Source: Chromohalobacter beijerinckii
Lineage (GTDB): Bacteria > Pseudomonadota > Gammaproteobacteria > Pseudomonadales > Halomonadaceae
Assembly (NCBI RefSeq): GCF_023061185.1
Contig: NZ_JAKGAK010000011.1
Span: forward strand, 1 to 64,000
Direction of reading: 5' to 3'
DNA: 64,000 nt
Shown: piece by piece, positions 1 to 64,000 of the stretch
Numbering within the stretch: the stretch's first letter is position 1
Layout: the number at the start of each line of letters is the position of its first letter
Position numbers and translations under genes: made by a program
The notes under the pieces: model-generated
Database searches by the model: none
What the model was told of the DNA's origin: nothing
The model's input: only the letters and a program-made list of their open reading frames with translations

Positions 1-12
1 TAGTGCCGTGAT

Positions 13-121
13 TGTCAAGGCGTTAGCCGAGGTGACAATCGCTGATAGCGGCCGATACGGCGGCGATATCAGAGGCCTTTCGAGGTGCGGCGCATTTTAC
101 CGAACTCGGCGTCACTGTCAA
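13..121 (-). promoter_or_regulatory. strong sigma-70 promoter(s), probably of an rRNA operon off the left edge
   Basis: On the minus strand a TTGACA box (116-121) and a TAAAAT box (94-99) are separated by 16 bp and followed by a GC-rich discriminator. A second TTGACA box lies at 13-18; its -10 element would fall outside the window. Tandem near-consensus promoters facing an unseen gene downstream of pssA fit an rRNA operon, which is what follows ilvC-pssA in Pseudomonas. The boxes are seen directly; the rRNA assignment is inference from synteny, since no rRNA sequence is inside the window. Confidence 0.55.
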
Positions 122-312
122 GCGAGAAAGCCACCCGAAGGTTTGAATTTCTCAAGCAAGTCAGTCACTTGCGCTACCTCTCCACCGCTGGCTACGAGGT
201 CCGTCGCCGGCAGCGGATGCGTACTTTACGATCCACAGCGGCTGAACGCAAGGGGACGATTTAAAAATAGTTGCCGCTCGATTGGCGGCAGCTATACCTC
301 GCCGCTATTCGC

Positions 313-361
313 CTTATCCACACCCTGAACGAGGCGGCACATAAAAGAGGGTGTGGATAAG
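313..361. repeat. inverted pair of consensus DnaA boxes (14-bp perfect stem)
   Basis: TTATCCACA at 314-322 and its exact reverse complement at 352-360 form the core of a 14-bp perfect inverted repeat (313-326 with 348-361) around a 21-base spacer. Both 9-mers match the classic DnaA box. The hairpin lies between the end of pssA and the presumed rRNA promoter. It has no T-run, so it is not an obvious intrinsic terminator, although it could still act as a transcript 3' hairpin for pssA. Confidence 0.6.
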
Positions 362-399
362 CCAATACCACACCTTGTAGCCACTGGGTGTGAACGAAC

Positions 400-1224
400 T
401 CAGCGCATTTTGCGCATGAGTGCGAGCAGAGGCCCCGATACCACATAGCAGCCGAACAGGATCAACAGCATGAGCGAGGGCTCGAGTGAAATCACCACGA
501 ACGCGAGCACAATCGCCAACAGCACGACGAAGGGAACGGGGCCCTTGAAATCGACCTCCTTGAAGCTGTGGTAGCGGATGTTACTAACCATCAATACCCC
601 TGCCGCCGCAACGACGAACGCGATGAACAGTTTGAAACCCAGGGCGTCGGCGTCGAACTTATGCAGCGTCCATACGCAGCCGGCGACGAGTGCGGCGGCG
701 GAAGGACTCGGCAAGCCAACGAACCACTTCTTGTCGGTACTGCCGATTTGCACATTGAAACGAGCTAGGCGCAAGGCTGCCCCGGAAGCAAAAATAAAAG
801 CAGCGATCCAACCGATCTTGCCGACGTCTTGCAGGATCCAGGAGAACGCGACCAGAGCCGGTGCCACCCCGAACGAAACCATGTCGGCCAGGCTGTCGAA
901 CTCGGCACCGAAGGCGCTTTGCGTGTTAGTCATCCGTGCCACGCGTCCGTCTAGCCCATCGAGCACCATGGAGACGAAAATCGCGATAGCGGCTCCGGAG
1001 AAGTTGCCGTTCATCGCCGCGATAATGGAGAAGAAGCCAGAAAACAGCGCCGATAGCGTGAATAGGTTGGGCAACAAATAAATGCCTCGCCGGCGCACGC
1101 GCTTCCCGTTCTCGATGGTTTCCTCGATGATTTCGTCTTCGTCCTGAAACGCCGAATTGTCATCCGAGACATCCTCGGTGTCGGCTTTCTTGGGCGATTC
1201 TGGCGTGCCCGATTCTTGCGTCAT
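400..1224 (-). CDS. pssA: CDP-diacylglycerol--serine O-phosphatidyltransferase
   Basis: This inner-membrane enzyme condenses CDP-diacylglycerol with serine to phosphatidylserine, the precursor of phosphatidylethanolamine. The CDP-alcohol phosphotransferase signature is complete near residues 88-110: DGLDGRVAR, then eight residues, then GAEFDSLAD, giving D-x2-D-G-x2-A-R-x8-G-x3-D-x3-D. About eight hydrophobic segments follow an acidic N-terminal tail of roughly 40 residues rich in Asp and Glu. At 274 aa it matches the Bacillus/Pseudomonas-type PssA (type II) and not the unrelated E. coli enzyme. It lies downstream of ilvC on the same strand, but a strong hairpin between the two suggests separate transcription. 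Confidence 0.93.
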   Translation of the reverse strand: MTQESGTPESPKKADTEDVSDDNSAFQDEDEIIEETIENGKRVRRRGIYLLPNLFTLSALFSGFFSIIAAMNGNFSGAAIAIFVSMVLDGLDGRVARMTNTQSAFGAEFDSLADMVSFGVAPALVAFSWILQDVGKIGWIAAFIFASGAALRLARFNVQIGSTDKKWFVGLPSPSAAALVAGCVWTLHKFDADALGFKLFIAFVVAAAGVLMVSNIRYHSFKEVDFKGPVPFVVLLAIVLAFVVISLEPSLMLLILFGCYVVSGPLLALMRKMR

Positions 1225-1330
1225 ATAAAGTCATCCGTTGCCATGGGACGGCCCTTGATGGGCCATTCCGACATTTTACACACTGCAAGCCTAGTCGACA
1301 GACGGCCTCCTTGACGACCCAAAACGTAAA

Positions 1331-1356
1331 CGGGCGCGGCCAATTGGCCGCGCCCG
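1331..1356 (-). terminator. intrinsic terminator after ilvC
   Basis: A 26-bp perfect GC-rich palindrome (arms of 12-13 bp, centred on AATT) lies 25 bases beyond the ilvC stop codon. On the minus strand it is followed by a T-rich tract (TTTACGTTTT). It would separate ilvC from pssA. Confidence 0.7.
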
Positions 1357-1381
1357 CTCGATAACGACTCGCAGACAGCGC

Positions 1382-2488
<1,107 letters not shown>

Positions 2489-2508
2489 TCACCTTACGCC
2501 AGCCCCAA

Positions 2509-2567
2509 GCGTTGCGTAAAACGCTATATTTGCAATACCGTATGCCGAAAATTGAAATGATATTGCC
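2509..2567. promoter_or_regulatory. ilvY-ilvC divergent control region, candidate LysR-type operator
   Basis: The 169-bp region between the ilvC and ilvY starts contains GCGTT-N6-AACGC (2509-2524) and, immediately to its right, TTGCAATA-CCG-TATGC (2530-2545), an imperfect inverted repeat. LysR-type regulators bind such dyads next to their own gene, and IlvY is known to activate ilvC from the shared intergenic region when acetolactate or acetohydroxybutyrate is bound. The dyads are visible; assigning them to IlvY is inference. Confidence 0.35.
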
Positions 2568-3449
2568 ATGGATACTCGTCCCTACCAGCAGTTCCTCAGC
2601 CTGGCCGATACCCTGCACTTTGGCCGCTCCAGTGAGTTATGTCACGTCAGCCCTTCGACGCTGAGCCGCACGATCCGCCAACTCGAGACACAGCTCGGCG
2701 TTACCTTGTTCGAGCGCGACAACCGCAGTGTCCGCCTGACCCATGAAGGCCGCCTCTTCCAGCGTTATGCACGCGATGCATTGGAGCAATGGGACGTATT
2801 TCGTCACTCGCTGATGGCGAAAAGCCGCGAACTATCCGGCGAAATCAGCATCTACTGCTCGGTGACTGCCAGCTACAGTTTTCTCTACGAGTTGCTCAGC
2901 GAGTTTCGCCAGCGCCATCCACGCATCGAATTGAAGCTGCATACCGGTGACCCGGCCAGCGCGGTTTCACGCGTCCTCAGCGGCGAAGAAGACATGTCGA
3001 TCACCGCGCGCCCCGAAACCCTGCCCACACAGCTGGCATTCAAGCCAATCGCCACGTCGCCGCTGTTGTTCATAGCACCGCGTACCATGCCGGAATGGCT
3101 GGCCGGCCTCACCGCCACGACGGACGCCGCCAGCTGGGGCAGCATTCCCATGATCCTCTCGGAGTCGGGCCTTGCCCGCGAGCGAACGGATGCCTGGTTC
3201 CGCCAGCTGGGGATCAAGCCGCGCATCTATGCCCAGGTCGCGGGCAACGAAGCCATCGTCAGCATGGTCGGGCTGGGCTTCGGGGTCGGCGTAGTGCCGC
3301 AGATCGTGGTCGACAACAGCCCATTGGCCGAGCGCATTCAGGCCCTCGAGGTCGAGCCCGCGTTAACGCCTTACGAGGTCGGGCTCTGCGTCACCGAGAA
3401 GAAGCTGCGCAATCCGCTGGTCAAGGCTCTATGGTCGCAGATTCGCTAA
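2568..3449 (+). CDS. ilvY: LysR-family regulator IlvY (activator of ilvC)
   Basis: The 293-aa protein has a LysR winged-helix HTH at residues 3-62, with SPSTLSRTIRQLE as the recognition helix, and a substrate-binding-type effector domain from about residue 90. IlvY senses acetolactate or acetohydroxybutyrate and switches on ilvC. The assignment rests on the divergent position next to ilvC and on N-terminal features typical of IlvY (FLSLADTLHFGRSSE). The start at 2568 lets the protein begin MDTRPYQQF, the usual length before the HTH. The Shine-Dalgarno sequence is weak. Confidence 0.9.
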   Translation: MDTRPYQQFLSLADTLHFGRSSELCHVSPSTLSRTIRQLETQLGVTLFERDNRSVRLTHEGRLFQRYARDALEQWDVFRHSLMAKSRELSGEISIYCSVTASYSFLYELLSEFRQRHPRIELKLHTGDPASAVSRVLSGEEDMSITARPETLPTQLAFKPIATSPLLFIAPRTMPEWLAGLTATTDAASWGSIPMILSESGLARERTDAWFRQLGIKPRIYAQVAGNEAIVSMVGLGFGVGVVPQIVVDNSPLAERIQALEVEPALTPYEVGLCVTEKKLRNPLVKALWSQIR

Positions 3450-3467
3450 CCTTGACCCCTTAAAGCC

Positions 3468-3493
3468 AAAAAGGCCGCTCGTGAGAGCGGCCT
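3468..3493 (-). terminator. intrinsic terminator after ilvH
   Basis: AGGCCGCTC (3472-3480) pairs with GAGCGGCCT (3485-3493) around a GTGA loop. On the minus strand the hairpin is followed by a run of five T (plus-strand A 3468-3472). It would end the ilvI-ilvH transcript and faces the end of ilvY. Confidence 0.8.
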
Positions 3494-3520
3494 GTAATGG
3501 CATGGCATAAGAGCACAGGC

Positions 3521-4012
3521 TCAGAGGCTGAGTATCTTGTCACCTCGCGAGATGCCCGATACCCCGGTACGCGCGACCTCGAGAATACCGATCGGCGCCA
3601 TGGCCTGGACGAAGGCATCCAGCTTGCCGGCATCGCCGGTGATCTGCACCGTGTAGACACTCGGCGTAACGTCGACGATCTGCGCGCGGAAGATATCCAC
3701 CGTACGCTTGACCTCGTCGCGGCTCGCGCCCAACGCCTTCACCTTGACCAGCATCAGCTCGCGCTCGATGTGATTGCCCTCGGTCAGATCGACCAGCTTG
3801 ACCACATCGATGAGCTTATTGAGATGCTTGGTGATTTGCTCGATGACGCGATCATCGCCTTCCGTGGTCACGGTCAGGCGCGACAGGCTCGGGTCCTCGG
3901 TAGGCGCCACGTTGAGCGTTTCGATGTTGAAGTTGCGCTGGGAGAACAACCCCACCACGCGGGACAGGGCGCCGGGTTCGTTTTCCAACAGGATCGAGAT
4001 GATGTGGCGCAT
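3521..4012 (-). CDS. ilvH: acetolactate synthase small (regulatory) subunit
   Basis: IlvH binds the large subunit, raises its activity and confers valine feedback inhibition. The 163-aa protein begins with an ACT domain (MRHIISILLENEPGALSRV, residues 1-19, then NFNIETLNVA) and continues into the second ACT-like C-terminal half. Length and N-terminus match the IlvH family. Its ATG shares a base with the ilvI stop codon (TGATG), so the two subunits are probably translationally coupled. Confidence 0.96.
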   Translation of the reverse strand: MRHIISILLENEPGALSRVVGLFSQRNFNIETLNVAPTEDPSLSRLTVTTEGDDRVIEQITKHLNKLIDVVKLVDLTEGNHIERELMLVKVKALGASRDEVKRTVDIFRAQIVDVTPSVYTVQITGDAGKLDAFVQAMAPIGILEVARTGVSGISRGDKILSL

Positions 4013-5736
4013 CAGGTCCGCTCCGTCTTCGAAAGCAGCATGTCACGCATGGCGCCCAGGGGCACCTGCATCGGATAGACGTGTTCCCGGGGGTCGACGT
4101 CGATATCGAGGAACACCAGTTCGTCGTTGTCGGCGAACGTGCGCTCCAGCGCCGCATCGAGCTCGTCGTGATGTTCCACCTTGAGCGCCGTGAAGCCGTA
4201 GGCCTCGATCAACTTCTGAAAGTCCGGCAGCGACTCCACGTACGAGTGCGCATGGCGCGACTTGTAGTTGAGGTCCTGCCACTGGCGCACCATACCCAGC
4301 GTTCCGTTGTTGAGGTTGATGATCTTCACCCCGGTGCCGAACTGCTTACAGGTCGACAATTCCTGCATCATCATCTGAAAGCTGCCCTCCCCGGTGAAGC
4401 ACACCACGACGTCATCGGGGAAGTTCTGCTTGATGCCCATTGCCGCCGGAAAACCGAAGCCCATGGTGCCCAGCCCCCCAGACGTGATCCAGCGATTGGG
4501 CTTGTCGAACTTGTAGTATTGCGCTGCGAACATCTGGTGCTGGCCGACATCGGTGGTCACGAAGGCCTCACCACGCGTGATGTGATACACCGCTTCGATG
4601 ACTTCCTGCGGTTTGAGGCGCTCGCCCGGCTGAGACGCCTCGTAGAGCTTGCCTTCGCGTTCGGCACGCCAGCCATCGATGGTCGTCCACCACTCCGGCA
4701 GCGCCTCGGCATTAGCCATTTCCCGGCCTTGCAGCAGGCTGATCATTTCATTGATGACGCTATCCGCCGGTCCCACGATCGGCACATCGGCGCGCACCGT
4801 CTTGGAGATCGAGCTGGGGTCGATATCCACATGCACGATCTTGGCCGTGGGACAGAACTTCGAGGTGTTATTGGTCACTCGGTCGTCGAAGCGCGCTCCG
4901 ATGGCGATAATCAGATCGGCATGATGCATGGCCATGTTGGACTCATAGCTGCCGTGCATGCCCAGCCAACCCAACGACTGCGCATCGGTCTGCGGATAGG
5001 AGCCGATGCCCATCAACGTGGTGGTGATAGGGAAGCCCAGGCGCTTCACCAACGCCGTCAGATTTTCGCTCGCGCCGCTGGTAACGATTCCGCCGCCGGT
5101 ATAGAACACCGGGCGCCGCGCCTTGAGCATCATGTCCACGGCTTTCTTGATCTGGCCAGTATGGCCCCGCGTGACCGGGTTATAGGAACGGATCTTGACC
5201 TTCTTCGGATAGACGTACTCATAACGTTCGGTGGGCGCCGTCATATCCTTGGGGATATCCACCACCACCGGTCCGGGACGACCGGTCGCGGCAAGATAGT
5301 ACGCCTTCTTGAGCACCTCGGGGATTTCCGAAGGGTGCTTGATGGCGAAGCTGTGTTTCACGATAGGGCGCGTCACGCCAACGATATCGGTTTCCTGGAA
5401 GGCATCTTCACCGATCAGATGACTGGCCACCTGACCACACAGCACCACCATCGGGATCGAGTCCATGTAGGCGGTGGCGATGCCAGTCACGGCGTTGGTC
5501 GCGCCGGGGCCGGATGTGACCAGCACCGTACCTGGCTTGCCCGAGGCACGGGCGTAGCCATCGGCGGCATGGGTGGCAGCTTGTTCATGACGAACGAGGA
5601 TGTGTTTAACCTTGTCCTGGCGGAACAACGCATCATAGATATGCAGCGCTGCGCCACCGGGGTAGCCGTAGATACGCTCGACGCCCTCATCCTGCAGGAA
5701 GCGGGCGATCATATCGGCGCCGGAAAGCAATTCCAC
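4012..5736 (-). CDS. ilvI: acetolactate synthase large (catalytic) subunit
   Basis: This ThDP- and FAD-dependent enzyme makes acetolactate from two pyruvates, or acetohydroxybutyrate from pyruvate and 2-oxobutyrate. I place the start at the GTG at 5734-5736, because AGGGGAG lies a few bases upstream and the protein then begins MELLSGADMIARF like Pseudomonas IlvI (574 aa). An ATG at 5769 would add 11 residues. The catalytic glutamate lies in RHEQAATHAADGYAR near residue 50. The ThDP motif reads GEGSF...LNN, with Glu in place of the usual first Asp of GDG; I believe related pseudomonad enzymes share this. It is followed directly by ilvH. Confidence 0.95.
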   Translation of the reverse strand: MELLSGADMIARFLQDEGVERIYGYPGGAALHIYDALFRQDKVKHILVRHEQAATHAADGYARASGKPGTVLVTSGPGATNAVTGIATAYMDSIPMVVLCGQVASHLIGEDAFQETDIVGVTRPIVKHSFAIKHPSEIPEVLKKAYYLAATGRPGPVVVDIPKDMTAPTERYEYVYPKKVKIRSYNPVTRGHTGQIKKAVDMMLKARRPVFYTGGGIVTSGASENLTALVKRLGFPITTTLMGIGSYPQTDAQSLGWLGMHGSYESNMAMHHADLIIAIGARFDDRVTNNTSKFCPTAKIVHVDIDPSSISKTVRADVPIVGPADSVINEMISLLQGREMANAEALPEWWTTIDGWRAEREGKLYEASQPGERLKPQEVIEAVYHITRGEAFVTTDVGQHQMFAAQYYKFDKPNRWITSGGLGTMGFGFPAAMGIKQNFPDDVVVCFTGEGSFQMMMQELSTCKQFGTGVKIINLNNGTLGMVRQWQDLNYKSRHAHSYVESLPDFQKLIEAYGFTALKVEHHDELDAALERTFADNDELVFLDIDVDPREHVYPMQVPLGAMRDMLLSKTERT

Positions 5737-5972
5737 TGGTAGTTCTCCCCTGGAGATAACGAGTGCCATTCCACCGCCGCGTTACGGGCAGTGGAGTGTC
5801 GATGCGGCGGTACGCCGCTGCCGGCTGCGCCGGCACCTGATGCCATAATCCTGGCTCTGGGCCCGGGGTGGGGACCCGCACTCATAGAAACCACCGAGAC
5901 CGGCTGGTCCGAGCGGTTCCTGGCACGGCAGATCGCCGTGTCGGGGTTGGCGGGAACAGGCGTTTGGCCCAT
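5709..5972 (-). CDS. possible leader ORF overlapping the ilvI start
   Basis: An 87-codon frame beginning MGQTPVPANP is preceded by a strong Shine-Dalgarno (AAGGAGA, 7 bases before the ATG at 5972). It ends 28 bases inside ilvI, past the ilvI GTG start. The frame contains a short valine-rich patch (PVSVVS) and several stable GC hairpins, such as TGCCGGC-GCA-GCCGGCA on the coding strand. It resembles no protein I know. It could be an attenuation or translational-coupling leader for ilvI, or just an open frame in GC-rich DNA. Confidence 0.3.
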   Translation of the reverse strand: MGQTPVPANPDTAICRARNRSDQPVSVVSMSAGPHPGPRARIMASGAGAAGSGVPPHRHSTARNAAVEWHSLSPGENYQWNCFPAPI

Positions 5973-6279
5973 ACCCTTGATCTCCTTCGACAGGCGGGTA
6001 GAGGCATTTTTCAACCTACCCTTCACGCAGCGGCCGGGGATCACCCGTCAATGGCTGCGCCCGCAATCAGGAATCACCTAGATTCCATCAGCGCCCCCGA
6101 GCTGTCAACCTCCGACGCTCATACGCGCCCGGCAGCGCTTCGCAATCTCCCCTTAGTGCATCGTTCATCCACTAAAGTTGAATGCTTACCGACGGCATTA
6201 TTAAGTCATCGCTGCTGTAATTTTGGTTAAGCTTCATAGGTTAGTGAATGGATTCACCCACACTGCAAAGGAGTCGCTC
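5770..6279. other. 510-bp spacer between ilvI and the MFS gene
   Basis: No conventional gene is evident. The ilvI-proximal part holds the possible leader ORF and GC hairpins. Further out on the minus strand there is a TTGACA hexamer near 6099-6104 but no good -10 partner, so the ilvI promoter is not fixed. The right part, nearest the MFS gene, is AT-richer and probably holds that gene's promoter, again without clear boxes. Confidence 0.4.
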
Positions 6280-7611
6280 ATGTCGCCCATCCTGAAATGG
6301 TCCGTCTTCGTCGCCATGGCGGGCTTCCTCTTCGGCTTCGACACTGCCGTGATTTCCGGAGCGGACAGACCCGTGCAAGAACTCTGGGGACTCAGCGATC
6401 TCCAACACGGCCTCTTCATCATGTCGATGGCGCTATGGGGGACGGTACTGGGCGCGATCTTCGGCAATTGGCCCACCGACCGCCTGGGACGGCGCAAGAC
6501 ACTGTTCGCGATCGGCGTCCTCTATTTCGTGTCGGCCGTGGGCTCTGCGCTCGCCACCGACCCGTTCTGGTTCTCCTTCTTCCGCCTGATCGGTGGGTTC
6601 GGCGTGGGCATGTCATCGGTCGCCGCGCCGGCCTATATCTCCGAGATCGCGCCAGCCGAACGGCGTGGCAACCTGGTAGCGCTCTATCAGTTCAATGTGG
6701 TGTTCGGCATTTTCATGGCCTACGTCTCGAACGCGATTCTCGGCAGCTTGCTCGGCGCTGATGCCTGGCGCTGGATGGTCGGTATCGAAGCCGTACCGGC
6801 ACTCGTCTATACCCTAGCACTGTTCAAGGTACCCGAGAGCCCTCGCTGGTTGATCCTCAATCGCCACGACACCCAGGGCGCCGCCGCGATACTGCGCCAG
6901 GTCGATGCCACGCGCGATGTCGATGTGCAAATCGAGGAGATTCAAACCGCCGACCGCGAAGACAACAAGGTTCACTCCCGCTTCTTTTCGCACCGCTATC
7001 GACTGCCGATCACGCTGGCGTTCTTGATCGCCTTCTTCAATCAGTTCACCGGTATCAACTTCGTGCTCTACTACGCGCCACGCATTCTCGAGTCGGCACA
7101 GCTCGGCGCCAGCGCTTCCTTGCTCTCCACCGCCGGCATCGGCTTAGTCATGGTGATCTTCACCATGATCGGCATGGCGCTGATCGACCGCTTCGGCCGT
7201 CGCAAGTTGATGTATATCGGCTCGGTGGGCTACATCATTTCGCTATCGATCATTTCGCACGCGTTCTTTACCGATAACTTGGGCGGCGCGCTGATTCCTC
7301 TTCAGCTATGCCTCTTCGTCGCCGCACATGGCATCAGCCAAGGCACGGTCATCTGGGTCTTCATTTCCGAGATATTCCCCAATCGCGAACGCGCCCGCGG
7401 TCAGTCGCTGGGCAGCTTCACGCACTGGTTCTTCGCGGCCGCGATCACGCTGGTCACGCCCTGGGTGTTGGGCGTTTTCAACGGCGGGCCGGTGTTTGCT
7501 TTCTTCGCCTTCATGATGGTGCTGCAGATCGCCTTCGTTGCCTTCCTGATGCCGGAGACGAAAGGCGTTTCCCTCGAAAAGCTGCAACGCAAACTTTCCC
7601 CGCAGGAGTAA
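6280..7611 (+). CDS. sugar-porter-family MFS transporter
   Basis: The 443-aa protein has about twelve hydrophobic segments. The sugar-porter marks are GFLFGFDTAVISG in helix 1, DRLGRRK between helices 2 and 3, a second DRFGRRK between helices 8 and 9, PESPRWL before the central loop, and PETKG at the C-terminus. Such proteins are usually proton symporters of hexoses, pentoses or polyols; the substrate cannot be told from sequence. I chose the ATG at 6280 because AAGGAG lies just before it; the frame is open further upstream to 6223. It stands alone, with clpB convergent. Confidence 0.88.
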   Translation: MSPILKWSVFVAMAGFLFGFDTAVISGADRPVQELWGLSDLQHGLFIMSMALWGTVLGAIFGNWPTDRLGRRKTLFAIGVLYFVSAVGSALATDPFWFSFFRLIGGFGVGMSSVAAPAYISEIAPAERRGNLVALYQFNVVFGIFMAYVSNAILGSLLGADAWRWMVGIEAVPALVYTLALFKVPESPRWLILNRHDTQGAAAILRQVDATRDVDVQIEEIQTADREDNKVHSRFFSHRYRLPITLAFLIAFFNQFTGINFVLYYAPRILESAQLGASASLLSTAGIGLVMVIFTMIGMALIDRFGRRKLMYIGSVGYIISLSIISHAFFTDNLGGALIPLQLCLFVAAHGISQGTVIWVFISEIFPNRERARGQSLGSFTHWFFAAAITLVTPWVLGVFNGGPVFAFFAFMMVLQIAFVAFLMPETKGVSLEKLQRKLSPQE

Positions 7612-7646
7612 TCGAGCCTGAAGGCGCTGCCCCAGAAGAGAGGCAC

Positions 7647-7675
7647 AAAAAACCCGCGACACAGCATGTCGCGGG
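7647..7675 (-). terminator. intrinsic terminator after clpB
   Basis: CCCGCGACA (7653-7661) and TGTCGCGGG (7667-7675) form a 9-bp stem with a CAGCA loop. On the minus strand the stem is followed by six T (plus-strand A 7647-7652). It lies about 70 bases beyond the clpB stop codon. Confidence 0.85.
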
Positions 7676-7746
7676 CGGGAAGACGGTCAGGACGCGACCG
7701 TGTATGGTGAGAGCATCGGGCGGCCCGGAGTTCCGGGCCGCTCGCG

Positions 7747-10329
7747 TTACTTGGCGAAGACGAGGTGGCCGTCTTCTGTGGTGACGCGGATGGTGTCGCC
7801 CGCCGCGAAATGCCCGGCGAGCAATTCCTGCGCCAGTGGATTCTCGATCCGGCTCTGGATGGCACGCTTGAGCGGTCGCGCGCCAAAGACCGGATCGAAG
7901 CCTACCACCGCCAGCTGTGCCAGGGCGTCGTCGCTGACCTCGAGACGAATCTCGCGCTCGACCAGGCGCGCCTGGAGCCGCTCTAGCTGGATCGCCGCAA
8001 TGGACTGGATCTGCTCCTGCCCCAAGGCGTGGAACACCACCACTTCGTCGATGCGGTTGATCAGTTCCGGACGGAAATGATCGCCCACCACCCCCATCAC
8101 GGCATCGCGCATCACGGCATAATCGGCGTCATCGCCGCCCATGCGCTGAATGATGTCCGAGCCCATGTTGGAAGTCATCACGATCACCGTGTTACGGAAG
8201 TCCACCGTGCGCCCCTGTCCATCGGTCAGCCGGCCATCCTCGAGCACCTGCAACAGGATGTTGAATACGTCCGGATGCGCTTTTTCGACCTCGTCGAGCA
8301 GCAGCACCGAATAGGGCTTGCGGCGCACCGCCTCGGTCAGATAACCGCCTTCCTCATAGCCGACATAGCCCGGCGGTGCGCCGATCAGCCGCGCCACAGA
8401 ATGCTTCTCCATGAACTCGGACATGTCGATACGCACCATGGCCTCCTCGGTATCGAAGAGGAAGTTGGCCAGCGACTTGCACAGTTCGGTCTTGCCGACC
8501 CCGGTGGGCCCCAGGAACAGGAACGATCCATTGGGACGATGCGGGTCGGCCAATCCGGCGCGCGAACGGCGCACGGCGTTGGCCACGGCGGTCACCGCCT
8601 CATCCTGACCGATGACGCGCTCGTGGAGTGCCTCTTCCATGCGCAGCAGCTTGTCGCGCTCGCCCTCGAGCATCTTGGACACCGGGATGCCCGTCCAGCG
8701 CGAGACCACCTCGGCGATCTCCTCCTCGGTGACGTTAGAGCGCAACAGCTGGTGCTTGGCGGTATCCGCCTCGTGCTCGCTGGCCTCAGCGATCTGCTGC
8801 TCGAGCTTGGGAATCACCCCGTACTGCAACTCGGACATACGCCCCAGATCGCTCTGGCGGCGTGCCGCCTCGAGATCGATGCGCGCCTGTTCGAGCTCCG
8901 CCTTGAACTGCGCCGCCCCCTGGATGCTGGCCTTCTCGGCCTTCCAGACCTCCTCGAGATCGGCATATTCACGGCTCAGTTCGTCGATCTGCGCCTCCAG
9001 GGAATCGAGCCGCTTGCGGGTCGCTTCGTCGGTTTCCTTCTTGAGCGCCTCGCGCTCCATCTTGAGTTGGATCAGACGACGGTCGAGGCGGTCCATCTCC
9101 TCGGGCATCGAATCCAATTCCATACGAATCCGCGAGGCCGCCTCGTCGATCAAGTCGATGGCCTTGTCGGGCAATTTCCGGTCGGTGATATAGCGCGTCG
9201 ACAGCTTGGCCGCAGCGATGATCGCGCCGTCGGTGATATCGACGCCGTGATGCACCTCATAGCGCTCCTTGAGGCCACGCAGGATCGCCACGGTGTCTTC
9301 CTCGTTGGGCTCATCAACCAGCACCTTCTGGAAGCGCCGCTCGAGCGCCGCATCCTTCTCGATGTGCTGACGATACTCGTCCAACGTGGTCGCCCCGACG
9401 CAGTGCAATTCGCCTCGCGCCAATGCCGGCTTGAGCATGTTACCGGCATCCATCGCACCCTCGGCCTTACCGGCGCCGACCATGGTATGCAATTCATCGA
9501 CGAACAGGATGACGCGACCTTCTTCCTTGGCAAGCTCCCCGAGCACGGCCTTGAGGCGTTCCTCGAACTCGCCGCGATACTTGGCACCGGCCAGCAACGA
9601 CCCCATGTCGAGTGACAGCACGCGCTTGTCCTTCAACCCCTCTGGCACCTCGCCGTTGACGATGCGCTGGGCCAGACCCTCGACGATGGCGGTCTTGCCC
9701 ACGCCAGGCTCGCCGATCAATACCGGATTGTTCTTGGTGCGCCGCTGCAGCACCTGGATCGTACGACGGATCTCGTCGTCGCGGCCGATCACTGGGTCGA
9801 GCTTGCCATCCCCGGCACGCTGGGTCAGGTCCATGGTGTACTTGTCCAGCGCTTCCCGGCTTTCCTCGGCCGAGGCGTCATCCACCTTGTTACCGCCGCG
9901 CAAGCTGTCGATGGCGCTACGCACGGACTGCACGTCCAGACCGGCCTGCTGGAGCACCTTGCTAATGGTGGTTTTCATTTCCAGCGCCGCCAGCACCACC
10001 AGCTCGCTGGCGATGTATTGATCGCCACGCTGCTGGGCTTCGCGGTCGGCGAGATTGAACAACTGCGACAACGCCGAGGAAAGCTGCACATTGCCATCGA
10101 ACTGACCGACGCGCGGCAGATCGTCGAGATACTGAGAAAGCCCGTTACGCAGGCGCGAGACATCGCCGCCGGCCTTCTGCACCAAGCCCTTGATGCCGTT
10201 TTCCTGCGCCTCGACGAGCGCCATCAGCACATGGCCGGGATCGAGTTGGTTATGACTACGCCCCACCGCGAGGGACTGCGCCTCACCCAGGGCATTTTGC
10301 AATTTACTGGTCATGCGATCGATACGCAT
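7747..10329 (-). CDS. clpB: ATP-dependent disaggregase ClpB
   Basis: ClpB is the Hsp104-type hexameric chaperone that extracts polypeptides from aggregates together with DnaK. The 860-aa protein is full length: N-terminal Clp repeats (1-145), first AAA+ domain with GEPGVGKT near residue 205, the long coiled-coil middle domain (about 400-530) rich in Glu, Arg and Leu, second AAA+ domain with GPTGVGKT near 605, and the conserved [11 protein letters not shown] and SNMGSD segments. The start MRIDRMTSK matches the family. It is preceded by a heat-shock-type promoter and followed by a clear terminator. Confidence 0.98.
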
Positions 10330-10394
10330 CGAACCCCTCCTTCATCGCGACACGCCATCGGCGCGCCGCACGATCATCTTATGTTGACATCATC

Positions 10395-10422
10395 AATGGA
10401 GGTATGCTCGAGGCGTTTCAAG
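10395..10422 (-). promoter_or_regulatory. sigma-32 (heat-shock) promoter of clpB
   Basis: On the minus strand CTTGAA (10417-10422) and CCTCCATT (10395-10402) are 14 bp apart, close to the sigma-32 consensus CTTGAA-N13-15-CCCCATnT. They lie 66 bases upstream of the clpB ATG. ClpB is a canonical RpoH-regulon member in gammaproteobacteria. Confidence 0.7.
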
Positions 10423-10483
10423 GCAGGGCGTGCAAAAATCGTTCCGACGTTCGATAGACCCGGGGTCGGAAACGAAGCGCCAT

Positions 10484-11239
10484 TCAGCGCAACCAGATCA
10501 CACTGGCCATGCGACCGGTGTGGCCGTCGTCGCGACGGTGGGAATAAAAACGCGGCTCGCAGGCGGTGCAGAAGTGGCCGCCACCGATATGACCGACGCC
10601 CAGCCGCTCGAGACGCAACCGCGCCAAGCGATAGATATCTGCCATATAGTGCCCGAGGCGATAGGGGCTGGGCTCGAAGGCGCTTTCCGCCTCGGGCTGC
10701 ACGGCCACGAAGGTTTCGAACACTTCAGGGCCGACTTCGAACTGCGCCTTGGAAATCGCTGGCCCCAGCCATGCCATGAGCTCGTCCGGTGACTGCCCCA
10801 GAGCCGCCACGCTGGCCTCCAACACGCCGCCCGCCAGGCTCCGCCAGCCGGCGTGCGCCACGCCCACGCGCGTGCCCTGGCGATCACAGAAGAACACCGG
10901 TAGACAATCGGCGGTCAGCACGGCACAGGCATACCCCGTGTCGAAGGCCACCGAGGCGTCCGCTCGCGGCGGCTGCTCGGCAAACTCTGTACGGTAGTCC
11001 TGCTGGACGGTGGCACCATGCACCTGGTTCAGCCATAACAAAGGACGGGTGTCGTCGAGCTCGGCACTCAACAGGCGGCGGCAGCGGTCGACCGACACGG
11101 GATCGTCGCCTACGTGATGCGCCGTATTGAAGGACGCGAAGGCGCCCTGGCTGGGGCCGCTCTCGCGTGTGGTGACGAAGGCACCGACCGTGCTCGGCGC
11201 CGGCCAATCGGGCAGAATCAAGGTGGGACGTTCGCTCAT
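10484..11239 (-). CDS. pgeF: PgeF/YfiH-family purine nucleoside phosphorylase (laccase-domain protein)
   Basis: The 251-aa protein belongs to the Cu-oxidase_4/YfiH family, described as a peptidoglycan editing factor and as a purine nucleoside phosphorylase or adenosine deaminase. Typical family motifs are LNQVHGATV (near 60), VLTADCLPVFFCD (near 105-118), VGVAHAGWRSLAGG (near 127-140) and GPAISKAQFEVGPEV. The Cys and His residues in TADCLPV and AHAGWR are the metal ligands. It lies 7 bases after rluD on the same strand, the common rluD-pgeF-clpB order of gammaproteobacteria. Confidence 0.92.
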   Translation of the reverse strand: MSERPTLILPDWPAPSTVGAFVTTRESGPSQGAFASFNTAHHVGDDPVSVDRCRRLLSAELDDTRPLLWLNQVHGATVQQDYRTEFAEQPPRADASVAFDTGYACAVLTADCLPVFFCDRQGTRVGVAHAGWRSLAGGVLEASVAALGQSPDELMAWLGPAISKAQFEVGPEVFETFVAVQPEAESAFEPSPYRLGHYMADIYRLARLRLERLGVGHIGGGHFCTACEPRFYSHRRDDGHTGRMASVIWLR

Positions 11240-11246
11240 GACAGGC

Positions 11247-12227
11247 TCACTCAGCGTGCGTGTCGGCTGCGTCGCGCAGAAAATCCAGCAACATCAGCAT
11301 ATCGTCCGGCAACGCCGCGCGAAACTCCACCGCCTCGCCCGTACCGGGATGCACGAAGGCCAGCTTGCGAGCATGCAGCGCCTGACGCGGAAAATGGCGC
11401 AGCACGTCCTTCAATGCGTCGGTGGCCCCAGCAGGCATCTTGAGGCGACCGGCATAGACCGGGTCGCCGATCAATGGAAACCGGCGATGCGCCAAATGCA
11501 CGCGGATCTGGTGAGTACGCCCGGTTTCGAGACGACAGCGGACATGCGTATGGGAAGGAAAACGCTCCACCACGCGGTAGTGTGTCACCGCCGGCTTGCC
11601 CGAGGGAGTAACGGCCTGGCGCTTACGATCCTTGGGATGCCGCCCGATCGGTTCATCGACACGGCCCCCTGCGGTCATCCTGCCGGTCACCACGGCATCG
11701 TATTCACGCGACACCGTGCGCGCCTGCAATTGCTCGACCAGCGAGGCATGCGCCGATAACGTCTTGGCCACCACCATCAAACCGGTCGTATCCTTATCGA
11801 GCCGGTGCACGATGCCCGCTCGGGGTAGCTGCATCTGCCCCGGCGCATGATGCAGCAACGCGTTGAGCAGCGTCCCGTCAGGATTACCCGCGGCGGGGTG
11901 CACGACCAGCCCCGCTGGCTTGTCGATCACGATGACGTCATCGTCTTCATGGACGATCTCCAGCGCCATGGCCTGCGGCGCGAAGCGCGTGTCTTCCTCG
12001 AGCGTGGCCTCGAGCGTCAGTTGCTCGCCGCCGCGCAACTTGTCCTTGGGGCGCGCGGACGCGCCGTCGCAGGTCAGCGCCCCCGACTTGATCCACGCCT
12101 TGAGGCGCTCGCGGGAGAAGTCCGCGAACAACGTCGAGGCGGCTTGGTCCAGACGCTGGCCCGCCATCGTTTCGGGGACGCGTTCTTCTCGCTGCACGGT
12201 ATCTGCCATGGCAATGCTCGGTTCCAT
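11247..12227 (-). CDS. rluD: 23S rRNA pseudouridine(1911/1915/1917) synthase
   Basis: RluD isomerises three uridines in helix 69 of 23S rRNA. An S4-like RNA-binding domain covers about residues 20-85 (GQRLDQAASTLF, then SRERLKAWIKSG). The catalytic RluA-type domain follows, with GIVHRLDKDTTGLM near 140 holding the catalytic Asp in HRLD. At 326 aa it is full length. The start is uncertain: ATG at 12227 or the ATG six codons on (MADTVQREE) are both possible and neither has a good ribosome site. The gene diverges from bamD, matching the usual rluD/bamD pair. Confidence 0.95.
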   Translation of the reverse strand: MEPSIAMADTVQREERVPETMAGQRLDQAASTLFADFSRERLKAWIKSGALTCDGASARPKDKLRGGEQLTLEATLEEDTRFAPQAMALEIVHEDDDVIVIDKPAGLVVHPAAGNPDGTLLNALLHHAPGQMQLPRAGIVHRLDKDTTGLMVVAKTLSAHASLVEQLQARTVSREYDAVVTGRMTAGGRVDEPIGRHPKDRKRQAVTPSGKPAVTHYRVVERFPSHTHVRCRLETGRTHQIRVHLAHRRFPLIGDPVYAGRLKMPAGATDALKDVLRHFPRQALHARKLAFVHPGTGEAVEFRAALPDDMLMLLDFLRDAADTHAE

Positions 12228-12308
12228 TTCGCCACCGGGGGCGTTTGCTTTATAGTGACTCCGAACTGGCGGATTCTAGCACGGCCGCCCCGTATTGGTT
12301 GAACGAGG

Positions 12309-13115
12309 ATGACGATGCGATTCCCTTCACTTGGCACGTTCGGTGCGTTGCTGCTTAGTGGCGCGCTGCTCGCCGGTTGCGCCAGCAACGAGCCGGCCCC
12401 GGATATACAAGAGCAGGATCTCTATCAGCAAGCTCAAGAGTCACTGGATGCCGGGCGTTACAGCACCGCCGTGACACGTCTCGAGGCGCTGGATACCCGC
12501 TTCCCCTTCGGTCGTTACGCCGAGCAGGCCCAGTTGGAGCTGATTTACGCGTACTATCAGACCGAGGACTGGGAGCAGGCGCGCGCCGCCGCCAGCCGCT
12601 TCATTCGTTTGCACCCCGATCATGAGCAGGTCGACTACGCGTATTACATGCGCGGCCTCGCGGCGTATCAAGCCGGGCGTTTCAGCCTCGAAGGGCTCGA
12701 GCTGATCGATATCTCCAAGCGTGACCTGGGCGCTACTCGCGATGCCAATGTCGACTTCGGCGAGCTAGTCCGGCGCTTTCCGGAAAGCCCCTACGCGGCC
12801 GACGCGCGTCAACGCATCGTCTATCTGCGCAACGTGCTCTCGCGTCACGAGCTGCAAGTCGCCGACTTCTATCTTCGCAAGGGCGCCTACCTGGCGGCGA
12901 TCAATCGCGGCAAGTGGGTGCTTGAACATTACCCACAAACACCTGCCACACGCGACGCCCTGGCAGTCATGGTCGAGGGCTACATGGGGCTGAACATGCC
13001 CGAGCGGGCACGCGACGCCTTGCAGACGCTCATCGACAACGACCCCGACAATGCGCGCCTCGATGGCAAGACTTTCGAGCCCGAGCATGTCGACGCCAAG
13101 CCGCTGACGCTCTAA
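12309..13115 (+). CDS. bamD: outer-membrane assembly lipoprotein BamD
   Basis: BamD is the essential lipoprotein partner of BamA in inserting beta-barrel proteins. A signal peptide ends in the lipobox LLAGC (about residues 20-24), so the mature protein starts at Cys24. TPR-type helical repeats follow, including YQQAQESLDAGRYSTAVTRLEALDTRF-like and YAEQAQLELIYAYY-like segments (residues about 40-85). The length (268 aa) is normal. Translation may start at 12309 or at the in-frame ATG two codons on. It is divergent from rluD. Confidence 0.95.
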   Translation: MTMRFPSLGTFGALLLSGALLAGCASNEPAPDIQEQDLYQQAQESLDAGRYSTAVTRLEALDTRFPFGRYAEQAQLELIYAYYQTEDWEQARAAASRFIRLHPDHEQVDYAYYMRGLAAYQAGRFSLEGLELIDISKRDLGATRDANVDFGELVRRFPESPYAADARQRIVYLRNVLSRHELQVADFYLRKGAYLAAINRGKWVLEHYPQTPATRDALAVMVEGYMGLNMPERARDALQTLIDNDPDNARLDGKTFEPEHVDAKPLTL

Positions 13116-13126
13116 CGGCGCCCCTC

Positions 13127-13256
13127 CGGGGAGCTGTAAGTCATAAGAGGTAAGCTGGAAGAAAAATCAAACGCTAAAAACACCTGTCTTGGCAGATAGC
13201 GATTCTTCCAGCTTCCAGGCGCGCAGCGCCGCTCTTCCTTCTTATAGCTCCCCGGC
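13127..13256. repeat. large imperfect palindrome, repeat-family candidate
   Basis: Between bamD and nadE, the outer sequence CCGGGGAGCTGTAAG at the left is mirrored by CTTATAGCTCCCCGG at the right. An inner AAGCTGGAAGAA is mirrored by TTCTTCCAGCTT, and the whole spans about 130 bp. The reverse complement of the right arm therefore reads almost like the left arm with an insertion. Such two-armed elements built from short GCTGGAAG- and AGCTATAAG-type words resemble intergenic repeat families. It could also fold as an RNA hairpin at the convergent 3' ends of bamD and nadE. Confidence 0.6.
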
Positions 13257-13267
13257 GACAGCCGGGG

Positions 13268-14899
13268 TCATTCCCCCGGCTGCCAGCCGTTGACGATGGG
13301 ATAACGACGATCGCGCCCGAAACCGCGCGCGGTCACGCGAACCCCCACCGGCGCCTGACGCCGCTTGTATTCGCTACGGTCGACCAATTTCACGACCCGG
13401 TAGACATCCTCGCTGGCGAAACCGGCATCGATGATCGCCTCGGCACTCATATCGCCTTCGATATAACGCTCGAGGATAGCGTCCAACTCGTCGTAACCCG
13501 GCAAGGAGTCGCTGTCCGCTTGGCCCGGTGCAAGCTCGGCGGAAGGCGGGCGCGTGATGACACGCTCGGGAATCGCCGGCTCCTGCGCATTGCGCCACTT
13601 GGCAAGGCGATACACCCATGTCTTGTAGACGTCCTTGAGCGCGTTGTAGCCACCCACCATATCGCCATACAGCGTGGCATAGCCCACCGCCATCTCACTC
13701 TTGTTGCCGGTGCTCAGCACCATCAGCCCTTTCTTGTTGGAAAGCGCCATCAACAGTACGCCCCGGCAACGCGATTGCAGGTTCTCCTCGGTGGTATCGC
13801 GCTCAGTCCCGGCGAAACTCTCTTCCAACGTCGAGGTGAAAGCTTCCACCATCGGCGCAATAGGCATAACCTCGTAATGCACGCCGAGCAACTCGGCTTG
13901 CGCGGCCGCATCCGCCTTGGAGATATCCGCCGTGTAGTGATAGGGCATCATCACCGCCTGCACGCGCTCGGGGCCCAACGCATCGACTGCGATGGCCAGC
14001 GACAGGGCGGAATCGATCCCCCCTGAAAGCCCTAGCACCACGCCCTGAAAGCCGCTCTTATTGACGTAGTCGCGAAGCCCGGTCACCAGTGCACAATAGA
14101 GGCTTTCTTCCGACGCCAGCAGCGGTTCGCATTCGCCGGCCTCGGGCGCCCATGCGCCTTCAGCGTCGGTAAAGCGTACCGGCATCAAGCCGACTTCCCA
14201 GAACGGCGCACGTACCGCAACCTCGCCCTGGGCGTCGAGCACCAGCGAGCCTCCATCGAAGACCAGCTCGTCTTGGCCACCAATCTGGTTGAGATAGACC
14301 AGCGGCCGCGCGGCCGACTGAGCACGACGGGCGAATAACCGTTCGCGCTCGAGCGGCTTGTCGCGGTGATAGGGCGAGGCATTGAGCGTGATCAGGATAT
14401 CGGCGCCGGCCTCGACACTCTGCGTCACCGGAGCACCGTCCCACAGATCCTCACAAACCAGGATGCCCAGTTTGGCGCCGCCATGCTCGACGACCAGCGG
14501 CGAGTGCCCCGGAGTGAAATAGCGCTGCTCGTCGAATACCTGATAGTTGGGCAGCGCCTGCTTGGCATATTCGCCAAGCCATTCGCCGTTGTACAACACG
14601 CCCGCCAGGTTATGCAGCCGGCCATCGCGCCTGCCGGGATAGCCGATGACCACCATCACGTCTCGCGATACTTTGCGCGCCATCGTCGCACGCGCCTCTT
14701 CCAGGCGTGTTTCCATCGATTCGCGCAGCAGCAAGTCTTCCGGCGGATAACCGGTCAGGAACAGTTCGGGGAAGACCACCACATCGGCGCGGTGTTCGAT
14801 GCGCGCTTCGCGCACGGCTTCGATGGCCTGTGCGGTATTGCCGGGAATATCGCCCACCAGCGGGTCGAGCTGGGCCATCACCAGAGTCAGGTCTTGCAT
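13268..14899 (-). CDS. nadE: glutamine-dependent NAD+ synthetase
   Basis: This enzyme amidates nicotinic acid adenine dinucleotide to NAD+, with ammonia from glutamine. The N-terminal nitrilase-type glutaminase domain (residues 1-260) has the Glu of VVFPELFLTGYPPEDLL near 44 and the nucleophile Cys of GILVCEDLWD near 148. The C-terminal synthetase domain has the PP-loop LGLSGGIDSALSLAIAVD near 290 and the adenylate-binding STGNKSEMAVGY near 395. At 543 aa it is the two-domain form. It stands between the repeat element and thiO. Confidence 0.95.
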   Translation of the reverse strand: MQDLTLVMAQLDPLVGDIPGNTAQAIEAVREARIEHRADVVVFPELFLTGYPPEDLLLRESMETRLEEARATMARKVSRDVMVVIGYPGRRDGRLHNLAGVLYNGEWLGEYAKQALPNYQVFDEQRYFTPGHSPLVVEHGGAKLGILVCEDLWDGAPVTQSVEAGADILITLNASPYHRDKPLERERLFARRAQSAARPLVYLNQIGGQDELVFDGGSLVLDAQGEVAVRAPFWEVGLMPVRFTDAEGAWAPEAGECEPLLASEESLYCALVTGLRDYVNKSGFQGVVLGLSGGIDSALSLAIAVDALGPERVQAVMMPYHYTADISKADAAAQAELLGVHYEVMPIAPMVEAFTSTLEESFAGTERDTTEENLQSRCRGVLLMALSNKKGLMVLSTGNKSEMAVGYATLYGDMVGGYNALKDVYKTWVYRLAKWRNAQEPAIPERVITRPPSAELAPGQADSDSLPGYDELDAILERYIEGDMSAEAIIDAGFASEDVYRVVKLVDRSEYKRRQAPVGVRVTARGFGRDRRYPIVNGWQPGE

Positions 14900-15007
14900 G
14901 AGCGGAAAGCGCCTCTCTCATTGCGATTGGCTGTGGAAACTGCCGTCGAGACGGCCTCATGGCTGTATTGTCACGCAACGCCGGCTCGCTGGCAAAACGC
15001 CTTGTCG

Positions 15008-16096
15008 TCAGACGCCACCTAGCCGGTAGGGGGCGGGATCGACCACCGGCGCGCGTTGCAGCAGTTGATCGACCAGCAGACGCGTCGACGCCGGCGCCAG
15101 CACCAAGCCATTGCGATAATGGCCGGCATTGACCCATAACCCCTCGATGCCGGGTACCGCGCCGATGGACGGCACGCCATCCGGCGAACCGGGGCGCAAG
15201 CCGGCCCAGTGATGCTCCACCGGGCACTCGGCCAGCGCCGGCACGATCGACAGCGCGCTATCGTAAAGCGAGCTCTTTGCTGTCTCGGTGGTACGCTGAT
15301 CGAAACCCACCTCTTCCAAGGTGGAGCCGGCAACGACACGCCCATCGCCACGCGGAATCACGTAACGGCCATCCTTCAGCACCACGCGCTCGACCAATCC
15401 GGGCGACGCCTTGAACAGAATCATCTGCCCACGCACCGGACGCACCGGCAGTGTTACACCGATACCCGCCAGCAGCTGGCCGGCCCAGGCGCCGCCACAT
15501 ACCACTACGCGCTCGGCGGCTTCATGTCCCGCCGATGTCCGAACGCCGCGAAGGTGTCCATCCGCCACATCCAGCGCTTCGACCTCGACATGCTCGCGCA
15601 GGGTGACGTTAGGCATCGCCTGCAGGCGGGCCCTCAGCGCCTTGCACAAGCGCGGATTACGAATGCTACCCAAGGTCGGCATCCACAGCGCCGAGTCGAA
15701 ACCGGGCGCGGCATTGGGCTCCTTGGCGTAAATCGTCTCCGCTCCGACCCGTTCCAGGGGCTTGCCAACCTCGCGCGCCCACGCGAGCGCCTGAGGCTCA
15801 TCATCGACACGCAGATACAGGAGCCCTCGCTGGCGATACTCGGGATCGATACCGGTTTCTTCCAGCAGGCGCAGCGACAATTCGGGATAGGCGCCTTCGG
15901 AATAACGCGACAAGGCGGAAATCGGCGCGCTATAGCGCCAGGGATACAACGGGGAGACGATGCCGCCACCGGCCCAGGAGGCCTCGCGGCCACATTCGCC
16001 GCGTTCGAGCAGGGTGACGTGGCGGCCAGCGTCGGCGAGTTGCAGGGCCGTCATCATGCCGATGACGCCGCCTCCAGCGATCAAGAATTCACTCAC
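15008..16096 (-). CDS. thiO: glycine oxidase ThiO
   Basis: ThiO is an FAD enzyme that oxidises glycine to the imine needed for the thiazole ring of thiamine. The N-terminal dinucleotide motif IAGGGVIGMMTALQLADAG is typical, followed by ERGECGREASWAGGGIVSPLYPW, the FAD-contacting segment of the DadA/ThiO group. The C-terminus has the substrate-domain motif WAGLRPGSPDGVPSIG. I place the start at the GTG 16094-16096 (MSEFLIAGGG, 362 aa); the frame is open upstream to 16138. Its position beside the minor pilin genes is the same as in Pseudomonas aeruginosa. Confidence 0.9.
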   Translation of the reverse strand: MSEFLIAGGGVIGMMTALQLADAGRHVTLLERGECGREASWAGGGIVSPLYPWRYSAPISALSRYSEGAYPELSLRLLEETGIDPEYRQRGLLYLRVDDEPQALAWAREVGKPLERVGAETIYAKEPNAAPGFDSALWMPTLGSIRNPRLCKALRARLQAMPNVTLREHVEVEALDVADGHLRGVRTSAGHEAAERVVVCGGAWAGQLLAGIGVTLPVRPVRGQMILFKASPGLVERVVLKDGRYVIPRGDGRVVAGSTLEEVGFDQRTTETAKSSLYDSALSIVPALAECPVEHHWAGLRPGSPDGVPSIGAVPGIEGLWVNAGHYRNGLVLAPASTRLLVDQLLQRAPVVDPAPYRLGGV

Positions 16097-16185
16097 ACGG
16101 GCACTCGTTCTTGGCTGGCGAAACCCGCAATCTATCATGCGACGCTCAGCAAGGCAGCGCCTGCCATTGCTTGACTCTCAATGTG

Positions 16186-16560
16186 TCACCAGCATTTTTC
16201 TGGCTGTTTTTGCCCGGTATCGTACAGCTTCAGCACGCCACATTGATCCCCGCTTTGGCTATTGATCGGTATGGCCTTTAGCAGGAAACCATTGCCCTTC
16301 TCTTTATTAGGATTTCGCAGGGCTTCAAACTTGTACGCGTCGCTTTTCTCCTGCTTCGCGCCATCGGTATCGTAGAGATTATCTTGCGTGTACTGACGCT
16401 CCATCCGGTATGCCCACTGCGTCAGCGTGGCCTGGGCGTCGGTCCGTTGCGCCTTGCGTACATAATCGGTGTACGAGGGAATGGCAATCGCTGCCAAGAT
16501 CCCGATGATGACCATGACGATCATCAGCTCGATCAGGGTAAAACCGCGGGCTCGATGCAT
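16186..16560 (-). CDS. pilE: PilE-type minor type IV pilin
   Basis: The 124-aa prepilin has a short basic leader and the class III signal [11 protein letters not shown], so PilD should cleave after Gly and methylate the new Phe; Glu5 of the mature protein is present. The helix [26 protein letters not shown] is PilE-like. A pair of C-terminal cysteines (DQCGVL and EKCW) frames a D-region disulfide loop. The ATG at 16560, with GGAG just before it, gives the normal prepilin length; an upstream open frame to 16677 is ignored. It is the last gene of the second minor pilin set. Confidence 0.88.
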
Positions 16561-16606
16561 GGCATGGACTCCTGAAAACGAAAACGAGACGTTCAACGCA
16601 AGGTAC

Positions 16607-17239
16607 TCAGCGCAAGACCTCGCGCCACGCCGGACGAGTGGGCCCCTCGGGAGAACGGGTAACGCGCGTGTCGTCATTATCGGCCTGCGCCTGGCGGGCT
16701 TGAATCAATGCCTCGCCTGACTCGCGAGGCAACATCAGCGTAACGCGGCGCTCGAGTACCGCATGCGTTACCTGGCGTGTACCCCAGCCGAACGCGGTCA
16801 CCTCGATACGTGCTTGGCAGGGCGCGTCGGCCTCGGAACACGAGCTCGTCAGGACAGTCAGCGTCATCCAAGGCGGCTCGTGAGTATCGAGAGGCATGGG
16901 TGCCCCGCTATCGCCATAGGCCACGCCGTCACGTCGCCAACGAGCAGCCGACCATTGGCTGGCATGCGACGCCTGTGGCATCAGGCAATCAGGCGCCGTG
17001 CAGTCGCCTTGGGCGTCGGGCAGTGTGTAATCCGCATGACGCAATCGCCATTCGCCTTCTTTGAGTGCTGCCTGCGCTGCTTGAAACGCAACTTGTCGAT
17101 CCATGACGTTGCGCGCCATGCGCTCCTGCAGGACCGCGCCCTGCAAGCCGGCGAGTCCCAACGCCGTCATCGCCATCAGCAGAATCAGCGCGACGATCAG
17201 CGTCATGCCCCGTTCCCGAGAGGGGCCGCTGACGTTCAC
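16607..17239 (-). CDS. pilX: PilX-type minor pilin
   Basis: The 210-aa protein starts with [37 protein letters not shown], the hallmark of PilX: a GspK-like pseudopilin helix without Glu5, followed by the conserved QERMARN. PilX proteins sit at or near the pilus tip in the PilV-W-X priming complex. Its ATG overlaps the pilW stop (ATGA), implying coupling. Four cysteines in the central part ([16 protein letters not shown]) could form disulfides. Confidence 0.85.
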
Positions 17240-18003
17240 GATGACGTGTCACCCTGCGAGGTGACAAGCGGCGGGGATGCCACATTACGCAGAGCCACGC
17301 TCGTGGCGTACACCCGATACAGGCGACGATCCGGTGCCGTGACGGTTTCGCCATCGAAGACATAGGATGATGCCGTGTCGACGAGTCCATCCTGCCGCGA
17401 GGCCACCAGCAATTCGATGCTCACACCCTTGACGCTGGCCCAATCGCCGACGCCCGCGGCACGACGCCAACGACCCTCGACGAAATAGCGCAGCGCCATG
17501 GCCTCGACATTCGCATCGAGCGGCTGGGGAGACGTGCCATCCACCGCGCAGTCCAGCCCCTGCGAGGCATTCAGCGATAGCGTCGCCCGCGTGATGTCAG
17601 CACTCTCGAGACCCCCGCCCAGGCAATCCTGCAGAGGCTCATCCGTGCTGCCGTAATAGCGGACCCGCAAGGTGCTGCCGTTCCCCGCCACGATAGCGCC
17701 CTGGGCAAATTGCGATGTCGCCGGAAAGGTCTGCGCCTTTTGCCATTCGGCATACCCCGCCTTGCGTAGCTCCCGTGTCAGCACGTCAGTCACGAAGCGA
17801 CCGCTCTCCTGCACCTGGGCCAGTTGCGTTTGCAAGCGGTACTGATGCTGATAGGCAATGAACAGGTCAATGACGCCAAGCAGCACGATCATGCTCAGCG
17901 CCAGGCTCACCATCAACTCGATCAGCGACACCCCGCTTTGACGGCGCCGCCCCGGAGTGGGTCGCTCAAAGTCGGGTCTGTAATCGATATTGCCGCTGCC
18001 CAT
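17236..18003 (-). CDS. pilW: PilW-type minor pilin
   Basis: The 255-aa prepilin has the processing site SGVSLIELMVSLALSMIVLLGVIDLF, with Glu5 present, and the PilW-like QVQESGRFVTDVLTRELRKAGY downstream. PilW belongs to the minor-pilin complex that primes pilus assembly. I take the ATG at 18003, because GGAG at 18012-18015 is 8 bases upstream; earlier in-frame codons exist at 18009 and 18012. It overlaps the end of pilV by 38 bases and is coupled to pilX. Confidence 0.85.
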   Translation of the reverse strand: MGSGNIDYRPDFERPTPGRRRQSGVSLIELMVSLALSMIVLLGVIDLFIAYQHQYRLQTQLAQVQESGRFVTDVLTRELRKAGYAEWQKAQTFPATSQFAQGAIVAGNGSTLRVRYYGSTDEPLQDCLGGGLESADITRATLSLNASQGLDCAVDGTSPQPLDANVEAMALRYFVEGRWRRAAGVGDWASVKGVSIELLVASRQDGLVDTASSYVFDGETVTAPDRRLYRVYATSVALRNVASPPLVTSQGDTSS

Positions 18004-18427
18004 CGTCATCACTCCAGCTCACACGCGGCGATCGCCAGACCACCTTCACCATCGCCGTCGCCACATCGTCATCGCCCGTCACCTCGATGCAGCCTTGCGC
18101 CTGGGGCAGCGCGCTAACCAGTCCCGTCAGCCAGGCACTTACCTGGGCCGATGCGGCGTTGCCGGGGTCGTCACTGCACGGCTGATCATAGGCACCGGCC
18201 AGCGCGCCGTGACGGTCGATGCGCAAGCGTTCGAGCATGGCCCCCACCCGCTGCACCGCCTGAGACTCGGCATCGGCATGCCGCTGGGCACGCAGTGCCT
18301 GGGTCTGTGTAGCCGTCAAACCCAGCATGCCGAAAGATAAAATGAACAGCGTGATCAGCACTTCGATCAAGCTGAAACCCGGCGTACATCCATGCCGTGA
18401 CCGCGCGCCCCTATGTGTTGCCCTCAT
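17966..18427 (-). CDS. pilV: PilV-type minor pilin
   Basis: The 153-aa prepilin has PGFSLIEVLITLFILSFGMLGLTATQTQALRAQRHADAESQAVQR, a textbook PilV N-terminus with Glu5. PilV is part of the minor-pilin priming complex. Two cysteines (QPCSDD and QGCIEV) could pair. It is the first gene of the second minor pilin set on this strand and reads out of the AT-rich divergent region shared with the plus-strand FimT-like gene. Confidence 0.85.
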   Translation of the reverse strand: MRATHRGARSRHGCTPGFSLIEVLITLFILSFGMLGLTATQTQALRAQRHADAESQAVQRVGAMLERLRIDRHGALAGAYDQPCSDDPGNAASAQVSAWLTGLVSALPQAQGCIEVTGDDDVATAMVKVVWRSPRVSWSDDDGQRQYRLQTRL

Positions 18428-18450
18428 CGTATTTGCTCGACTGCCAAGAC

Positions 18451-18489
18451 TACTTTATAAACAAACAAAGTAAATACTAATATAAAGTA
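18451..18489. promoter_or_regulatory. AT-rich divergent promoter region with 9-bp inverted repeat
   Basis: TACTTTATA (18451-18459) is mirrored exactly by TATAAAGTA (18481-18489), 21 bp apart, in the only short AT-rich tract between pilV (minus) and the FimT-like gene (plus). Each arm contains a -10-like TATAAA/TTTATA word facing outward. This looks like a divergent promoter pair with a shared operator. Confidence 0.45.
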
Positions 18490-18498
18490 AGGCAATCG

Positions 18499-19035
18499 AT
18501 GCATCCAAAATCGCGGCACATGCGAGGAATGACACTGCTCGAATTGCTCGTGATCATCGTCATTGTCGGCCTGCTCACCACCCAGGGCGTCCCCGCCATG
18601 GGTCATGTGCTACGCGATCAACGCTTGCAGGCCGCCAGCCATACGCTCTATCAGGCGCTCTATTACGCGCGCAGTGAGGCTATTCGCCAAGGCGTGCCGG
18701 TGATGATGGTGAGTGATTCAGATGGCTGGGAACAGGGTTGGCGCATATTCGCCGATCGCGACGACGATGGCGAGCAATCGCCCTCGGAGCCGACACTACG
18801 CGCGGGTGGCGCCCCACCCGGCGGACTCCGGCTGCACGCCAATCAGCCCTTGCGTCGCTACGTGCGTTACGCGTCGAACGGCTACTCGATTCGTGCCTCC
18901 GGCAGCTTTCAGATTGGCAGCTTCTATCTATGCACGGCCAAGGCGACGACACCGGCACGGCGGATCGTGCTGAGCCGTGGCGGCCGGGTACGCATCGAGC
19001 GCCTGCCCGATGGTGACACTGCCTGCGCGCGATGA
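18499..19035 (+). CDS. fimT: FimT/GspH-type minor pilin
   Basis: The 178-aa prepilin has RGMTLLELLVIIVIVGLLTTQGVPAM, with Glu5 and Met at +1, then RDQRLQAASHTLYQALYYARSEAIRQ, a GspH/FimT pattern. The C-terminal part has LCTAKATTPARRIVLSRGGRVR, typical of the FimT/FimU domain. It is the only pilin gene on the plus strand and lies between the two minus-strand sets. Its stop is one base from the convergent end of the 690-aa gene, leaving no room for separate terminators. Confidence 0.85.
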   Translation: MHPKSRHMRGMTLLELLVIIVIVGLLTTQGVPAMGHVLRDQRLQAASHTLYQALYYARSEAIRQGVPVMMVSDSDGWEQGWRIFADRDDDGEQSPSEPTLRAGGAPPGGLRLHANQPLRRYVRYASNGYSIRASGSFQIGSFYLCTAKATTPARRIVLSRGGRVRIERLPDGDTACAR

Positions 19036-19036
19036 C

Positions 19037-21109
19037 TCAGTCCGCGTTGCCGTATGACAAGCCTTCTAGAGACCAACCGGAGGCGCTGGAGTTATCATCG
19101 CCGTTGTCACCACTTCCGTCACCGTCGTCTCCTCCACCGCCCGGACCAACGGTCGACTCCATCAGTGCTTCGTCATAGTGAATGCCGGCACCGCCGGAAA
19201 CCTCGACACGCCGTCCTTTCACGGCACCATACAATCCCCCCCCAGCGGCAACATTGACGGTGCTGTAAGGCGCGAAGATGGTGCCCTTGAATGCGGAGGC
19301 TCCGGTGATATTGACGCCGGCGTTCCAGCCGCTGGCACCCTCATCGTTATAGGTCGAGTAGAGAGATAGGATTGGATTGCCGTCGTCGTCAGTCGGGCTG
19401 TCAGACGCCACATTGAGATTGCTGCTCAGGTTGAAACGCCCCTTCTCGGTGACGATCTTCAACGAACTGCCCTCGGCGACGCTGAACGTGGCACCGCCGC
19501 CAATATCGACATCGCCTTTGACGTAGAGCGTCATATCACCGCCATCGACGACGAAGTTGGCACTGCCATTCAGCGAAAAACTGTCCAGCACAAGGACGTT
19601 GGTGGGCTCGGGAAAGATGCCATCGACCGGGACGTCGCGTGAGACCTTGTAGCGCTCGGGATTCGGCACGCTGTTGTTATTACGATCAGACGACACCTGG
19701 AGCCCATTCGGCGTCAGCGTATAAGTCTGGCTGCCACCACCAATCGATAGGCTTCCCGATGAGGCGTAAGGTTCCAGCGCATCGGTCAAGTCGCTGATCG
19801 TCGCCCCATCGCTCGTGGTAAACGCTTCACAGCTTTGTTGTCCATCCTCCCCTTCAGTGGGCTCGGTAACGACTTCAGGTACTTCCGCAACGTCCGGCGA
19901 AGCGGGCTTGATAGCTCCCCCCACCTGCTCGGCCACATCGCGATTACTCGTCGTGCGCACGACCGGCGCGGTGGCATTGCCATCGATGCGCGAACTCCAG
20001 TTGCCGGTGACGATTTCCTTGTTTGCCTCGACGTTACCTTGCACATGCCCGCTACTGGTCAAGCGCACCGCCTTGCGTGAGGCGACATTCCCCCCAACAT
20101 TCGCACCGCCACCATTAATCGTGACATCACCATTGGCGCGGATATTTCCAGAAACACTGCCTCCATTCACCATCTCGACCGACCCACGGCTGCTAACATC
20201 GCCTTGAATATCAGCCCCGCCATTACGAATCACGATATCTCCGTCCGCTTTCAGATCGCCATGGATCGTGCCGGAGTTACCGACGACGATTCGCCCCGCA
20301 GACTCTACATCTCCGTAGACCGGCTGCCCGCTACTCAGGACGATATCGCCTTCCTGAGAACCCTCTTTCTTATAACTGGATTTTATTGTGGCATTACTTT
20401 TATTAGCATTACCATTTTCACCGTACTTTCCATCACGGGAATCGTAACTATCAATAACCCCACCGCCTGATGCGTTAACCCCGTCACAGCCAACCAATGC
20501 ATCTTGGTAAGGACCAGGAGAACTACCAATAGAATAAACGGCACTCAGAATATCTTGCCCACTTTTACCACTAAACTCACCATCACTATCACTTAAACCC
20601 CTTACCCCCCAAAAAATCACCTTTACTCTATCGCCTTCGAGCTTTACGACCTCTTTAATGCCAGCCTGAGTAAAGGCGTACTTTATATCTTCATCGCCAG
20701 ACTCTTCTTCATTGCTACCCTTGCTTTCTTTATCGCTACCCTTCGCATCATCCTGAGCCCTACTTTTGCGCTCATCAGCGGACAACGAAAGAAGGCCTTT
20801 ATGGTCTTCATACGAAATGATAGACTTTTTGCCCTCAACCTCCTTACCCTCAAGAATCTCGCCCACCTTATTCTCAACTTCGACCTTCCAACTTTTCTCT
20901 TTATCTAAGCCAGCACTTTTATCATTATTTTCAAATCGCCAAAAAGCCTCGTCCGCGCCCGCCTCGTAATTATTGGTGCGTACATAATTACCGGCTTGGC
21001 GCTCTTGATACTTCTTGACAGACATGCTGGAAATAACAGCCCCGGACGCCACCGTCAGCAGCAGCATTCCCACAACGAGCACGAACCCGGACTGTTTCGA
21101 TGCCTTCAT
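19037..21109 (-). CDS. large PilX-like protein with bactofilin-like repeats
   Basis: This 690-aa protein begins like a PilX/GspK pseudopilin (SGFVLVVGMLLLTVASGAVISSM, no Glu5, then YQERQAGN). Residues 62-180 are charged and of low complexity. Residues 252-380 hold seven G-D/N-V/L/I turns at 266, 284, 303, 321, 340, 358 and 377, alternating 18 and 19 residues apart, the pattern of a beta-helix such as bactofilin. The C-terminal 500-648 segment (FVVDGGDMTLYVKGDVDIGGG, later GAVKGRRVEVSGGAGIHYDEAL) resembles a conserved domain found with such proteins. A Gly/Asp-rich tail follows. TTAGGAG precedes the ATG. It sits where pilX/pilY1 would be, so a pilus-tip or surface role is inferred. Confidence 0.75.
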   Translation of the reverse strand: MKASKQSGFVLVVGMLLLTVASGAVISSMSVKKYQERQAGNYVRTNNYEAGADEAFWRFENNDKSAGLDKEKSWKVEVENKVGEILEGKEVEGKKSIISYEDHKGLLSLSADERKSRAQDDAKGSDKESKGSNEEESGDEDIKYAFTQAGIKEVVKLEGDRVKVIFWGVRGLSDSDGEFSGKSGQDILSAVYSIGSSPGPYQDALVGCDGVNASGGGVIDSYDSRDGKYGENGNANKSNATIKSSYKKEGSQEGDIVLSSGQPVYGDVESAGRIVVGNSGTIHGDLKADGDIVIRNGGADIQGDVSSRGSVEMVNGGSVSGNIRANGDVTINGGGANVGGNVASRKAVRLTSSGHVQGNVEANKEIVTGNWSSRIDGNATAPVVRTTSNRDVAEQVGGAIKPASPDVAEVPEVVTEPTEGEDGQQSCEAFTTSDGATISDLTDALEPYASSGSLSIGGGSQTYTLTPNGLQVSSDRNNNSVPNPERYKVSRDVPVDGIFPEPTNVLVLDSFSLNGSANFVVDGGDMTLYVKGDVDIGGGATFSVAEGSSLKIVTEKGRFNLSSNLNVASDSPTDDDGNPILSLYSTYNDEGASGWNAGVNITGASAFKGTIFAPYSTVNVAAGGGLYGAVKGRRVEVSGGAGIHYDEALMESTVGPGGGGDDGDGSGDNGDDNSSASGWSLEGLSYGNAD

Positions 21110-21126
21110 CTTCCTACTCCTAACGC

Positions 21127-21735
21127 CTAAGTAAGATCACGCTTAGCCAGATGGAAGGACACACTTTTACTAGAGCATTCTTCACAACCATGATCATAGT
21201 AATTGATAACTACGACGACACCTCTTGGGCTCTGACCCGTCTCACACTCTTTTGTATCTTCTCCTGTAGCGGATAAGCGACAAAATTGGATTGACTCTAT
21301 TCCCGCCACATTTCCAGACGATAAATTAACGATCTTCTTACTTTTAGCACCATTTCCAGGCTGACACAAAAAATCGGCGCCATCAGCATAATAACTTACC
21401 GACCCTGCAGAGCTTTGCCCATTTTGATCAGCCCCCGCCCCTGGACATTTTATTTTTTTAATACCATCACTTGCCGTCGAATTAAACGACGTCAATGTGA
21501 GCCGACTTCCTTCATCACTTACTTCGATTTCCTTCGCCACCTTGACGGAAGAAGCGAGCGCCCGATGTATATACATCAGCTCGTCTTGCAGCTTGTAATT
21601 GTTATCCCGCTGCTCACTAACACTACTGATCGCTTGGTACGCCGTGATCGTGCCGCCGAGGATGATCAAGCCAAGAAACATGCTGATCATCATTTCGATC
21701 AGCGTGAAGCCTCGTTGGCGATGCTGGTTATTCAT
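21127..21735 (-). CDS. PilW-like minor pilin
   Basis: The 202-aa prepilin has RGFTLIEMMISMFLGLIILGGTITAYQAI, with Glu5, typical of PilW. The rest is Ser, Gly and Lys rich with five cysteines (KCPG, FLCQP, QFCRL, ECET, CEEC). The ATG at 21735 gives a normal leader; the frame is open upstream to 21804 inside the preceding gene. It lies 17 bases before the large PilX-like gene. The 3' half is visibly AT-richer than the surroundings, like the start of the next gene. Confidence 0.82.
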   Translation of the reverse strand: MNNQHRQRGFTLIEMMISMFLGLIILGGTITAYQAISSVSEQRDNNYKLQDELMYIHRALASSVKVAKEIEVSDEGSRLTLTSFNSTASDGIKKIKCPGAGADQNGQSSAGSVSYYADGADFLCQPGNGAKSKKIVNLSSGNVAGIESIQFCRLSATGEDTKECETGQSPRGVVVVINYYDHGCEECSSKSVSFHLAKRDLT

Positions 21736-22183
21736 CCGCTGGCTCCTCGCATGGCAAGAAGGTGACAAGTTCCACGGTGTTATCGTCTTCACTGCCCCAC
21801 TCAACGGTCAGAGTATAATAGCGTCCATATTCATTGTTATTGTCAGAAAAAGGGGCACTCTTATTGGCGGTTGCGCCAGGCAAAAGTACCTGCGTACCTT
21901 CGCCTAGGGCTGCGACATCGCCCTGCCACTTACTCAAAAGCCCTTCAGGGCCCTTAAGATTCTCACAAGTTTCATCCTGCTGCGCCCAGGCGCGTTCGTT
22001 CATGTCTCGGACCATGATGGTGGCGATTGTCGTATTGAGACTCTCGCGGGCGGACTGCAAAGACGTGAGCTGCATCGCGGCGAGCCCCAGCATGCCGATG
22101 GAGAGGATGGTCAGCGCCACCAGCACTTCGATCAGACCGAAGCCGCGTTGGGCACGAGGGAGGGGCTGCATCGGCAGTGCCAT
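21728..22183 (-). CDS. PilV-like minor pilin
   Basis: The 151-aa prepilin has QRGFGLIEVLVALTILSIGMLGLAAMQLTSLQSARESLNTTIA, a clear PilV N-terminus with Glu5. The ATG at 22183 shares a base with the stop codon of the upstream FimU-like gene (TGATG), and the 3' end overlaps the next PilW-like start by 8 bases. Two cysteines (ETCENL and FLPCEE) could form a disulfide. It is a paralogue of the pilV gene at 17966. Confidence 0.85.
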   Translation of the reverse strand: MALPMQPLPRAQRGFGLIEVLVALTILSIGMLGLAAMQLTSLQSARESLNTTIATIMVRDMNERAWAQQDETCENLKGPEGLLSKWQGDVAALGEGTQVLLPGATANKSAPFSDNNNEYGRYYTLTVEWGSEDDNTVELVTFLPCEEPADE

Positions 22184-22725
22184 CACGAGCCGCACTCCTC
22201 GCCCGGCTCGGCGACATAAGCTCGTCCGGTCATCGTCAAGCACACTTGGCGTGAGGCGCCGTCCGACAGTCCCGCATGGCTGAGACGCCACTCGGTGCCA
22301 CCGCCGGGATATCCAAGTTCATCGAAGCTCAAGCTGGCAGGTGGCGAGGGGTTATCAGCGATGTCGAGTCGCTCGGGAAACGGTTGATGGACGGCGATCG
22401 TGTCTTTTGCCTTCGTGTCATCATCAAAAGTGGCCTTTAATAGCCAACCTTTTGCCCAGTCGTCGCCCCCGCATGTCGCCCCGTCGGCACTCGCACACAG
22501 CGTGACCTCATCCTCGCGCATGATGGCTTCACCGCGCGCCAGGCGCAGCGCGGCGACTAGTTCATTGCTGGCGTCGGTGAGCTGTTGCTGCTGGCGCAAG
22601 GACTGAAAGCTGGGCACGGCGATGCTTGCCATGATCGCAAAGATCACCAGCACGATCAGCAATTCGAGGAGGGAGAAACCACGGCTATGCGACACGTGGC
22701 GAAGGCGATAAGCACGATGCGGCAC
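22183..22725 (-). CDS. fimU: FimU/GspH-type minor pilin
   Basis: The 180-aa prepilin has SRGFSLLELLIVLVIFAIMASIAVPSF, with Glu5, and QLTDASNELVAALRLARGEAIMREDEVTLCAS, the FimU/GspH pattern, plus the C-terminal RQVCLTMTGRAYV. The GTG start at 22725 has AGGAAGT five bases upstream. It is the first gene of the pilin set adjacent to ispH, the position fimT/fimU-type genes take in Pseudomonas relative to the ispH block. Confidence 0.86.
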   Translation of the reverse strand: MPHRAYRLRHVSHSRGFSLLELLIVLVIFAIMASIAVPSFQSLRQQQQLTDASNELVAALRLARGEAIMREDEVTLCASADGATCGGDDWAKGWLLKATFDDDTKAKDTIAVHQPFPERLDIADNPSPPASLSFDELGYPGGGTEWRLSHAGLSDGASRQVCLTMTGRAYVAEPGEECGS

Positions 22726-22766
22726 GTACGACTTCCTGATCAGTGAAGCGGCGCGTTACGTACGCG

Positions 22767-22787
22767 GCATGGGGCGATACCCCATGC
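22767..22787. repeat. hairpin between fimU and ispH
   Basis: GCATGGGG (22767-22774) and CCCCATGC (22780-22787) form an 8-bp stem around a five-base loop downstream of ispH on the minus strand. There is no T-run, so it is at best a weak or Rho-assisted transcript end. Confidence 0.35.
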
Positions 22788-22855
22788 GCTTTGCCAATGT
22801 AGCGTACTTTGCAACGAATTGTAACGCTCACATCACATCGAAGGCGTGGTACCTC

Positions 22856-23809
22856 TCACTCGCTGGCGATCACCTGCTCACGCAGTTCCTTGGGCATGGA
22901 GAAGACGATGTCTTCCGCCTGCCCGGCCAGTTCATTGGGGTCCTCGGCACCCAGCGACTTGAGCCGGTCGATGACCGCCTGCACGAGGACTTCCGGTGCG
23001 CTGGCACCGGCCGTGATGCCGATGGTTTCCACGCCATCTACCCATTCGGGGCGGATCTGCTCGGCGGTATCGATCAGATACGCCGGCGTGCCGGTGCGCT
23101 CGGCCAATTCGCGCAGGCGGTTGGAATTGGAACTGTTGGGGCTGCCCACCACGAGCACCAGGCCGCTTTCGCTAGCCAGTTCACGCACCGCGTCCTGACG
23201 ATTCTGCGTGGCATAGCAGATATCGTCCTTGCGCGGCCCGTCGATACGCGGGAACTTCTCACGCAGGGCGTCGATGACCCTTGAGGTGTCATCCATGGAC
23301 AGCGTGGTCTGGGTGACGAATGCCAGCCGGTCAGGGTCGTTGACCTCGAGGCTCGCCACGTCCTGCTCGTCCTCGACGAGATGGATCTGACCGCCGAAGG
23401 AGGTATCGTAACGTCCCATGGTGCCCTCGACCTCGGGATGGCCGGCATGCCCGATGAGCACGCACTCCTGACCACGCTTGGCGTAGCGCAGGACTTCCAT
23501 ATGCACCTTGGTGACCAGCGGGCAGGTGGCGTCGAAGATACGCAGTCCACGCCGCTCGGCCTCTTCCTGGACCGCACGCGACACGCCGTGGGCGGAGAAG
23601 ATGACGATCACGTCGTCGGGGATTTCATGCAATTCCTCGACGAATACCGCCCCGCGCTCGCGCAGACTATCCACCACGAAGCGGTTGTGGACGACTTCGT
23701 GACGCACGTAGATGGGCGGCCCGAACACATCGAGCGCGCGATTGACGATCTCGATGGCGCGGTCTACGCCGGCACAGAAACCGCGTGGATTGGCCAGCTT
23801 GATTTGCAT
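22856..23809 (-). CDS. ispH: 4-hydroxy-3-methylbut-2-enyl diphosphate reductase
   Basis: IspH (LytB) is the iron-sulfur enzyme giving IPP and DMAPP in the last step of the MEP isoprenoid pathway. The three cluster cysteines are in [14 protein letters not shown] (Cys12), DATCPLV (near 96) and [11 protein letters not shown] (near 197). The substrate-binding His and Ser/Asn residues are in YVRHEVVHN and [12 protein letters not shown]. Length (317 aa) is normal. It heads the conserved ispH-fkpB-lspA-ileS-ribF block, which is transcribed towards it. Confidence 0.97.
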
Positions 23810-23870
23810 GCTTACCTCGCCTCGATGCGCCGTGGCATCGTATCGATGGGCGGCGTGCGCCCGTCAAAAC

Positions 23871-24314
23871 TTAATGGGTCGTGGCCGGGCGAACCTCGAT
23901 CACCTCCACCTCGAAGGTCAGGGTACGCCCCGCCAGCGGGTGATTGAAGTCCACATCGACATTACGCTCGTCGATCTCGGCGATGACGCCGGGCAGCTCG
24001 CCGCCGCCCGGGTCGGTGAACGACATCATCGTGCCGACCTCGAGCTCGTCGTCGAACTGGTCGCGCGGCAGGCGCTGCACGTTCTGCGGATTGTGCTGGC
24101 CGAAGCCGTGCTCGGGAGTAATGGTAAAACGACCGGTCTCGCCATCGGTCATGCCCTTGAGCGGGGTCTCGAACCCCGGCGGCAGATTACCATCGCCGAC
24201 CTGGAACGTCGCCGGTGACTTGTCACGGGTGGAATCGATCACCGTCTCGTCTTCCAGTTTGACGGTGAAATGCAACGTCACTTCCATCCCATCGCCGATA
24301 CGGTACTCACTCAT
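23871..24314 (-). CDS. fkpB: FKBP-type peptidyl-prolyl isomerase (SlpA-like)
   Basis: The 147-aa protein is a short SlyD/SlpA-class FKBP with VTLHFTVKLEDETVIDSTRDKSPATFQVGDG-like N-terminal strands and the IF-domain insert (ITPEHGFGQHNPQNVQRLPRDQF). It probably catalyses prolyl isomerisation as a cytosolic chaperone. The ATG at 24314 overlaps the lspA stop by 8 bases, so I prefer it to the open upstream codon at 24359. The neighbours ispH and lspA are the standard ones. Confidence 0.92.
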   Translation of the reverse strand: MSEYRIGDGMEVTLHFTVKLEDETVIDSTRDKSPATFQVGDGNLPPGFETPLKGMTDGETGRFTITPEHGFGQHNPQNVQRLPRDQFDDELEVGTMMSFTDPGGGELPGVIAEIDERNVDVDFNHPLAGRTLTFEVEVIEVRPATTH

Positions 24315-24855
24315 GGGGGTCTCTCTTATCGGATGTTGCCGTGTTTCGTCGGCCGTCACGCAGGGAGGCCAGAATCAAGCCAATGGCCCCCAAGGTGATG
24401 GCGGTATCGGCCAAGTTAAAGGCGGGGAAGTAATTTCCCTGCCAATGAAACGACAGAAAGTCGACCACGTAGCCATGCACCAGACGATCGTAGAGATTCC
24501 CCAACGCACCACCGATCACCAACGCAATCGCCGCGGCCGACAGCCGTTCATCGGCTTTGAGACGCGTCAACCACACGGTCAGGCCGATGCTCACGGCGAG
24601 AGCGATGGCCGCGAACAGCCAGCGTTGCCACCCCGAGTGATCGGCCAGGAAACTGAACGCCGCGCCGGTATTGTGCAGCAGCGTGAAGTTGAACACCGGC
24701 AATAATTCGACAGGTTGTGCATAGATCAAGTAAGTGCTGGCGAGCAGCTTGCTGCCCAGATCCAGCACGATCACAAGCAGCGCCAGCCATAGCCAGCGCA
24801 GGGGCCGCTTCATAGGCGGCGATACCGATCGATCAGGCGTTGCAGCGTCGTTCAT
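24307..24855 (-). CDS. lspA: lipoprotein signal peptidase II
   Basis: LspA cleaves the signal peptide of diacylated prolipoproteins at the inner membrane. The 182-aa protein has four hydrophobic helices. The conserved blocks are DLGSKLLA near the N-terminus, NFTLLHNTGAAFSFL, and the two catalytic Asp regions GNLYDRLVHGYVVDFL and FNLADTAIT. The N-terminal 15 residues before the first helix may be overlong. It follows ileS by 50 bases. Confidence 0.95.
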   Translation of the reverse strand: MNDAATPDRSVSPPMKRPLRWLWLALLVIVLDLGSKLLASTYLIYAQPVELLPVFNFTLLHNTGAAFSFLADHSGWQRWLFAAIALAVSIGLTVWLTRLKADERLSAAAIALVIGGALGNLYDRLVHGYVVDFLSFHWQGNYFPAFNLADTAITLGAIGLILASLRDGRRNTATSDKRDPHE

Positions 24856-24905
24856 TCGAGCCTCTCATATCATGATCAAGCGGCGCTATGGCCCGTAATG
24901 CGTCA

Positions 24906-27746
24906 TCAGGCATAACGGCGCGTTTCGCCCGGCCCGTCGGGCAGGTTGCTCAGGCAACGACCGCACAGGTTCGGGTCGGCGGCATGCGTCCCCACATCTG
25001 CGCGGTGATGCCAGCAGCGCTCGCACTTGGTGTGCGGACTTTCCATCACACCCACATTTAGGCCATCGAGCTCGCTGGCCTCGGCCTGCTCGCTGCCCGC
25101 TGCGTCCAGCGACGCCAGATGCACTTCGCTGGTCAACAGCACGAAACGTAGTTCATCGCCGAGCTGCGACAAGGTCTCGCGCACGTCATCGTTAGCGTAG
25201 AGCGTGACCTCGGCGGCGAGGCTATTGCGTATCACCTTGGCGTTACGCGCGTCTTCCAGGCACTTGTTGACCGCCTGCTTGACCTCGAGCACCCGCGACC
25301 AAAACTCACGGCCCATGGCGGCATCCGCCTTCAGGGTCGTCAGATGCGGATAGTATTCCTCCAGCAGCACGCTATCGCCGCGCGCACCGGGGATGGCCTC
25401 GTAGATTTCCTCGGCGGTGAAGGACAAAATCGGCGCCACCCAGCGCACCAACGCCTCGACCACATGATAGAGCGCCGTCTGGCAGCTGCGGCGCGCGAGC
25501 GAGTCAGCCTGGGTGGTGTACTGACGATCCTTGATCACGTCCAGGTAGAAGCCGCCCAGCTCATGCGCGCAGAAGTCGTGCACCTGCTGGTAGACGTCAC
25601 GGAAACGGTAGTCGTCATAGGCCGTCCGCATGCGCTCCTGAAGTTGCGCAGCGCGATCCACCGCCCACTGATCAAGCGCCAGCATGTCCTCGAAAGCCAC
25701 GGCGTCACGCGCGGGATCGAAGCCATTCAAGTTGGCCAGCAAGAAGCGCGCGGTGTTGCGGATACGCCGGTAGACGTCGGCGGTGCGCTTCAGGATCTCG
25801 TCGGAGACCGCCATCTCGCCGGAATAGTCGGTGGAAGCCACCCACAAGCGCAGGATATCGGCGCCCAGCTTGTCCATCACCTGCTGCGGCGCGATGACGT
25901 TGCCCATCGACTTGGACATCTTGCGGCCCTTCTCGTCGACGGTGAAGCCGTGTGTCAGCAGCGCCTTGTAGGGCGCATGGCCGTCGATGGCGCAACCGGT
26001 GAGCAACGACGAATGGAACCAGCCGCGATGCTGGTCGGAGCCTTCGAGATACAGATCGGCGCGCGGCCCTTGCGCGTGCCCCAGCGAATGCGAGCCCCGC
26101 AAGACATGCCAATGCGTGGTTCCGGAATCGAACCACACATCCAGGGTATCGGTGACTTTCTCGTAGTCGCTGGCCTCGGAGCCCAGCAGCTCTTGTGCAT
26201 CGAGACGGAACCAGGCATCGATGCCCTCGGCTTCGACACGCTTGGCGACCTCTTCCATCAGCGCGACGGTGCGCGGATGCCACTCCCCGGTCTGCTTGTG
26301 CAGGAAGAATGGAATCGGCACCCCCCAGTTGCGCTGGCGCGAAATGCACCAGTCAGGACGATTGGCGATCATCGAGTGCAGCCGCGCCTTGCCCCAGGCA
26401 GGGACGAACTGCGTCGCCTCGACGCCATCCAGCGCGCGCTGACGCAGGGTGCGCCCCGTATCGTCCTCGCGGTCCATGCCCACGAACCACTGGGCGGTCG
26501 CGCGGTAGATGACCGGCGTCTTGTGACGCCAGCAGTGCATGTAGCTGTGCGTGATCGGCGTGTGCACCATCAGCGCGTTCACTTCACGCAGCTTGTCGAC
26601 GATCTGAGGGTTGGCCTTCCAGATCATCTCGCCGCCGAAGAACGGCAGATCATCGCGGTACACGCCATTGCCCTGTACGGGGTTGAGCATGTCATCGAAG
26701 CTCATGCCGTGCGCGCGGCAGGTCATGAAATCGTCCAGGCCGTATGACGGCGCCGAGTGGACGATCCCCGTGCTGCCTTCTTCCACGGTCACGTAGTCGG
26801 CAAGATACACCGGCGCCATACGCTCGTAGAAAGGATGCTGGAAATTGATGAACTCCAGCGACGCGCCCGTCGTCGTGGCCACGACATCGCCCTCGAGGCC
26901 ATAGCGCGCCAGACAGCTTTCGACCAGCTCCTCGGCGAGCACCAGCAGCCGCTCGCCGGTATCCACCAGCGCGTAGGTGAAGTCGGGATGCACGTTCAGC
27001 GCCTGGTTGGCGGGAATGGTCCATGGCGTGGTGGTCCAGATGACGATCGCCGCCGGCTTGTCGAGCGACGTGAGCCCAAACGCCGTCGCTAGCTTGGCGG
27101 GATCGGCGGCGGTGAAGGCGACATCGATGGCATCGGACTTCTTGTCGGCGTACTCGACTTCCGCCTCGGCCAGGGCCGAGCCACAATCGAAGCACCAGTT
27201 GACCGGCTTCAGTCCTTTGAAGACGTAACCGCCCTCGACCATCTTCGCCAGCGCGCGAATCTCACCCGCTTCGTTGGCGAAGTCCATGGTCCGGTAGGGG
27301 TGCTCCCAGTCGCCGATCACGCCCAGGCGCACGAAGTCGGTCTTCTGCGCTTCGATCTGCGCCCCCGCGTACTCGCGACATAGATCGCGTGCTTCACCGG
27401 CGGCGAGATGCTTGCCGTGAGTGGTCTCGACCTTGTGCTCGATGGGCAAACCGTGACAGTCCCAACCAGGCACATAGGGCGCATCGTACCCCGCCAGCGC
27501 CTTCGACTTGACGACGATGTCTTTGAGAATCTTGTTGACGGCGTGACCGATGTGAATACTGCCGTTGGCATAAGGAGGGCCATCGTGCAGTACGAAGCTC
27601 TCACGGCCGGCGCGTGCTTCGCGCAGGCGCTCGTAGAGGTTCATGTCCTGCCACTGCGATACCCGCCCCGGTTCACGCTTGGGCAACATGCCGCGCATGG
27701 GGAAGTCGGTTTCGGGGAGGTTCAGGGTATGTTTGTAATCGCTCAT
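24906..27746 (-). CDS. ileS: isoleucyl-tRNA synthetase
   Basis: The 946-aa class I synthetase has the HIGH motif in [18 protein letters not shown] (near 58-75), an editing domain with the conserved [13 protein letters not shown], and KMSKS in [13 protein letters not shown] (near 605). The C-terminal zinc finger is [14 protein letters not shown] followed by CGRCLSNL. It is full length and lies 9 bases downstream of ribF, the usual ribF-ileS-lspA order. Confidence 0.98.
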
Positions 27747-27755
27747 AGCGGAAGG

Positions 27756-28823
27756 TCAGCCATCGTCTTGGTCGGCCGGGCGAGCGCCGGCCGAGGAGTC
27801 GGAAGTCGAAGGCTCGGGCGCCAGGGGCGCCGAGGCCAGCGGATAAGTCCAGCCAGTCGAAGCACACGGCAGCTCGAGCGCGGTGGCATCGAGCGGTGTC
27901 GCCGTGCGGAAATAGCGACGTGCCTGCGCCAGATCAGCATGAATCTGACGCGTCAGGGCCTCCAGCCCCGGAAAATTGACCTCGCCTCGCAGCCGCGCGC
28001 AGGGCACGACCGTAAGGCGCTGGCCATAGAGGTCACCCTCGAAATCGAACAGATGCACCTCCAGCACCGGCCGCGAGCTGCCCACCGTCGGCCGCCAGCC
28101 TATATTGGCCGCCCCCAGCAGCTCGCGACCATCGGGCAACCGCGTGACGCAGGCATAGATACCGCGTAATGCCAGGGAACGCGACGTCAACGGCAGATTA
28201 GCGGTGGGCACGCCGATGGTGCGTCCCAACTGCCGGTCGGCAACCACGCGCCCCGAGAGTTGATAGGGCCGCCCCAACAACCGCGCGGCCTGGGCGAAAT
28301 TGCCGCTGGCCAGCAAGGTGCGTATCCGAGTACTCGAGACGCGTTCATCGTCGAGGGCAAAGGTACGCGTATGCTCGACCTCAAAACCACGGTGCTCGCC
28401 CACGCGTTGCAGCAACGCGAAATCGCCCGCCCGGTCACAGCCGAAGCGGAAGTCGTCTCCCACGACGAGATGCTTGACCCCCAGGCCGCGGATCAGCACG
28501 CGCTCGATGAACTCATCGGCCGTCAGACTTCGCAGAGCAGCATTGAAGGGCAGGCAGACGATACGCTCGGCGCCATATTCGGCCAGCAGCTCGACCTTGT
28601 CGCGCAATCTGCTCAAACGAGGCGGCGCCTGCTCGCCGGCAAAATACTCACGCGGCTGGGGCTCGAAGACGACCACCGTCATCGGCAACCCCAACGCCGT
28701 GGCGCGACTCTTGAGCTGATCGAGGATCGCCTGATGGCCACGATGTACGCCATCGAAATTGCCGATCGTCGCCACGCACGGGCCCGCCTCGCGCAGATTG
28801 TGCAGTCCTCTGATCAGTTCCAT
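27756..28823 (-). CDS. ribF: bifunctional riboflavin kinase/FAD synthetase
   Basis: RibF phosphorylates riboflavin to FMN and adenylates FMN to FAD. The N-terminal nucleotidyltransferase has IGNFDGVHRGHQAIL near 20, and SSTRIRTLLASGNF near 160. The C-terminal flavokinase has GRTIGVPTANLPL and GVYAC-like strands (RGIYACVTRLPDG). At 355 aa it is about 40 residues longer than usual: a Pro/Ser/Ala-rich tail (ASAPLAPEPSTSDSSAGARP) follows the kinase domain. It precedes ileS. Confidence 0.96.
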   Translation of the reverse strand: MELIRGLHNLREAGPCVATIGNFDGVHRGHQAILDQLKSRATALGLPMTVVVFEPQPREYFAGEQAPPRLSRLRDKVELLAEYGAERIVCLPFNAALRSLTADEFIERVLIRGLGVKHLVVGDDFRFGCDRAGDFALLQRVGEHRGFEVEHTRTFALDDERVSSTRIRTLLASGNFAQAARLLGRPYQLSGRVVADRQLGRTIGVPTANLPLTSRSLALRGIYACVTRLPDGRELLGAANIGWRPTVGSSRPVLEVHLFDFEGDLYGQRLTVVPCARLRGEVNFPGLEALTRQIHADLAQARRYFRTATPLDATALELPCASTGWTYPLASAPLAPEPSTSDSSAGARPADQDDG

Positions 28824-28898
28824 ATGCCGTTCATATGCCGGTGAAACGTTCGATTATAACCAAGGGGGCCACGCCTGACAGCCATGCCTGCCCTACCA

Positions 28899-30497
28899 TC
28901 AGCCACCCAGACGGAAATGCCTGAGGCGCACGCCGCACAGCGCCAGCCATCCAAAGTAGACCAGGGCGCCGCCCAGGGTCAGTCCGAGCAATGTTGCCGC
29001 GCGCTGCCATACGCCCCAGGCCAGCCACTGCTGCCATTCGGGGCATAGCCACCAAAGCCCGGCTCCCATGACGACGCAGCCGCCGCCCAGTGTCAACGCG
29101 TAGCGTCCCCAGCCCGGCTGAAACGTCAGTACGCCGCGCCGGCGTAGCCCCCAGCCCAGCAAGCCAGCATTGAGAAACGCCGATAGCGCCGTGGCCAGCG
29201 CCAACCCCGCATGCGCCAGCGGCCAGATCAACAGCAGGTTCAAGACCATGTTGGCGACCATCGCCACGACCCCGATCTTGACCGGCGTCTTGGTATCCTG
29301 GCGCGCGAAGTACCCCGGCGCCAGCACCTTGATGAGCATGAAAGGCAACAGACCTAACGCATAGGCCCGCATGCTGCGTGCCGCCATCACGATATCGTGA
29401 TCCGTCATCGCCCCATAGTGAAACAAGCTCACCAGCAATGGCTCGGCCAGCAACACCAAGGCCAAGGCCGCGGGCAGCCCGACCAATAGCACCGCGCGCA
29501 ACGCCCAGTCGAGCATCTTCGCAAAGTGCTCTGACGACTGCTCGGCATGGCGCTTGGAGAGGGCCGGCAGGATCACCGTGCCCAGTGCCACGCCGAACAC
29601 GCCCAGCGGCAACTCCACCAGGCGATCCGAGTAGTAGAGCCAAGACACGCTACCTGACGCCAGCAGCGACGCCAGCACGGTATCCAGCAACAGGTTGATC
29701 TGCGACACCGATACCCCGAACAACGCCGGCGCCATCAGCGCCAGGATGCGACGCACACCCGGGTGCCGGAAGTTGGGCCAGGGACGCGGCGTCAGCCCCA
29801 AACGCGCCAGGAACGGCACCTGAAACCCCAACTGAACGACACCCGCGATCAGCACCCCCCAGGCCAGCGCCATGGCCGGGTCCTGCATCCAGGGCGTCAG
29901 GCCCAACGCCGCGCCGATCAACGACAGATTGAGCAGCACCGGGGTGAACGCCGGCACGGCGAAACGGTTCCAGGTGTTGAGCACGCTACCCGCGAAGGCG
30001 GTGAGCGAAATCAGCCACAGATAGGGAAACGTCAAACGTAGCATGTCGGCGGTCAGCGCCAGCTTGCCCGGGTCAGCGCTGAAACCTGGCGCGAATAGCC
30101 ACACCAGCCAGGGCGCGAGGAGCACCGCCACGGCGCTGAGCAGGGCAAGTATCACACCAAGACTGCCCGATACCGCATCGAGCAGTTCGCGTACCTCTTC
30201 ACGGGTCCGTTGGGTGGCATACTCAGACAGCACCGGAATGAACGCCTGATTGAAGGCGCCCTCGGCGAACAGGCGACGCATGAAGTTGGGGATCTTGAAG
30301 GCGACGAAGAAGGCATCCGCACCGCTGCCGGCCCCGAACAAGGCCGCGATCACGACATCGCGCGCCAGCCCCAGCACGCGCGAGAGCATGGTCATCGTGC
30401 TGACCACCATCCCCGAGCGCAACAGACCGCCACGCGCCGGTCGCTTCGCTGCCGACTCGCCGTCTTCCGGCGCTGCCTGCGATTGCTTACTCGTCAC
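28899..30497 (-). CDS. murJ: lipid II flippase MurJ
   Basis: MurJ (MviN) flips lipid II across the inner membrane for peptidoglycan synthesis. The 532-aa protein has about fourteen hydrophobic helices and the family start SGMVVSTMTMLSRVLGLARDVVIAALFGAG, then DAFFVAFKIPNFMRRLFAEGAFNQAFIPVLSEY. The start is a GTG at 30497 with a basic, polar N-terminal tail of about 25 residues. It lies between rpsT and ribF, the usual order, with a terminator after rpsT. Confidence 0.96.
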   Translation of the reverse strand: MTSKQSQAAPEDGESAAKRPARGGLLRSGMVVSTMTMLSRVLGLARDVVIAALFGAGSGADAFFVAFKIPNFMRRLFAEGAFNQAFIPVLSEYATQRTREEVRELLDAVSGSLGVILALLSAVAVLLAPWLVWLFAPGFSADPGKLALTADMLRLTFPYLWLISLTAFAGSVLNTWNRFAVPAFTPVLLNLSLIGAALGLTPWMQDPAMALAWGVLIAGVVQLGFQVPFLARLGLTPRPWPNFRHPGVRRILALMAPALFGVSVSQINLLLDTVLASLLASGSVSWLYYSDRLVELPLGVFGVALGTVILPALSKRHAEQSSEHFAKMLDWALRAVLLVGLPAALALVLLAEPLLVSLFHYGAMTDHDIVMAARSMRAYALGLLPFMLIKVLAPGYFARQDTKTPVKIGVVAMVANMVLNLLLIWPLAHAGLALATALSAFLNAGLLGWGLRRRGVLTFQPGWGRYALTLGGGCVVMGAGLWWLCPEWQQWLAWGVWQRAATLLGLTLGGALVYFGWLALCGVRLRHFRLGG

Positions 30498-30536
30498 CGA
30501 CTACCTCCACACCTCCGACGCCCAAGCGCCACTTAC

Positions 30537-30563
30537 AAAAAAACCGGCCGAAGCCGGTTTTTT
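30537..30563 (-). terminator. bidirectional-type intrinsic terminator after rpsT
   Basis: ACCGGC and GCCGGT arms with a CGAA loop, flanked by A7 on the left (30537-30543) and T6 on the right (30558-30563), form a strong hairpin just beyond the rpsT stop. It separates rpsT from murJ. Confidence 0.88.
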
Positions 30564-30588
30564 CACGCGTTAACGCCAAGTCCCGGCT

Positions 30589-30855
30589 TCAGGCAGCCAG
30601 GGCCTTAATTCGCTTGTTCAAGCGACTCTTGATGCGTGCAGCCTTACGCTTGGAGATCGCGTCCTTGTCGGCGATGCGGTCGATGACCGGCTGTGCCGCC
30701 TTGAGCTCGGCCATGGCCTGACCGTGATCGCCGCTTTGGATCGCCTTGACGACGCGCTTGATATACGTGCGCACCATGCTGCGTTGGCTGGCATTGTGCT
30801 GACGACGCTGCTCCGCCTGGCGGGCGCGTTTACGGGCCTGTTTGGTGTTCGCCAC
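30589..30855 (-). CDS. rpsT: 30S ribosomal protein S20
   Basis: The 88-aa basic protein begins MANTKQARKRARQAEQRR, the S20 signature, and ends in KAARIKSRLNKRIKALAA. S20 binds 16S rRNA near the base of the 30S subunit. The start codon is GTG (30853-30855) with AAGGAG upstream; S20 genes often use a non-ATG start, which in E. coli supports autoregulation. Confidence 0.98.
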   Translation of the reverse strand: MANTKQARKRARQAEQRRQHNASQRSMVRTYIKRVVKAIQSGDHGQAMAELKAAQPVIDRIADKDAISKRKAARIKSRLNKRIKALAA

Positions 30856-31062
30856 CGTCTACTCCTTGGAGATGTTGACAGTCATATTCTGTAAGAAATT
30901 GATTCGTATGACTTTTTACTACGTCACGCGAATCGGCCAAAACGGGATCGCCACTCGCGAGGCGTCCCATCAACGGGCCGTGTCTGAGAGGATGCGGCAT
31001 TCTAGCATGGTCCGCGTGGAAACGGCTATAGGTTCACCGATCGACTCCTCGACATCACGCCC

Positions 31063-32199
31063 TCAGATGATGACCAAGTTATCGCGATGAATGAGCTCCG
31101 GTGATTCCATGTAGCCAAGCAACGTCTCGATACGATGACTGGGCTGACCCACGATACGACGTGCTTCGTCGCTGCCGTAGTTGACCAGCCCCTTGGCGAC
31201 TCGGGCGCCTTGCTCATTGACGCAGACCACCATGTCGCCGCGCTTGAAGACGCCCTCGGCGCGCCGCACGCCCACCGGCAGCAAGCTCGATCCATGGCGA
31301 TGCAGTACCTCGACCGCGCCATCATCGAGCACCAGCGTGCCGCGCACCTGAAGCTGCCCAGCCAGCCACCGCTTGCGCGCTGCCAGAGGGGCATGATCCG
31401 GCATCAACAACGTACCCAACGTTTCACCTTCCGCCAGCCGCGTGAGCACCGACGCCTGACGCCCACTGGCGATCACTGTCAGCGCGCCGGAGCGCGCCGC
31501 CAAGCGAGCCGCACGCACTTTGGTCGTCATTCCGCCACGCCCCAGGGCACCGCCGTCACCGGCGACCGCGGCCAGCGCCGGATCATCGGCACGCCCCTCG
31601 GCAATCAAACGCGCCTCGGGGTCGTGACGTGGATCGGCATCGAACAAGCCTTCCTGATCGGTGAGCAGGATCAACGCATCCGCTTCCAAGAGGTTGGCCA
31701 CCAGAGCGCCCAGCGTATCGTTATCGCCGAAGCGGATCTCGTCGGTGACCACGGTGTCGTTTTCGTTGATCACCGGCACCACGCGCAGTGCGACCAGCGT
31801 GCGCAACGCCGAGCGCGCATTGAGGTAACGCTTGCGATCGGACAGATCATCATGCGTCAGCAGCACTTGCGCGCTACGCAAACCATGCCGTGCGAAATGG
31901 CCCTCGTAGCATTGCGAAAGACCCGATTGCCCTACCGCGGCGGCCGCTTGCAGTTCATACACTGCCGAGGGCCGAGACACCCAGCCCAGGCGCGCCATGC
32001 CCTCAGCTACCGCTCCGGACGAGACCAGCACGACCTCGATACCGCGCGCATGCAGGGAGGCGATCTGATCGACCCAACCGCCGACGGCCTCGGCATCGAG
32101 GCCACGGCCGTCGTTGGTCAACAATGCGCTGCCGATCTTGATCACGACACGCCGTGCACCTCGCAAAGCATCACGGCTTGTCGACTGCGACTCACTCAC
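31063..32199 (-). CDS. proB: glutamate 5-kinase
   Basis: ProB phosphorylates glutamate in the first step of proline synthesis. The amino-acid-kinase domain (residues 15-260) has [49 protein letters not shown] and [18 protein letters not shown]-terminal PUA domain covers about 285-370 ([21 protein letters not shown]). The start is a GTG. It follows obgE by 26 bases, the common rplU-rpmA-obgE-proB order. Proline is also a compatible solute in halophiles, but nothing here shows osmotic control. Confidence 0.97.
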
Positions 32200-32225
32200 C
32201 GGCTTCTCTCCCTTCTTGCCTCGGC

Positions 32226-33413
32226 TCAGGGGGCGTATTCCACTTCGACATCGTAATCATCATCGTCGAAGTCATCGTCATCTTCCTGAACCGGCTTGCG
32301 CTTGCGCGACATGCGCGCTTCGGTACGCGCCACGGCCTCGTCTTCCATACGCTGACGCATCTCGCGCTCATGCTCGAAGGCCACTTCGTCTTCCGCCTCG
32401 AGCTGACGTTGCTCGGTCAGCCAGCGATGCGCCGCCTGTACCAGCGGCTGGGTGCCCTCGCTACTGATCGCCGAAATCCGATACACCGGCCCTGTCCATT
32501 CCAGGCGCGCGACGATATCGTCGACCGTCGCCTGGCGCTCCTCCTCGGGGAGCAAGTCGAGCTTGTTGAGCACCAACCAGCGTGGCCGTTCGGCCAGCGT
32601 GGTGGAGAATTGCTCGAGCTCGTACGCGATGGCCCTCGCACTCTCCACGGGATCACTTTCATCGAACGGCGCTACATCGACGACATGCAGCAACAACCGC
32701 GTGCGGGTCAGGTGCTTGAGAAAGCGCAGTCCCAAACCTGCACCGTCGGACGCACCTTCGATCAATCCGGGCACGTCGGCCATCACGAAATGCTCATGCG
32801 TCCCCAACTTGACCACCCCGAGATTGGGCACCAGCGTGGTGAAGGGATAGTTGGCGACCTTGGGTTTGGCGGCCGAGACGGCACGAATCAGCGTCGACTT
32901 GCCGGCATTGGGAACGCCCAGCAAGCCGACATCGGCCATCACCTTCATCTCGAAGCGCAGGTTGCGGCGCTCGCCCTCGGTACCCGGCGTCGTCTTGCGC
33001 GGCGCCCGGTTAGTGGAAGACTTGAAGTGAATGTTACCCAGCCCTCGGCGGCCCGCCTGCGCCACCAGCTCGACTTGGCCGATCTCGGTCACGTCGGCGA
33101 TCACCTCGAGGGTGTCCTCGTCGATCACCGTGGTCCCCACCGGCACCTTGACGTACAAGTCTTCGCCGTTGCGGCCGCTCATCTGACGGCCTTGGCCCGG
33201 CTGCCCGTTGGGCGCCTTGTAGAAACGCTGATACTTGAAGTCGATCAACGTGTTGAGCGCGTCGTCACCGATCAGATAGACGCTGCCGCCGTGCCCACCG
33301 TCGCCGCCGTCCGGCCCGCCTTTGGGAACGTACTTCTCGCGCCGGAAACTCAGGCAGCCGTTGCCACCCTTGCCGGCCTCCACAATGATCGAGGCTTCGT
33401 CGACGAATTGCAT
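32226..33413 (-). CDS. obgE: Obg-family ribosome assembly GTPase
   Basis: ObgE is a GTPase that binds late 50S assembly intermediates. The glycine-rich Obg domain comes first ([17 protein letters not shown], then [16 protein letters not shown]). The G domain starts near 160 with [10 protein letters not shown], followed by [16 protein letters not shown] and NKLD. The C-terminal tail is strongly acidic ([18 protein letters not shown]), consistent with a halophile. I take ATG 33413 (395 aa, MQFVDEAS) with GGGAGA 7 bases upstream; a GTG two codons earlier also reads in frame. Confidence 0.97.
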
Positions 33414-33450
33414 GGACACTTCTCCCGACGGCTACGGCCGCCCTATACGA

Positions 33451-33476
33451 AAAGGCCCCGCCTGAGCGGGGCCTTT
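33451..33476 (-). terminator. hairpin terminator between rpmA and obgE
   Basis: AAAGGCCCCGC and GCGGGGCCTTT (11-bp arms) flank a CTGA loop. On the minus strand it is followed by TTTT. It would limit read-through from the rplU-rpmA transcript into obgE. Confidence 0.82.
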
Positions 33477-33498
33477 CCTTTCACCGTTCGTGGCGGTC

Positions 33499-33756
33499 TC
33501 AGGCGGAGACGACGCTCACGAACTTGCGGTTTTTCGGACCCTTGGTCTCGAACTTGATCACGCCTTCGTTCAGAGCGAACAGGGTGTGATCCTTGCCGAT
33601 GCCAACGCCGCTGCCCGCGTGGAACTTGGTGCCACGCTGACGCACGATGATGTTGCCGGCGGTCGCCGCCTGGCCACCGAACAGCTTGACACCAAGGCGT
33701 TTGGATTCGCTATCGCGACCGTTACGAGAACTACCGGCAGCCTTTTTATGAGCCAT
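33499..33756 (-). CDS. rpmA: 50S ribosomal protein L27
   Basis: The 85-aa protein begins [24 protein letters not shown], the L27 N-terminus whose tail reaches the peptidyl-transferase centre, and continues [15 protein letters not shown]. It follows rplU by 33 bases as in nearly all bacteria. Confidence 0.98.
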
Positions 33757-33789
33757 TGCAAATACCTCGCGTTATCTAGGGAATATCGC

Positions 33790-34101
33790 TTACGCGGAAA
33801 TTCCGGTGATCTTGACTTCGGTGAACCACTGACGATGGCCTTGACGACGCATCTGGTGCTTACGGCGACGGAACTTGATGATCTGGACCTTTTCGCCACG
33901 ACCATGTGAAACGACTTCTGCCGTTACCTTGGCCCCGTCGACCAGCGGCGCGCCGACCTTGATATCATCATCATCGCCGACCAGCAGAACTTGGTCGAGC
34001 TCGAGGGTATCACCCGTGGCCACTTCCAGCTTCTCGAGCTTCAGGGTCTGGCCTTCCTGAACGCGGTACTGCTTGCCACCGCTCTTGATTACTGCGTACA
34101 T
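33790..34101 (-). CDS. rplU: 50S ribosomal protein L21
   Basis: The 103-aa protein begins [18 protein letters not shown] and contains [21 protein letters not shown], the L21 signature. The ATG at 34101 is the family start; five upstream codons are open but not needed. It is first in the rplU-rpmA transcript and has a promoter about 105 bases upstream. Confidence 0.98.
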
Positions 34102-34205
34102 GTCACTCTCCAGCACTCATCGGGGTTGCGCTCTTCATCGGCCTGCGGCGAGTGGCGCCCCTTCCGGCAGCCATCTGACAGGGAGCATGATGAGTCGAGC
34201 CGCGT

Positions 34206-34235
34206 ATTATAGCGACACTCGGGCATACCGGGCAA
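34206..34235 (-). promoter_or_regulatory. sigma-70 promoter of rplU-rpmA
   Basis: On the minus strand TTGCCC (34230-34235) and a perfect TATAAT (34206-34211) are 18 bp apart, 105 bases upstream of rplU. The long leader leaves room for leader-mediated control, but no known L21 leader motif was recognised. Confidence 0.7.
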
Positions 34236-34286
34236 GCGTCTTTCACGCCATAACTGGCGCGGCCTGGCGAGACCTCGGCATGCGCC

Positions 34287-34315
34287 TTGACGCCTCCCGG
34301 GGGGCCCCCTAGCAT
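34287..34315 (+). promoter_or_regulatory. candidate promoter of ispB
   Basis: TTGACG (34287-34292) and TAGCAT (34310-34315) are 17 bp apart and lie about 60 bases before the ispB ATG. The spacer contains a GC palindrome (GGGGGGCCCCC). It is back to back with the rplU promoter. Confidence 0.5.
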
Positions 34316-34375
34316 AGCCCGAGCCCAAGGCCGCAATAAGAGGCGGCCCAACCCCTTATTGCGACAAGCCGACCC

Positions 34376-35350
34376 ATGCAGCCCAACGCATCGCCCATCC
34401 ATGCGGCGGTCGCGGATGATTTCGCCGCCGTCGACCGCACCATCCTCGCCCAACTGGCTTCCCGGGTTCCCCTCGTCGAAACCATTGGCCGCTACATCAT
34501 CGAAAGTGGCGGCAAACGGCTGCGCCCTCTGCTCGTGCTACTCGCGGCGCGCTCGTTGAATTATCCGGGCGATCGCCACGTGACCCTGGCCACGCTGATC
34601 GAGTTCATGCATACCTCGACACTGTTGCACGACGACGTGGTCGACGAATCACACCTGCGCCGTGGCAAGGCCACCGCCAACGACGCCTGGGGCAACGCGC
34701 CCTCGGTGCTGGTAGGCGACTTCCTTTATTCGCGCTCGTTTCAGATGATGGTCGAAGTCGGCTCGATGCGCGTGATGGAGATTCTTTCCGGCGCCACCTG
34801 CGTGATCGCCGAAGGTGAGGTGCTGCAGCTGACCAATATCGGCAACCCCGATATCGATGAGGCCGCCTACTTCGACACCATCCAAGGCAAGACCGCCATG
34901 CTTTTCGAGGCCGCCAGCCATAGCGGCGCGGTGCTCGCCGAGGCAAGCCCCGCGCAGGAAGAGGCACTCAAGCTCTACGGACGCTATCTGGGCCTGGCCT
35001 TCCAGCTCGTCGACGACCTGCTCGACTATCAGGGCGATGCTGACGCCATGGGCAAGAACGTCGGCGACGACCTTGCCGAAGGCAAACCCACGCTGCCGCT
35101 CATCCATGCCATGGCCGTCGGCGATGCCGAACAGACCAAGATGATTCGCCGCGCCATCCGCCAGGGCGGGCTCGACCATCTCGACGAGGTGCTGGCCATC
35201 GTCAACGACACCGGCGCGCTGGAATATACTCGCCGCCGCGCCGTGGAAATGGCCGACCGCGCCCTGGCTCAGCTCGAGCTGCTGCCCGAGAGCCGCTACC
35301 GCGACAGCATGGCCGAACTCGCCCATCTCGCCGTCGAGCGTCAGACCTGA
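34376..35350 (+). CDS. ispB: octaprenyl (polyprenyl) diphosphate synthase
   Basis: IspB elongates FPP with IPP to the side chain of ubiquinone. The 324-aa protein has the first Asp-rich motif LLHDDVVDESHLRRG near 82-96 and the second LVDDLLDYQGD near 210-220, and GGKRLRPLLVLL near 45. It is divergent from rplU, the standard ispB/rplU arrangement. The ribosome site is weak. Confidence 0.96.
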   Translation: MQPNASPIHAAVADDFAAVDRTILAQLASRVPLVETIGRYIIESGGKRLRPLLVLLAARSLNYPGDRHVTLATLIEFMHTSTLLHDDVVDESHLRRGKATANDAWGNAPSVLVGDFLYSRSFQMMVEVGSMRVMEILSGATCVIAEGEVLQLTNIGNPDIDEAAYFDTIQGKTAMLFEAASHSGAVLAEASPAQEEALKLYGRYLGLAFQLVDDLLDYQGDADAMGKNVGDDLAEGKPTLPLIHAMAVGDAEQTKMIRRAIRQGGLDHLDEVLAIVNDTGALEYTRRRAVEMADRALAQLELLPESRYRDSMAELAHLAVERQT

Positions 35351-35370
35351 CCCGCCGCCTCGCAAAAGGG

Positions 35371-35398
35371 TTGCGCGCGCATCGCGGATGCGTATAAT
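35371..35398 (+). promoter_or_regulatory. promoter of tRNA-Pro
   Basis: TTGCGC (35371-35376) and a perfect TATAAT (35393-35398), 16 bp apart, end 33 bases before the tRNA. The stretch after the -10 box begins GCAGCCCCG, a GC-rich discriminator typical of stable RNA promoters. Confidence 0.75.
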
Positions 35399-35431
35399 GC
35401 AGCCCCGTCGAGTCGGCACCCCCGGCACGAA

Positions 35432-35508
35432 CGGAGTATAGCTCAGCTTGGTAGAGCGCTGCCTTCGGGAGGCAGAGGTCGTAGGTTCGAATCCTGCTAC
35501 TCCGACCA
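35432..35508 (+). tRNA. tRNA-Pro (anticodon CGG)
   Basis: The 77-nt sequence folds as a complete cloverleaf: acceptor CGGAGTA/TACTCCG, D arm with AGCTCAGCTTGGTAGAGC, anticodon stem CTGCC/GGCAG with loop TTCGGGA (CGG anticodon), T arm with GTTCGAATCC, and an encoded 3' CCA after the discriminator A. The CGG anticodon reads CCG proline codons. Confidence 0.97.
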
Positions 35509-35520
35509 AGAATACGAGCA

Positions 35521-35559
35521 AAAACGGCCACTTAGCTCTTCGGAGCGGTGGCCGTTTTT
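35521..35559 (+). terminator. intrinsic terminator after tRNA-Pro
   Basis: ACGGCCAC and GTGGCCGT arms, flanked by AAAA on the left and T5 on the right (35555-35559), enclose a GC-containing loop that itself can pair (GCTCTTCGGAGC). It lies 12 bases beyond the tRNA 3' end. Confidence 0.88.
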
Positions 35560-35734
35560 GGTTGCGGCGCTCTCCAGGTTCCACGCATCGAAAAGTCCTC
35601 AGCCAAGACTGTGTAACCGCGCGCTGCACGGGCGGCGCCTGCTTGAGCTTATCGAGACAAGAAGTTGCTGGCAGGTACCGAAAAAGCGTAAAACCTGAAA
35701 TCAGGCGGATAACAAGAACCGGAAGGAGCAATCC

Positions 35735-36349
35735 ATGAGCCGTTATCATGCTCCCGGCGCCCAAGGCAGTGCCGAGCCTGGCTCGGATGGCAAGGTCATG
35801 GCCAACAAGTTGGGCCTTACCGATCAGGAAAGCCTAGATGAAGCGGAAACCGAACTGCTTCTCAAGCTCTATGAAGACGTGTTCAGCACGCTGGAGGAAG
35901 ACCAGTCCATCGATACCGAGATGCTGAAGCGCTGGCATCGCCGTTGGCTGGGTAGCCTCTACGACTGGGCGGGGGAGGAACGCCAAGTCAACCTGGAAAA
36001 GGACGGCTTTCCGTTTGCGGCAGCGGCTCAGCTACCAAATTTACTGCATCAGTTAGACAAGAAATGGCTGAGCCCACTGACGCCATGTAGTGGCATGACC
36101 CGAGAGGCAGCCATCAGAGCCATCGCTCAGGTGCATGTCGAGCTAATTCTGATCCATCCCTTCCGGGATTGTAATGGACGCATCGCGCGTCTGCTGGCCG
36201 ATGCCATGGCCTATCAGGCGGGGATGAACCTGCTGGACTATCACGACTGGGTCGAGAACAAGGACGCCTACATAGGCGCGATCCACGCCGGCCTTAGCGG
36301 CGATTACGGGCCGATGATAGAACGAGTCAGTAAAGCGGCAGGGACTTGA
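35735..36349 (+). CDS. Fic-family protein
   Basis: The 204-aa protein has a Fic core with the catalytic loop HPFRDCNGRIAR at residues 141-152, following the consensus HPFx[D/E]GN[G/K]R except that Cys replaces the first Gly. The beta-flap is probably GFPFAAAAQLPN (91-102). Fic proteins transfer AMP, or other nucleotide parts, from NTPs to hydroxyl side chains and often act as toxins. I see no clear inhibitory [S/T]xxxE[G/N] helix in the protein itself. AAGGAG precedes the ATG. It lies just downstream of tRNA-Pro, in a patch with less-typical composition. Confidence 0.88.
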   Translation: MSRYHAPGAQGSAEPGSDGKVMANKLGLTDQESLDEAETELLLKLYEDVFSTLEEDQSIDTEMLKRWHRRWLGSLYDWAGEERQVNLEKDGFPFAAAAQLPNLLHQLDKKWLSPLTPCSGMTREAAIRAIAQVHVELILIHPFRDCNGRIARLLADAMAYQAGMNLLDYHDWVENKDAYIGAIHAGLSGDYGPMIERVSKAAGT

Positions 36350-36491
36350 AGCGAGACTGGCTAGTGCTCAGCTTTGTCTCAATAGCGTGGCTAGACTTAC
36401 CGGTTTCCACGGCAGTGGACGTGGCAACGGCCTTCAGTAGAGCTTTGCGATCCACTGTGCGACGTTTTTTGAGCGCGGTGGAAGCTGTCAT
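36327..36491 (-). CDS. 54-aa small protein, convergent with the Fic gene
   Basis: This short frame encodes MTASTALKKRRTVDRKALLK and on to SRFKSLPLY, basic and Ala/Ser/Thr rich. GGAGGA lies five bases before its ATG and a TAAAAT word about 30 bases upstream, so it is probably translated. Its 3' end overlaps the 3' end of the Fic gene by 23 bases. It has S25-T-A-V-E29, similar to but not matching the [S/T]xxxE[G/N] inhibitory motif of Fic antitoxins. I do not recognise a family. Confidence 0.5.
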   Translation of the reverse strand: MTASTALKKRRTVDRKALLKAVATSTAVETGKSSHAIETKLSTSQSRFKSLPLY

Positions 36492-36900
36492 GGAAGTCCT
36501 CCTCATTCGATAGACTCTATTTTACGCGTTTTCCCAAGAACCTGCAGCATTCAGGTTCTCGTCCTGGCGCCGCCGGGAGCGTGCCATGCCTATGAGCAGC
36601 AGAAAGGATAGCTGATACGGCACGGTATCGAGGTGGAAGGGCTGATACGCCGATGGTTACCACTACTTAACCCAGGTTATCGATAACCTGGGCGAATAAG
36701 CACAACGTGACCAAGCTAGGAAGCTCAATGGCACACGGATGTGCCAACCTTCCTTACCCTTCATCAGTACGCTCACCAGGCCGTTTGCTTCACAACGTCG
36801 ATAGGCATGATGTATCCGCACCATAGTCATGCCGTGCTTTCCAGTGGCGCGTCAGCATCCATACTGATGGATACGCCCATCGGCGTCTTGGGAGTCCATC
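36492..36900. other. gene-poor spacer with several inverted repeats
   Basis: About 400 bases hold no convincing gene. They contain AGAACCTG/CAGGTTCT arms (36537-36559), a perfect 22-bp palindrome (36671-36692) and TGGCACA-CGGA-TGTGCCA (36728-36746 region). A 94-codon frame from 36741 is open but overlaps the more plausible gene at 36901 and looks like a shadow. No tRNA-derived direct repeat marking an integration end was seen. Confidence 0.5.
36671..36692. repeat. perfect 22-bp palindrome
   Basis: CCCAGGTTATC followed by its exact reverse complement GATAACCTGGG. With no loop and a central ATCGAT, it looks more like a protein-binding site (dimeric repressor or recombinase) than a transcript hairpin. 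Confidence 0.75.
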
Positions 36901-37314
36901 ATGCAACGTTTATCGCTGGAACCCGCCGCACTTCATGTCGCGCGACTCACCCCCTTGCTGGAATGGCTACAAACGCATCTGGCATTGCAGATCTTGTTGC
37001 GTACTCCGTACAGCGCTTATCTTGAACTGCACTGCGAAGGCCATAACAGTCATGTGCTACTGCTTGAAGAGCATCCTGATGCTCCCGCCAGCACGCTAGG
37101 CCTAGAAGCCGACAATGCAGAGTTCGAGCATCTTGCGCCCCGACTGACCAGCCAAGGTGCACGCTGCTTGGAAGCATCGCGCGAACATCCCAGCGCATCG
37201 CGTGGCTGTGCTTGGCGGGTACTGACCATGCCGCTACCCGGTGACTGGCAACTAATGCTACTGGCCCTTGATCCATACCGCTGCCAACACTTGGGCCCAC
37301 ACGGGCTGGCTTGA
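36901..37314 (+). CDS. hypothetical protein (137 aa)
   Basis: The frame starts MQRLSLEPAALHVARL with GGGAG 7 bases upstream. The product is soluble, with alternating hydrophobic segments (LLEWLQTHLALQILLRT; LELHCEGHNSHVLLLEEH) and four cysteines. I recognise no family or motif. It ends 9 bases from the convergent small membrane-protein gene. The coding bias agrees with the surrounding genome better than that of competing frames. Confidence 0.6.
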   Translation: MQRLSLEPAALHVARLTPLLEWLQTHLALQILLRTPYSAYLELHCEGHNSHVLLLEEHPDAPASTLGLEADNAEFEHLAPRLTSQGARCLEASREHPSASRGCAWRVLTMPLPGDWQLMLLALDPYRCQHLGPHGLA

Positions 37315-37323
37315 AAAGCCTCA

Positions 37324-37572
37324 TCACTCTTCGTCTTCTTTCGCTCGCCTGACCCGTTCGGCCATGGCGCGGCGCTGTTTATTGCGACGATAGCGGCGCA
37401 TCAGCGCCACCCAGCAAGCCGCGAGAAGCATCAACGCCAGAGTCATACCCTGCCAAGGGCGCGCCGCGTCGCCCAGACACGTCTCCAGCGTCATGATCAG
37501 GATGAACCCCAGGGCCTGACTGGCGATGGCTGCCGCGCGCAACCCATCGATTCCATAGCGCGAACTCACCAT
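37324..37572 (-). CDS. small inner-membrane protein (82 aa)
   Basis: Two hydrophobic segments (AAAIASQALGFILIMTLE and MTLALMLLAACWVALM) are followed by a very basic then acidic C-terminus (RRYRRNKQRRAMAERVRR, then AKEDEE), so the tail should be cytoplasmic. GGGAGA lies 6 bases before the ATG at 37572. No family was recognised. Confidence 0.65.
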   Translation of the reverse strand: MVSSRYGIDGLRAAAIASQALGFILIMTLETCLGDAARPWQGMTLALMLLAACWVALMRRYRRNKQRRAMAERVRRAKEDEE

Positions 37573-37709
37573 GCATTCTCTCCCTTCCGCCTCGCCCTGA
37601 CGCCGCGCGAGGACTTCAACCCAGCCACCACGCTTTAAAGAGGCGACCCCAAGGGCGTTAGTGTAACGTGTCAGGCATCGCGATTCGTCATCGCCACCAT
37701 GAGGGTCCC

Positions 37710-38510
37710 ATGCCGCCGATCATGCTCGGACACGTGCCACTTCCACCTGCGCCTCTATACGCCTTCGTCACGGCGCTCGGCTTATTAGCGCTGGGCGCAT
37801 TGTTGCGCCTATCCCGCACGCATCGACGCCAGTGGTTGAGCGGTACGCTGGTGGCAGCGCTGATCGGGGCTCGCCTGATGTATATCGTGCTTCATGCCGA
37901 GGCTTATCGCGAGGCGCCGTTCGAGGCTTTCACGCTGTGGCAAACCGGGTATCATCCGCTGGGCGCCTTGCTCGGCGCTGTCGCGTGGACACTGTGGCGC
38001 CTGCGCGACCTGCCAGCGCAGCAAATGCGACGAGCCACTGGTGCGCTCATGGTGTGCAGCGCGCTATGGTGGGGATTGAACGTCTGGCAACCGCTGGCGG
38101 GCGATCCTCCGCCCCCACATCTGCCGAGCCTGACATTGAAGGCACTCGACGGCACGCCGACGTCCATCGAAACGCTGGCGTCGGCGTCTCCGCTCATCGT
38201 GGTGTTGTGGCGCAGCGACTACCGGGCATGCCGCCGCACGTTGGCGCGGCTCGCCGACCTGAACCCCGATACCGCCGTATTGACGGTCAACGAAGGCCAG
38301 ACCCTACTTCAAGCCGCACGCTATCTCGATGCTCAGCATGCCGCCTTCACCCATGACCTGCGTGACCCACGACAACGCCTGCAGGCCTATTTCGGGATGC
38401 CTGCACTGCCGCTGGTAATGCGCCTCGACGCCCATGGCAGGCTTCGCGATTACCAGGCAGGCGAGGTTTCCACGGCGCATCTCATGCGCTGGCTGACGCC
38501 CACGACCTGA
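37710..38510 (+). CDS. membrane protein with Lgt-like helices and degenerate thioredoxin domain
   Basis: The 266-aa protein has four hydrophobic helices in residues 1-135 that resemble part of prolipoprotein diacylglyceryl transferase (ALIGARLMYIVLHAEAY; TGYHPLGALLGAVAWTLW). A periplasmic TlpA-like thioredoxin fold follows (LPSLTLKALDGTPTSIETL, then PLIVVLWRSDYRACRRTLARL). The usual WCxxC centre is reduced to DYRAC, so the first cysteine is lost. I take ATG 37710, with GAGG upstream; the frame is open from 37668. An active-site role in lipidation looks unlikely, as most Lgt motifs are missing. Confidence 0.65.
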   Translation: MPPIMLGHVPLPPAPLYAFVTALGLLALGALLRLSRTHRRQWLSGTLVAALIGARLMYIVLHAEAYREAPFEAFTLWQTGYHPLGALLGAVAWTLWRLRDLPAQQMRRATGALMVCSALWWGLNVWQPLAGDPPPPHLPSLTLKALDGTPTSIETLASASPLIVVLWRSDYRACRRTLARLADLNPDTAVLTVNEGQTLLQAARYLDAQHAAFTHDLRDPRQRLQAYFGMPALPLVMRLDAHGRLRDYQAGEVSTAHLMRWLTPTT

Positions 38511-38631
38511 AAACGCAATCGCCTGTTAAGCCCTTCGCCGCTTTCCGGTAGAATACCGCGCCCCGCCGTCCTGCATGCTCCCCCGGCAAGACGGCGCGCC
38601 ACGTACCGTTACATCATCATCCCGAGGCATC

Positions 38632-41574
38632 ATGAGCGAATTCATTCCGGGCCAGCGCTGGGTCAGCGACGGCGAAGCCGAGCTGGGGCTGGGCACGATC
38701 CTGAGCTGTGACGTCCGAAGCGTGACCGTTCTCTTTGCCGCCAGCCAGGAAACGCGCACCTATAGCGTTCGCCAGGCACCGCTAACCCGCGTGGTCTTCG
38801 GCGCCGGCGACCGGATCGAAGCTGCCGATGGCCGCACCCTGACCGTCGACGACACCAAGGAAACCGACGGGCTGCTGGTCTATATCGTCGAGACGGCGGA
38901 CGGCGAATACGACGAGCTTCCCGAAAGCCGCCTCGCCGATAGCATGCGCTTCCAACAGGCGCGCGATCGGCTGCTCACCGGTCAGGTCGATCGCAACGAC
39001 TGGTTCGAGCTGCGCTACCGCACCCTGCATCACTATCACCGCATCGCCCAGCATCCAGCGAATGGCCTGGCCGGCCCGCGGGTGGACCTCATCCCCCACC
39101 AGCTGTACATCGCCGACGAGGTCTCGCGCCGTCATGCGCCGCGCGTACTGCTGGCCGACGAAGTGGGCCTGGGCAAGACCATCGAAGCCGGTTTGATCCT
39201 GCATCGTCTGCTGCTCACTGGGCGTGTCGAGCGTGCGCTGGTCCTGGTGCCCGACAGCCTGAGCCATCAATGGCTGGTGGAAATGCTGCGCCGCTTCTCG
39301 CTGCATTTCACCTTGCTCGACGAACAGCAAAGCCAACACAGCACGGGCAACCCTTTCGAGAGCGCCCAGCTGGTGCTGGCCAGTCAGCAATGGCTGTTCG
39401 CCAATCCGCACCGCCAAACCCAGGCCCAGGCCTGCGACTGGGATCTACTGATCGTCGACGAGGCCCATCATCTCGAATGGACGCCCGAGACCAGCGGCCC
39501 CGGCTATGCCTGTGTCGAGCAGTTGGCGCGCGTCATCGACGGCGTGCTGCTGCTCACCGCCACGCCTGAGCAAATGGGCCAAGCCGGCCACTTCGCGCGA
39601 CTGCGTCTGCTCGACCCCGAGCGCTACACCAGCCTGGAGGCCTTCGCCGCCGAAGAAGCGGGATATGCCAAGGTCGCCGAGGCAGTGGACGCCCTCGAGC
39701 GCCTGCCCGGCGATGCCGCGGATCGTGACGCCGTGGGCGCCGTCATCGACGACGCGGACAGTCAGGCACTGCTCGAAACGCTGTTCGACCCCGAAAGCGA
39801 CGAGGCGCAGCACCATAGCGCCCGCCGCCAGCTCCGCGAGCAGTTGCTGGACCGTCACGGCACCGGCCGCGTGATGTTCCGCAACAGCCGCCGCCATGTC
39901 GCCGGCTTCCCCGAGCGTCATTTGCACGTCACGCGTCTAACCCCGCCTTCCAGCTACCGCCGCGAGCTACGCAAGCTGGACCGCGACATGGACTACCTCG
40001 ACGACCTGCTGATCGCTACCGGGCTCGATCACCCCGAGGTGCTGCTATATCCCGACGCCATGTACCGCGCGTTGAGTGACAATTCGCCGGGCGACATTGC
40101 GCTCAATAGCGAACCCTGGTGGCAGATCGACCCACGCGTGACCTGGCTCCTGGAGCGCCTGACCGAGGTCGGCCGCGACAAGGTGCTGGTCATCGCTCAC
40201 GATCGCGAAACCGCCAGCGATCTCAGCGAAGCGCTGCGCGTGCTAGGCGGTCTCCAAGCGCCGGTGTTCCACGAGGGCATGACGCTCATCGAGCGCGACC
40301 GGGCCGCGGCGGCCTTCGCCGACGACGAAGACGGCTGCCAAGTGCTGGTGTGCTCGGAAATCGGCTCCGAAGGGCGCAACTTCCAGTTCTGCCGACATCT
40401 GGTGATGTTCGATCTACCGGCGCATCCCGATCAGCTCGAGCAGCGCATCGGTCGCCTCGACCGTATCGGCCAACAGCACGCCATCGAGATCTACGTGCCG
40501 GTGTTCGAAGATAGCCCCGGCGAGCGACTGCTGCGCTGGTACGATGAGGGCATGCGTGCTTTCAATGCCCCGCATGGCATCGGCAGCGAGCTCTACGATG
40601 CCTTCGGCGATACCGTGGCCGACTCCCTGCTCGACAATGACGCCCTCGTTGAAGTCATCGAGGAAACGCGCGCCTATTTCGAAAGCCGTCTTGCTGCACA
40701 TGAGGCCGGCCGCGACCGGCTCTTGGAATGGAACGCCTGCCGCCCGGAACGCGCCCAAGACATTACCGAGGCCATCCGCGAGCTGGACGAAGACACGACA
40801 TTGCCACGTTACGTCGACAAGGCCCTGGACGTGTTCGGCGTCGAGAGTCGCGATCTCGGTGGCGACATCCAGCACCTGCTGGCAGGACCGCACATGCTCG
40901 ATGGCCTGCCAGGATTGGTCAAAGGCGAGGAAGGCTTCTCGGCGACGTTCGATCGGCAGCGTGCCCTGGCCCGTGACGACGTACAGCGCCTCTCCTGGGA
41001 ACATCCACTAGTGCGCGAAATGATGGAGCGCATTCTCGACGGCACCCTGGGCAACACCGCACTGGCGCTGCTTCAGCACCCCTCGATTCCCGGTGGCAGG
41101 CTGATGGCCGAGCTGGTGTTCCGGACCCATTGTCCGGCACCTCGGCACCTGAATGTCGGGCGCTTCTTGCCACCCACCGCGGTTCGCTTGTTACTCGACG
41201 AGTCGGGCGCCAACCTGACTCAGAAGGTCTCATTCGGGGGCCTGGCGAAGAACCTCAAGAAGGTCAAGAAGGCCGTGGCGCGAGACCTGATCAAGTCGCG
41301 CCATGCGCAATTGCGGGAGCTGTTGACCAACGCCGAGGGCGAGGCCGAGAACGAGTTGCCGAGTATCGTCGAGGCCGCACAGACGCGCATGCGCGAGACG
41401 TTGGACACCGAGTTGGCCCGCCTCAAGGCCTTGGCACGCCATAACCCGTCAGTGCGCGACGCGGAAATCGACGCCCTCGCCCACGAGCGCCAGGCGCTGG
41501 ATACGGCCATCGATGCCACGCGGTTACGCCTCGATGCAGTGCGCGTGATCGTCACTGTCGACCCACCCGAGTAA
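38632..41574 (+). CDS. rapA: RNA polymerase-associated ATPase RapA (HepA)
   Basis: RapA is a SWI2/SNF2-type translocase that recycles stalled RNA polymerase. The 980-aa protein starts MSEFIPGQRWVSDGEAELG, with the two Tudor-like N-terminal subdomains. The helicase motifs include LADEVGLGKTIEAGLIL (Walker A near 180), IVDEAHHLEW (DEAH near 280), LTATPEQ, and in the second lobe QVLVCSEIGSEGRNFQF and RIGRLDRIGQ. Length is close to E. coli RapA (968). The ATG at 38632 gives the family start. Confidence 0.97.
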   Translation: MSEFIPGQRWVSDGEAELGLGTILSCDVRSVTVLFAASQETRTYSVRQAPLTRVVFGAGDRIEAADGRTLTVDDTKETDGLLVYIVETADGEYDELPESRLADSMRFQQARDRLLTGQVDRNDWFELRYRTLHHYHRIAQHPANGLAGPRVDLIPHQLYIADEVSRRHAPRVLLADEVGLGKTIEAGLILHRLLLTGRVERALVLVPDSLSHQWLVEMLRRFSLHFTLLDEQQSQHSTGNPFESAQLVLASQQWLFANPHRQTQAQACDWDLLIVDEAHHLEWTPETSGPGYACVEQLARVIDGVLLLTATPEQMGQAGHFARLRLLDPERYTSLEAFAAEEAGYAKVAEAVDALERLPGDAADRDAVGAVIDDADSQALLETLFDPESDEAQHHSARRQLREQLLDRHGTGRVMFRNSRRHVAGFPERHLHVTRLTPPSSYRRELRKLDRDMDYLDDLLIATGLDHPEVLLYPDAMYRALSDNSPGDIALNSEPWWQIDPRVTWLLERLTEVGRDKVLVIAHDRETASDLSEALRVLGGLQAPVFHEGMTLIERDRAAAAFADDEDGCQVLVCSEIGSEGRNFQFCRHLVMFDLPAHPDQLEQRIGRLDRIGQQHAIEIYVPVFEDSPGERLLRWYDEGMRAFNAPHGIGSELYDAFGDTVADSLLDNDALVEVIEETRAYFESRLAAHEAGRDRLLEWNACRPERAQDITEAIRELDEDTTLPRYVDKALDVFGVESRDLGGDIQHLLAGPHMLDGLPGLVKGEEGFSATFDRQRALARDDVQRLSWEHPLVREMMERILDGTLGNTALALLQHPSIPGGRLMAELVFRTHCPAPRHLNVGRFLPPTAVRLLLDESGANLTQKVSFGGLAKNLKKVKKAVARDLIKSRHAQLRELLTNAEGEAENELPSIVEAAQTRMRETLDTELARLKALARHNPSVRDAEIDALAHERQALDTAIDATRLRLDAVRVIVTVDPPE

Positions 41575-41596
41575 ATCCAGGTCGAGAGACCCCGCG

Positions 41597-42493
41597 TCAG
41601 CGCCCGAGAATCGCCTTCAGGGCGCTGTCCAGCGTCGGATAGTGAAACGTGAACCCCGCCGCCTCCAGGCGCGCGGGGCGCATACGCGCGCCGGTCAACA
41701 ACAGGCGTGACATCTCGCCCAAGGCTAGCCGCAGTAAGCCTGCAGGCACCTTCATCAGCGCGGGGCGATGCAGATGATGCGCCAAGGTACGCGTGAAGTC
41801 GGCATTGGTGACGGGATGCGGCGCGGAGGCATTGAAAGGCCCTTCGAGGTCATCCCGTTCGAGCAACAACAGCACGATGCGCACTAGATCCTCGCGATGA
41901 ATCCACGGCATGTACTGACGCCCACTCCCCAGACGACCACCGAGACCCAGCCGGAAAGGCGGGAGCAGCTTGCTCAGCGTGCCACCACCGGCATCGAGCA
42001 CCAGCCCGGTACGCAACAGCGCGACCCGCACACCCAGCGGTTCGGCCGCCCGCGCCGCCGATTCCCATTGCGCGCACAGGCGATGGGCGAACTCATCGGT
42101 GGGCGGCGTCTGCTCGGTGACGTCGCGCTCTCCTTGATCGCCGTAAAAGCCCATGGCCGACCCGGAGACCATGACCCTCGGCGGCGTCTCCAGACGCTCG
42201 CACAACGCCACCAGCTCGCGCGTGATGTTCAGCCGCGATTCGAGCAAACGCTTTTTCTGCGCCTCGCTCCAGCGCTTGTCGGCAATGGGCTCGCCAGCGA
42301 GGTTGACGATCGCCTCGGGGGCGTCTTCTGCAAATGCCATGACCGACTCGCGGATCTCGATGCCCTCGGGCAGATGCGTTTGCGCCCGGGCGGGCGAGCG
42401 CGATACCACTAGCAACCGATGGCCAGCCTCATGTAGACGATGGCAAAGCAGCCGTCCGACGAAACCGCTACCGCCGGTGATCAGTATGCGCAT
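41597..42493 (-). CDS. TIGR01777-family NAD(P)-dependent epimerase-like protein
   Basis: The 298-aa protein begins MRILITGGSGFVGRLL, a Rossmann fold of the extended SDR class, with the family features NLAGEPIADKRWSEAQKKRLLESR (near 75) and SGSAMGFYGDQGERDVTEQ (near 120). TIGR01777 proteins (YfcH/SulA-like) have no firm function. The ATG at 42493 has GGAGA upstream; the open frame to 42676 is a false extension. Its promoter region carries the paired TGTACA-type sites, so it may be co-regulated with the light cluster. Confidence 0.88.
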   Translation of the reverse strand: MRILITGGSGFVGRLLCHRLHEAGHRLLVVSRSPARAQTHLPEGIEIRESVMAFAEDAPEAIVNLAGEPIADKRWSEAQKKRLLESRLNITRELVALCERLETPPRVMVSGSAMGFYGDQGERDVTEQTPPTDEFAHRLCAQWESAARAAEPLGVRVALLRTGLVLDAGGGTLSKLLPPFRLGLGGRLGSGRQYMPWIHREDLVRIVLLLLERDDLEGPFNASAPHPVTNADFTRTLAHHLHRPALMKVPAGLLRLALGEMSRLLLTGARMRPARLEAAGFTFHYPTLDSALKAILGR

Positions 42494-42512
42494 GATGACT
42501 CTCCGAATACGT

Positions 42513-42549
42513 ATTATACGACCGTTGTACAGTTTGCTAGAGTTGTCCA
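42513..42549 (-). promoter_or_regulatory. promoter of the epimerase with candidate LitR/CarH-type operator
   Basis: TGTACA (42526-42531) and TGTCCA (42544-42549) are 12 bp apart, one mismatch from the T[G/A]TACA-N12-TGTA[C/T]A operator reported, as I recall, for class II LitR of Pseudomonas putida. On the minus strand a perfect TATAAT lies at 42513-42518. The operator centre falls where the -35 box should be, fitting repression. Confidence 0.6.
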
Positions 42550-42604
42550 GGTAAATATGTATTGGCCTGAGCGAACAGCATAGCTCATGGCCACCCGCCA
42601 CGCG

Positions 42605-42638
42605 GCTGTCGTCGCCACGCAAGGCGCCACGCAAGGCG
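42605..42638. repeat. short tandem repeat (12-bp unit)
   Basis: GCCACGCAAGGC occurs twice in direct tandem and is followed by a partial third unit (GCCACGC), just upstream of the chelatase gene. It is too short to suggest a named repeat class; replication slippage is a sufficient explanation. Confidence 0.55.
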
Positions 42639-42667
42639 CCACGCCAAATACCATAGGAGATTGCTCG

Positions 42668-43048
42668 ATGAGCCACGCTTTGATATTACTTGCCCATGGC
42701 TCCAGCGATGCGCGCTGGCGCGCGCCTTTCGAGACGCTCGAACACGACCTGCGCGCACGCCTCGAAACCCCCGCTGTCATCGCCTATATGGAACTAAGTG
42801 AACCCTCGCTGGAAACCCGAGTCGCCGAACTTTATGACCAAGGCCATCGACGCCTCGACATCTTGCCACTGTTTTTCGCCGCCGGACGTCACCTGCGTCA
42901 GGACGTACCAGCCCAGCTTGAGGCATTGCGCGCGCAATATCCCCAGGCGGCACTGACGCTACTCGATCCTGTCGGCCAGCACCCCGCCTTCGTCGAAGCA
43001 TTGGCAGGCATCGTGACGGCCCGCGCAGAAGTATCGCCGGAAAACTAA
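42668..43048 (+). CDS. CbiX/SirB-family chelatase-like protein
   Basis: The 126-aa protein begins MSHALILLAHGSSDARWRAPF; LLAHGS with the conserved His is the N-terminal metal-binding motif of short (single-domain) CbiX chelatases. ELSEPSLETRVAELYDQGHRRLDILPLFFAAGRHLRQDVP follows the family pattern, including the second His region. Such proteins insert cobalt or iron into sirohydrochlorin, though short members without a pathway are common. The ATG at 42668 has AGGAG upstream. It precedes the MerR regulator by 88 bases. Confidence 0.82.
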   Translation: MSHALILLAHGSSDARWRAPFETLEHDLRARLETPAVIAYMELSEPSLETRVAELYDQGHRRLDILPLFFAAGRHLRQDVPAQLEALRAQYPQAALTLLDPVGQHPAFVEALAGIVTARAEVSPEN

Positions 43049-43062
43049 GACGTGATGGGGAT

Positions 43063-43086
43063 TGTACAAAATCATTGCGACGTACA
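43063..43086 (+). promoter_or_regulatory. candidate LitR/CarH-type operator before the MerR gene
   Basis: TGTACA (43063-43068) and CGTACA (43081-43086) are 12 bp apart, one mismatch from T[G/A]TACA-N12-TGTA[C/T]A. It lies 50 bases before the merR-type ATG, fitting autorepression and control of the operon behind it. The same architecture occurs at 42526-42549. Confidence 0.6.
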
Positions 43087-43136
43087 ACTTCATCCCCCAT
43101 GCTGAGTGGCAAGATTCATAGGAGGAACCTAAGCGC

Positions 43137-44054
43137 ATGAGTGAACAGGCGATGGATCCGGCCAGTTCGCCGCTGTACCCGATCCGCGAGGTTTCACGGC
43201 TGACCGGCGTCAATTCCGTGACCTTGCGCGCCTGGGAGCGCCGCTACGGCCTGATTCGCCCGCAGCGTACCCCAAAGGGACACCGTCTCTACGCACGCGA
43301 GGACATACGCCGCGTCGAACGCATTCTGCAATGGCTAAACCGGGGTGTTCCCGTCAGTCAAGTACGCGATCTGCTCGAGCAGGCCGAGCCCACAGCCAAT
43401 GATGCCCCACCGCCAGACATCAGCGACTGGGAAAGCCAACGCCAGCAACTGCTGCAGGCCGTCGACGCGCTGGATAACGATACGCTGGAGGCCCTGTTCA
43501 GTCGCAGCATGGCGCTTTATCCCGCTGGTTTGTGCGTGACCGAGTTATGGCAGCCGGTGATCGATCAACTTGAGGAACGCTGGAGCGATCAGTTCGGTGC
43601 CGAGTTGCAGCGCCGCTTGCTGGAAAGCTTCTTGCGCACGCGGGTCGGCATTCGCCTTTACCACGCCAACCAAGCCTCACGGGGGGCGCGTCTACTGCTA
43701 TTGCGCCTGCCCGAGGAGCGCGACCTTTTGCGCCTGTTGCTTTTGGCACTGGTCGCGTCCGCCTCGGGATTTCGGGTCGAATGGCTGGATACCGACCTAC
43801 CGCTCAACGAGTTGCCACTGGCCGCGGAGCGCTTCAAGGCAGACGCCGTGCTCATGACTAGCGGATACGCCGAGCGCAGCGATCTCATCCGGCGTCAGTT
43901 GCCACGCTTGGCGGAGCAACTCGAGATGCCGCTGTGCTTAGTTGGCCCCGTGGCACGCATCCGCGGTGCGGAACTGGAAAACACCCAGGTCGCCACGCTC
44001 GGCAACGAATTACCCGCCGCGCTCAGCCGCCTGCATGGGCTGCTGGGACGCTAA
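43137..44054 (+). CDS. MerR-family regulator, LitR/CarH type without B12-ligand histidine
   Basis: The 305-aa protein has a MerR HTH at residues 14-82 (YPIREVSRLTGVNSVTLRAWERRYGL) and a C-terminal region laid out like a B12-binding photoreceptor: a helical bundle (about 100-180, with W149) and a Rossmann-like domain (185-300). In the ExHxxG cobalamin motif region the sequence is EERDLLR, so His is replaced by Asp196 and Gly by Arg199. This fits the class II LitR group (P. putida PplR1), which works without bound B12 of its own. It heads the photolyase operon and likely represses it in the dark. Confidence 0.82.
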   Translation: MSEQAMDPASSPLYPIREVSRLTGVNSVTLRAWERRYGLIRPQRTPKGHRLYAREDIRRVERILQWLNRGVPVSQVRDLLEQAEPTANDAPPPDISDWESQRQQLLQAVDALDNDTLEALFSRSMALYPAGLCVTELWQPVIDQLEERWSDQFGAELQRRLLESFLRTRVGIRLYHANQASRGARLLLLRLPEERDLLRLLLLALVASASGFRVEWLDTDLPLNELPLAAERFKADAVLMTSGYAERSDLIRRQLPRLAEQLEMPLCLVGPVARIRGAELENTQVATLGNELPAALSRLHGLLGR

Positions 44055-44081
44055 CCCTTACACCTGCGCCAGGGATGGGCC

Positions 44082-45503
44082 ATGTCCGATGTGCAATTGA
44101 TGTGGTTCCGCAGCGACCTGCGAACCTTCGATAACCGCGCCTTGCATGCCGCCGCCGAACGCGGACCGGTAATCGCCGTTTTCTTGATCAGCTTTCCGCA
44201 GTGGCAACATCACGACCACGGCGCCAACAAGGTGGACTTCTGGCTGCGTGGCGCAGCAGCGCTTCGTGAGCACCTGGCCGGTCTCAATATCCCCTTGCTG
44301 CAACGACGCATCGCGACCTACGACGAGGCACCCGCAGCACTGCTCGAACTGGCGCGCACTCATGGCGCCAGCGCGCTGCACTTCAATCGCGAATATCCTC
44401 TCAACGAGTCCCGCCGCGATGCGGCAGTGGAATCTGCCTTCCAGGCGAACGGGCTGGCAGTATGGGGCCACACCGATGCCGTCGCCTACGCCCCCGGCGA
44501 GCTGCTCACCGGCAAGGGCGAGCCATATAGCGTGTTCACGCCGTTCGCCAAGGCTTGGCATCGCCAGTTGGCGTCACGCCGCATCGCCTTGGTGGAAGAA
44601 CCTGAGCCCCAAGCCCAACTGGCTATCGACGCCGACCCGCCGCCTTCTCGTGATCTCGAGGCGATGGCCGACGCGCCACTCGACCCGAGTCTGTGGCCCG
44701 CGGGACAGGACGAAGCCGGCGACCGCCTCGAACGCTTCCTGCGTTTTCGCGGCCATCATTACAAGCGCCAGCGAGATTTCCCCGCACTCCCCGGCACCAG
44801 CGAACTGTCGCCCTACCTGGCGCTGGGCATGATCTCGCATCGCCAGTGCCTGCACGCGGTGATGAGCAACAACGAGGGCCACCTGGCCGACGGCGATGCC
44901 GGCCTCACCGCATGGGCCAATGAATTGATCTGGCGCGAGTTCTATCTGCATATCGCCGCCAGCTTTCCCGACATCAATCGCCACTACCCCTTTCAGCCGC
45001 ATACAAAGGCCTTGGCCTGGCGCGACGATGATGCGGGGTTTCAGGCTTGGTGCGAAGGGCGTACAGGCTACCCGCTGGTCGATGCCGCAATGCGCCAGCT
45101 CGTCCATTGTGGATGGATGCACAATCGCCTGCGCATGGTGGTGGCGATGTTCTTGTCCAAGCACTTGTTGATCGACTGGCGTCGCGGCGAAGCCTTCTTC
45201 ATGCGGCATCTCGTCGACGGCGACTTCGCCTCCAACAATGGTGGCTGGCAGTGGGCCGCTTCCACTGGCACCGATGCCGCGCCGTATTTCCGCATTTTCA
45301 ATCCCACCACTCAGGCGGAACGCTTCGACCCTGAAGGTCGCTTCATCGCAGAGTACCTGCCGGAACTGGCCGAATTGCCTCTCAAGTCACGCTTTTTCCC
45401 CGACGCGACGCAACGCCGGCAAACCGGCTACGCCGAACCCATCGTCGACCACAAGGCAGCACGCCAACGCGCGTTGGACGCCTTCAAGTCACTGACGACG
45501 TAA
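44082..45503 (+). CDS. phrB: deoxyribodipyrimidine photolyase (CPD photolyase)
   Basis: PhrB uses blue light and FAD to split cyclobutane pyrimidine dimers. The 473-aa protein has an N-terminal antenna domain starting LMWFRSDLRTFDNRALHAA. The FAD domain contains RDFPALPGTSELSPYLALGMIS, WANELIWREFYLHI, GRTGYPLVDAAMRQL, HNRLRMVVAMFLSKHLLIDW and NNGGWQWAASTGTDAAPYFRIFNP, all class I CPD photolyase signatures. It follows the MerR gene by 27 bases. Confidence 0.97.
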   Translation: MSDVQLMWFRSDLRTFDNRALHAAAERGPVIAVFLISFPQWQHHDHGANKVDFWLRGAAALREHLAGLNIPLLQRRIATYDEAPAALLELARTHGASALHFNREYPLNESRRDAAVESAFQANGLAVWGHTDAVAYAPGELLTGKGEPYSVFTPFAKAWHRQLASRRIALVEEPEPQAQLAIDADPPPSRDLEAMADAPLDPSLWPAGQDEAGDRLERFLRFRGHHYKRQRDFPALPGTSELSPYLALGMISHRQCLHAVMSNNEGHLADGDAGLTAWANELIWREFYLHIAASFPDINRHYPFQPHTKALAWRDDDAGFQAWCEGRTGYPLVDAAMRQLVHCGWMHNRLRMVVAMFLSKHLLIDWRRGEAFFMRHLVDGDFASNNGGWQWAASTGTDAAPYFRIFNPTTQAERFDPEGRFIAEYLPELAELPLKSRFFPDATQRRQTGYAEPIVDHKAARQRALDAFKSLTT

Positions 45504-45545
45504 CCGCGCGCCAAGCTCAGGCCACAACCCCTTTCGGAGGACAGC

Positions 45546-45992
45546 ATGCGCCAGGACCCTACCTTGGAGGCGTTTTGCCATGCCTTCAAAAAGCTGGACA
45601 AAACATGTACAAGAGACCTCCAGAACCTCTACACTGAAGATGTGTCATTCACGGACCCATTACACCATCTCGAGGGGCGCGACGTGTTACTGCGCTACTA
45701 CGCCGAGATGCTCGACAACGTGACCGAGTGCCGCTTCGACACTGGACACTGTCAGCGTGAGGGCGATGACGCCTGCGTCGACTGGGTTATGTATCTCACG
45801 CACCCCCGGCTGGCCGGTGGGCGCGAGATCGAGGTCGCCGGATGTTCGCGACTGACGTTTCGCGGCGAGCGGATCTGCCGGCAACGCGATTACTTCGATG
45901 CCGGCGCAATGCTCTACGAGCATCTTCCCGTGTTCGGCGCACTGATCCGCTGGCTCAAGCGGCGCGTGGATCCGGCGAGCCACTCGCGCTAG
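45546..45992 (+). CDS. NTF2/SnoaL-like protein
   Basis: The 148-aa protein has the cone-shaped NTF2-fold layout: LEAFCHAFKKLDKTCTRDLQNLYTEDVSFTDPLHHLEGRDVLLRYYAEM, with the typical FxDP near residue 37, followed by strands and RQRDYFDAGAMLYE. Related small proteins are often found beside SDR, FAD-oxidoreductase and cfa-like genes in light- or oxidant-induced operons. Its biochemical role is unknown. GGAGG precedes the ATG. Confidence 0.78.
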   Translation: MRQDPTLEAFCHAFKKLDKTCTRDLQNLYTEDVSFTDPLHHLEGRDVLLRYYAEMLDNVTECRFDTGHCQREGDDACVDWVMYLTHPRLAGGREIEVAGCSRLTFRGERICRQRDYFDAGAMLYEHLPVFGALIRWLKRRVDPASHSR

Positions 45993-46033
45993 GCATCCCG
46001 CACCACGTGCGCTCGGCATCTAGAGGAGAGCCC

Positions 46034-46825
46034 ATGGCGACCCCAACGGCACCCCGACGTATCTGGCTGACCGGCGCCACCTCCGGCATCGGTGAAGCCC
46101 TTGCCAAGCGGTTGTTGCAAGACGGGCACCGCGTGGCCCTGACCGCACGTCGACGCGACGCACTGGAGGCACTCGCAGCACCTTTCGAGAATGCCCTGGT
46201 CGTTCCCGCCGACCTGACCGATCGCACCTCGGTCACTGCCGCCGGGGAGCATATAGAGGCTATCTTCGGCGGCCTCGAGCTGGCGTTGCTCAACGCCGGC
46301 ACCTGCGAATACGTCGACGCGCAACACTTCGACGTCGACCTGATCGAGCGCGTGCTCGCCACCAACCTGCACGGCACCCTGTATGCCATCGATGCGGCAC
46401 TGCCGTTACTGCGCCGCACTCGCCATGGCACGCAGCGTCCGCAGTTGGCCGCCGTTTCCAGCGCTTCGGCGTATTTTCCGTTGCCGCGCGCCGAGGCTTA
46501 CGGCGCTTCCAAGGCCGCGATCAGCTACTTCCTCGCCTCCCTGCGACTCGACCTGGCGGCGGAAGGCATCGATGTCAGCGTCATACACCCGGGCTTCGTG
46601 CGCACGCCGCTAACCGAGCGCAACGACTTCCCCATGCCCATGCGCGTCGAGGTCGATACCGCCGTCGAGGCCATCCTGCGCGGCCTGGAAAAACGCGTAC
46701 TGGACATTCACTTTCCGCGCCGCTTCACCTTGCTGGTCAAGCTGGCGGGCATCCTGCCGCCTGCGCTACGTCATCGGCTCGGGCGTCTCTTGACCCGTAA
46801 CACCGCCGAAGAGGGGCGCCCGTGA
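46034..46825 (+). CDS. short-chain dehydrogenase/reductase
   Basis: The 263-aa classical SDR has WLTGATSGIGEALAKRLL at the N-terminus, LNAGT in the middle, and the catalytic Ser-Tyr-Lys set (VSSASAYF, then YGASK near 155). The C-terminus is basic and hydrophobic (RRFTLLVKLAGILPP). The substrate is unknown. GAGGAG lies before the ATG at 46034. Its stop overlaps the GTG of the next gene (GTGA). Confidence 0.88.
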   Translation: MATPTAPRRIWLTGATSGIGEALAKRLLQDGHRVALTARRRDALEALAAPFENALVVPADLTDRTSVTAAGEHIEAIFGGLELALLNAGTCEYVDAQHFDVDLIERVLATNLHGTLYAIDAALPLLRRTRHGTQRPQLAAVSSASAYFPLPRAEAYGASKAAISYFLASLRLDLAAEGIDVSVIHPGFVRTPLTERNDFPMPMRVEVDTAVEAILRGLEKRVLDIHFPRRFTLLVKLAGILPPALRHRLGRLLTRNTAEEGRP

Positions 46826-48150
46826 ACGTGCCCACCTCACGCATCGCGGTGGTCGGTGGCGGCATTGCCGGCATGGCCTGCGCCCATTACCTCTCGCAAC
46901 GCCACGAGGTGACGCTGTTCGAGGCCAACGCACACCTCGGCGGCCACACCGCGACCGTCGATGTCGAACTGGACGGGCAACGGCATGCCATCGACACCGG
47001 CTTCATCGTCTTCAACGACCGTACCTATCCGCACTTTCAGCGCTTGCTTGCGCAGTTAGGCGTGGCCGCGCAAACCACCGAAATGAGCTTCTCGGTACAT
47101 GCCACGCACGAGGACTTCGAATATAACGGCCATACCCTCGACACCCTGTTCGCCCAGCGTCGCAATCTACTGCGGCCCGGCTTTCACGGCATGCTGCGCG
47201 ATATCCTGCGCTTCAATCGCCGCGCGGTACGCGACCTATCACACGGCACCTTGCCGGAGGGCATGACGCTAGGCGAGTACCTAACACGGGGCGGCTACGG
47301 CGAGCTTTTTCGGCGCCGTTATCTACTGCCCATGGGCGCCGCTATCTGGTCCGCCAGCGAACGCGACATGGCGGACTTCCCACTGATTCCTTTCGTGCGT
47401 TTCTTTCATCATCATGGGCTACTGTCGGTGAGCAATCGGCCCCAGTGGTACACGCTGACCGGCGGCGCACGGCGTTACATCGCCCCGCTGACGGCCGCCT
47501 ACGCGCAGCGCATTCGCCTGGCTTGCCCGGTGCTGGGTATCGAGCGCGACGCAACGGGCGTGGCCCTGACCACGCCCCAGGGCCAGGAGCGTTTCGATCA
47601 GGTGGTGCTCGCCTGTCACAGCGACCAAGCACTGGCGATGCTGGCTGCCCCCAGCCACGCAGAGCGTGAGATCCTCGATGCCCTGCCTTATCAGGACAAT
47701 GACGTTGTCTTGCATACCGATACCCGAATGCTGCCACGACGGCGCCGCGCCTGGGCGAGCTGGAACTATCGCATCGACGGACGCCAGGAAGACGCCCGCA
47801 TCTCGGTGACCTACGACATGAATCGTCTCCAGCATCTACCAGGCGCGACGCGCTTCTGCGTGACGCTCAACGACAGCGACGCCATCGCCCCCGAGTGCAT
47901 GCTACGCCGCTTCGTCTATCGTCATCCCTGCTTCACGCTGGCGGGGGCCGCCGCCCAAAAGCGTCATGCAGAAATATCCGGTCTGCACCACCGTACGCAT
48001 TTCTGCGGCGCGTACTGGCGCCACGGTTTCCACGAAGACGGCGTCTGGAGCGCGCTGCGCGTGGCCCGTGCACTGGGCTGCGATGAATCCGGTGTTCTGC
48101 AAGGGTCTCTCTCGCCGGCCAACGCAACACCTGAAGGAGTCCAGGTATGA
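46822..48150 (+). CDS. FAD/NAD(P)-binding oxidoreductase (amine-oxidase-like)
   Basis: The 442-aa protein begins with a dinucleotide fold (RIAVVGGGIAGMACAHYLSQRHEVTLFEANAHLGGHTATVDV) of the amine oxidase/phytoene desaturase type, and ends with FCGAYWRHGFHEDGVWSALRVARAL. This family is regularly encoded with DUF1365 and a Cfa-like methyltransferase and is thought to modify membrane fatty acids. The GTG start overlaps the SDR stop and the stop overlaps the next ATG, so it is in mid-operon. Confidence 0.88.
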   Translation: MNVPTSRIAVVGGGIAGMACAHYLSQRHEVTLFEANAHLGGHTATVDVELDGQRHAIDTGFIVFNDRTYPHFQRLLAQLGVAAQTTEMSFSVHATHEDFEYNGHTLDTLFAQRRNLLRPGFHGMLRDILRFNRRAVRDLSHGTLPEGMTLGEYLTRGGYGELFRRRYLLPMGAAIWSASERDMADFPLIPFVRFFHHHGLLSVSNRPQWYTLTGGARRYIAPLTAAYAQRIRLACPVLGIERDATGVALTTPQGQERFDQVVLACHSDQALAMLAAPSHAEREILDALPYQDNDVVLHTDTRMLPRRRRAWASWNYRIDGRQEDARISVTYDMNRLQHLPGATRFCVTLNDSDAIAPECMLRRFVYRHPCFTLAGAAAQKRHAEISGLHHRTHFCGAYWRHGFHEDGVWSALRVARALGCDESGVLQGSLSPANATPEGVQV

Positions 48151-48911
48151 GCGCCTCCTTGCATAGCCGAGTCACCTTGGGCGAACTGCGCCATCGACGA
48201 TTCACGCCGCGCACGCACCGCTTCACCTACCGCGTATGGATGGCCTGGCTCGACCTGGACGAGTTGCCCGAGCTTTTCGATACGCTACCGGGCTTTAGTG
48301 CACGACGTGCGGCGCTGGCGCGCTTTCGCCGCGAGGATTACCTGGGGCCCGTGCACTTGCCACTCAAGACGGCGGTGCGCCAGCGACTTCGCCACGAGCT
48401 GGGCGAAGCACCCGACGGCCCGGTTCGAATGCTGACCCAGCTGCGCCTCTGCGGGGTGCTCTTCAACCCCATCACGCTGTATTACGCCTACGACCGAGAC
48501 GAGCGTCTGTGCGCCATTCTCGGCGAAGTTACCAATACGCCGTGGCGGGAGCGCCAGGTCTATGCCTACCGGGTAACGCCGACGCGCCATGTCCACGCCG
48601 CCCATTTCGACAAAGCCCTGCATGTCTCACCGTTCAACCCCATGGACATGCAGTATCGGTGGCGCTTCAACACACCGGACGAGCACCTGCTGATGCATAT
48701 GGAGGCGTGGCGCAACGCTACGCGCCATTTCGACGCCACGCTGAGTCTGCGTTTTGCGCCAGCGGGGCGGCGTGCATGGCTCACCGCACTGGCACGCGCG
48801 CCCTGGATGAGCCTCAAGACACTGGCCGCCATTCATTTCGAGGCAATGCGCTTATGGCTGAAGCGCGTGCCACTCTTTTCTCATCCCCGTGGCGAGGAGA
48901 CACGCCCGTGA
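48147..48911 (+). CDS. DUF1365 family protein
   Basis: The 254-aa protein has the DUF1365 features: RHRRFTPRTHRFTYRVWMAWLDLDEL near the N-terminus, RRFREDYLGP-like FRREDYLGP, TQLRLCGVLFNPITLYYAYD, and KALHVSPFNPMDMQYRWRF. The family has no proven activity, but it is linked to Cfa-like enzymes and FAD oxidoreductases. Its ATG overlaps the previous stop (ATGA) and its end overlaps the next GTG. Confidence 0.9.
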   Translation: MSASLHSRVTLGELRHRRFTPRTHRFTYRVWMAWLDLDELPELFDTLPGFSARRAALARFRREDYLGPVHLPLKTAVRQRLRHELGEAPDGPVRMLTQLRLCGVLFNPITLYYAYDRDERLCAILGEVTNTPWRERQVYAYRVTPTRHVHAAHFDKALHVSPFNPMDMQYRWRFNTPDEHLLMHMEAWRNATRHFDATLSLRFAPAGRRAWLTALARAPWMSLKTLAAIHFEAMRLWLKRVPLFSHPRGEETRP

Positions 48912-50176
48912 CGACCACCCGTTCCGCTACCAAGACGCCTGTCCGCACGCTCGATGCGCGTGTAGCACGTTGGCTCAAGCCACGTCTGCTGCGCCAACTG
49001 TCGACCCTTGAGGGCGGCGTGCTGATCGTCGAGGAAGCCGGACACACGCATCGTCTCGGCCAGGGCGGGCCACTCACGGTACGCCTGCGGATACATCACG
49101 ACCGAGTCTGGCGGCGCATCGCGCTGGGAGGCAGCGTCGCGGCCGGGGAAACCTATATGGATGGTGACTGGCACTGCGACGACCTGGTCGCGCTGATTTG
49201 CTTGCTCGCGCGCAACCTGGAACACGTCAACGAGCGTCTGGAGAAAGGCCCTGCAAGACTGGCGCACGGTGTCCTCAGCGCTCTCCAAGCCCTGCAACGC
49301 AATACCACCAACCGCGCCCGGCGCCATGTAGCTGCACATTACGACCTCGGCAATGCTCTCTTCGAGACGTTCCTCGATCGCGAGCACTGGCTTTACTCCA
49401 GCGCCATCTTTCCACGCCCCGACGCCAGCCTGGAAGACGCGTCGACATACAAGCTAGAGCTCATTCTCGACAAGCTGGATGTCGGCCCCGAGCATCACCT
49501 GCTGGAGATCGGCACCGGCTGGGGTGGACTGGCACTTTATGCGGCGCGCACCCGAGGCTGCCGCGTCACCACCACGACCATTTCCGAGGAGCAGTACGCG
49601 CATACCTCGCAGCGCATTCGCGACGCCGGCCTCGAGGATCGCATCACCCTACTCAAGCGCGATTATCGCGACCTCGAGGGGCGTTACGACCGCCTGGTAT
49701 CGGTGGAAATGATTGAGGCAGTGGGGCATCAGTACCTGGACACTTATCTGGCCACCGTCGACCATCTCCTCGACGATGACGGCCTGGCGCTTATTCAGGC
49801 CATCACCATTCGCGACCAGCGCTATGAAGCAGCCAAGCGCGAGGTCGACTTCATCAAGCGTTACATCTTTCCTGGCGGTTTCCTGCCTTCCCACCAGGCG
49901 ATGTTGGAAAGTATCGCGCGGCGCACGCAACTCAACGTACTCGTCCTCGACGAGATCGGGGCACATTATGCGCGTACGCTTTGCGAATGGCGCCAGCGCT
50001 TCGAATCCAGCCTCGAGCGCGTTCGAAGTCTCGGCTACGACGAGCGCTTCATCCGCATGTGGCGCTATTATCTGTGCTACTGCGAAGGCGGCTTCCGCGA
50101 GCGCACCATCGGCGCCTCGCAGTGGCTACTGGCCAAACCTGGCAGCCGGCGCGCACCGCTCACCGGCGCACCTTGA
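48908..50176 (+). CDS. cyclopropane-fatty-acyl-phospholipid synthase-like methyltransferase
   Basis: The 422-aa protein is SAM-dependent and related to Cfa: AAHYDLGNALFETFLDREHWLYSSAIF near 140, the SAM loop LLEIGTGWGGLALYAA near 200, SVEMIEAVGHQYLDTYL near 265 and FIKRYIFPGGFLPS near 315. Cfa transfers a methylene group to unsaturated acyl chains of phospholipids. As part of an operon with an FAD oxidoreductase and DUF1365 it may instead make another modified fatty acid. The start is GTG 48908, overlapping DUF1365 by 4 bases. Confidence 0.9.
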   Translation: MTTTRSATKTPVRTLDARVARWLKPRLLRQLSTLEGGVLIVEEAGHTHRLGQGGPLTVRLRIHHDRVWRRIALGGSVAAGETYMDGDWHCDDLVALICLLARNLEHVNERLEKGPARLAHGVLSALQALQRNTTNRARRHVAAHYDLGNALFETFLDREHWLYSSAIFPRPDASLEDASTYKLELILDKLDVGPEHHLLEIGTGWGGLALYAARTRGCRVTTTTISEEQYAHTSQRIRDAGLEDRITLLKRDYRDLEGRYDRLVSVEMIEAVGHQYLDTYLATVDHLLDDDGLALIQAITIRDQRYEAAKREVDFIKRYIFPGGFLPSHQAMLESIARRTQLNVLVLDEIGAHYARTLCEWRQRFESSLERVRSLGYDERFIRMWRYYLCYCEGGFRERTIGASQWLLAKPGSRRAPLTGAP

Positions 50177-50180
50177 CCCC

Positions 50181-50675
50181 ATGCTTGGCAAGGTTTTAAA
50201 CGCGCTCGCGTTTCAAGTCGGCTGGCTAGCCTGCGTGCTCGGTGGTACGCCCTGGGCCTTGCTCACGGTCACGGTAATCGTGACGTGTCACCTGCGGTGG
50301 CTGGGCATACCGGGAGAGTGGCGCTGGCTGGCGGGATTCGCGCTACTCGGCGCGGGCGTGGACGGCACGCTGACATTGCTCGGCGGTTTACGCTTTACCG
50401 ATGGATCGGAACTCACTCCGGTACTGCCGCTATGGCTGTGGCTGCTCTGGCCGCTATTCGCGACCACCATTCACCATTCACTCGCTTGGCTATGGTCGCA
50501 CCCGTGGCTGGCAATGCTGGGCGGGGCGCTCGGCGGGCCGAGCTCCTACCTAGGTGGCGCACGCTTGGCAGATGTCGAACTGGCGCCTTGGGCAGTGGCG
50601 GTGCAGGCCGTAGTGTGGAGCGGTTTATGCGGATGGTTGGCGCTCAGGAAAGTGACACCTCGAGATCGCCCTTGA
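50181..50675 (+). CDS. DUF2878 membrane protein
   Basis: The 164-aa protein has about five hydrophobic helices, with NALAFQVGWLACVLGG at the start and GPSSYLGGARL near 125, matching DUF2878, which often ends Cfa/DUF1365 operons. Its ATG (50181) is 4 bases after the methyltransferase stop. Its last 32 bases overlap the 3' end of the convergent GGDEF-EAL gene. Confidence 0.82.
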   Translation: MLGKVLNALAFQVGWLACVLGGTPWALLTVTVIVTCHLRWLGIPGEWRWLAGFALLGAGVDGTLTLLGGLRFTDGSELTPVLPLWLWLLWPLFATTIHHSLAWLWSHPWLAMLGGALGGPSSYLGGARLADVELAPWAVAVQAVVWSGLCGWLALRKVTPRDRP

Positions 50676-52479
50676 GCCGCCTCTCGACATCGGTGACACG
50701 CTCGGGGCGGGCGTAGAGGAAGCCCTGCACCATGGCACAGCCCTCTGCACGCAGGTAATCCCGCTGCGCCTCGGTTTCCACCCCCTCGGCGACCACATCC
50801 AACCCCAAACCACGTGCCATGGCGAGCACAGCCGAGGTGATGGCAGCGTCGGCGCTATCGTCAGGCAGGGCGCGCACGAAGGCACGGTCGAGCTTGAGTT
50901 TATCCACCGGCAATTGCTTGAGATAAGCCATCGATGAATAACCGGTGCCGAAGTCGTCTATGGCAATCGGATGCCCCTTGTCACGCAGCGCGATGAGACG
51001 CGTCGAGATATCCCCAGCGCGCTCATCGAGCAGCACCGACTCGGTCAGTTCCAGTCCCAGCATGGCCGCAGGCACGTTGTGCTTGGACAAACTGGCAGAC
51101 AACCGCGACTCAAGGTCGCCCTGGATTAGCTGCACCGCAGAGATATTGATCCACACAGGCACGAACGATAATCCTTGCTGGCGCCAGGTCGACAACTGCG
51201 CGCAAGCATGGTCGATCACCCAGTCGCCCAGCGACGCCATCAAACCGTGACGTTCGGCCAGGGGGATGAACGTTCCCGGCGAAATCATGCCATGCGTGGG
51301 GTGATACCAGCGCAGCAGGGCTTCCATGCCGGCCAGACGCCCGTCATCGAGATAGTGCTGGGTCTGGTAGAAAAGTTCGAGTTGCGTACCGTGCGCCAAG
51401 GCTTGGCGAAGCTCGTTTAGCAGCTCGAGTTGCGGATCCCCCGCGACTTCCAGCGAAGGACGGAAGCGTTGACTGTGGTTACGTCCGTGGCGCTTGGCAG
51501 CGTAGAGTGCCGACTCGAGACGCTGGAACAGCACTCCGGAATCACGCCCATCTTCGGGCGCACGGCAAGTGCCGATGGTCAGCCCCAGGCGAAGAGGTTT
51601 GTCGCCAACCTCGAACGGTTCGCTAAGATGCCCGCGTAGCCCTTCTACCCATTGTTCGTGATCGTCATAGGTCGTGGTGCGAATGACCATGAACTCATCG
51701 CCGCCCAGGCGGCCTACCACCCCTCCGGCAACGAAGGCGGCGAGCCGTTGTCCGAAGCGCGATAGCAGGCGATCGCCCTTGTCGACACCCATGGCATCGT
51801 TGACGGCCTTGAAGCCATCGATGTCGATCAATGCGATATCCAATCCCTCGCCGGCACGCAGGCGTTGCAAGCGCGAGGCCAGCAAATCATGCAGGCGCCG
51901 GCGATTGGGTAAGCCGGTCAACGGATCTTCGAAGCCGATACGCTGCAGATCCTGCTCGCGCGCTTTATGACGCGTGATATCGGTGAACAATCCCACGTAA
52001 TGCGTGACGCTCCCCTTGTCATCCGTAATCGCCCGCACACGCAGCCATTCGGGGAATTGATCGCCATGCTTGCGCTGATTCCAGACCTCTCCTTCCCACT
52101 GCCCGGTAGCATTGAGCGTTTGCCAATAATGCTCGTAGAAAGCCTTGTCGTGGCGACCGGAGGAGAGCACCGACGGATCGAGGCCGCGTATCTCGTCGTC
52201 GCTGTAGCCGGTGATTTGCGTAAAGGCCGGATTGACCGCCTCGACGCGATTGTGGGCGTTGGAAATCACCACGCCATCAGGGGAGAGCGTGAGCGCCGCT
52301 TCGGTCAGTTGACGACGAGTCGCCTCCAGACGAATCTGCCGCCAGGCATCCAGGCCACCGATGACAACGACCACCAGAGCCGCCAGTCGCAGCATCAGCG
52401 TCGGCAAAAGGCTCATGGAGGCCATGGCAGCAATGCCCGTCCATACCAAGGGACGGTTAAGCGTAAAGACGGACCACAT
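50644..52479 (-). CDS. membrane-anchored PAS-GGDEF-EAL c-di-GMP protein
   Basis: The 611-aa protein has one or two hydrophobic helices in residues 8-45, a PAS domain (about 55-170, GVVISNAHNRVEAVNPAFTQITGY), a GGDEF domain with intact GRLGGDEF near 265, and an EAL domain with intact GMEALLRW and the DDFGTGYSS loop. It may therefore both make and break c-di-GMP. No RxxD inhibitory site precedes the GGDEF motif. The start has no visible ribosome site, so an internal start is possible. Confidence 0.9.
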   Translation of the reverse strand: MWSVFTLNRPLVWTGIAAMASMSLLPTLMLRLAALVVVVIGGLDAWRQIRLEATRRQLTEAALTLSPDGVVISNAHNRVEAVNPAFTQITGYSDDEIRGLDPSVLSSGRHDKAFYEHYWQTLNATGQWEGEVWNQRKHGDQFPEWLRVRAITDDKGSVTHYVGLFTDITRHKAREQDLQRIGFEDPLTGLPNRRRLHDLLASRLQRLRAGEGLDIALIDIDGFKAVNDAMGVDKGDRLLSRFGQRLAAFVAGGVVGRLGGDEFMVIRTTTYDDHEQWVEGLRGHLSEPFEVGDKPLRLGLTIGTCRAPEDGRDSGVLFQRLESALYAAKRHGRNHSQRFRPSLEVAGDPQLELLNELRQALAHGTQLELFYQTQHYLDDGRLAGMEALLRWYHPTHGMISPGTFIPLAERHGLMASLGDWVIDHACAQLSTWRQQGLSFVPVWINISAVQLIQGDLESRLSASLSKHNVPAAMLGLELTESVLLDERAGDISTRLIALRDKGHPIAIDDFGTGYSSMAYLKQLPVDKLKLDRAFVRALPDDSADAAITSAVLAMARGLGLDVVAEGVETEAQRDYLRAEGCAMVQGFLYARPERVTDVERRLKGDLEVSLS

Positions 52480-52689
52480 GGCGAGTTAGCGGCTCAATCA
52501 ATAGAGGTTCGTGAAGTGCAGGCATCATGCCCCTTCTCTTGCGACCGGCGCAACCCGCACCCATCCGCGGATTGCACCCATAACGCGCGCCCGGTAGGCT
52601 AGCCCAGCGTGCATTCATTCGGCACTGCCAGTAGACTAAGGTGTTCGTGCTCTGCGACGCACCACAATTTCGACTCTCGGAAAGACTCA

Positions 52690-53205
52690 GTGACCAAGCA
52701 ACATTCTTTCAGCTACGAAGAACTGCTGGCATGCAGCCAGGGCGAGCTTTTCGGCCCGGGCAACGCCCAGCTGCCGGCCCCCAACATGCTGATGCTCGAC
52801 CGCATCACGCAGATTCAGGAGGGCGGAGGCGAGTACGACAAGGGCGAACTCATCGCCGAACTGGATATCCACCCCGACCTGTGGTTCTTCGACTGCCACT
52901 TCCCCGGCGACCCGGTCATGCCTGGCTGTCTAGGCCTAGATGCAATGTGGCAACTGGTGGGCTTCTACCTCGGTTGGCTGGGACATCCTGGCCGCGGACG
53001 CGCCCTGGGCTGCGGCGAGGTCAAGTTCTCGGGCCAGATAATGCCGAACGCCGAGAAGGTCACCTACCGGATCAACCTCAAGCGGATTATTACCCGGCGG
53101 TTGATACTGGGGATTGCCGACGGCACCGTTTCGGTCGACGGTCGCGATATCTATCAGGCCAACGATTTGCGCGTTGGCTTGTTTACCTCCACCGCGAATT
53201 TCTGA
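52690..53205 (+). CDS. fabA: 3-hydroxydecanoyl-ACP dehydratase/isomerase
   Basis: FabA introduces the double bond of unsaturated fatty acids by dehydration and trans-2 to cis-3 isomerisation at C10. The 171-aa hotdog protein has [27 protein letters not shown] with the catalytic His (CHFPGD) and Asp (GLDAM). I use the GTG at 52690, which yields [15 protein letters not shown] like other FabA proteins. It precedes fabB by 13 bases. Confidence 0.97.
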
Positions 53206-53218
53206 TCAGGAGGCTTCC

Positions 53219-54436
53219 ATGCGACGAGTGGTAGTCACCGGCCAAGGCATCGTGTCTTGCCTCGGCAATGACCAGCACCAGGTACTGGACGCGCTACGCA
53301 GCGGGCGCTCGGGTATTCGTTACAAAGATGAATACGCCGAACGTGGCTTCCGCAGCCACGTGGCCGGTGCCATCGATATCGATCTCGATACCTTAATCGA
53401 CCGTAAGCTGCGTCGCTTCATGGGTGATGCCGCGGCATTCGCCTATGTCTCGATGGAACAGGCGATCCGTGATGCCGGCCTCGACGAAAGCGATATCTCC
53501 AACGAGCGTACCGGCCTGATCGCTGGCTCCGGCGGCGCGTCCAGCGCCAACCAGGTCGAAGCCGCCGACGTCCTGCGCGAGAAGGGGCTGCGTCGTGTCG
53601 GCCCCTACCGGGTCACGCGGACCATGGGCAGCACGGTCTCCGCCTGCCTCGCCACGCCGTTCAAGATCAAGGGCGTCAACTACTCCATCTCCTCGGCCTG
53701 CGCGACCTCGGCCCACTGCATCGGCAGTGCCGTCGAGCAGATCCAGCTCGGCAAGCAGGACGTAGTCTTTGCCGGTGGCGGCGAAGAGGAACATTGGACG
53801 CTGTCCTGCCTGTTCGATGCCATGGGCGCACTCTCGACTAGCTATAACGACGCCCCCGAAACCGCCTCGCGTCCCTATGACGCCTCGCGCGATGGCTTCA
53901 TCATCGCTGGCGGTGGCGGCATGCTAGTGCTCGAAGAGTTGGAACACGCCAAGGCGCGTGGCGCCAAGATCTATGCCGAAATCGTCGGCTATGGCGCTAC
54001 CTCCGATGGCTACGACATGGTCGCACCCTCCGGCGAAGGCGCCGCGCGCTGCATGCGGCAAGCCATGGCGAACGTGGACGGTCCGATCGACTATATCAAC
54101 ACCCATGGCACCTCCACCCCGGTGGGCGACATCGCCGAGCTCAAGGCAGTTCGCGAGGTGTTCGGCGACACCACGCCGGCGATGAGCTCCACTAAGTCGC
54201 TGACGGGGCATTCGCTGGGCGCCACCGGCGTGCAGGAGACCATCTACTCGCTGTTGATGATGGAGCATGCCTTCATCGCCGCCTCGGCTAACATCAGCGA
54301 GCTAGACGATGCTGCCCAGGGCTTCGATATCGTCGAGCAACGTCGCGACGATGTTGCCATCGAGCGCGTGCTGTCCAATAGCTTCGGGTTCGGCGGCACC
54401 AACGCCTGCCTGGTGCTGCAGCGCTACCGGGACTGA
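53219..54436 (+). CDS. fabB: beta-ketoacyl-ACP synthase I
   Basis: FabB elongates the unsaturated intermediates made by FabA. The 405-aa thiolase-fold enzyme has the nucleophile Cys in [11 protein letters not shown] near 163, [12 protein letters not shown] near 298, and [14 protein letters not shown] near 332, the Cys-His-His triad. GGAGG lies before the ATG at 53219. The frame upstream to 53114 is a false extension through fabA. Confidence 0.97.
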
Positions 54437-54473
54437 TCCACGACCTCAGCGCCGTGCATTCCCCGGTAACACG

Positions 54474-54507
54474 AAAAAGGGGCGCCTCTCACGAGGCGCC
54501 CCTTTTT
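54474..54507. terminator. bidirectional intrinsic terminator, fabB and plsC
   Basis: A 15-bp perfect stem (54474-54488 with 54493-54507) around a TCAC loop has A5 on the left and T5 on the right, so it can end transcripts from both the fabB (plus) and plsC (minus) sides. Confidence 0.92.
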
Positions 54508-54538
54508 GAGTGCTGGTACACCTTCCGTCGGCAGAGGC

Positions 54539-55294
54539 TCAGGCTGGTACCTTGGTGGGCTCGCCCTCGGCCTCGGGACGCGGCACCGCGGAGATCTCGC
54601 GAAGCTGCGCCTCGATCCAATGCTCGACCTCGGCCAATACCTCGTTGGTGGAACGCCCCTGCGTGGCAATCGGCTCGCCGACCACCACATGCAAGTCTCC
54701 AGGCTTCTTGACCCAATGTCGTCCCGGCCAGTGTTCGCCGGCATTGTGGGCCACGGGCAACACCGGTACACCAGAGCGGCAAGCAATCACCACTCCACTC
54801 TTGTTGTAGCGACGCCGCTGCCCCGGCGCCACCCGCGTACCCTCGGGAAAGATCAGCACCGACAACCCCTCGGCCAAGCGCTGCGTGCCCTGCTCGAGCA
54901 CCATGCGCATGGCCCGCGACGGACGCGAGCGATCCAGCGCGATGGGTTTGATCAAACGCAGTCCCCAGCCGAAGACCGGCATATTGAGCAACTCACGCTT
55001 GAGTACCGTGCATACCGGCACCTTAAGCAGCTGCAGGAACAGGGTTTCCCACTCGCTCTGATGATTGGCGAGCACCACGCAGGGACCCTCAGGCACGTTA
55101 TCGCGCCCACTGACGTGATAACGCACCCCGCAAGACACGGCAAACCAGCTCACGATGAAGCGGTTATACAGATTCAGCAGCCGAAAACGCGAAAACAACG
55201 GCAAGAACGGTGCGGTCGGTAACAACACCAAGCCGCTGATCAGCAGCGCCAAAAAGTAGCCGGTATAAAATACGATACTGCGTAACACCTTCAC
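54539..55294 (-). CDS. plsC: 1-acyl-glycerol-3-phosphate acyltransferase (PlsC family)
   Basis: The 251-aa protein has an N-terminal membrane helix (IVFYTGYFLALLISGLVLL) and the acyltransferase blocks VVLANHQSEWETLF (near 75-88) and IFPEGTRVAPGQ (near 150). The catalytic HX4D motif is HX4E here (HQSEWE), a variant seen in some proteobacterial members. Probable role: acylation of lysophosphatidate at the inner membrane. Its ATG overlaps the stop of the upstream gene. Confidence 0.9.
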   Translation of the reverse strand: MKVLRSIVFYTGYFLALLISGLVLLPTAPFLPLFSRFRLLNLYNRFIVSWFAVSCGVRYHVSGRDNVPEGPCVVLANHQSEWETLFLQLLKVPVCTVLKRELLNMPVFGWGLRLIKPIALDRSRPSRAMRMVLEQGTQRLAEGLSVLIFPEGTRVAPGQRRRYNKSGVVIACRSGVPVLPVAHNAGEHWPGRHWVKKPGDLHVVVGEPIATQGRSTNEVLAEVEHWIEAQLREISAVPRPEAEGEPTKVPA

Positions 55295-56163
55295 GTCGCC
55301 GACTCCTTGTCATGCAGCAGGCACCAGTCATCCAACATGCGGCTCAGCTCGAGCCGCCAGGGCTTCTGGTGGATACCGAAAACGTCCAATACGCGGCGAC
55401 AATTCAGGACACGCCGTAAGGGATGGTCGTGATGATGATGCAAGGCGTGCAATGTCCCTAATGTGGCGTCACGCTCCTGCCGCTCGAGATGCGTGGTGAG
55501 GTAGGTGCGTACGACGGAAGCGAACGTATATGGGCTGATCGGCTCGGTACCTGCCAGATGATAGGCGCCCCAAGCGTCGGCGCCACACCCTTGCTGCTGC
55601 ATCATGCCGATCAACGCCATGGCCACCGCATCGACCGAAGTCGGGCACAGGATGATGTCTTCCGCGGCGCGCACTTCGTCACCCGCCAGCAGCGTGTCGA
55701 GTAACTCGGGTAACCAAGCATGCGCGCCGCCGAGCGCGAACAGCGGCCCCAGCCGTACGATGAGATGTCTCGGCAGACACTCACGCACCCGGTCGCCGGT
55801 GGCAATCAAGCGCTTCAGACTGTCATCGCGTGGCGCCGGGATGACATGCTCGTCGAGCGGCCCGTCGCCCCCATCCTCATAGAGTTCATCGGATACGCAC
55901 CAGATCAACGGCACATCGTATTCCCGACACAGCGCGAGATTGGCGTCGACCGCCTCGACATGGGCCATGACCTCAGCGGGCGCCAGACGTGACGGCGCCG
56001 ATAACGGTGGCACCACCAGCGCATCGGGCCGGGCTTCGGCCAAGGCCTCCGCCGAGACCTGTGTCTCCTCGACGATGGTCAATTGGGTATCGCGACGTCG
56101 ATTGGCCTCACGCGCCAGCGCCAGGCTCAAGCAATGTCCTGCATCCGCCAGCAGCAGCTTCAC
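55291..56163 (-). CDS. RmlD-like NAD(P)-dependent sugar/epimerase-family reductase
   Basis: The 290-aa protein starts MKLLLADAGHCLSLALA at the GTG 56163, with AAAGGAGAGG upstream; longer frames exist to 56280. It has a short-chain extended fold layout, with ALVVPPLSAPSRLAPAEVMAHVEAVDANLALCREYDVPLIWCVSDELYEDG, as in RmlD, but the usual GxxGxxG loop is altered. An activity is not certain. It is coupled to plsC (ATGA overlap). Confidence 0.72.
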   Translation of the reverse strand: MKLLLADAGHCLSLALAREANRRRDTQLTIVEETQVSAEALAEARPDALVVPPLSAPSRLAPAEVMAHVEAVDANLALCREYDVPLIWCVSDELYEDGGDGPLDEHVIPAPRDDSLKRLIATGDRVRECLPRHLIVRLGPLFALGGAHAWLPELLDTLLAGDEVRAAEDIILCPTSVDAVAMALIGMMQQQGCGADAWGAYHLAGTEPISPYTFASVVRTYLTTHLERQERDATLGTLHALHHHHDHPLRRVLNCRRVLDVFGIHQKPWRLELSRMLDDWCLLHDKESAT

Positions 56164-56337
56164 GGCCTCTCCTTTCGCATACTCGTCTCCTCGATTCGTC
56201 GTCCACCTCGTCGACAGGGGCACATATTCGCCCATCGCCGTATTGTCTGTCATCCTCCGTGCCGCCGACAGGCCGCACAAGGAGACACACCGGGGTCGTA
56301 CGCAAGACTGGCATTCTACGCCATGCAGGCGGCGGAC

Positions 56338-58200
56338 TCAGCCCGAACCGCTGGGATGCCCAGTGACCAGGCTGCCCAGCACACGCTCCATTTCCAGAGC
56401 GGGCATGGGACGGAAGAAATAGAACCCTTGGACCAAATCGCAGCGCATCTCCCTGACCAGCGCGAGCTGCTCACGATTTTCGACCCCCTCGGCCACGACT
56501 TCCAGACCCAGGCGGTGGCCGATGAAGATCGCAGCCTCCATGATCGCGCGATCCTTGGGCTGATCCGGGGCATCCCGCACGAAGGCACGATCGATCTTGA
56601 GTGCCGTGACCGGGAAGTGTTTGAGATAACTCAGCGACGAGTAGCCGGTGCCGAAATCATCGATGGCGATGCGAAAGCCCAGGTCATGTAGCCGGCGTAA
56701 CCCCTCCAGGATATGGTCGTCGGCCTCGATGAGCACATTCTCGGTGAGTTCCAGCCCTATGTCCCGAGGACCCAGGCCATGGCGCGCCAGGCAATCCTCG
56801 AAGCGCTGGAAGACATCGGGCCGACTCATCTGTCGACCGGAGAAGTTGATATCGATGCGCCCGATTGCCAGCCCGGCATCCCGCCACAGCACACGCTGCT
56901 GACAGGCAGTTTCCATGACCCAGTCACTAAGACGATGGATCAAGTCGGAGCGTTCGGCGAGGGGAATGAACTCGGCCGGTGAGACCGGTGGACCATCCGC
57001 CGGCTGCCAGCGCAGCAATGCCTCGAGATTCTCGATACGCCCGCTCGCGGCAGACACCTGAGGCTGGTAATGCAGCGAGAGCTCTCCGCTATCCAGAGCC
57101 TTCGCCAGCCGATCGACAAGGCGGTGCTGGTAGAGCAGTTGGTCATGGAGCTGCTGGTCGAAGAACCATACGCTACCGCGACCATCCAGCTTGGCCCGGT
57201 TCTTGGCCACGTCAGCGTTACGGATCAGCTCGCTGGCCGTTTTGCCGTTGTCCGGATAGAGGCTGATCCCCAGACAGGCCGTCACCTGATGCCGAGAACC
57301 ATCCAACAGAAAAGGAGAGTGAAGAACCTCTTGAACCTTGTGAACCAGCTGCAAGAGCATTTCCTTGCGCTGACACATCGGGAAGGCGATGACGAATTCA
57401 TCGCCGGAGAGCCGCGACATGATGTCTGACGCTTCCGTCACTCGATGCAGCCGCCGGGCCAACTCGACCAACAGCCGATCACCCTGTTCATAGCTTAGGG
57501 CGTCATTGATCGCCACGAAGTCGTCGATATCCAGATAGACCAGCATCATCCCGGCACTCTGTCGGCGACAATCGACGATGGCCTCGTCCAGCTGCACCTC
57601 GAACGTCTGGCGATTGGGCAGACGCGTCAGGGCATCGAAACGCGTGGCAAAATCCAGCTCGCGATACGCCCGCTTCTGAGCCGAGAGATCCACGTCGACA
57701 CAGAACATCAGGGGATTCTCGGTGTGTTCGCCAAGCATCACGTGATGAGAGAAGACCGAAACCGGCTCCCCACTCTTGTGCTGAAGCTCGAGCTCTTCCG
57801 CCGGGATGTTGACCCCTTCTCTCACCCAAGCCCGATGCGCCTGAATCACAGATTCACGCATGGACTCCGGGATAATCAGCTCTTCCAGCGATTGGCCCTG
57901 CGCCTCCGCGGCGCCATAACCGTAGAGCCGGGTGCTGGCCTCGTTCCAGTAGATCACACGGCGCTCGCGATCATAGCCCTGGACCGCCACTCTGGGCAGG
58001 CTCTCCAGTAGAGCTCGGAAGCGCTGTTCGCTCTCCAGATACTGACGGCGCAAGAGCTCAATATCGTCCTGAACACTATCGCTTTGAGCCTCTGACCATC
58101 TCGCCCTGAGCTGTTGCCACCGACGCGCTAGTTTATGACACCGCAAGATTAGCCAGCGTCGAAAAACGACATCGTAACCGCCCATCCACTTTTCCATCAT
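56338..58200 (-). CDS. cytoplasmic PAS-GGDEF(SGDEF)-EAL c-di-GMP protein
   Basis: The 620-aa protein lacks a clear membrane helix. It has a PAS domain (about 60-170, VAVQGYDRERRVIYWNEASTRLYGY), a GGDEF domain whose signature reads SGDEF, and an EAL domain with NLEALLRW, ELTENVL and DDFGTGYSS intact. SGDEF is a tolerated but less common signature, so cyclase activity is uncertain; the EAL half looks competent as a phosphodiesterase. The start lacks a good ribosome site. Confidence 0.9.
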   Translation of the reverse strand: MMEKWMGGYDVVFRRWLILRCHKLARRWQQLRARWSEAQSDSVQDDIELLRRQYLESEQRFRALLESLPRVAVQGYDRERRVIYWNEASTRLYGYGAAEAQGQSLEELIIPESMRESVIQAHRAWVREGVNIPAEELELQHKSGEPVSVFSHHVMLGEHTENPLMFCVDVDLSAQKRAYRELDFATRFDALTRLPNRQTFEVQLDEAIVDCRRQSAGMMLVYLDIDDFVAINDALSYEQGDRLLVELARRLHRVTEASDIMSRLSGDEFVIAFPMCQRKEMLLQLVHKVQEVLHSPFLLDGSRHQVTACLGISLYPDNGKTASELIRNADVAKNRAKLDGRGSVWFFDQQLHDQLLYQHRLVDRLAKALDSGELSLHYQPQVSAASGRIENLEALLRWQPADGPPVSPAEFIPLAERSDLIHRLSDWVMETACQQRVLWRDAGLAIGRIDINFSGRQMSRPDVFQRFEDCLARHGLGPRDIGLELTENVLIEADDHILEGLRRLHDLGFRIAIDDFGTGYSSLSYLKHFPVTALKIDRAFVRDAPDQPKDRAIMEAAIFIGHRLGLEVVAEGVENREQLALVREMRCDLVQGFYFFRPMPALEMERVLGSLVTGHPSGSG

Positions 58201-58471
58201 CGAAAGATGCTGTTGCCTGCATCATGAAACCAGATGACGCCCTCGCACTATCTCGCTCACTTCATACTCAAGGCATACGCAGGAATTCATCTAAACGTCA
58301 GCCCGACTCAGCCTGGCGTTGTCATCTGGCGTCACGAACCGTGATCAAAATCAACGTAATACAACAATCTTTATACCTTTTTTGATATTTCGCTGCAGAT
58401 ATTCTCCTTTCCGAAGGTTGCCCGGACGATATCGGGCAATCTCGCCCCATATATCAATGGAGAAGATCTCA
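58201..58471. other. intergenic control region before the dioxygenase gene
   Basis: No gene is visible. The right half is AT-rich (TTTATACC, TTTTTTGATATTTCG near 58368-58393) and is likely to hold the promoter of the dioxygenase. No confident box pair could be chosen. Confidence 0.4.
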
Positions 58472-59266
58472 ATGAAACTCGACACCCTCAAGCGTGGCTT
58501 CAATTCCAGCACCATACCCTCCGATCCGCTCGCCGACTACTGGTCGCCGACGATTCACCAAGCCCTGAACCAGCAGGACTGGAGCAAAACCGAGGTGCGT
58601 TCCCGAGTAGACCTCAAGGCTTGGCAGGCATTCACCGCCGACTTGCCCCGGGACCCCTATGTCAATCGTCGCTGGAAACGTATGTCCTGGCTGACGCTGG
58701 ATGAACGTGACGACGTCGTCGATATGGGCCATTGCCCCATGGCTCAGGGCGGCACCTTTAATGATGCGGAGAGCATGGCAGACCGCCTGCGCTACTATGA
58801 GCCGCTGACGCCGGCGTTCATGGCCCGACCGGACGTGAAGGCCTTCGTGCGTGCCTGGGCGCGGCTCTGGGACCTGAAACCCAACGAACCTATCCTGATG
58901 CAGATAACCGGCGTTCGTGGAGAAGGCATGATCGATCCCCTGCAGGGACAGGGGATTCATGCCGACGGATGCAAGGCGCTGAGCATCCTGGTGTTAAGTC
59001 GCCACAATGTCGGCGGGGGCGATAACCACCTGTATGCCGACAAGGCGGGCACTTTCCCCGTGGCCGACACGACCCTCGCCCCGGGCGATATCCTCCACCT
59101 GCGTGATGACCGTCTCTTTCATAGCGTGGACGGTATCCACCAGGAAGATGCCGGCGCGCCCTTCGAGCGCTTCATCATCATCATCAACAGCCGCTTCGTG
59201 GATCCGTTTCAGAACCAAATCCTGCGTCGGCACTTTCCCGAGGCGGTGCTCAACGAGACCCGCTAA
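58472..59266 (+). CDS. 2-oxoglutarate/Fe(II)-dependent dioxygenase (PF10014-like)
   Basis: The 264-aa protein resembles the PF10014 group, which includes bacterial L-isoleucine hydroxylase. It has GQGIHADGCKALSILVL (His-x-Asp iron ligands, near 165), GGGDNHLYADKAGTF, and LFHSVDGIHQ, with the distal His and a later Arg (ERFIIIINSRF) likely to bind 2-oxoglutarate. Free amino-acid hydroxylation is a possible activity, but the substrate is unknown. ATG 58472 has GGAGA upstream; an earlier in-frame ATG exists at 58457. It is monocistronic. Confidence 0.8.
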   Translation: MKLDTLKRGFNSSTIPSDPLADYWSPTIHQALNQQDWSKTEVRSRVDLKAWQAFTADLPRDPYVNRRWKRMSWLTLDERDDVVDMGHCPMAQGGTFNDAESMADRLRYYEPLTPAFMARPDVKAFVRAWARLWDLKPNEPILMQITGVRGEGMIDPLQGQGIHADGCKALSILVLSRHNVGGGDNHLYADKAGTFPVADTTLAPGDILHLRDDRLFHSVDGIHQEDAGAPFERFIIIINSRFVDPFQNQILRRHFPEAVLNETR

Positions 59267-59292
59267 GATTCACCGCAAATCCCAAACGGGTC

Positions 59293-59317
59293 GGCGCCGG
59301 AGTTCGTCTCCGGCGCC
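59293..59317 (+). terminator. hairpin after the dioxygenase gene
   Basis: GGCGCCGGAG (59293-59302) and CTCCGGCGCC (59308-59317) make a 10-bp stem with a TTCGT loop, 26 bases past the stop. Only a poor T tract follows (TCTTCCC). Confidence 0.6.
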
Positions 59318-59374
59318 TCTTCCCTAGATAAAAGCGCCAGTCAGGCGCTGCATGTCATGCCTGGCGCACAACGC

Positions 59375-59400
59375 AAAACGCCACGCCGAATGGCGTGGCG
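59375..59400 (-). terminator. intrinsic terminator after hmp
   Basis: CGCCACGCC (59379-59387) and GGCGTGGCG (59392-59400) form a 9-bp stem with a GAAT loop. On the minus strand it is followed by TTTT (59375-59378). It is just beyond the hmp stop. Confidence 0.8.
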
Positions 59401-59422
59401 CTTCGGTCATCGACACGGCGTC

Positions 59423-60604
59423 TCAGGCGACGCGTGCCAACGACTCGGCAGGCCCGAAGAATTCATGATGGCGCCGGCTGGCCGCGACGCCGAGCGTTTC
59501 CAGCGCCACATCGACGCAGCGCATGAAGTCCGCCGGCCCCACCGTATAGTACTGCGCGTCACGCGGGGCGTAGTCCGCCAGCAGCGCGGCATCCACACGG
59601 CCAACGTGATCAGGGGAGTCCTCCGGGCGCGGTTGCGAATAGACGGTGACCACTTGCAGCAACGCCGGAAACGCCTTGCGTAACTCCTCCAGCTCGTCGG
59701 CAAACGCACGCACCGCACCGTCGCGTGCCGCATGCAGGTAGACGACCCGGCGTCCTTCCTCGAGCGCCTGCCGTGCCAGCGGCAGCATCGGTGTCTGCCC
59801 CACGCCACCACTGATCAGCATCACCGGCGTGTCGCCTGCGGCCAGGGTCAAATGCCCCGCCGGCGGTAGCAGCTCCAGGGTGTCGCCCACCGCCAGGCGG
59901 TCATGAAAATGGCGACTGACCTGGCCACCCTCCTCGCGCTTGATGGAGATCCGATAGGTCCGACCATTGGGCGCCGCCGAGAGGCTGTAGTGGCGATGCA
60001 CGGTGTCGCCGTCGATGGCCAGTTTGAGGCCAATATACTGTCCCGGGCGATGCTCAGCGACCGCACCGCCATCTACCGGCGCCAGCTCGAAGGAAGTGAT
60101 GACGGCGCTCTCGGGATGCTTGGCGACAATGCGGAACTCACGGGTGCCGTCCCAACCACCAGGCTGGGTGGCGAAGTCGTGATAGCGACGTGCCTCCTTC
60201 TCGATCAGCAGCCCCGCCAGTTCCTCATAAAGCGCGCTCCAGGCATCGGCGACCTCCTCCGTTACTGCCTCGCCCAGTTCCTCGCCGATCGCCACCATCA
60301 GACATTCGCCGACGATGGGATAGTGCTCGGGACGAATGCCCAGCGAGACGTGCTTGTCGACGATGATACCCAGCACATCGTCGAGACGTTCAGGCTCGTG
60401 CCGCAGTTGTACATAGGCAACGACGGCGCCCGCCAGCGCGCGAGGCTGTCCGCCGCTTTGCTGGTGCGCGGCGTTGAACAACGTCTTCACCTCGGGATAA
60501 CGCGCAAACATCAACGGGTAAAAGCGCTTGGCGATGGCTTCGATGTGTTCGGCAACCACCGGTGTAGTGGCGGCGATTACGGACTCCTGGGCGGATGTCA
60601 GCAT
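59423..60604 (-). CDS. hmp: flavohaemoprotein (nitric oxide dioxygenase)
   Basis: Hmp converts NO and O2 to nitrate, using haem, FAD and NAD(P)H. The 393-aa protein has a globin domain (1-140) with the proximal His in LGIRPEHYPIVGECLM near 85, then an FAD domain with RHYSLSAAPNG near 207, and an NAD domain with LISGGVGQTPMLPL near 270. GAGGAG precedes the ATG. The sigma-54 promoter and NorR sites upstream show NO-dependent control by the divergent NorR. Confidence 0.96.
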   Translation of the reverse strand: MLTSAQESVIAATTPVVAEHIEAIAKRFYPLMFARYPEVKTLFNAAHQQSGGQPRALAGAVVAYVQLRHEPERLDDVLGIIVDKHVSLGIRPEHYPIVGECLMVAIGEELGEAVTEEVADAWSALYEELAGLLIEKEARRYHDFATQPGGWDGTREFRIVAKHPESAVITSFELAPVDGGAVAEHRPGQYIGLKLAIDGDTVHRHYSLSAAPNGRTYRISIKREEGGQVSRHFHDRLAVGDTLELLPPAGHLTLAAGDTPVMLISGGVGQTPMLPLARQALEEGRRVVYLHAARDGAVRAFADELEELRKAFPALLQVVTVYSQPRPEDSPDHVGRVDAALLADYAPRDAQYYTVGPADFMRCVDVALETLGVAASRRHHEFFGPAESLARVA

Positions 60605-60648
60605 GATGTCTCCTCGCGATAGGCGTTCAAGTGTGTGCCCCTGCTATC

Positions 60649-60663
60649 GCAATCGGAGTGCCA
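60649..60663 (-). promoter_or_regulatory. sigma-54 promoter of hmp
   Basis: On the minus strand TGGCAC (60658-60663), five bases, TTGC (60649-60652) match the -24/-12 consensus TGGCAC-N5-TTGC exactly. Transcription would start about 30 bases before the hmp ATG. NorR binding sites are 130-210 bp upstream, the usual enhancer distance. Confidence 0.85.
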
Positions 60664-60795
60664 ACTCGGCTCATTTAGCCGTGTCCGCGACATTGTGCCA
60701 CGCCAGTGCCTGTCGAGACCGCGTGGTTGCCGCGTTGCAGAAACTTCAGGGCGCAGCCCAGTAGACGACGAGCACTTGCCCTCGGCGTAATGACT

Positions 60796-60860
60796 GTCAA
60801 AATAACACCCACATCGCATGTCACTATGACAATTTGCTCGAAAGAGAATGTCCAAATGAC
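60796..60860 (+). promoter_or_regulatory. three NorR-type enhancer sites
   Basis: The NorR core is GTCA-N3-TGAC. A perfect copy lies at 60820-60830 (GTCA-CTA-TGAC). Near-matches are GTCA-AAA-TAAC (60796-60806) and GTCC-AAA-TGAC (60850-60860), the last covering the norR start codon. Three sites are also found upstream of E. coli norVW. Besides activating hmp, the site over the start codon suggests autoregulation of norR. Confidence 0.8.
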
Positions 60861-62424
60861 AGTCTTCTTGCACACCCTGCGCGACCTACTCGCCGATCTC
60901 AGCGTCGGGCGTGGCAGCGATGCTCTGCCCGAGCGCTGGGCAAAGCTGCTCGCCGCGCTGGTCGGCGATTATCCCGCCGATGCCAGCACGTTGATGGTCG
61001 CTCACGACGACGGCCTGCAGCCCGTGGCCGTGCTAGGCCTAGACGACGAAGTCCGCGGACGCCGCTTTAGCCTGACCGCGCACCCGCGTCTAGCCGCAAT
61101 CGCCGCGCATCCCGGCGTGTGCCGCTTCCCGCTCGATTCGCCGTTGCCCGATCCCTTCGATGGTCTGCTCGACGACACCTTGAGCCATGTGCATGACTGC
61201 ATGGGCGTGGCCCTGCGCGATGGCGACCGACTGCTCGGCATGCTGACGCTGGATGCCCTGACGCCGGGTTGCCTGACCACCGTCGATGATGACGAACTGT
61301 TGGCCGCGGCGGGCCTGTTGGCGACCTGCCTGCGTCTCGCACAGCAGCTCAGCGATACCCGTTCGCGCCTCAATCAGGCACTCGACCAGCACTTCACCGA
61401 TCAGGACGCACCGCGTCACAGCACGCCCGATTGGCAGAGTCCTGCCATGCGGCGGTTGGAGGAAAGCCTCGCCCTGGTGGCGCCCACCGACATGAGCGTG
61501 CTGTTGCATGGCGAGACCGGGGTCGGCAAGGAGCGTATCGCCCGCCGCGTGCATGCGCTTTCCGCACGTCGCGAGGGGCCACTAGTACGCGTCAATTGCG
61601 CGGCCCTGCCCGAGTCGCTGATTGAAAGTGAACTCTTCGGCCATCGGCGCGGCGCGTTTTCCGGGGCCGTCCGCGATCATCGCGGCCATTTCGCCATGGC
61701 CCACGACGGCACGCTGATGCTCGACGAAATCGGTGAACTACCGTTGGCCATGCAGCCCAAGCTACTGCGCGTGCTGCAGGAAGGCGAGATTCAGCCGCTG
61801 GGAAGCGAAACCCCGCAGCGCGTCAACGTGCGCCTGGTCGCGGTCACCAATCGCGACCTGAGCCAGGAGGTCGCCGCCGGGCGCTTCCGCGAAGACCTCT
61901 ACCACCGTCTGAGCGTCTTCCCCTTGCAGGTCCCGCCCCTGCGGGAGCGTCGCGAGGATGTGCCGCTGCTGGCCGGTGGCTTCCTGGAGGACAACCGCAT
62001 TCGCCTGGGGCTCGCCAATCTGCGCCTCGACCTCGCGGCCGAACACGCCCTACTGTCCTGGCCGTGGCCAGGGAACATCCGCGAACTGGAGCATACCCTG
62101 GGACGTGCCGCGCTACGTGCCTTCGGAGACCAGTCTCCTGCAGGGCAGGACGCGCGTCGCAATGCCGTAGTCCGCATCGCCGCGCATCACTTGGAACTGC
62201 CGACAACGCCCGCCGACGACACCACTTCTTCCGAACCCACAGTACCCGAAACGCACCCCGCGCCCCCCGTGCCGCTACGCGAAGCCGTCGAGGACTTCCA
62301 GCGCCGGCATATCGCCCACGCACTGGAGGTACACGATGGCAACTGGGCCGCTACCGCGCGAACCTTGGGAACGGATAGCGGCAATCTGCACCGTCTGGGT
62401 AAACGCCTGGGGCTTAAACCTTAA
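60856..62424 (+). CDS. norR: nitric-oxide-responsive sigma-54 activator NorR
   Basis: The 522-aa protein has an N-terminal GAF domain (about 15-165), in which NO binds a mononuclear iron in E. coli NorR. The AAA+ domain follows (about 190-430), with [16 protein letters not shown] (Walker A) and [15 protein letters not shown], the sigma-54 loop reading GAFSGA instead of GAFTGA. A Fis-type HTH ends the protein ([23 protein letters not shown]). I take ATG 60856, which gives [19 protein letters not shown]; 50 upstream codons are a false extension. It is divergent from hmp. Confidence 0.93.
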
Positions 62425-62451
62425 GCATTACCGACTGGGCTGACCCCTTTA

Positions 62452-62484
62452 CCTATAAAGCCCCGAATGTCGGGGCTTTATAGG
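62452..62484. terminator. bidirectional hairpin between norR and ssb
   Basis: A 15-bp perfect inverted repeat (62452-62466 with 62470-62484) with an ATG loop and a CCCC/GGGG core lies between the convergent norR and ssb ends. No long T-run follows, so it may be a modest terminator. Confidence 0.7.
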
Positions 62485-62515
62485 TTACACATCACGCTTC
62501 CATCTTCGGCAAACG

Positions 62516-63055
62516 TCAGAACGGAATCTCGTCGTCGAAATCATCGAAGTTGCCGGGATTGGGAGCACCGTAATTACCTTGCTGGCCACCCTGCTGGGGC
62601 GGTTGTTGCTGAGGTGCCTGCTGCTGCGGGGGCGGACCGCCTTGTGGCTGGCCGTAGCCACCGCCCTGCTGAGGCGCATTTTGCGAGGGTTGCGCATAGT
62701 CGCCGCCACCCTGGCCACTGCGCGAATCGAGCATCTGCATGTCGTTGGCGACAATCTCGGTGGAATACCGATCCTGCCCGTCCTGACCCTGCCACTTACG
62801 CGTCTGTAGGCGACCCTCGATATAGATACGCGAGCCTTTCTTCACGTACTGCTGGGCGATTTCCGCCAGCTTATTGAACATCACCACCGTATGCCATTCG
62901 GTACGCTCCTGGCGCTGACCGCTCTGACGGTCGGTCCAGGTATCGGTGGTCGCGATGCGTAGATTGCACACCGGATTACCGGAAGGTAGAAAGCGGACTT
63001 CCGGGTCCTGACCGAGATTGCCGATCAGGATGACCTTGTTCACGCCGCGCGCCAT
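62516..63055 (-). CDS. ssb: single-stranded DNA-binding protein
   Basis: The 179-aa protein has an OB fold (residues 1-110: [22 protein letters not shown], then [15 protein letters not shown]) and a Gln/Gly/Pro-rich linker. The acidic tip ends DFDDEIPF, the peptide that recruits repair proteins. Length is normal for gammaproteobacteria. It lies 33 bases after an MFS gene, matching the uvrA-MFS-ssb neighbourhood of Pseudomonas. Confidence 0.97.
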
Positions 63056-63088
63056 GTGAGTCTCCTTGAAATAGTTCCGCGCCCGTTA

Positions 63089-64000
63089 TCAGGCGCTCTT
63101 GTGATCTCGCTCGGACCCGAGGACGCGTTCTAGCGCCTCGGCATCCAGCCGCTGACGGTCAACCTTGAGGTAGGCGACACGCTCGTCGGGCACCACCATG
63201 ACATCTTCGACGCCAGCCACGGCGGCGAATCGCTCCATCAGTGTATCCATCGTGCCCATCGAGCGCTCGTCCAGGGCGACGATCTCGCTCGAGAGGTGGC
63301 GGGGTGCCGGCATCTTCCAGACAATCGCCAACCATACCGCACCCAACAACGTCGCGCCCAGAAAGACCGCGTCCAGACCGAAGTGCTGGGAGAGGAAGCC
63401 GCCCGCCGTTCCGCCCAGGAAGGCACCCAGAAACTGGCTGGTGGAGTACACGCCCATCGCCGTGCCCTTGGCGCCCGCCGGGGCCAGCTTGCTGATCATC
63501 GACGGCAGCGTGGCTTCCAACAAGTTGAAAGCCACGAAGAATCCCCAGAGCAGCGAGAACAACGCCCAACGCCCATCGGAAAACTCCACCAGCCCCGCCA
63601 GACATAGCGTCAGCCATGCCACGGCACCGATGAAGATCGGTTTCATCTTGCGGTACTTTTCGGCCACGATCACCAACGGCACCATGGCCACGAAGGCCAG
63701 CGCCATGATCGGCAGATACACCCAGCCATGGTGCGCCGGCGCAATGCCCAACGCTTCCAGACGAAACGGCACGGCCACGAAGCAGGCCGTCAGGATGGCG
63801 TGCAGGGCGAAGATCGAGAAATCCAGGCGCAGCAGATCACGCCGCGCCAGCATCGCGCGGAGTTGAGTGCGGTCGAGCCCGACATCGCGATGCGACACCA
63901 AACGCGGTGCACGCGGCACTAGGCGCCACAGCACCAGCATCCCCACCGCCGCGAGTGCGGCCGTGAACCAGAACACACCGGCCAAGCCGAAAGGATCGGC
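63089..64000 (-). CDS. MFS transporter, N-terminus outside the window
   Basis: The frame is open to the window's right edge, so only the C-terminal ~303 residues are present. Six or more hydrophobic helices include GWVYLPIMALAFVAMVPLV, LFSLLWGFFVAFNLLEATLPS and GTAMGVYSTSQFLGAFLGGTAGGFL. A cytosolic tail of about 70 residues (SEIVALDERSMGTMDTLMERF...) follows. The substrate is unknown. In Pseudomonas this MFS gene lies between uvrA and ssb, so uvrA is expected next, beyond the edge. Confidence 0.85.
   Translation of the reverse strand, partial: ADPFGLAGVFWFTAALAAVGMLVLWRLVPRAPRLVSHRDVGLDRTQLRAMLARRDLLRLDFSIFALHAILTACFVAVPFRLEALGIAPAHHGWVYLPIMALAFVAMVPLVIVAEKYRKMKPIFIGAVAWLTLCLAGLVEFSDGRWALFSLLWGFFVAFNLLEATLPSMISKLAPAGAKGTAMGVYSTSQFLGAFLGGTAGGFLSQHFGLDAVFLGATLLGAVWLAIVWKMPAPRHLSSEIVALDERSMGTMDTLMERFAAVAGVEDVMVVPDERVAYLKVDRQRLDAEALERVLGSERDHKSA

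Follow-up and report, generated by a model that had tools for sequence, protein, structure and literature searches.

Among the genes of the window, i.e. the whole 64,000-nucleotide stretch of Chromohalobacter beijerinckii DNA that was analysed, one encodes what is probably a ComZ-like modular minor pilin capping the tip of a type IVa pilus, where it would fill the role of PilX and PilY1 together and display an exchangeable binding head. This protein (the window protein) belongs to the known modular tip pilins, ComZ being the closest in layout, and what is unusual here is the repeated replacement of PilX plus PilY1 at one chromosomal slot, together with head swapping. PilY1 is described as the tip effector and priming factor of diderm type IVa pili (PMC10191384 and PMC7541494, in part). 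Many genomes that have the same secretin but no PilY1 carry a fused alternative at the same locus, so that swapping tips would put the question 'what must a pilus tip do?' to a direct test.

A long PilX-type prepilin closing a minor pilin operon

The gene lies at 19037-21109, as an earlier note on this DNA had it; it is encoded on the minus strand, which that note did not give. The note had also described a PilX/GspK-type prepilin helix without Glu5, and this is what the 690-aa frame starts with: MKASKQSG followed by FVLVVGMLLLTVASG (MKASKQSG/FVLVVGML...), i.e. a prepilin leader and a hydrophobic helix, in which cleavage would be expected behind Gly8, leaving Val at mature position 5 and therefore no Glu5. 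PilX_N (PF14341) scores 13.7 bits in the window protein, below the Pfam cut-off of 25.5, and reaches E 0.01 or better in 31 of 41 family members, so that its assignment to the PilX slot still rests on operon position and relatives. Two other Pfam domains are above their cut-offs, Bactofilin (PF04519, residues 277-367, 44.2 bits, cut-off 27.9) and DUF7305 (PF23981, residues 509-650, 58.8 bits, cut-off 27), and the window protein is the sole match to either at E 0.001 in its 3.34-Mb genome. The Pfam scan found no PilY1 domain (PF05567) in it, and a scan with NCBIfam gave zero matches at E 0.1. The gene, its parts and its neighbours are listed below.

19037..21109, minus strand: long PilX-type minor prepilin, 690 aa, with a predicted DUF7305 beta-solenoid head (sequence, Pfam, model)
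20930..21109, minus strand: residues 1-60, prepilin leader and hydrophobic helix, mature position 5 Val (sequence; helix 8-60 in the model at low pLDDT)
20519..20929, minus strand: residues 61-197, remaining pilin part with a hypervariable spacer (about 81-120)
19130..20518, minus strand: residues 198-660, predicted beta-solenoid head, swapped between strains as a unit (model, fold and strain comparison)
19952..20356, minus strand: residues 252-386, rungs of 18/19 residues enclosing the Pfam Bactofilin match, their number differing among homologues
19160..19585, minus strand: residues 509-650, DUF7305 (PF23981; Pfam)
19079..19147, minus strand: residues 655-677, Gly/Asp-rich linker, low pLDDT
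19052..19078, minus strand: residues 678-686, C-terminal strand, proposed last strand of the pilin sheet (model; pairing suggested by ComZ)
20486..20488, minus strand: Cys208, one of the two cysteines, putative disulfide partner
19829..19831, minus strand: Cys427, the second cysteine, putative disulfide partner
21127..21804, minus strand: PilW1 minor pilin, hypervariable, co-varying with the pilin part; true start probably the ATG near 21735
21728..22291, minus strand: PilV1 minor pilin, its real start likely to be internal to the frame
22183..22725, minus strand: FimT1/GspH-type minor pilin, opening the operon
18499..19035, plus strand: FimT2/GspH-type minor pilin, convergent
16186..18427, minus strand: second minor pilin set, PilV2-PilW2-PilX2-PilE, without PilY1

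The window protein closes the operon-like run fimT1-pilV1-pilW1, its ATG following pilW1 after 17 bases that include a GGAG. PilY1 is absent from both minor pilin sets, and neither Pfam nor a PilY1 profile finds one in the genome.

A predicted solenoid head that contains the bactofilin-like rungs

Seven G-D/N-V/I/L/A turns sit exactly where the earlier note had counted them (residues 266, 284, 303, 321, 340, 358 and 377, spaced 18/19/18/19/18/19), and shuffling does not reproduce them: the self-identity at lag 37 (29 of 98 positions vs 9 expected) was reached in 0 of 5000 shuffles, and a chain of seven such turns in 0 of 300. Among 122 spacings measured in homologues (41 proteins, the window protein included), 63 are of 18 residues, 42 of 19, 16 of 20 and 1 of 17, and strict alternation is found in 49 of 82 neighbouring pairs. 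The number of turns differs among homologues, and for the nine proteins (of 41) with a chain of merely one or two the repeat is not established, because chains that short are often reached by shuffles.

An AlphaFold2 model built with 28 sequences predicts with high confidence that residues 252-380 form a beta-helix, as the note had proposed, and are not disordered. Its ten-residue pLDDT blocks are 84-96 over the rungs (251-400), 73-94 over 501-650 and 39-78 over residues 1-200, and the head modelled alone has a mean pLDDT of 85.9 and a pTM of 0.86, so residues 198-660 are confidently predicted to be a beta-solenoid. With VIA-align 2, the whole model matches the tapirin 4wa0 first (Z 19.9, 285 residues, 3.4 A), and tapirin C-terminal domains in general score Z 17.1-19.9 with the whole model and 16.7-19.8 with the head alone (4wa0 19.8). 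Ice-binding proteins follow at Z of about 14-15 (6bg8, Z 15.0, 208 residues, 3.6 A; FfIBP 4nu2, Z 14.8 with the head alone), as does ComZ (6qvi), at Z 14.6 over residues 37-687 of the whole model (370 residues, rmsd 9.4 A) and Z 14.5 with the head alone (249 residues, 3.8 A). Foldseek's own scores are weak (best E 6.7e-4, TM 0.17-0.21), and the fold claim therefore rests on VIA-align, which only re-aligns Foldseek's list. A sequence profile of the head searched against the PDB gave most ice-binding entries at E 0.008-0.04 and a bactofilin at 0.06, with neither tapirins nor ComZ matched up to E 10. The 'Ice-binding-like adhesive domain' PF20597 is above its cut-off of 23.8 bits in two of eight distant relatives (L128, 33.2 bits; L132, 34.7 bits) and at E 0.01 or better in 6 of the 41 family members.

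The part of the earlier note that finds no support in its original form is its reading of the repeats as a bactofilin-like, polymer-like rod. By fold and profile evidence the repeats belong to a larger predicted solenoid (198-660) of the ice-binding/tapirin/ComZ kind, in which they form one stretch of variable length, and the Bactofilin match therefore marks beta-helix rungs within it; it is, at the level of sequence profiles, a match to one expandable stretch of the head. We give very little credence to a polymerising bactofilin-like rod borne by the pilin. That reading can draw on the above-cut-off Pfam match in the window protein, on a match at E 0.01 or better in 31 of the 41 family members and on the PDB bactofilin 6ria, found at E 0.041-0.06 in profile searches; in those same searches, however, it is outscored by most ice-binding entries (6 of 7 and 7 of 9). 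The fold matches over the length of the head are tapirins, ice-binding proteins and ComZ, the repeat number varies, and in eight more distant relatives that were scanned Bactofilin is below cut-off or absent in all eight, with DUF7305 above its own cut-off in all eight. A bactofilin homologue sensu stricto is kept as a rival only, because the Pfam match fails to extend to these distant relatives. No solved bactofilin stands among the matches listed by Foldseek and VIA-align (at most 50 in each list), and such a match may lie further down. Bactofilins form polymers in the cytoplasm; the prepilin leader of the window protein argues for export. Like bactofilins, the window protein has beta-helix rungs of 18/19 residues, but here these are the variable part of a larger, pilin-borne solenoid.

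The Gly/Asp-rich tail of the note is present at about 655-677, but it is not the end of the protein: a strand (678-686) is predicted behind it, so the tail is a linker plus a strand, the linker probably leading to the last strand of the pilin. By analogy with ComZ, strand 678-686 would pair with the pilin sheet, and the ComZ alignment reaches residue 687. At their extreme C-termini, the homologues in genomes G053 and G001, whose heads are 31% identical, are 80% identical, over a tail of merely about 15 residues; the modelled strand and this likeness of tails behind differing heads fit the ComZ layout. The variable rungs are flanked by Cys208 and Cys427, which may form a disulfide; both are kept in 32 of 41 rows of alignment A1 and in 28 of 28 rows of A3, a figure that is not unbiased since A3 was gathered with a motif near Cys208.

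In ComZ, a GspK-like tip pilin with Gly5 in its mature helix, an FfIBP-like solenoid interrupts the pilin fold ahead of the final strand, and the authors who describe ComZ argue that the protein fits only at the tip (PMC6561018, in part). The ComZ of Thermus thermophilus, a competence pilin associated with the tip, and the window protein have in common a large pilin without Glu5, an ice-binding-type beta-solenoid head (predicted in the window protein) followed by a C-terminal strand, and genes for small pilins alongside (PMC6561018, in part). They differ in that ComZ has no sequence-level match to the window head in the PDB profile search (up to E 10), whereas the window protein has regular 18/19 rungs, DUF7305 and a conserved Cys pair and occupies the PilX slot of a PilY1-type locus; DNA is the ligand of ComZ. 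Tapirins of Caldicellulosiruptor (4wa0, 6n2b and 6n2c), which are surface attachment proteins (PMC9933333, in part), are what the head resembles most closely in fold (Z 17-20), but show no sequence match to it in the PDB profile search. The fold that the head is predicted to share with tapirins, ice-binding proteins and ComZ does not give a ligand.

Homologues in the family and beyond

The window protein is not unique. Forty homologues from the same family were aligned with it, 15 rows of the resulting 41 serving as a search query, and more occur in Aeromonas, Shewanella, Thiocapsa and Motilimonas. The order pilE-fimT-pilV-pilW-DUF7305 is found outside Halomonadaceae in Aeromonas and Shewanella, and a DUF7305 set stands beside a PilY1 set in L111 (Thiocapsa) and L127. 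DUF7305 is rarer class-wide, with 12 of 274 genomes over cut-off, the window genome included. A mobile or phage origin was considered and rejected, since the window protein has no match at E 1e-5 in 72,556 plasmid and 50,697 phage records, and three candidate stretches from viral contigs encoded no relative. Searches of one literature library found no paper naming DUF7305 and none joining tapirin, type IV pili and Caldicellulosiruptor; among the papers listed by the other searches, none is, by title and abstract start, on the window protein or its locus.

Two designs alternating at the ispH-thiO slot

Across 151 Halomonadaceae genomes, DUF7305 is present in 47 and PilY1 in 56 by Pfam or 60 by profile A5, which was built from local PilY1 proteins; the 60 include one marginal match (G147, E 7.7e-4) and one fragment at a contig end (G117). 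The two occur together in merely three genomes (G038, G061 and G072) vs 18.7 expected, with a Fisher p of 2.2e-9 that is inflated by shared ancestry. When genomes were shuffled within genera, three or fewer joint occurrences arose in 0 of 20000 shuffles with the 60 PilY1 genomes (mean 9.6); with Pfam's 56 (mean 8.6), the figure was 12 of 20000. All 151 genomes have a PilQ match, which is over cut-off in 149 of them.

The loci fetched (40 for DUF7305, 20 for PilY1) tend to lie at the same place: 26 of the former and 18 of the latter fall within the block ileS-lspA-fkpB-ispH ... thiO-nadE-yfiO; one more PilY1 locus (L061) belongs to the block by its other flank and L073 does not. In the DUF7305 design, the long DUF7305 PilX closes the minor pilin operon, and just one of these 26 loci has PilY1 in the same stretch (L057, with both designs in tandem). 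In the PilY1 design, a short PilX-type frame (177-262 codons from stop to stop) directly precedes PilY1 in 19 of 20 loci, the frame being longer in L061. The 14 DUF7305 loci outside the block comprise three with FimT-PilV-PilW, two with a PilE-like pilin alone and nine with no recognised minor pilin. On a tree of IspH, LspA and IleS (59 rows, quick method), the fewest changes needed are 8 for DUF7305 and 7 for PilY1, and the starred branches force at least 7 and at least 5, respectively, so the housekeeping tree, as inferred from these proteins, needs repeated switches between the two slot states. The note's suggestion that the window protein acts in place of PilY1 thus has strong comparative support, from near-exclusive occurrence, alternation at the same slot and switches on the housekeeping tree.

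That genomes with neither protein represent simple loss was rejected on the contents of 19 fetched regions (20 genomes tried out of 51 by Pfam counts, with an IspH match in 18). Eleven of the regions encode a long PilX-like protein without DUF7305 (335-430 aa, with script-chosen starts), three (L144, L147 and L149) a PilY1 that Pfam had missed or cut, which is why PilY1 was recounted by profile, and five (L145 and L150-L153) something else or nothing clear. By sequence, the long PilX-like protein without DUF7305 is a third form at the slot: nine of ten such proteins scanned are over the PilX_N cut-off and none has DUF7305, and the one from L146 has a sub-threshold match to pAdhesive_15 (21.1 of 23.8 bits).

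Heads apparently exchanged between strains and genera

The first minor pilin set varies far more within the genus than the genes around it. Median identities among ten genus members, which are rough since they use stop-to-stop frames, are 53% for homologues of the window protein, 52% for PilW1, 67% for PilV1 and 74% for FimT1, vs 80-89% for FimT2, PilV2, PilW2 and PilX2 of the second set, 96-97% for IleS, LspA, IspH, NadE and YfiO, and 92% for ThiO. The PilE median (65%) is left out: it was taken from the best-scoring frame, and PilE is spread over a pair of frames in two of the genomes and truncated at a contig end in one.

Two head types, about 30% identical, are present: type A in the window, G001, G025, G064, G093, G100 and the Salinicola genome G087, and type B in G041, G053, G075 and G085. 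Their distribution does not follow that of the pilin part. In G085 and G093 the pilin parts are 100% identical in amino acids and the heads 32%; in G053 and G001 the figures are 97% and 31%. Conversely, the heads of G041 and G053 are 99% identical and their middle parts 50%, and the Salinicola G087 protein is 77% identical to the window protein in the head but 19% in the pilin part. G041 is the nearest row to the window on the housekeeping tree, yet carries the other head type. At the DNA level, G085 and G093 are 97-99% identical from -449 to +450, i.e. up to codon ~150, 39-53% from +601 to +1650 and 68-93% beyond. G053 and G001 are 83-97% identical from +1 to +600, 38-57% from +601 to +1800 and 85-99% beyond, but drop to 54-57% in the 450 bases that precede the start, in pilW1. 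Over 45 pairs, which are not independent, the Spearman correlation is 0.02 between pilin part and head, 0.78 between PilW1 and pilin part and 0.14 between PilW1 and head. The breakpoints thus place the exchange boundary close to the predicted domain boundary. Judged from these comparisons, movement of the head within the genus is not tied to the pilin part, and the partner pilin PilW1 tends to co-vary with the docking part, G053/G001 being an exception.

A probable modular pilus tip and its alternatives

The following mechanism would account for these data. PilD would cut the prepilin, which might then dock by its helix on PilW1, PilV1 and FimT1 as GspK does on GspI and GspJ, start pilus assembly and stay at the tip. 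The head, which would be inserted ahead of the final strand of the pilin, would point outwards and bind a ligand on a surface, in all likelihood a polymer such as a polysaccharide. One chain would take on the work that relatives divide between short PilX and PilY1, and head swapping might allow strains to change ligand or escape tip-binding phages with no rebuilding of the assembly interface. Because a protein in the PilX slot has a head of its own in a genome without PilY1, both jobs being done by one protein is the simplest reading. PilX and GspK have no Glu5 either, and both are positioned uppermost in their minor pilin complexes, where PilX carries PilY1 (PMC7541494 and PMC10191384, in part). 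The window protein shares operon position and chromosomal slot with PilX plus PilY1, but it is one chain, with no PilY1 domain and a head that would be inserted in the pilin, as opposed to a separate secreted protein.

Several observations run counter to the tip model: PilX_N is below cut-off and the pilin part of the model of low confidence; the 14 loci outside the ispH block and the three genomes with both DUF7305 and PilY1 do not follow the rule; and PilX2 of the second minor pilin set could be the working tip. In that last case the window protein would serve assembly priming only, its head being a spacer or a plug in the secretin, which we find decidedly improbable. The better conservation of the second set within the genus speaks for it, but two heads about 30% identical, swapped between close strains, are not what one would expect of a passive spacer, and in relatives such as L088-L090 no set of this kind other than the DUF7305 PilX set was found at the block.

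An adhesin at the tip, which we prefer, also has to be weighed against a ComZ-type DNA receptor at the tip, serving natural transformation, which seems unlikely to us. The layout is that of ComZ, which binds DNA (PMC6561018, in part), the window genome encodes a ComEC-family protein and the genus recombines, as its head mosaics show. Of 14 control genomes, however, 10, including E. coli, also have a ComEC-family match, and FimT and ComP-type pilins of the same cluster are alternative DNA receptors, with FimT3 in Xylella as a precedent for FimT-type pilins (PMC9956873, in part). The head is acidic (pI 4.4, 57 acidic vs 31 basic residues), which counts little because halophile proteins are acidic anyway (pilin part pI 5.1) and ComZ too has no positive patches. 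Rapid head exchange better fits an arms race over ligands or phages. The adhesin is preferred because of the tapirin fold match, the adhesive-domain matches in some relatives and rapid exchange, none of these grounds being decisive.

We give an even chance to a wider reading, that of a type IVa pilus lineage without PilY1 in which the PilX slot is fused to an exchangeable, ligand-binding beta-solenoid. The tip would be an allelic cassette system, with the pilin part co-evolving with PilW, heads swapped by recombination inside and between genera, and PilY1 and fused-head designs repeatedly replacing each other at one slot. In other modular tip pilins, such as PilB and PilC of Streptococcus sanguinis, CofB and TcpB, a functional module is likewise grafted on a pilin expected at the tip (PMC8179133 and PMC10191384, in part), whereas the module of the window protein is a solenoid and is exchanged between strains. 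As in those pilins, the extra folded module is not pilus-specific, with a predicted ice-binding/tapirin-type head here and PF20597 in two distant relatives. The global survey of modular pilins started from the N-terminal domain IPR012902, which we take to be the methylation motif, and PilX_N-type proteins therefore need not be included. The head/pilin recombinants are natural chimaeras that mark the module boundary, useful for finding ligands and tip-binding phages.

Second minor pilin set

The window's second minor pilin set lacks PilY1 and comprises five genes:

16186-19035: pilV2, pilW2, pilX2, pilE and the convergent fimT2

Since the matching set in L057, a locus from another genome, retains PilY1, this component has probably been lost from the window's set. 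The PilE of this set (16186-16677) matches PF16732 (E 5.7e-19), that is, ComP, a DNA-uptake receptor family. At the other end, fimT2 (+) and the gene for the long, DUF7305-headed PilX (-) converge, their ends being one base apart (19035-19037).

Variation among long PilX proteins

Alignment of homologues of the long PilX revealed an in-frame insertion of extra rungs, the 18/19-residue turns of the beta-helix, in L048 (8550-10679), which looks, from sequence, as if the beta-helix had been lengthened via repeat duplication. Three others (L084, L094 and L100) carry an additional module of about 200 aa C-terminal to DUF7305.

The slot in the Halomonadaceae ispH-thiO block has a third type of occupant (at L135-L143, L146 and L148), that is, long PilX-like proteins without DUF7305, the heads of which gave weak or no Pfam matches in the ten proteins scanned. 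By eye, the extra C-terminal module resembles the head of some of these proteins (e.g. L139 and L141). In L138, two differing long PilX proteins (6625-7860 and 8177-9352) are encoded in tandem in a single operon.

In other families, DUF7305 is also found, among the class-wide survey matches, within very long open frames of about 920-1730 codons.
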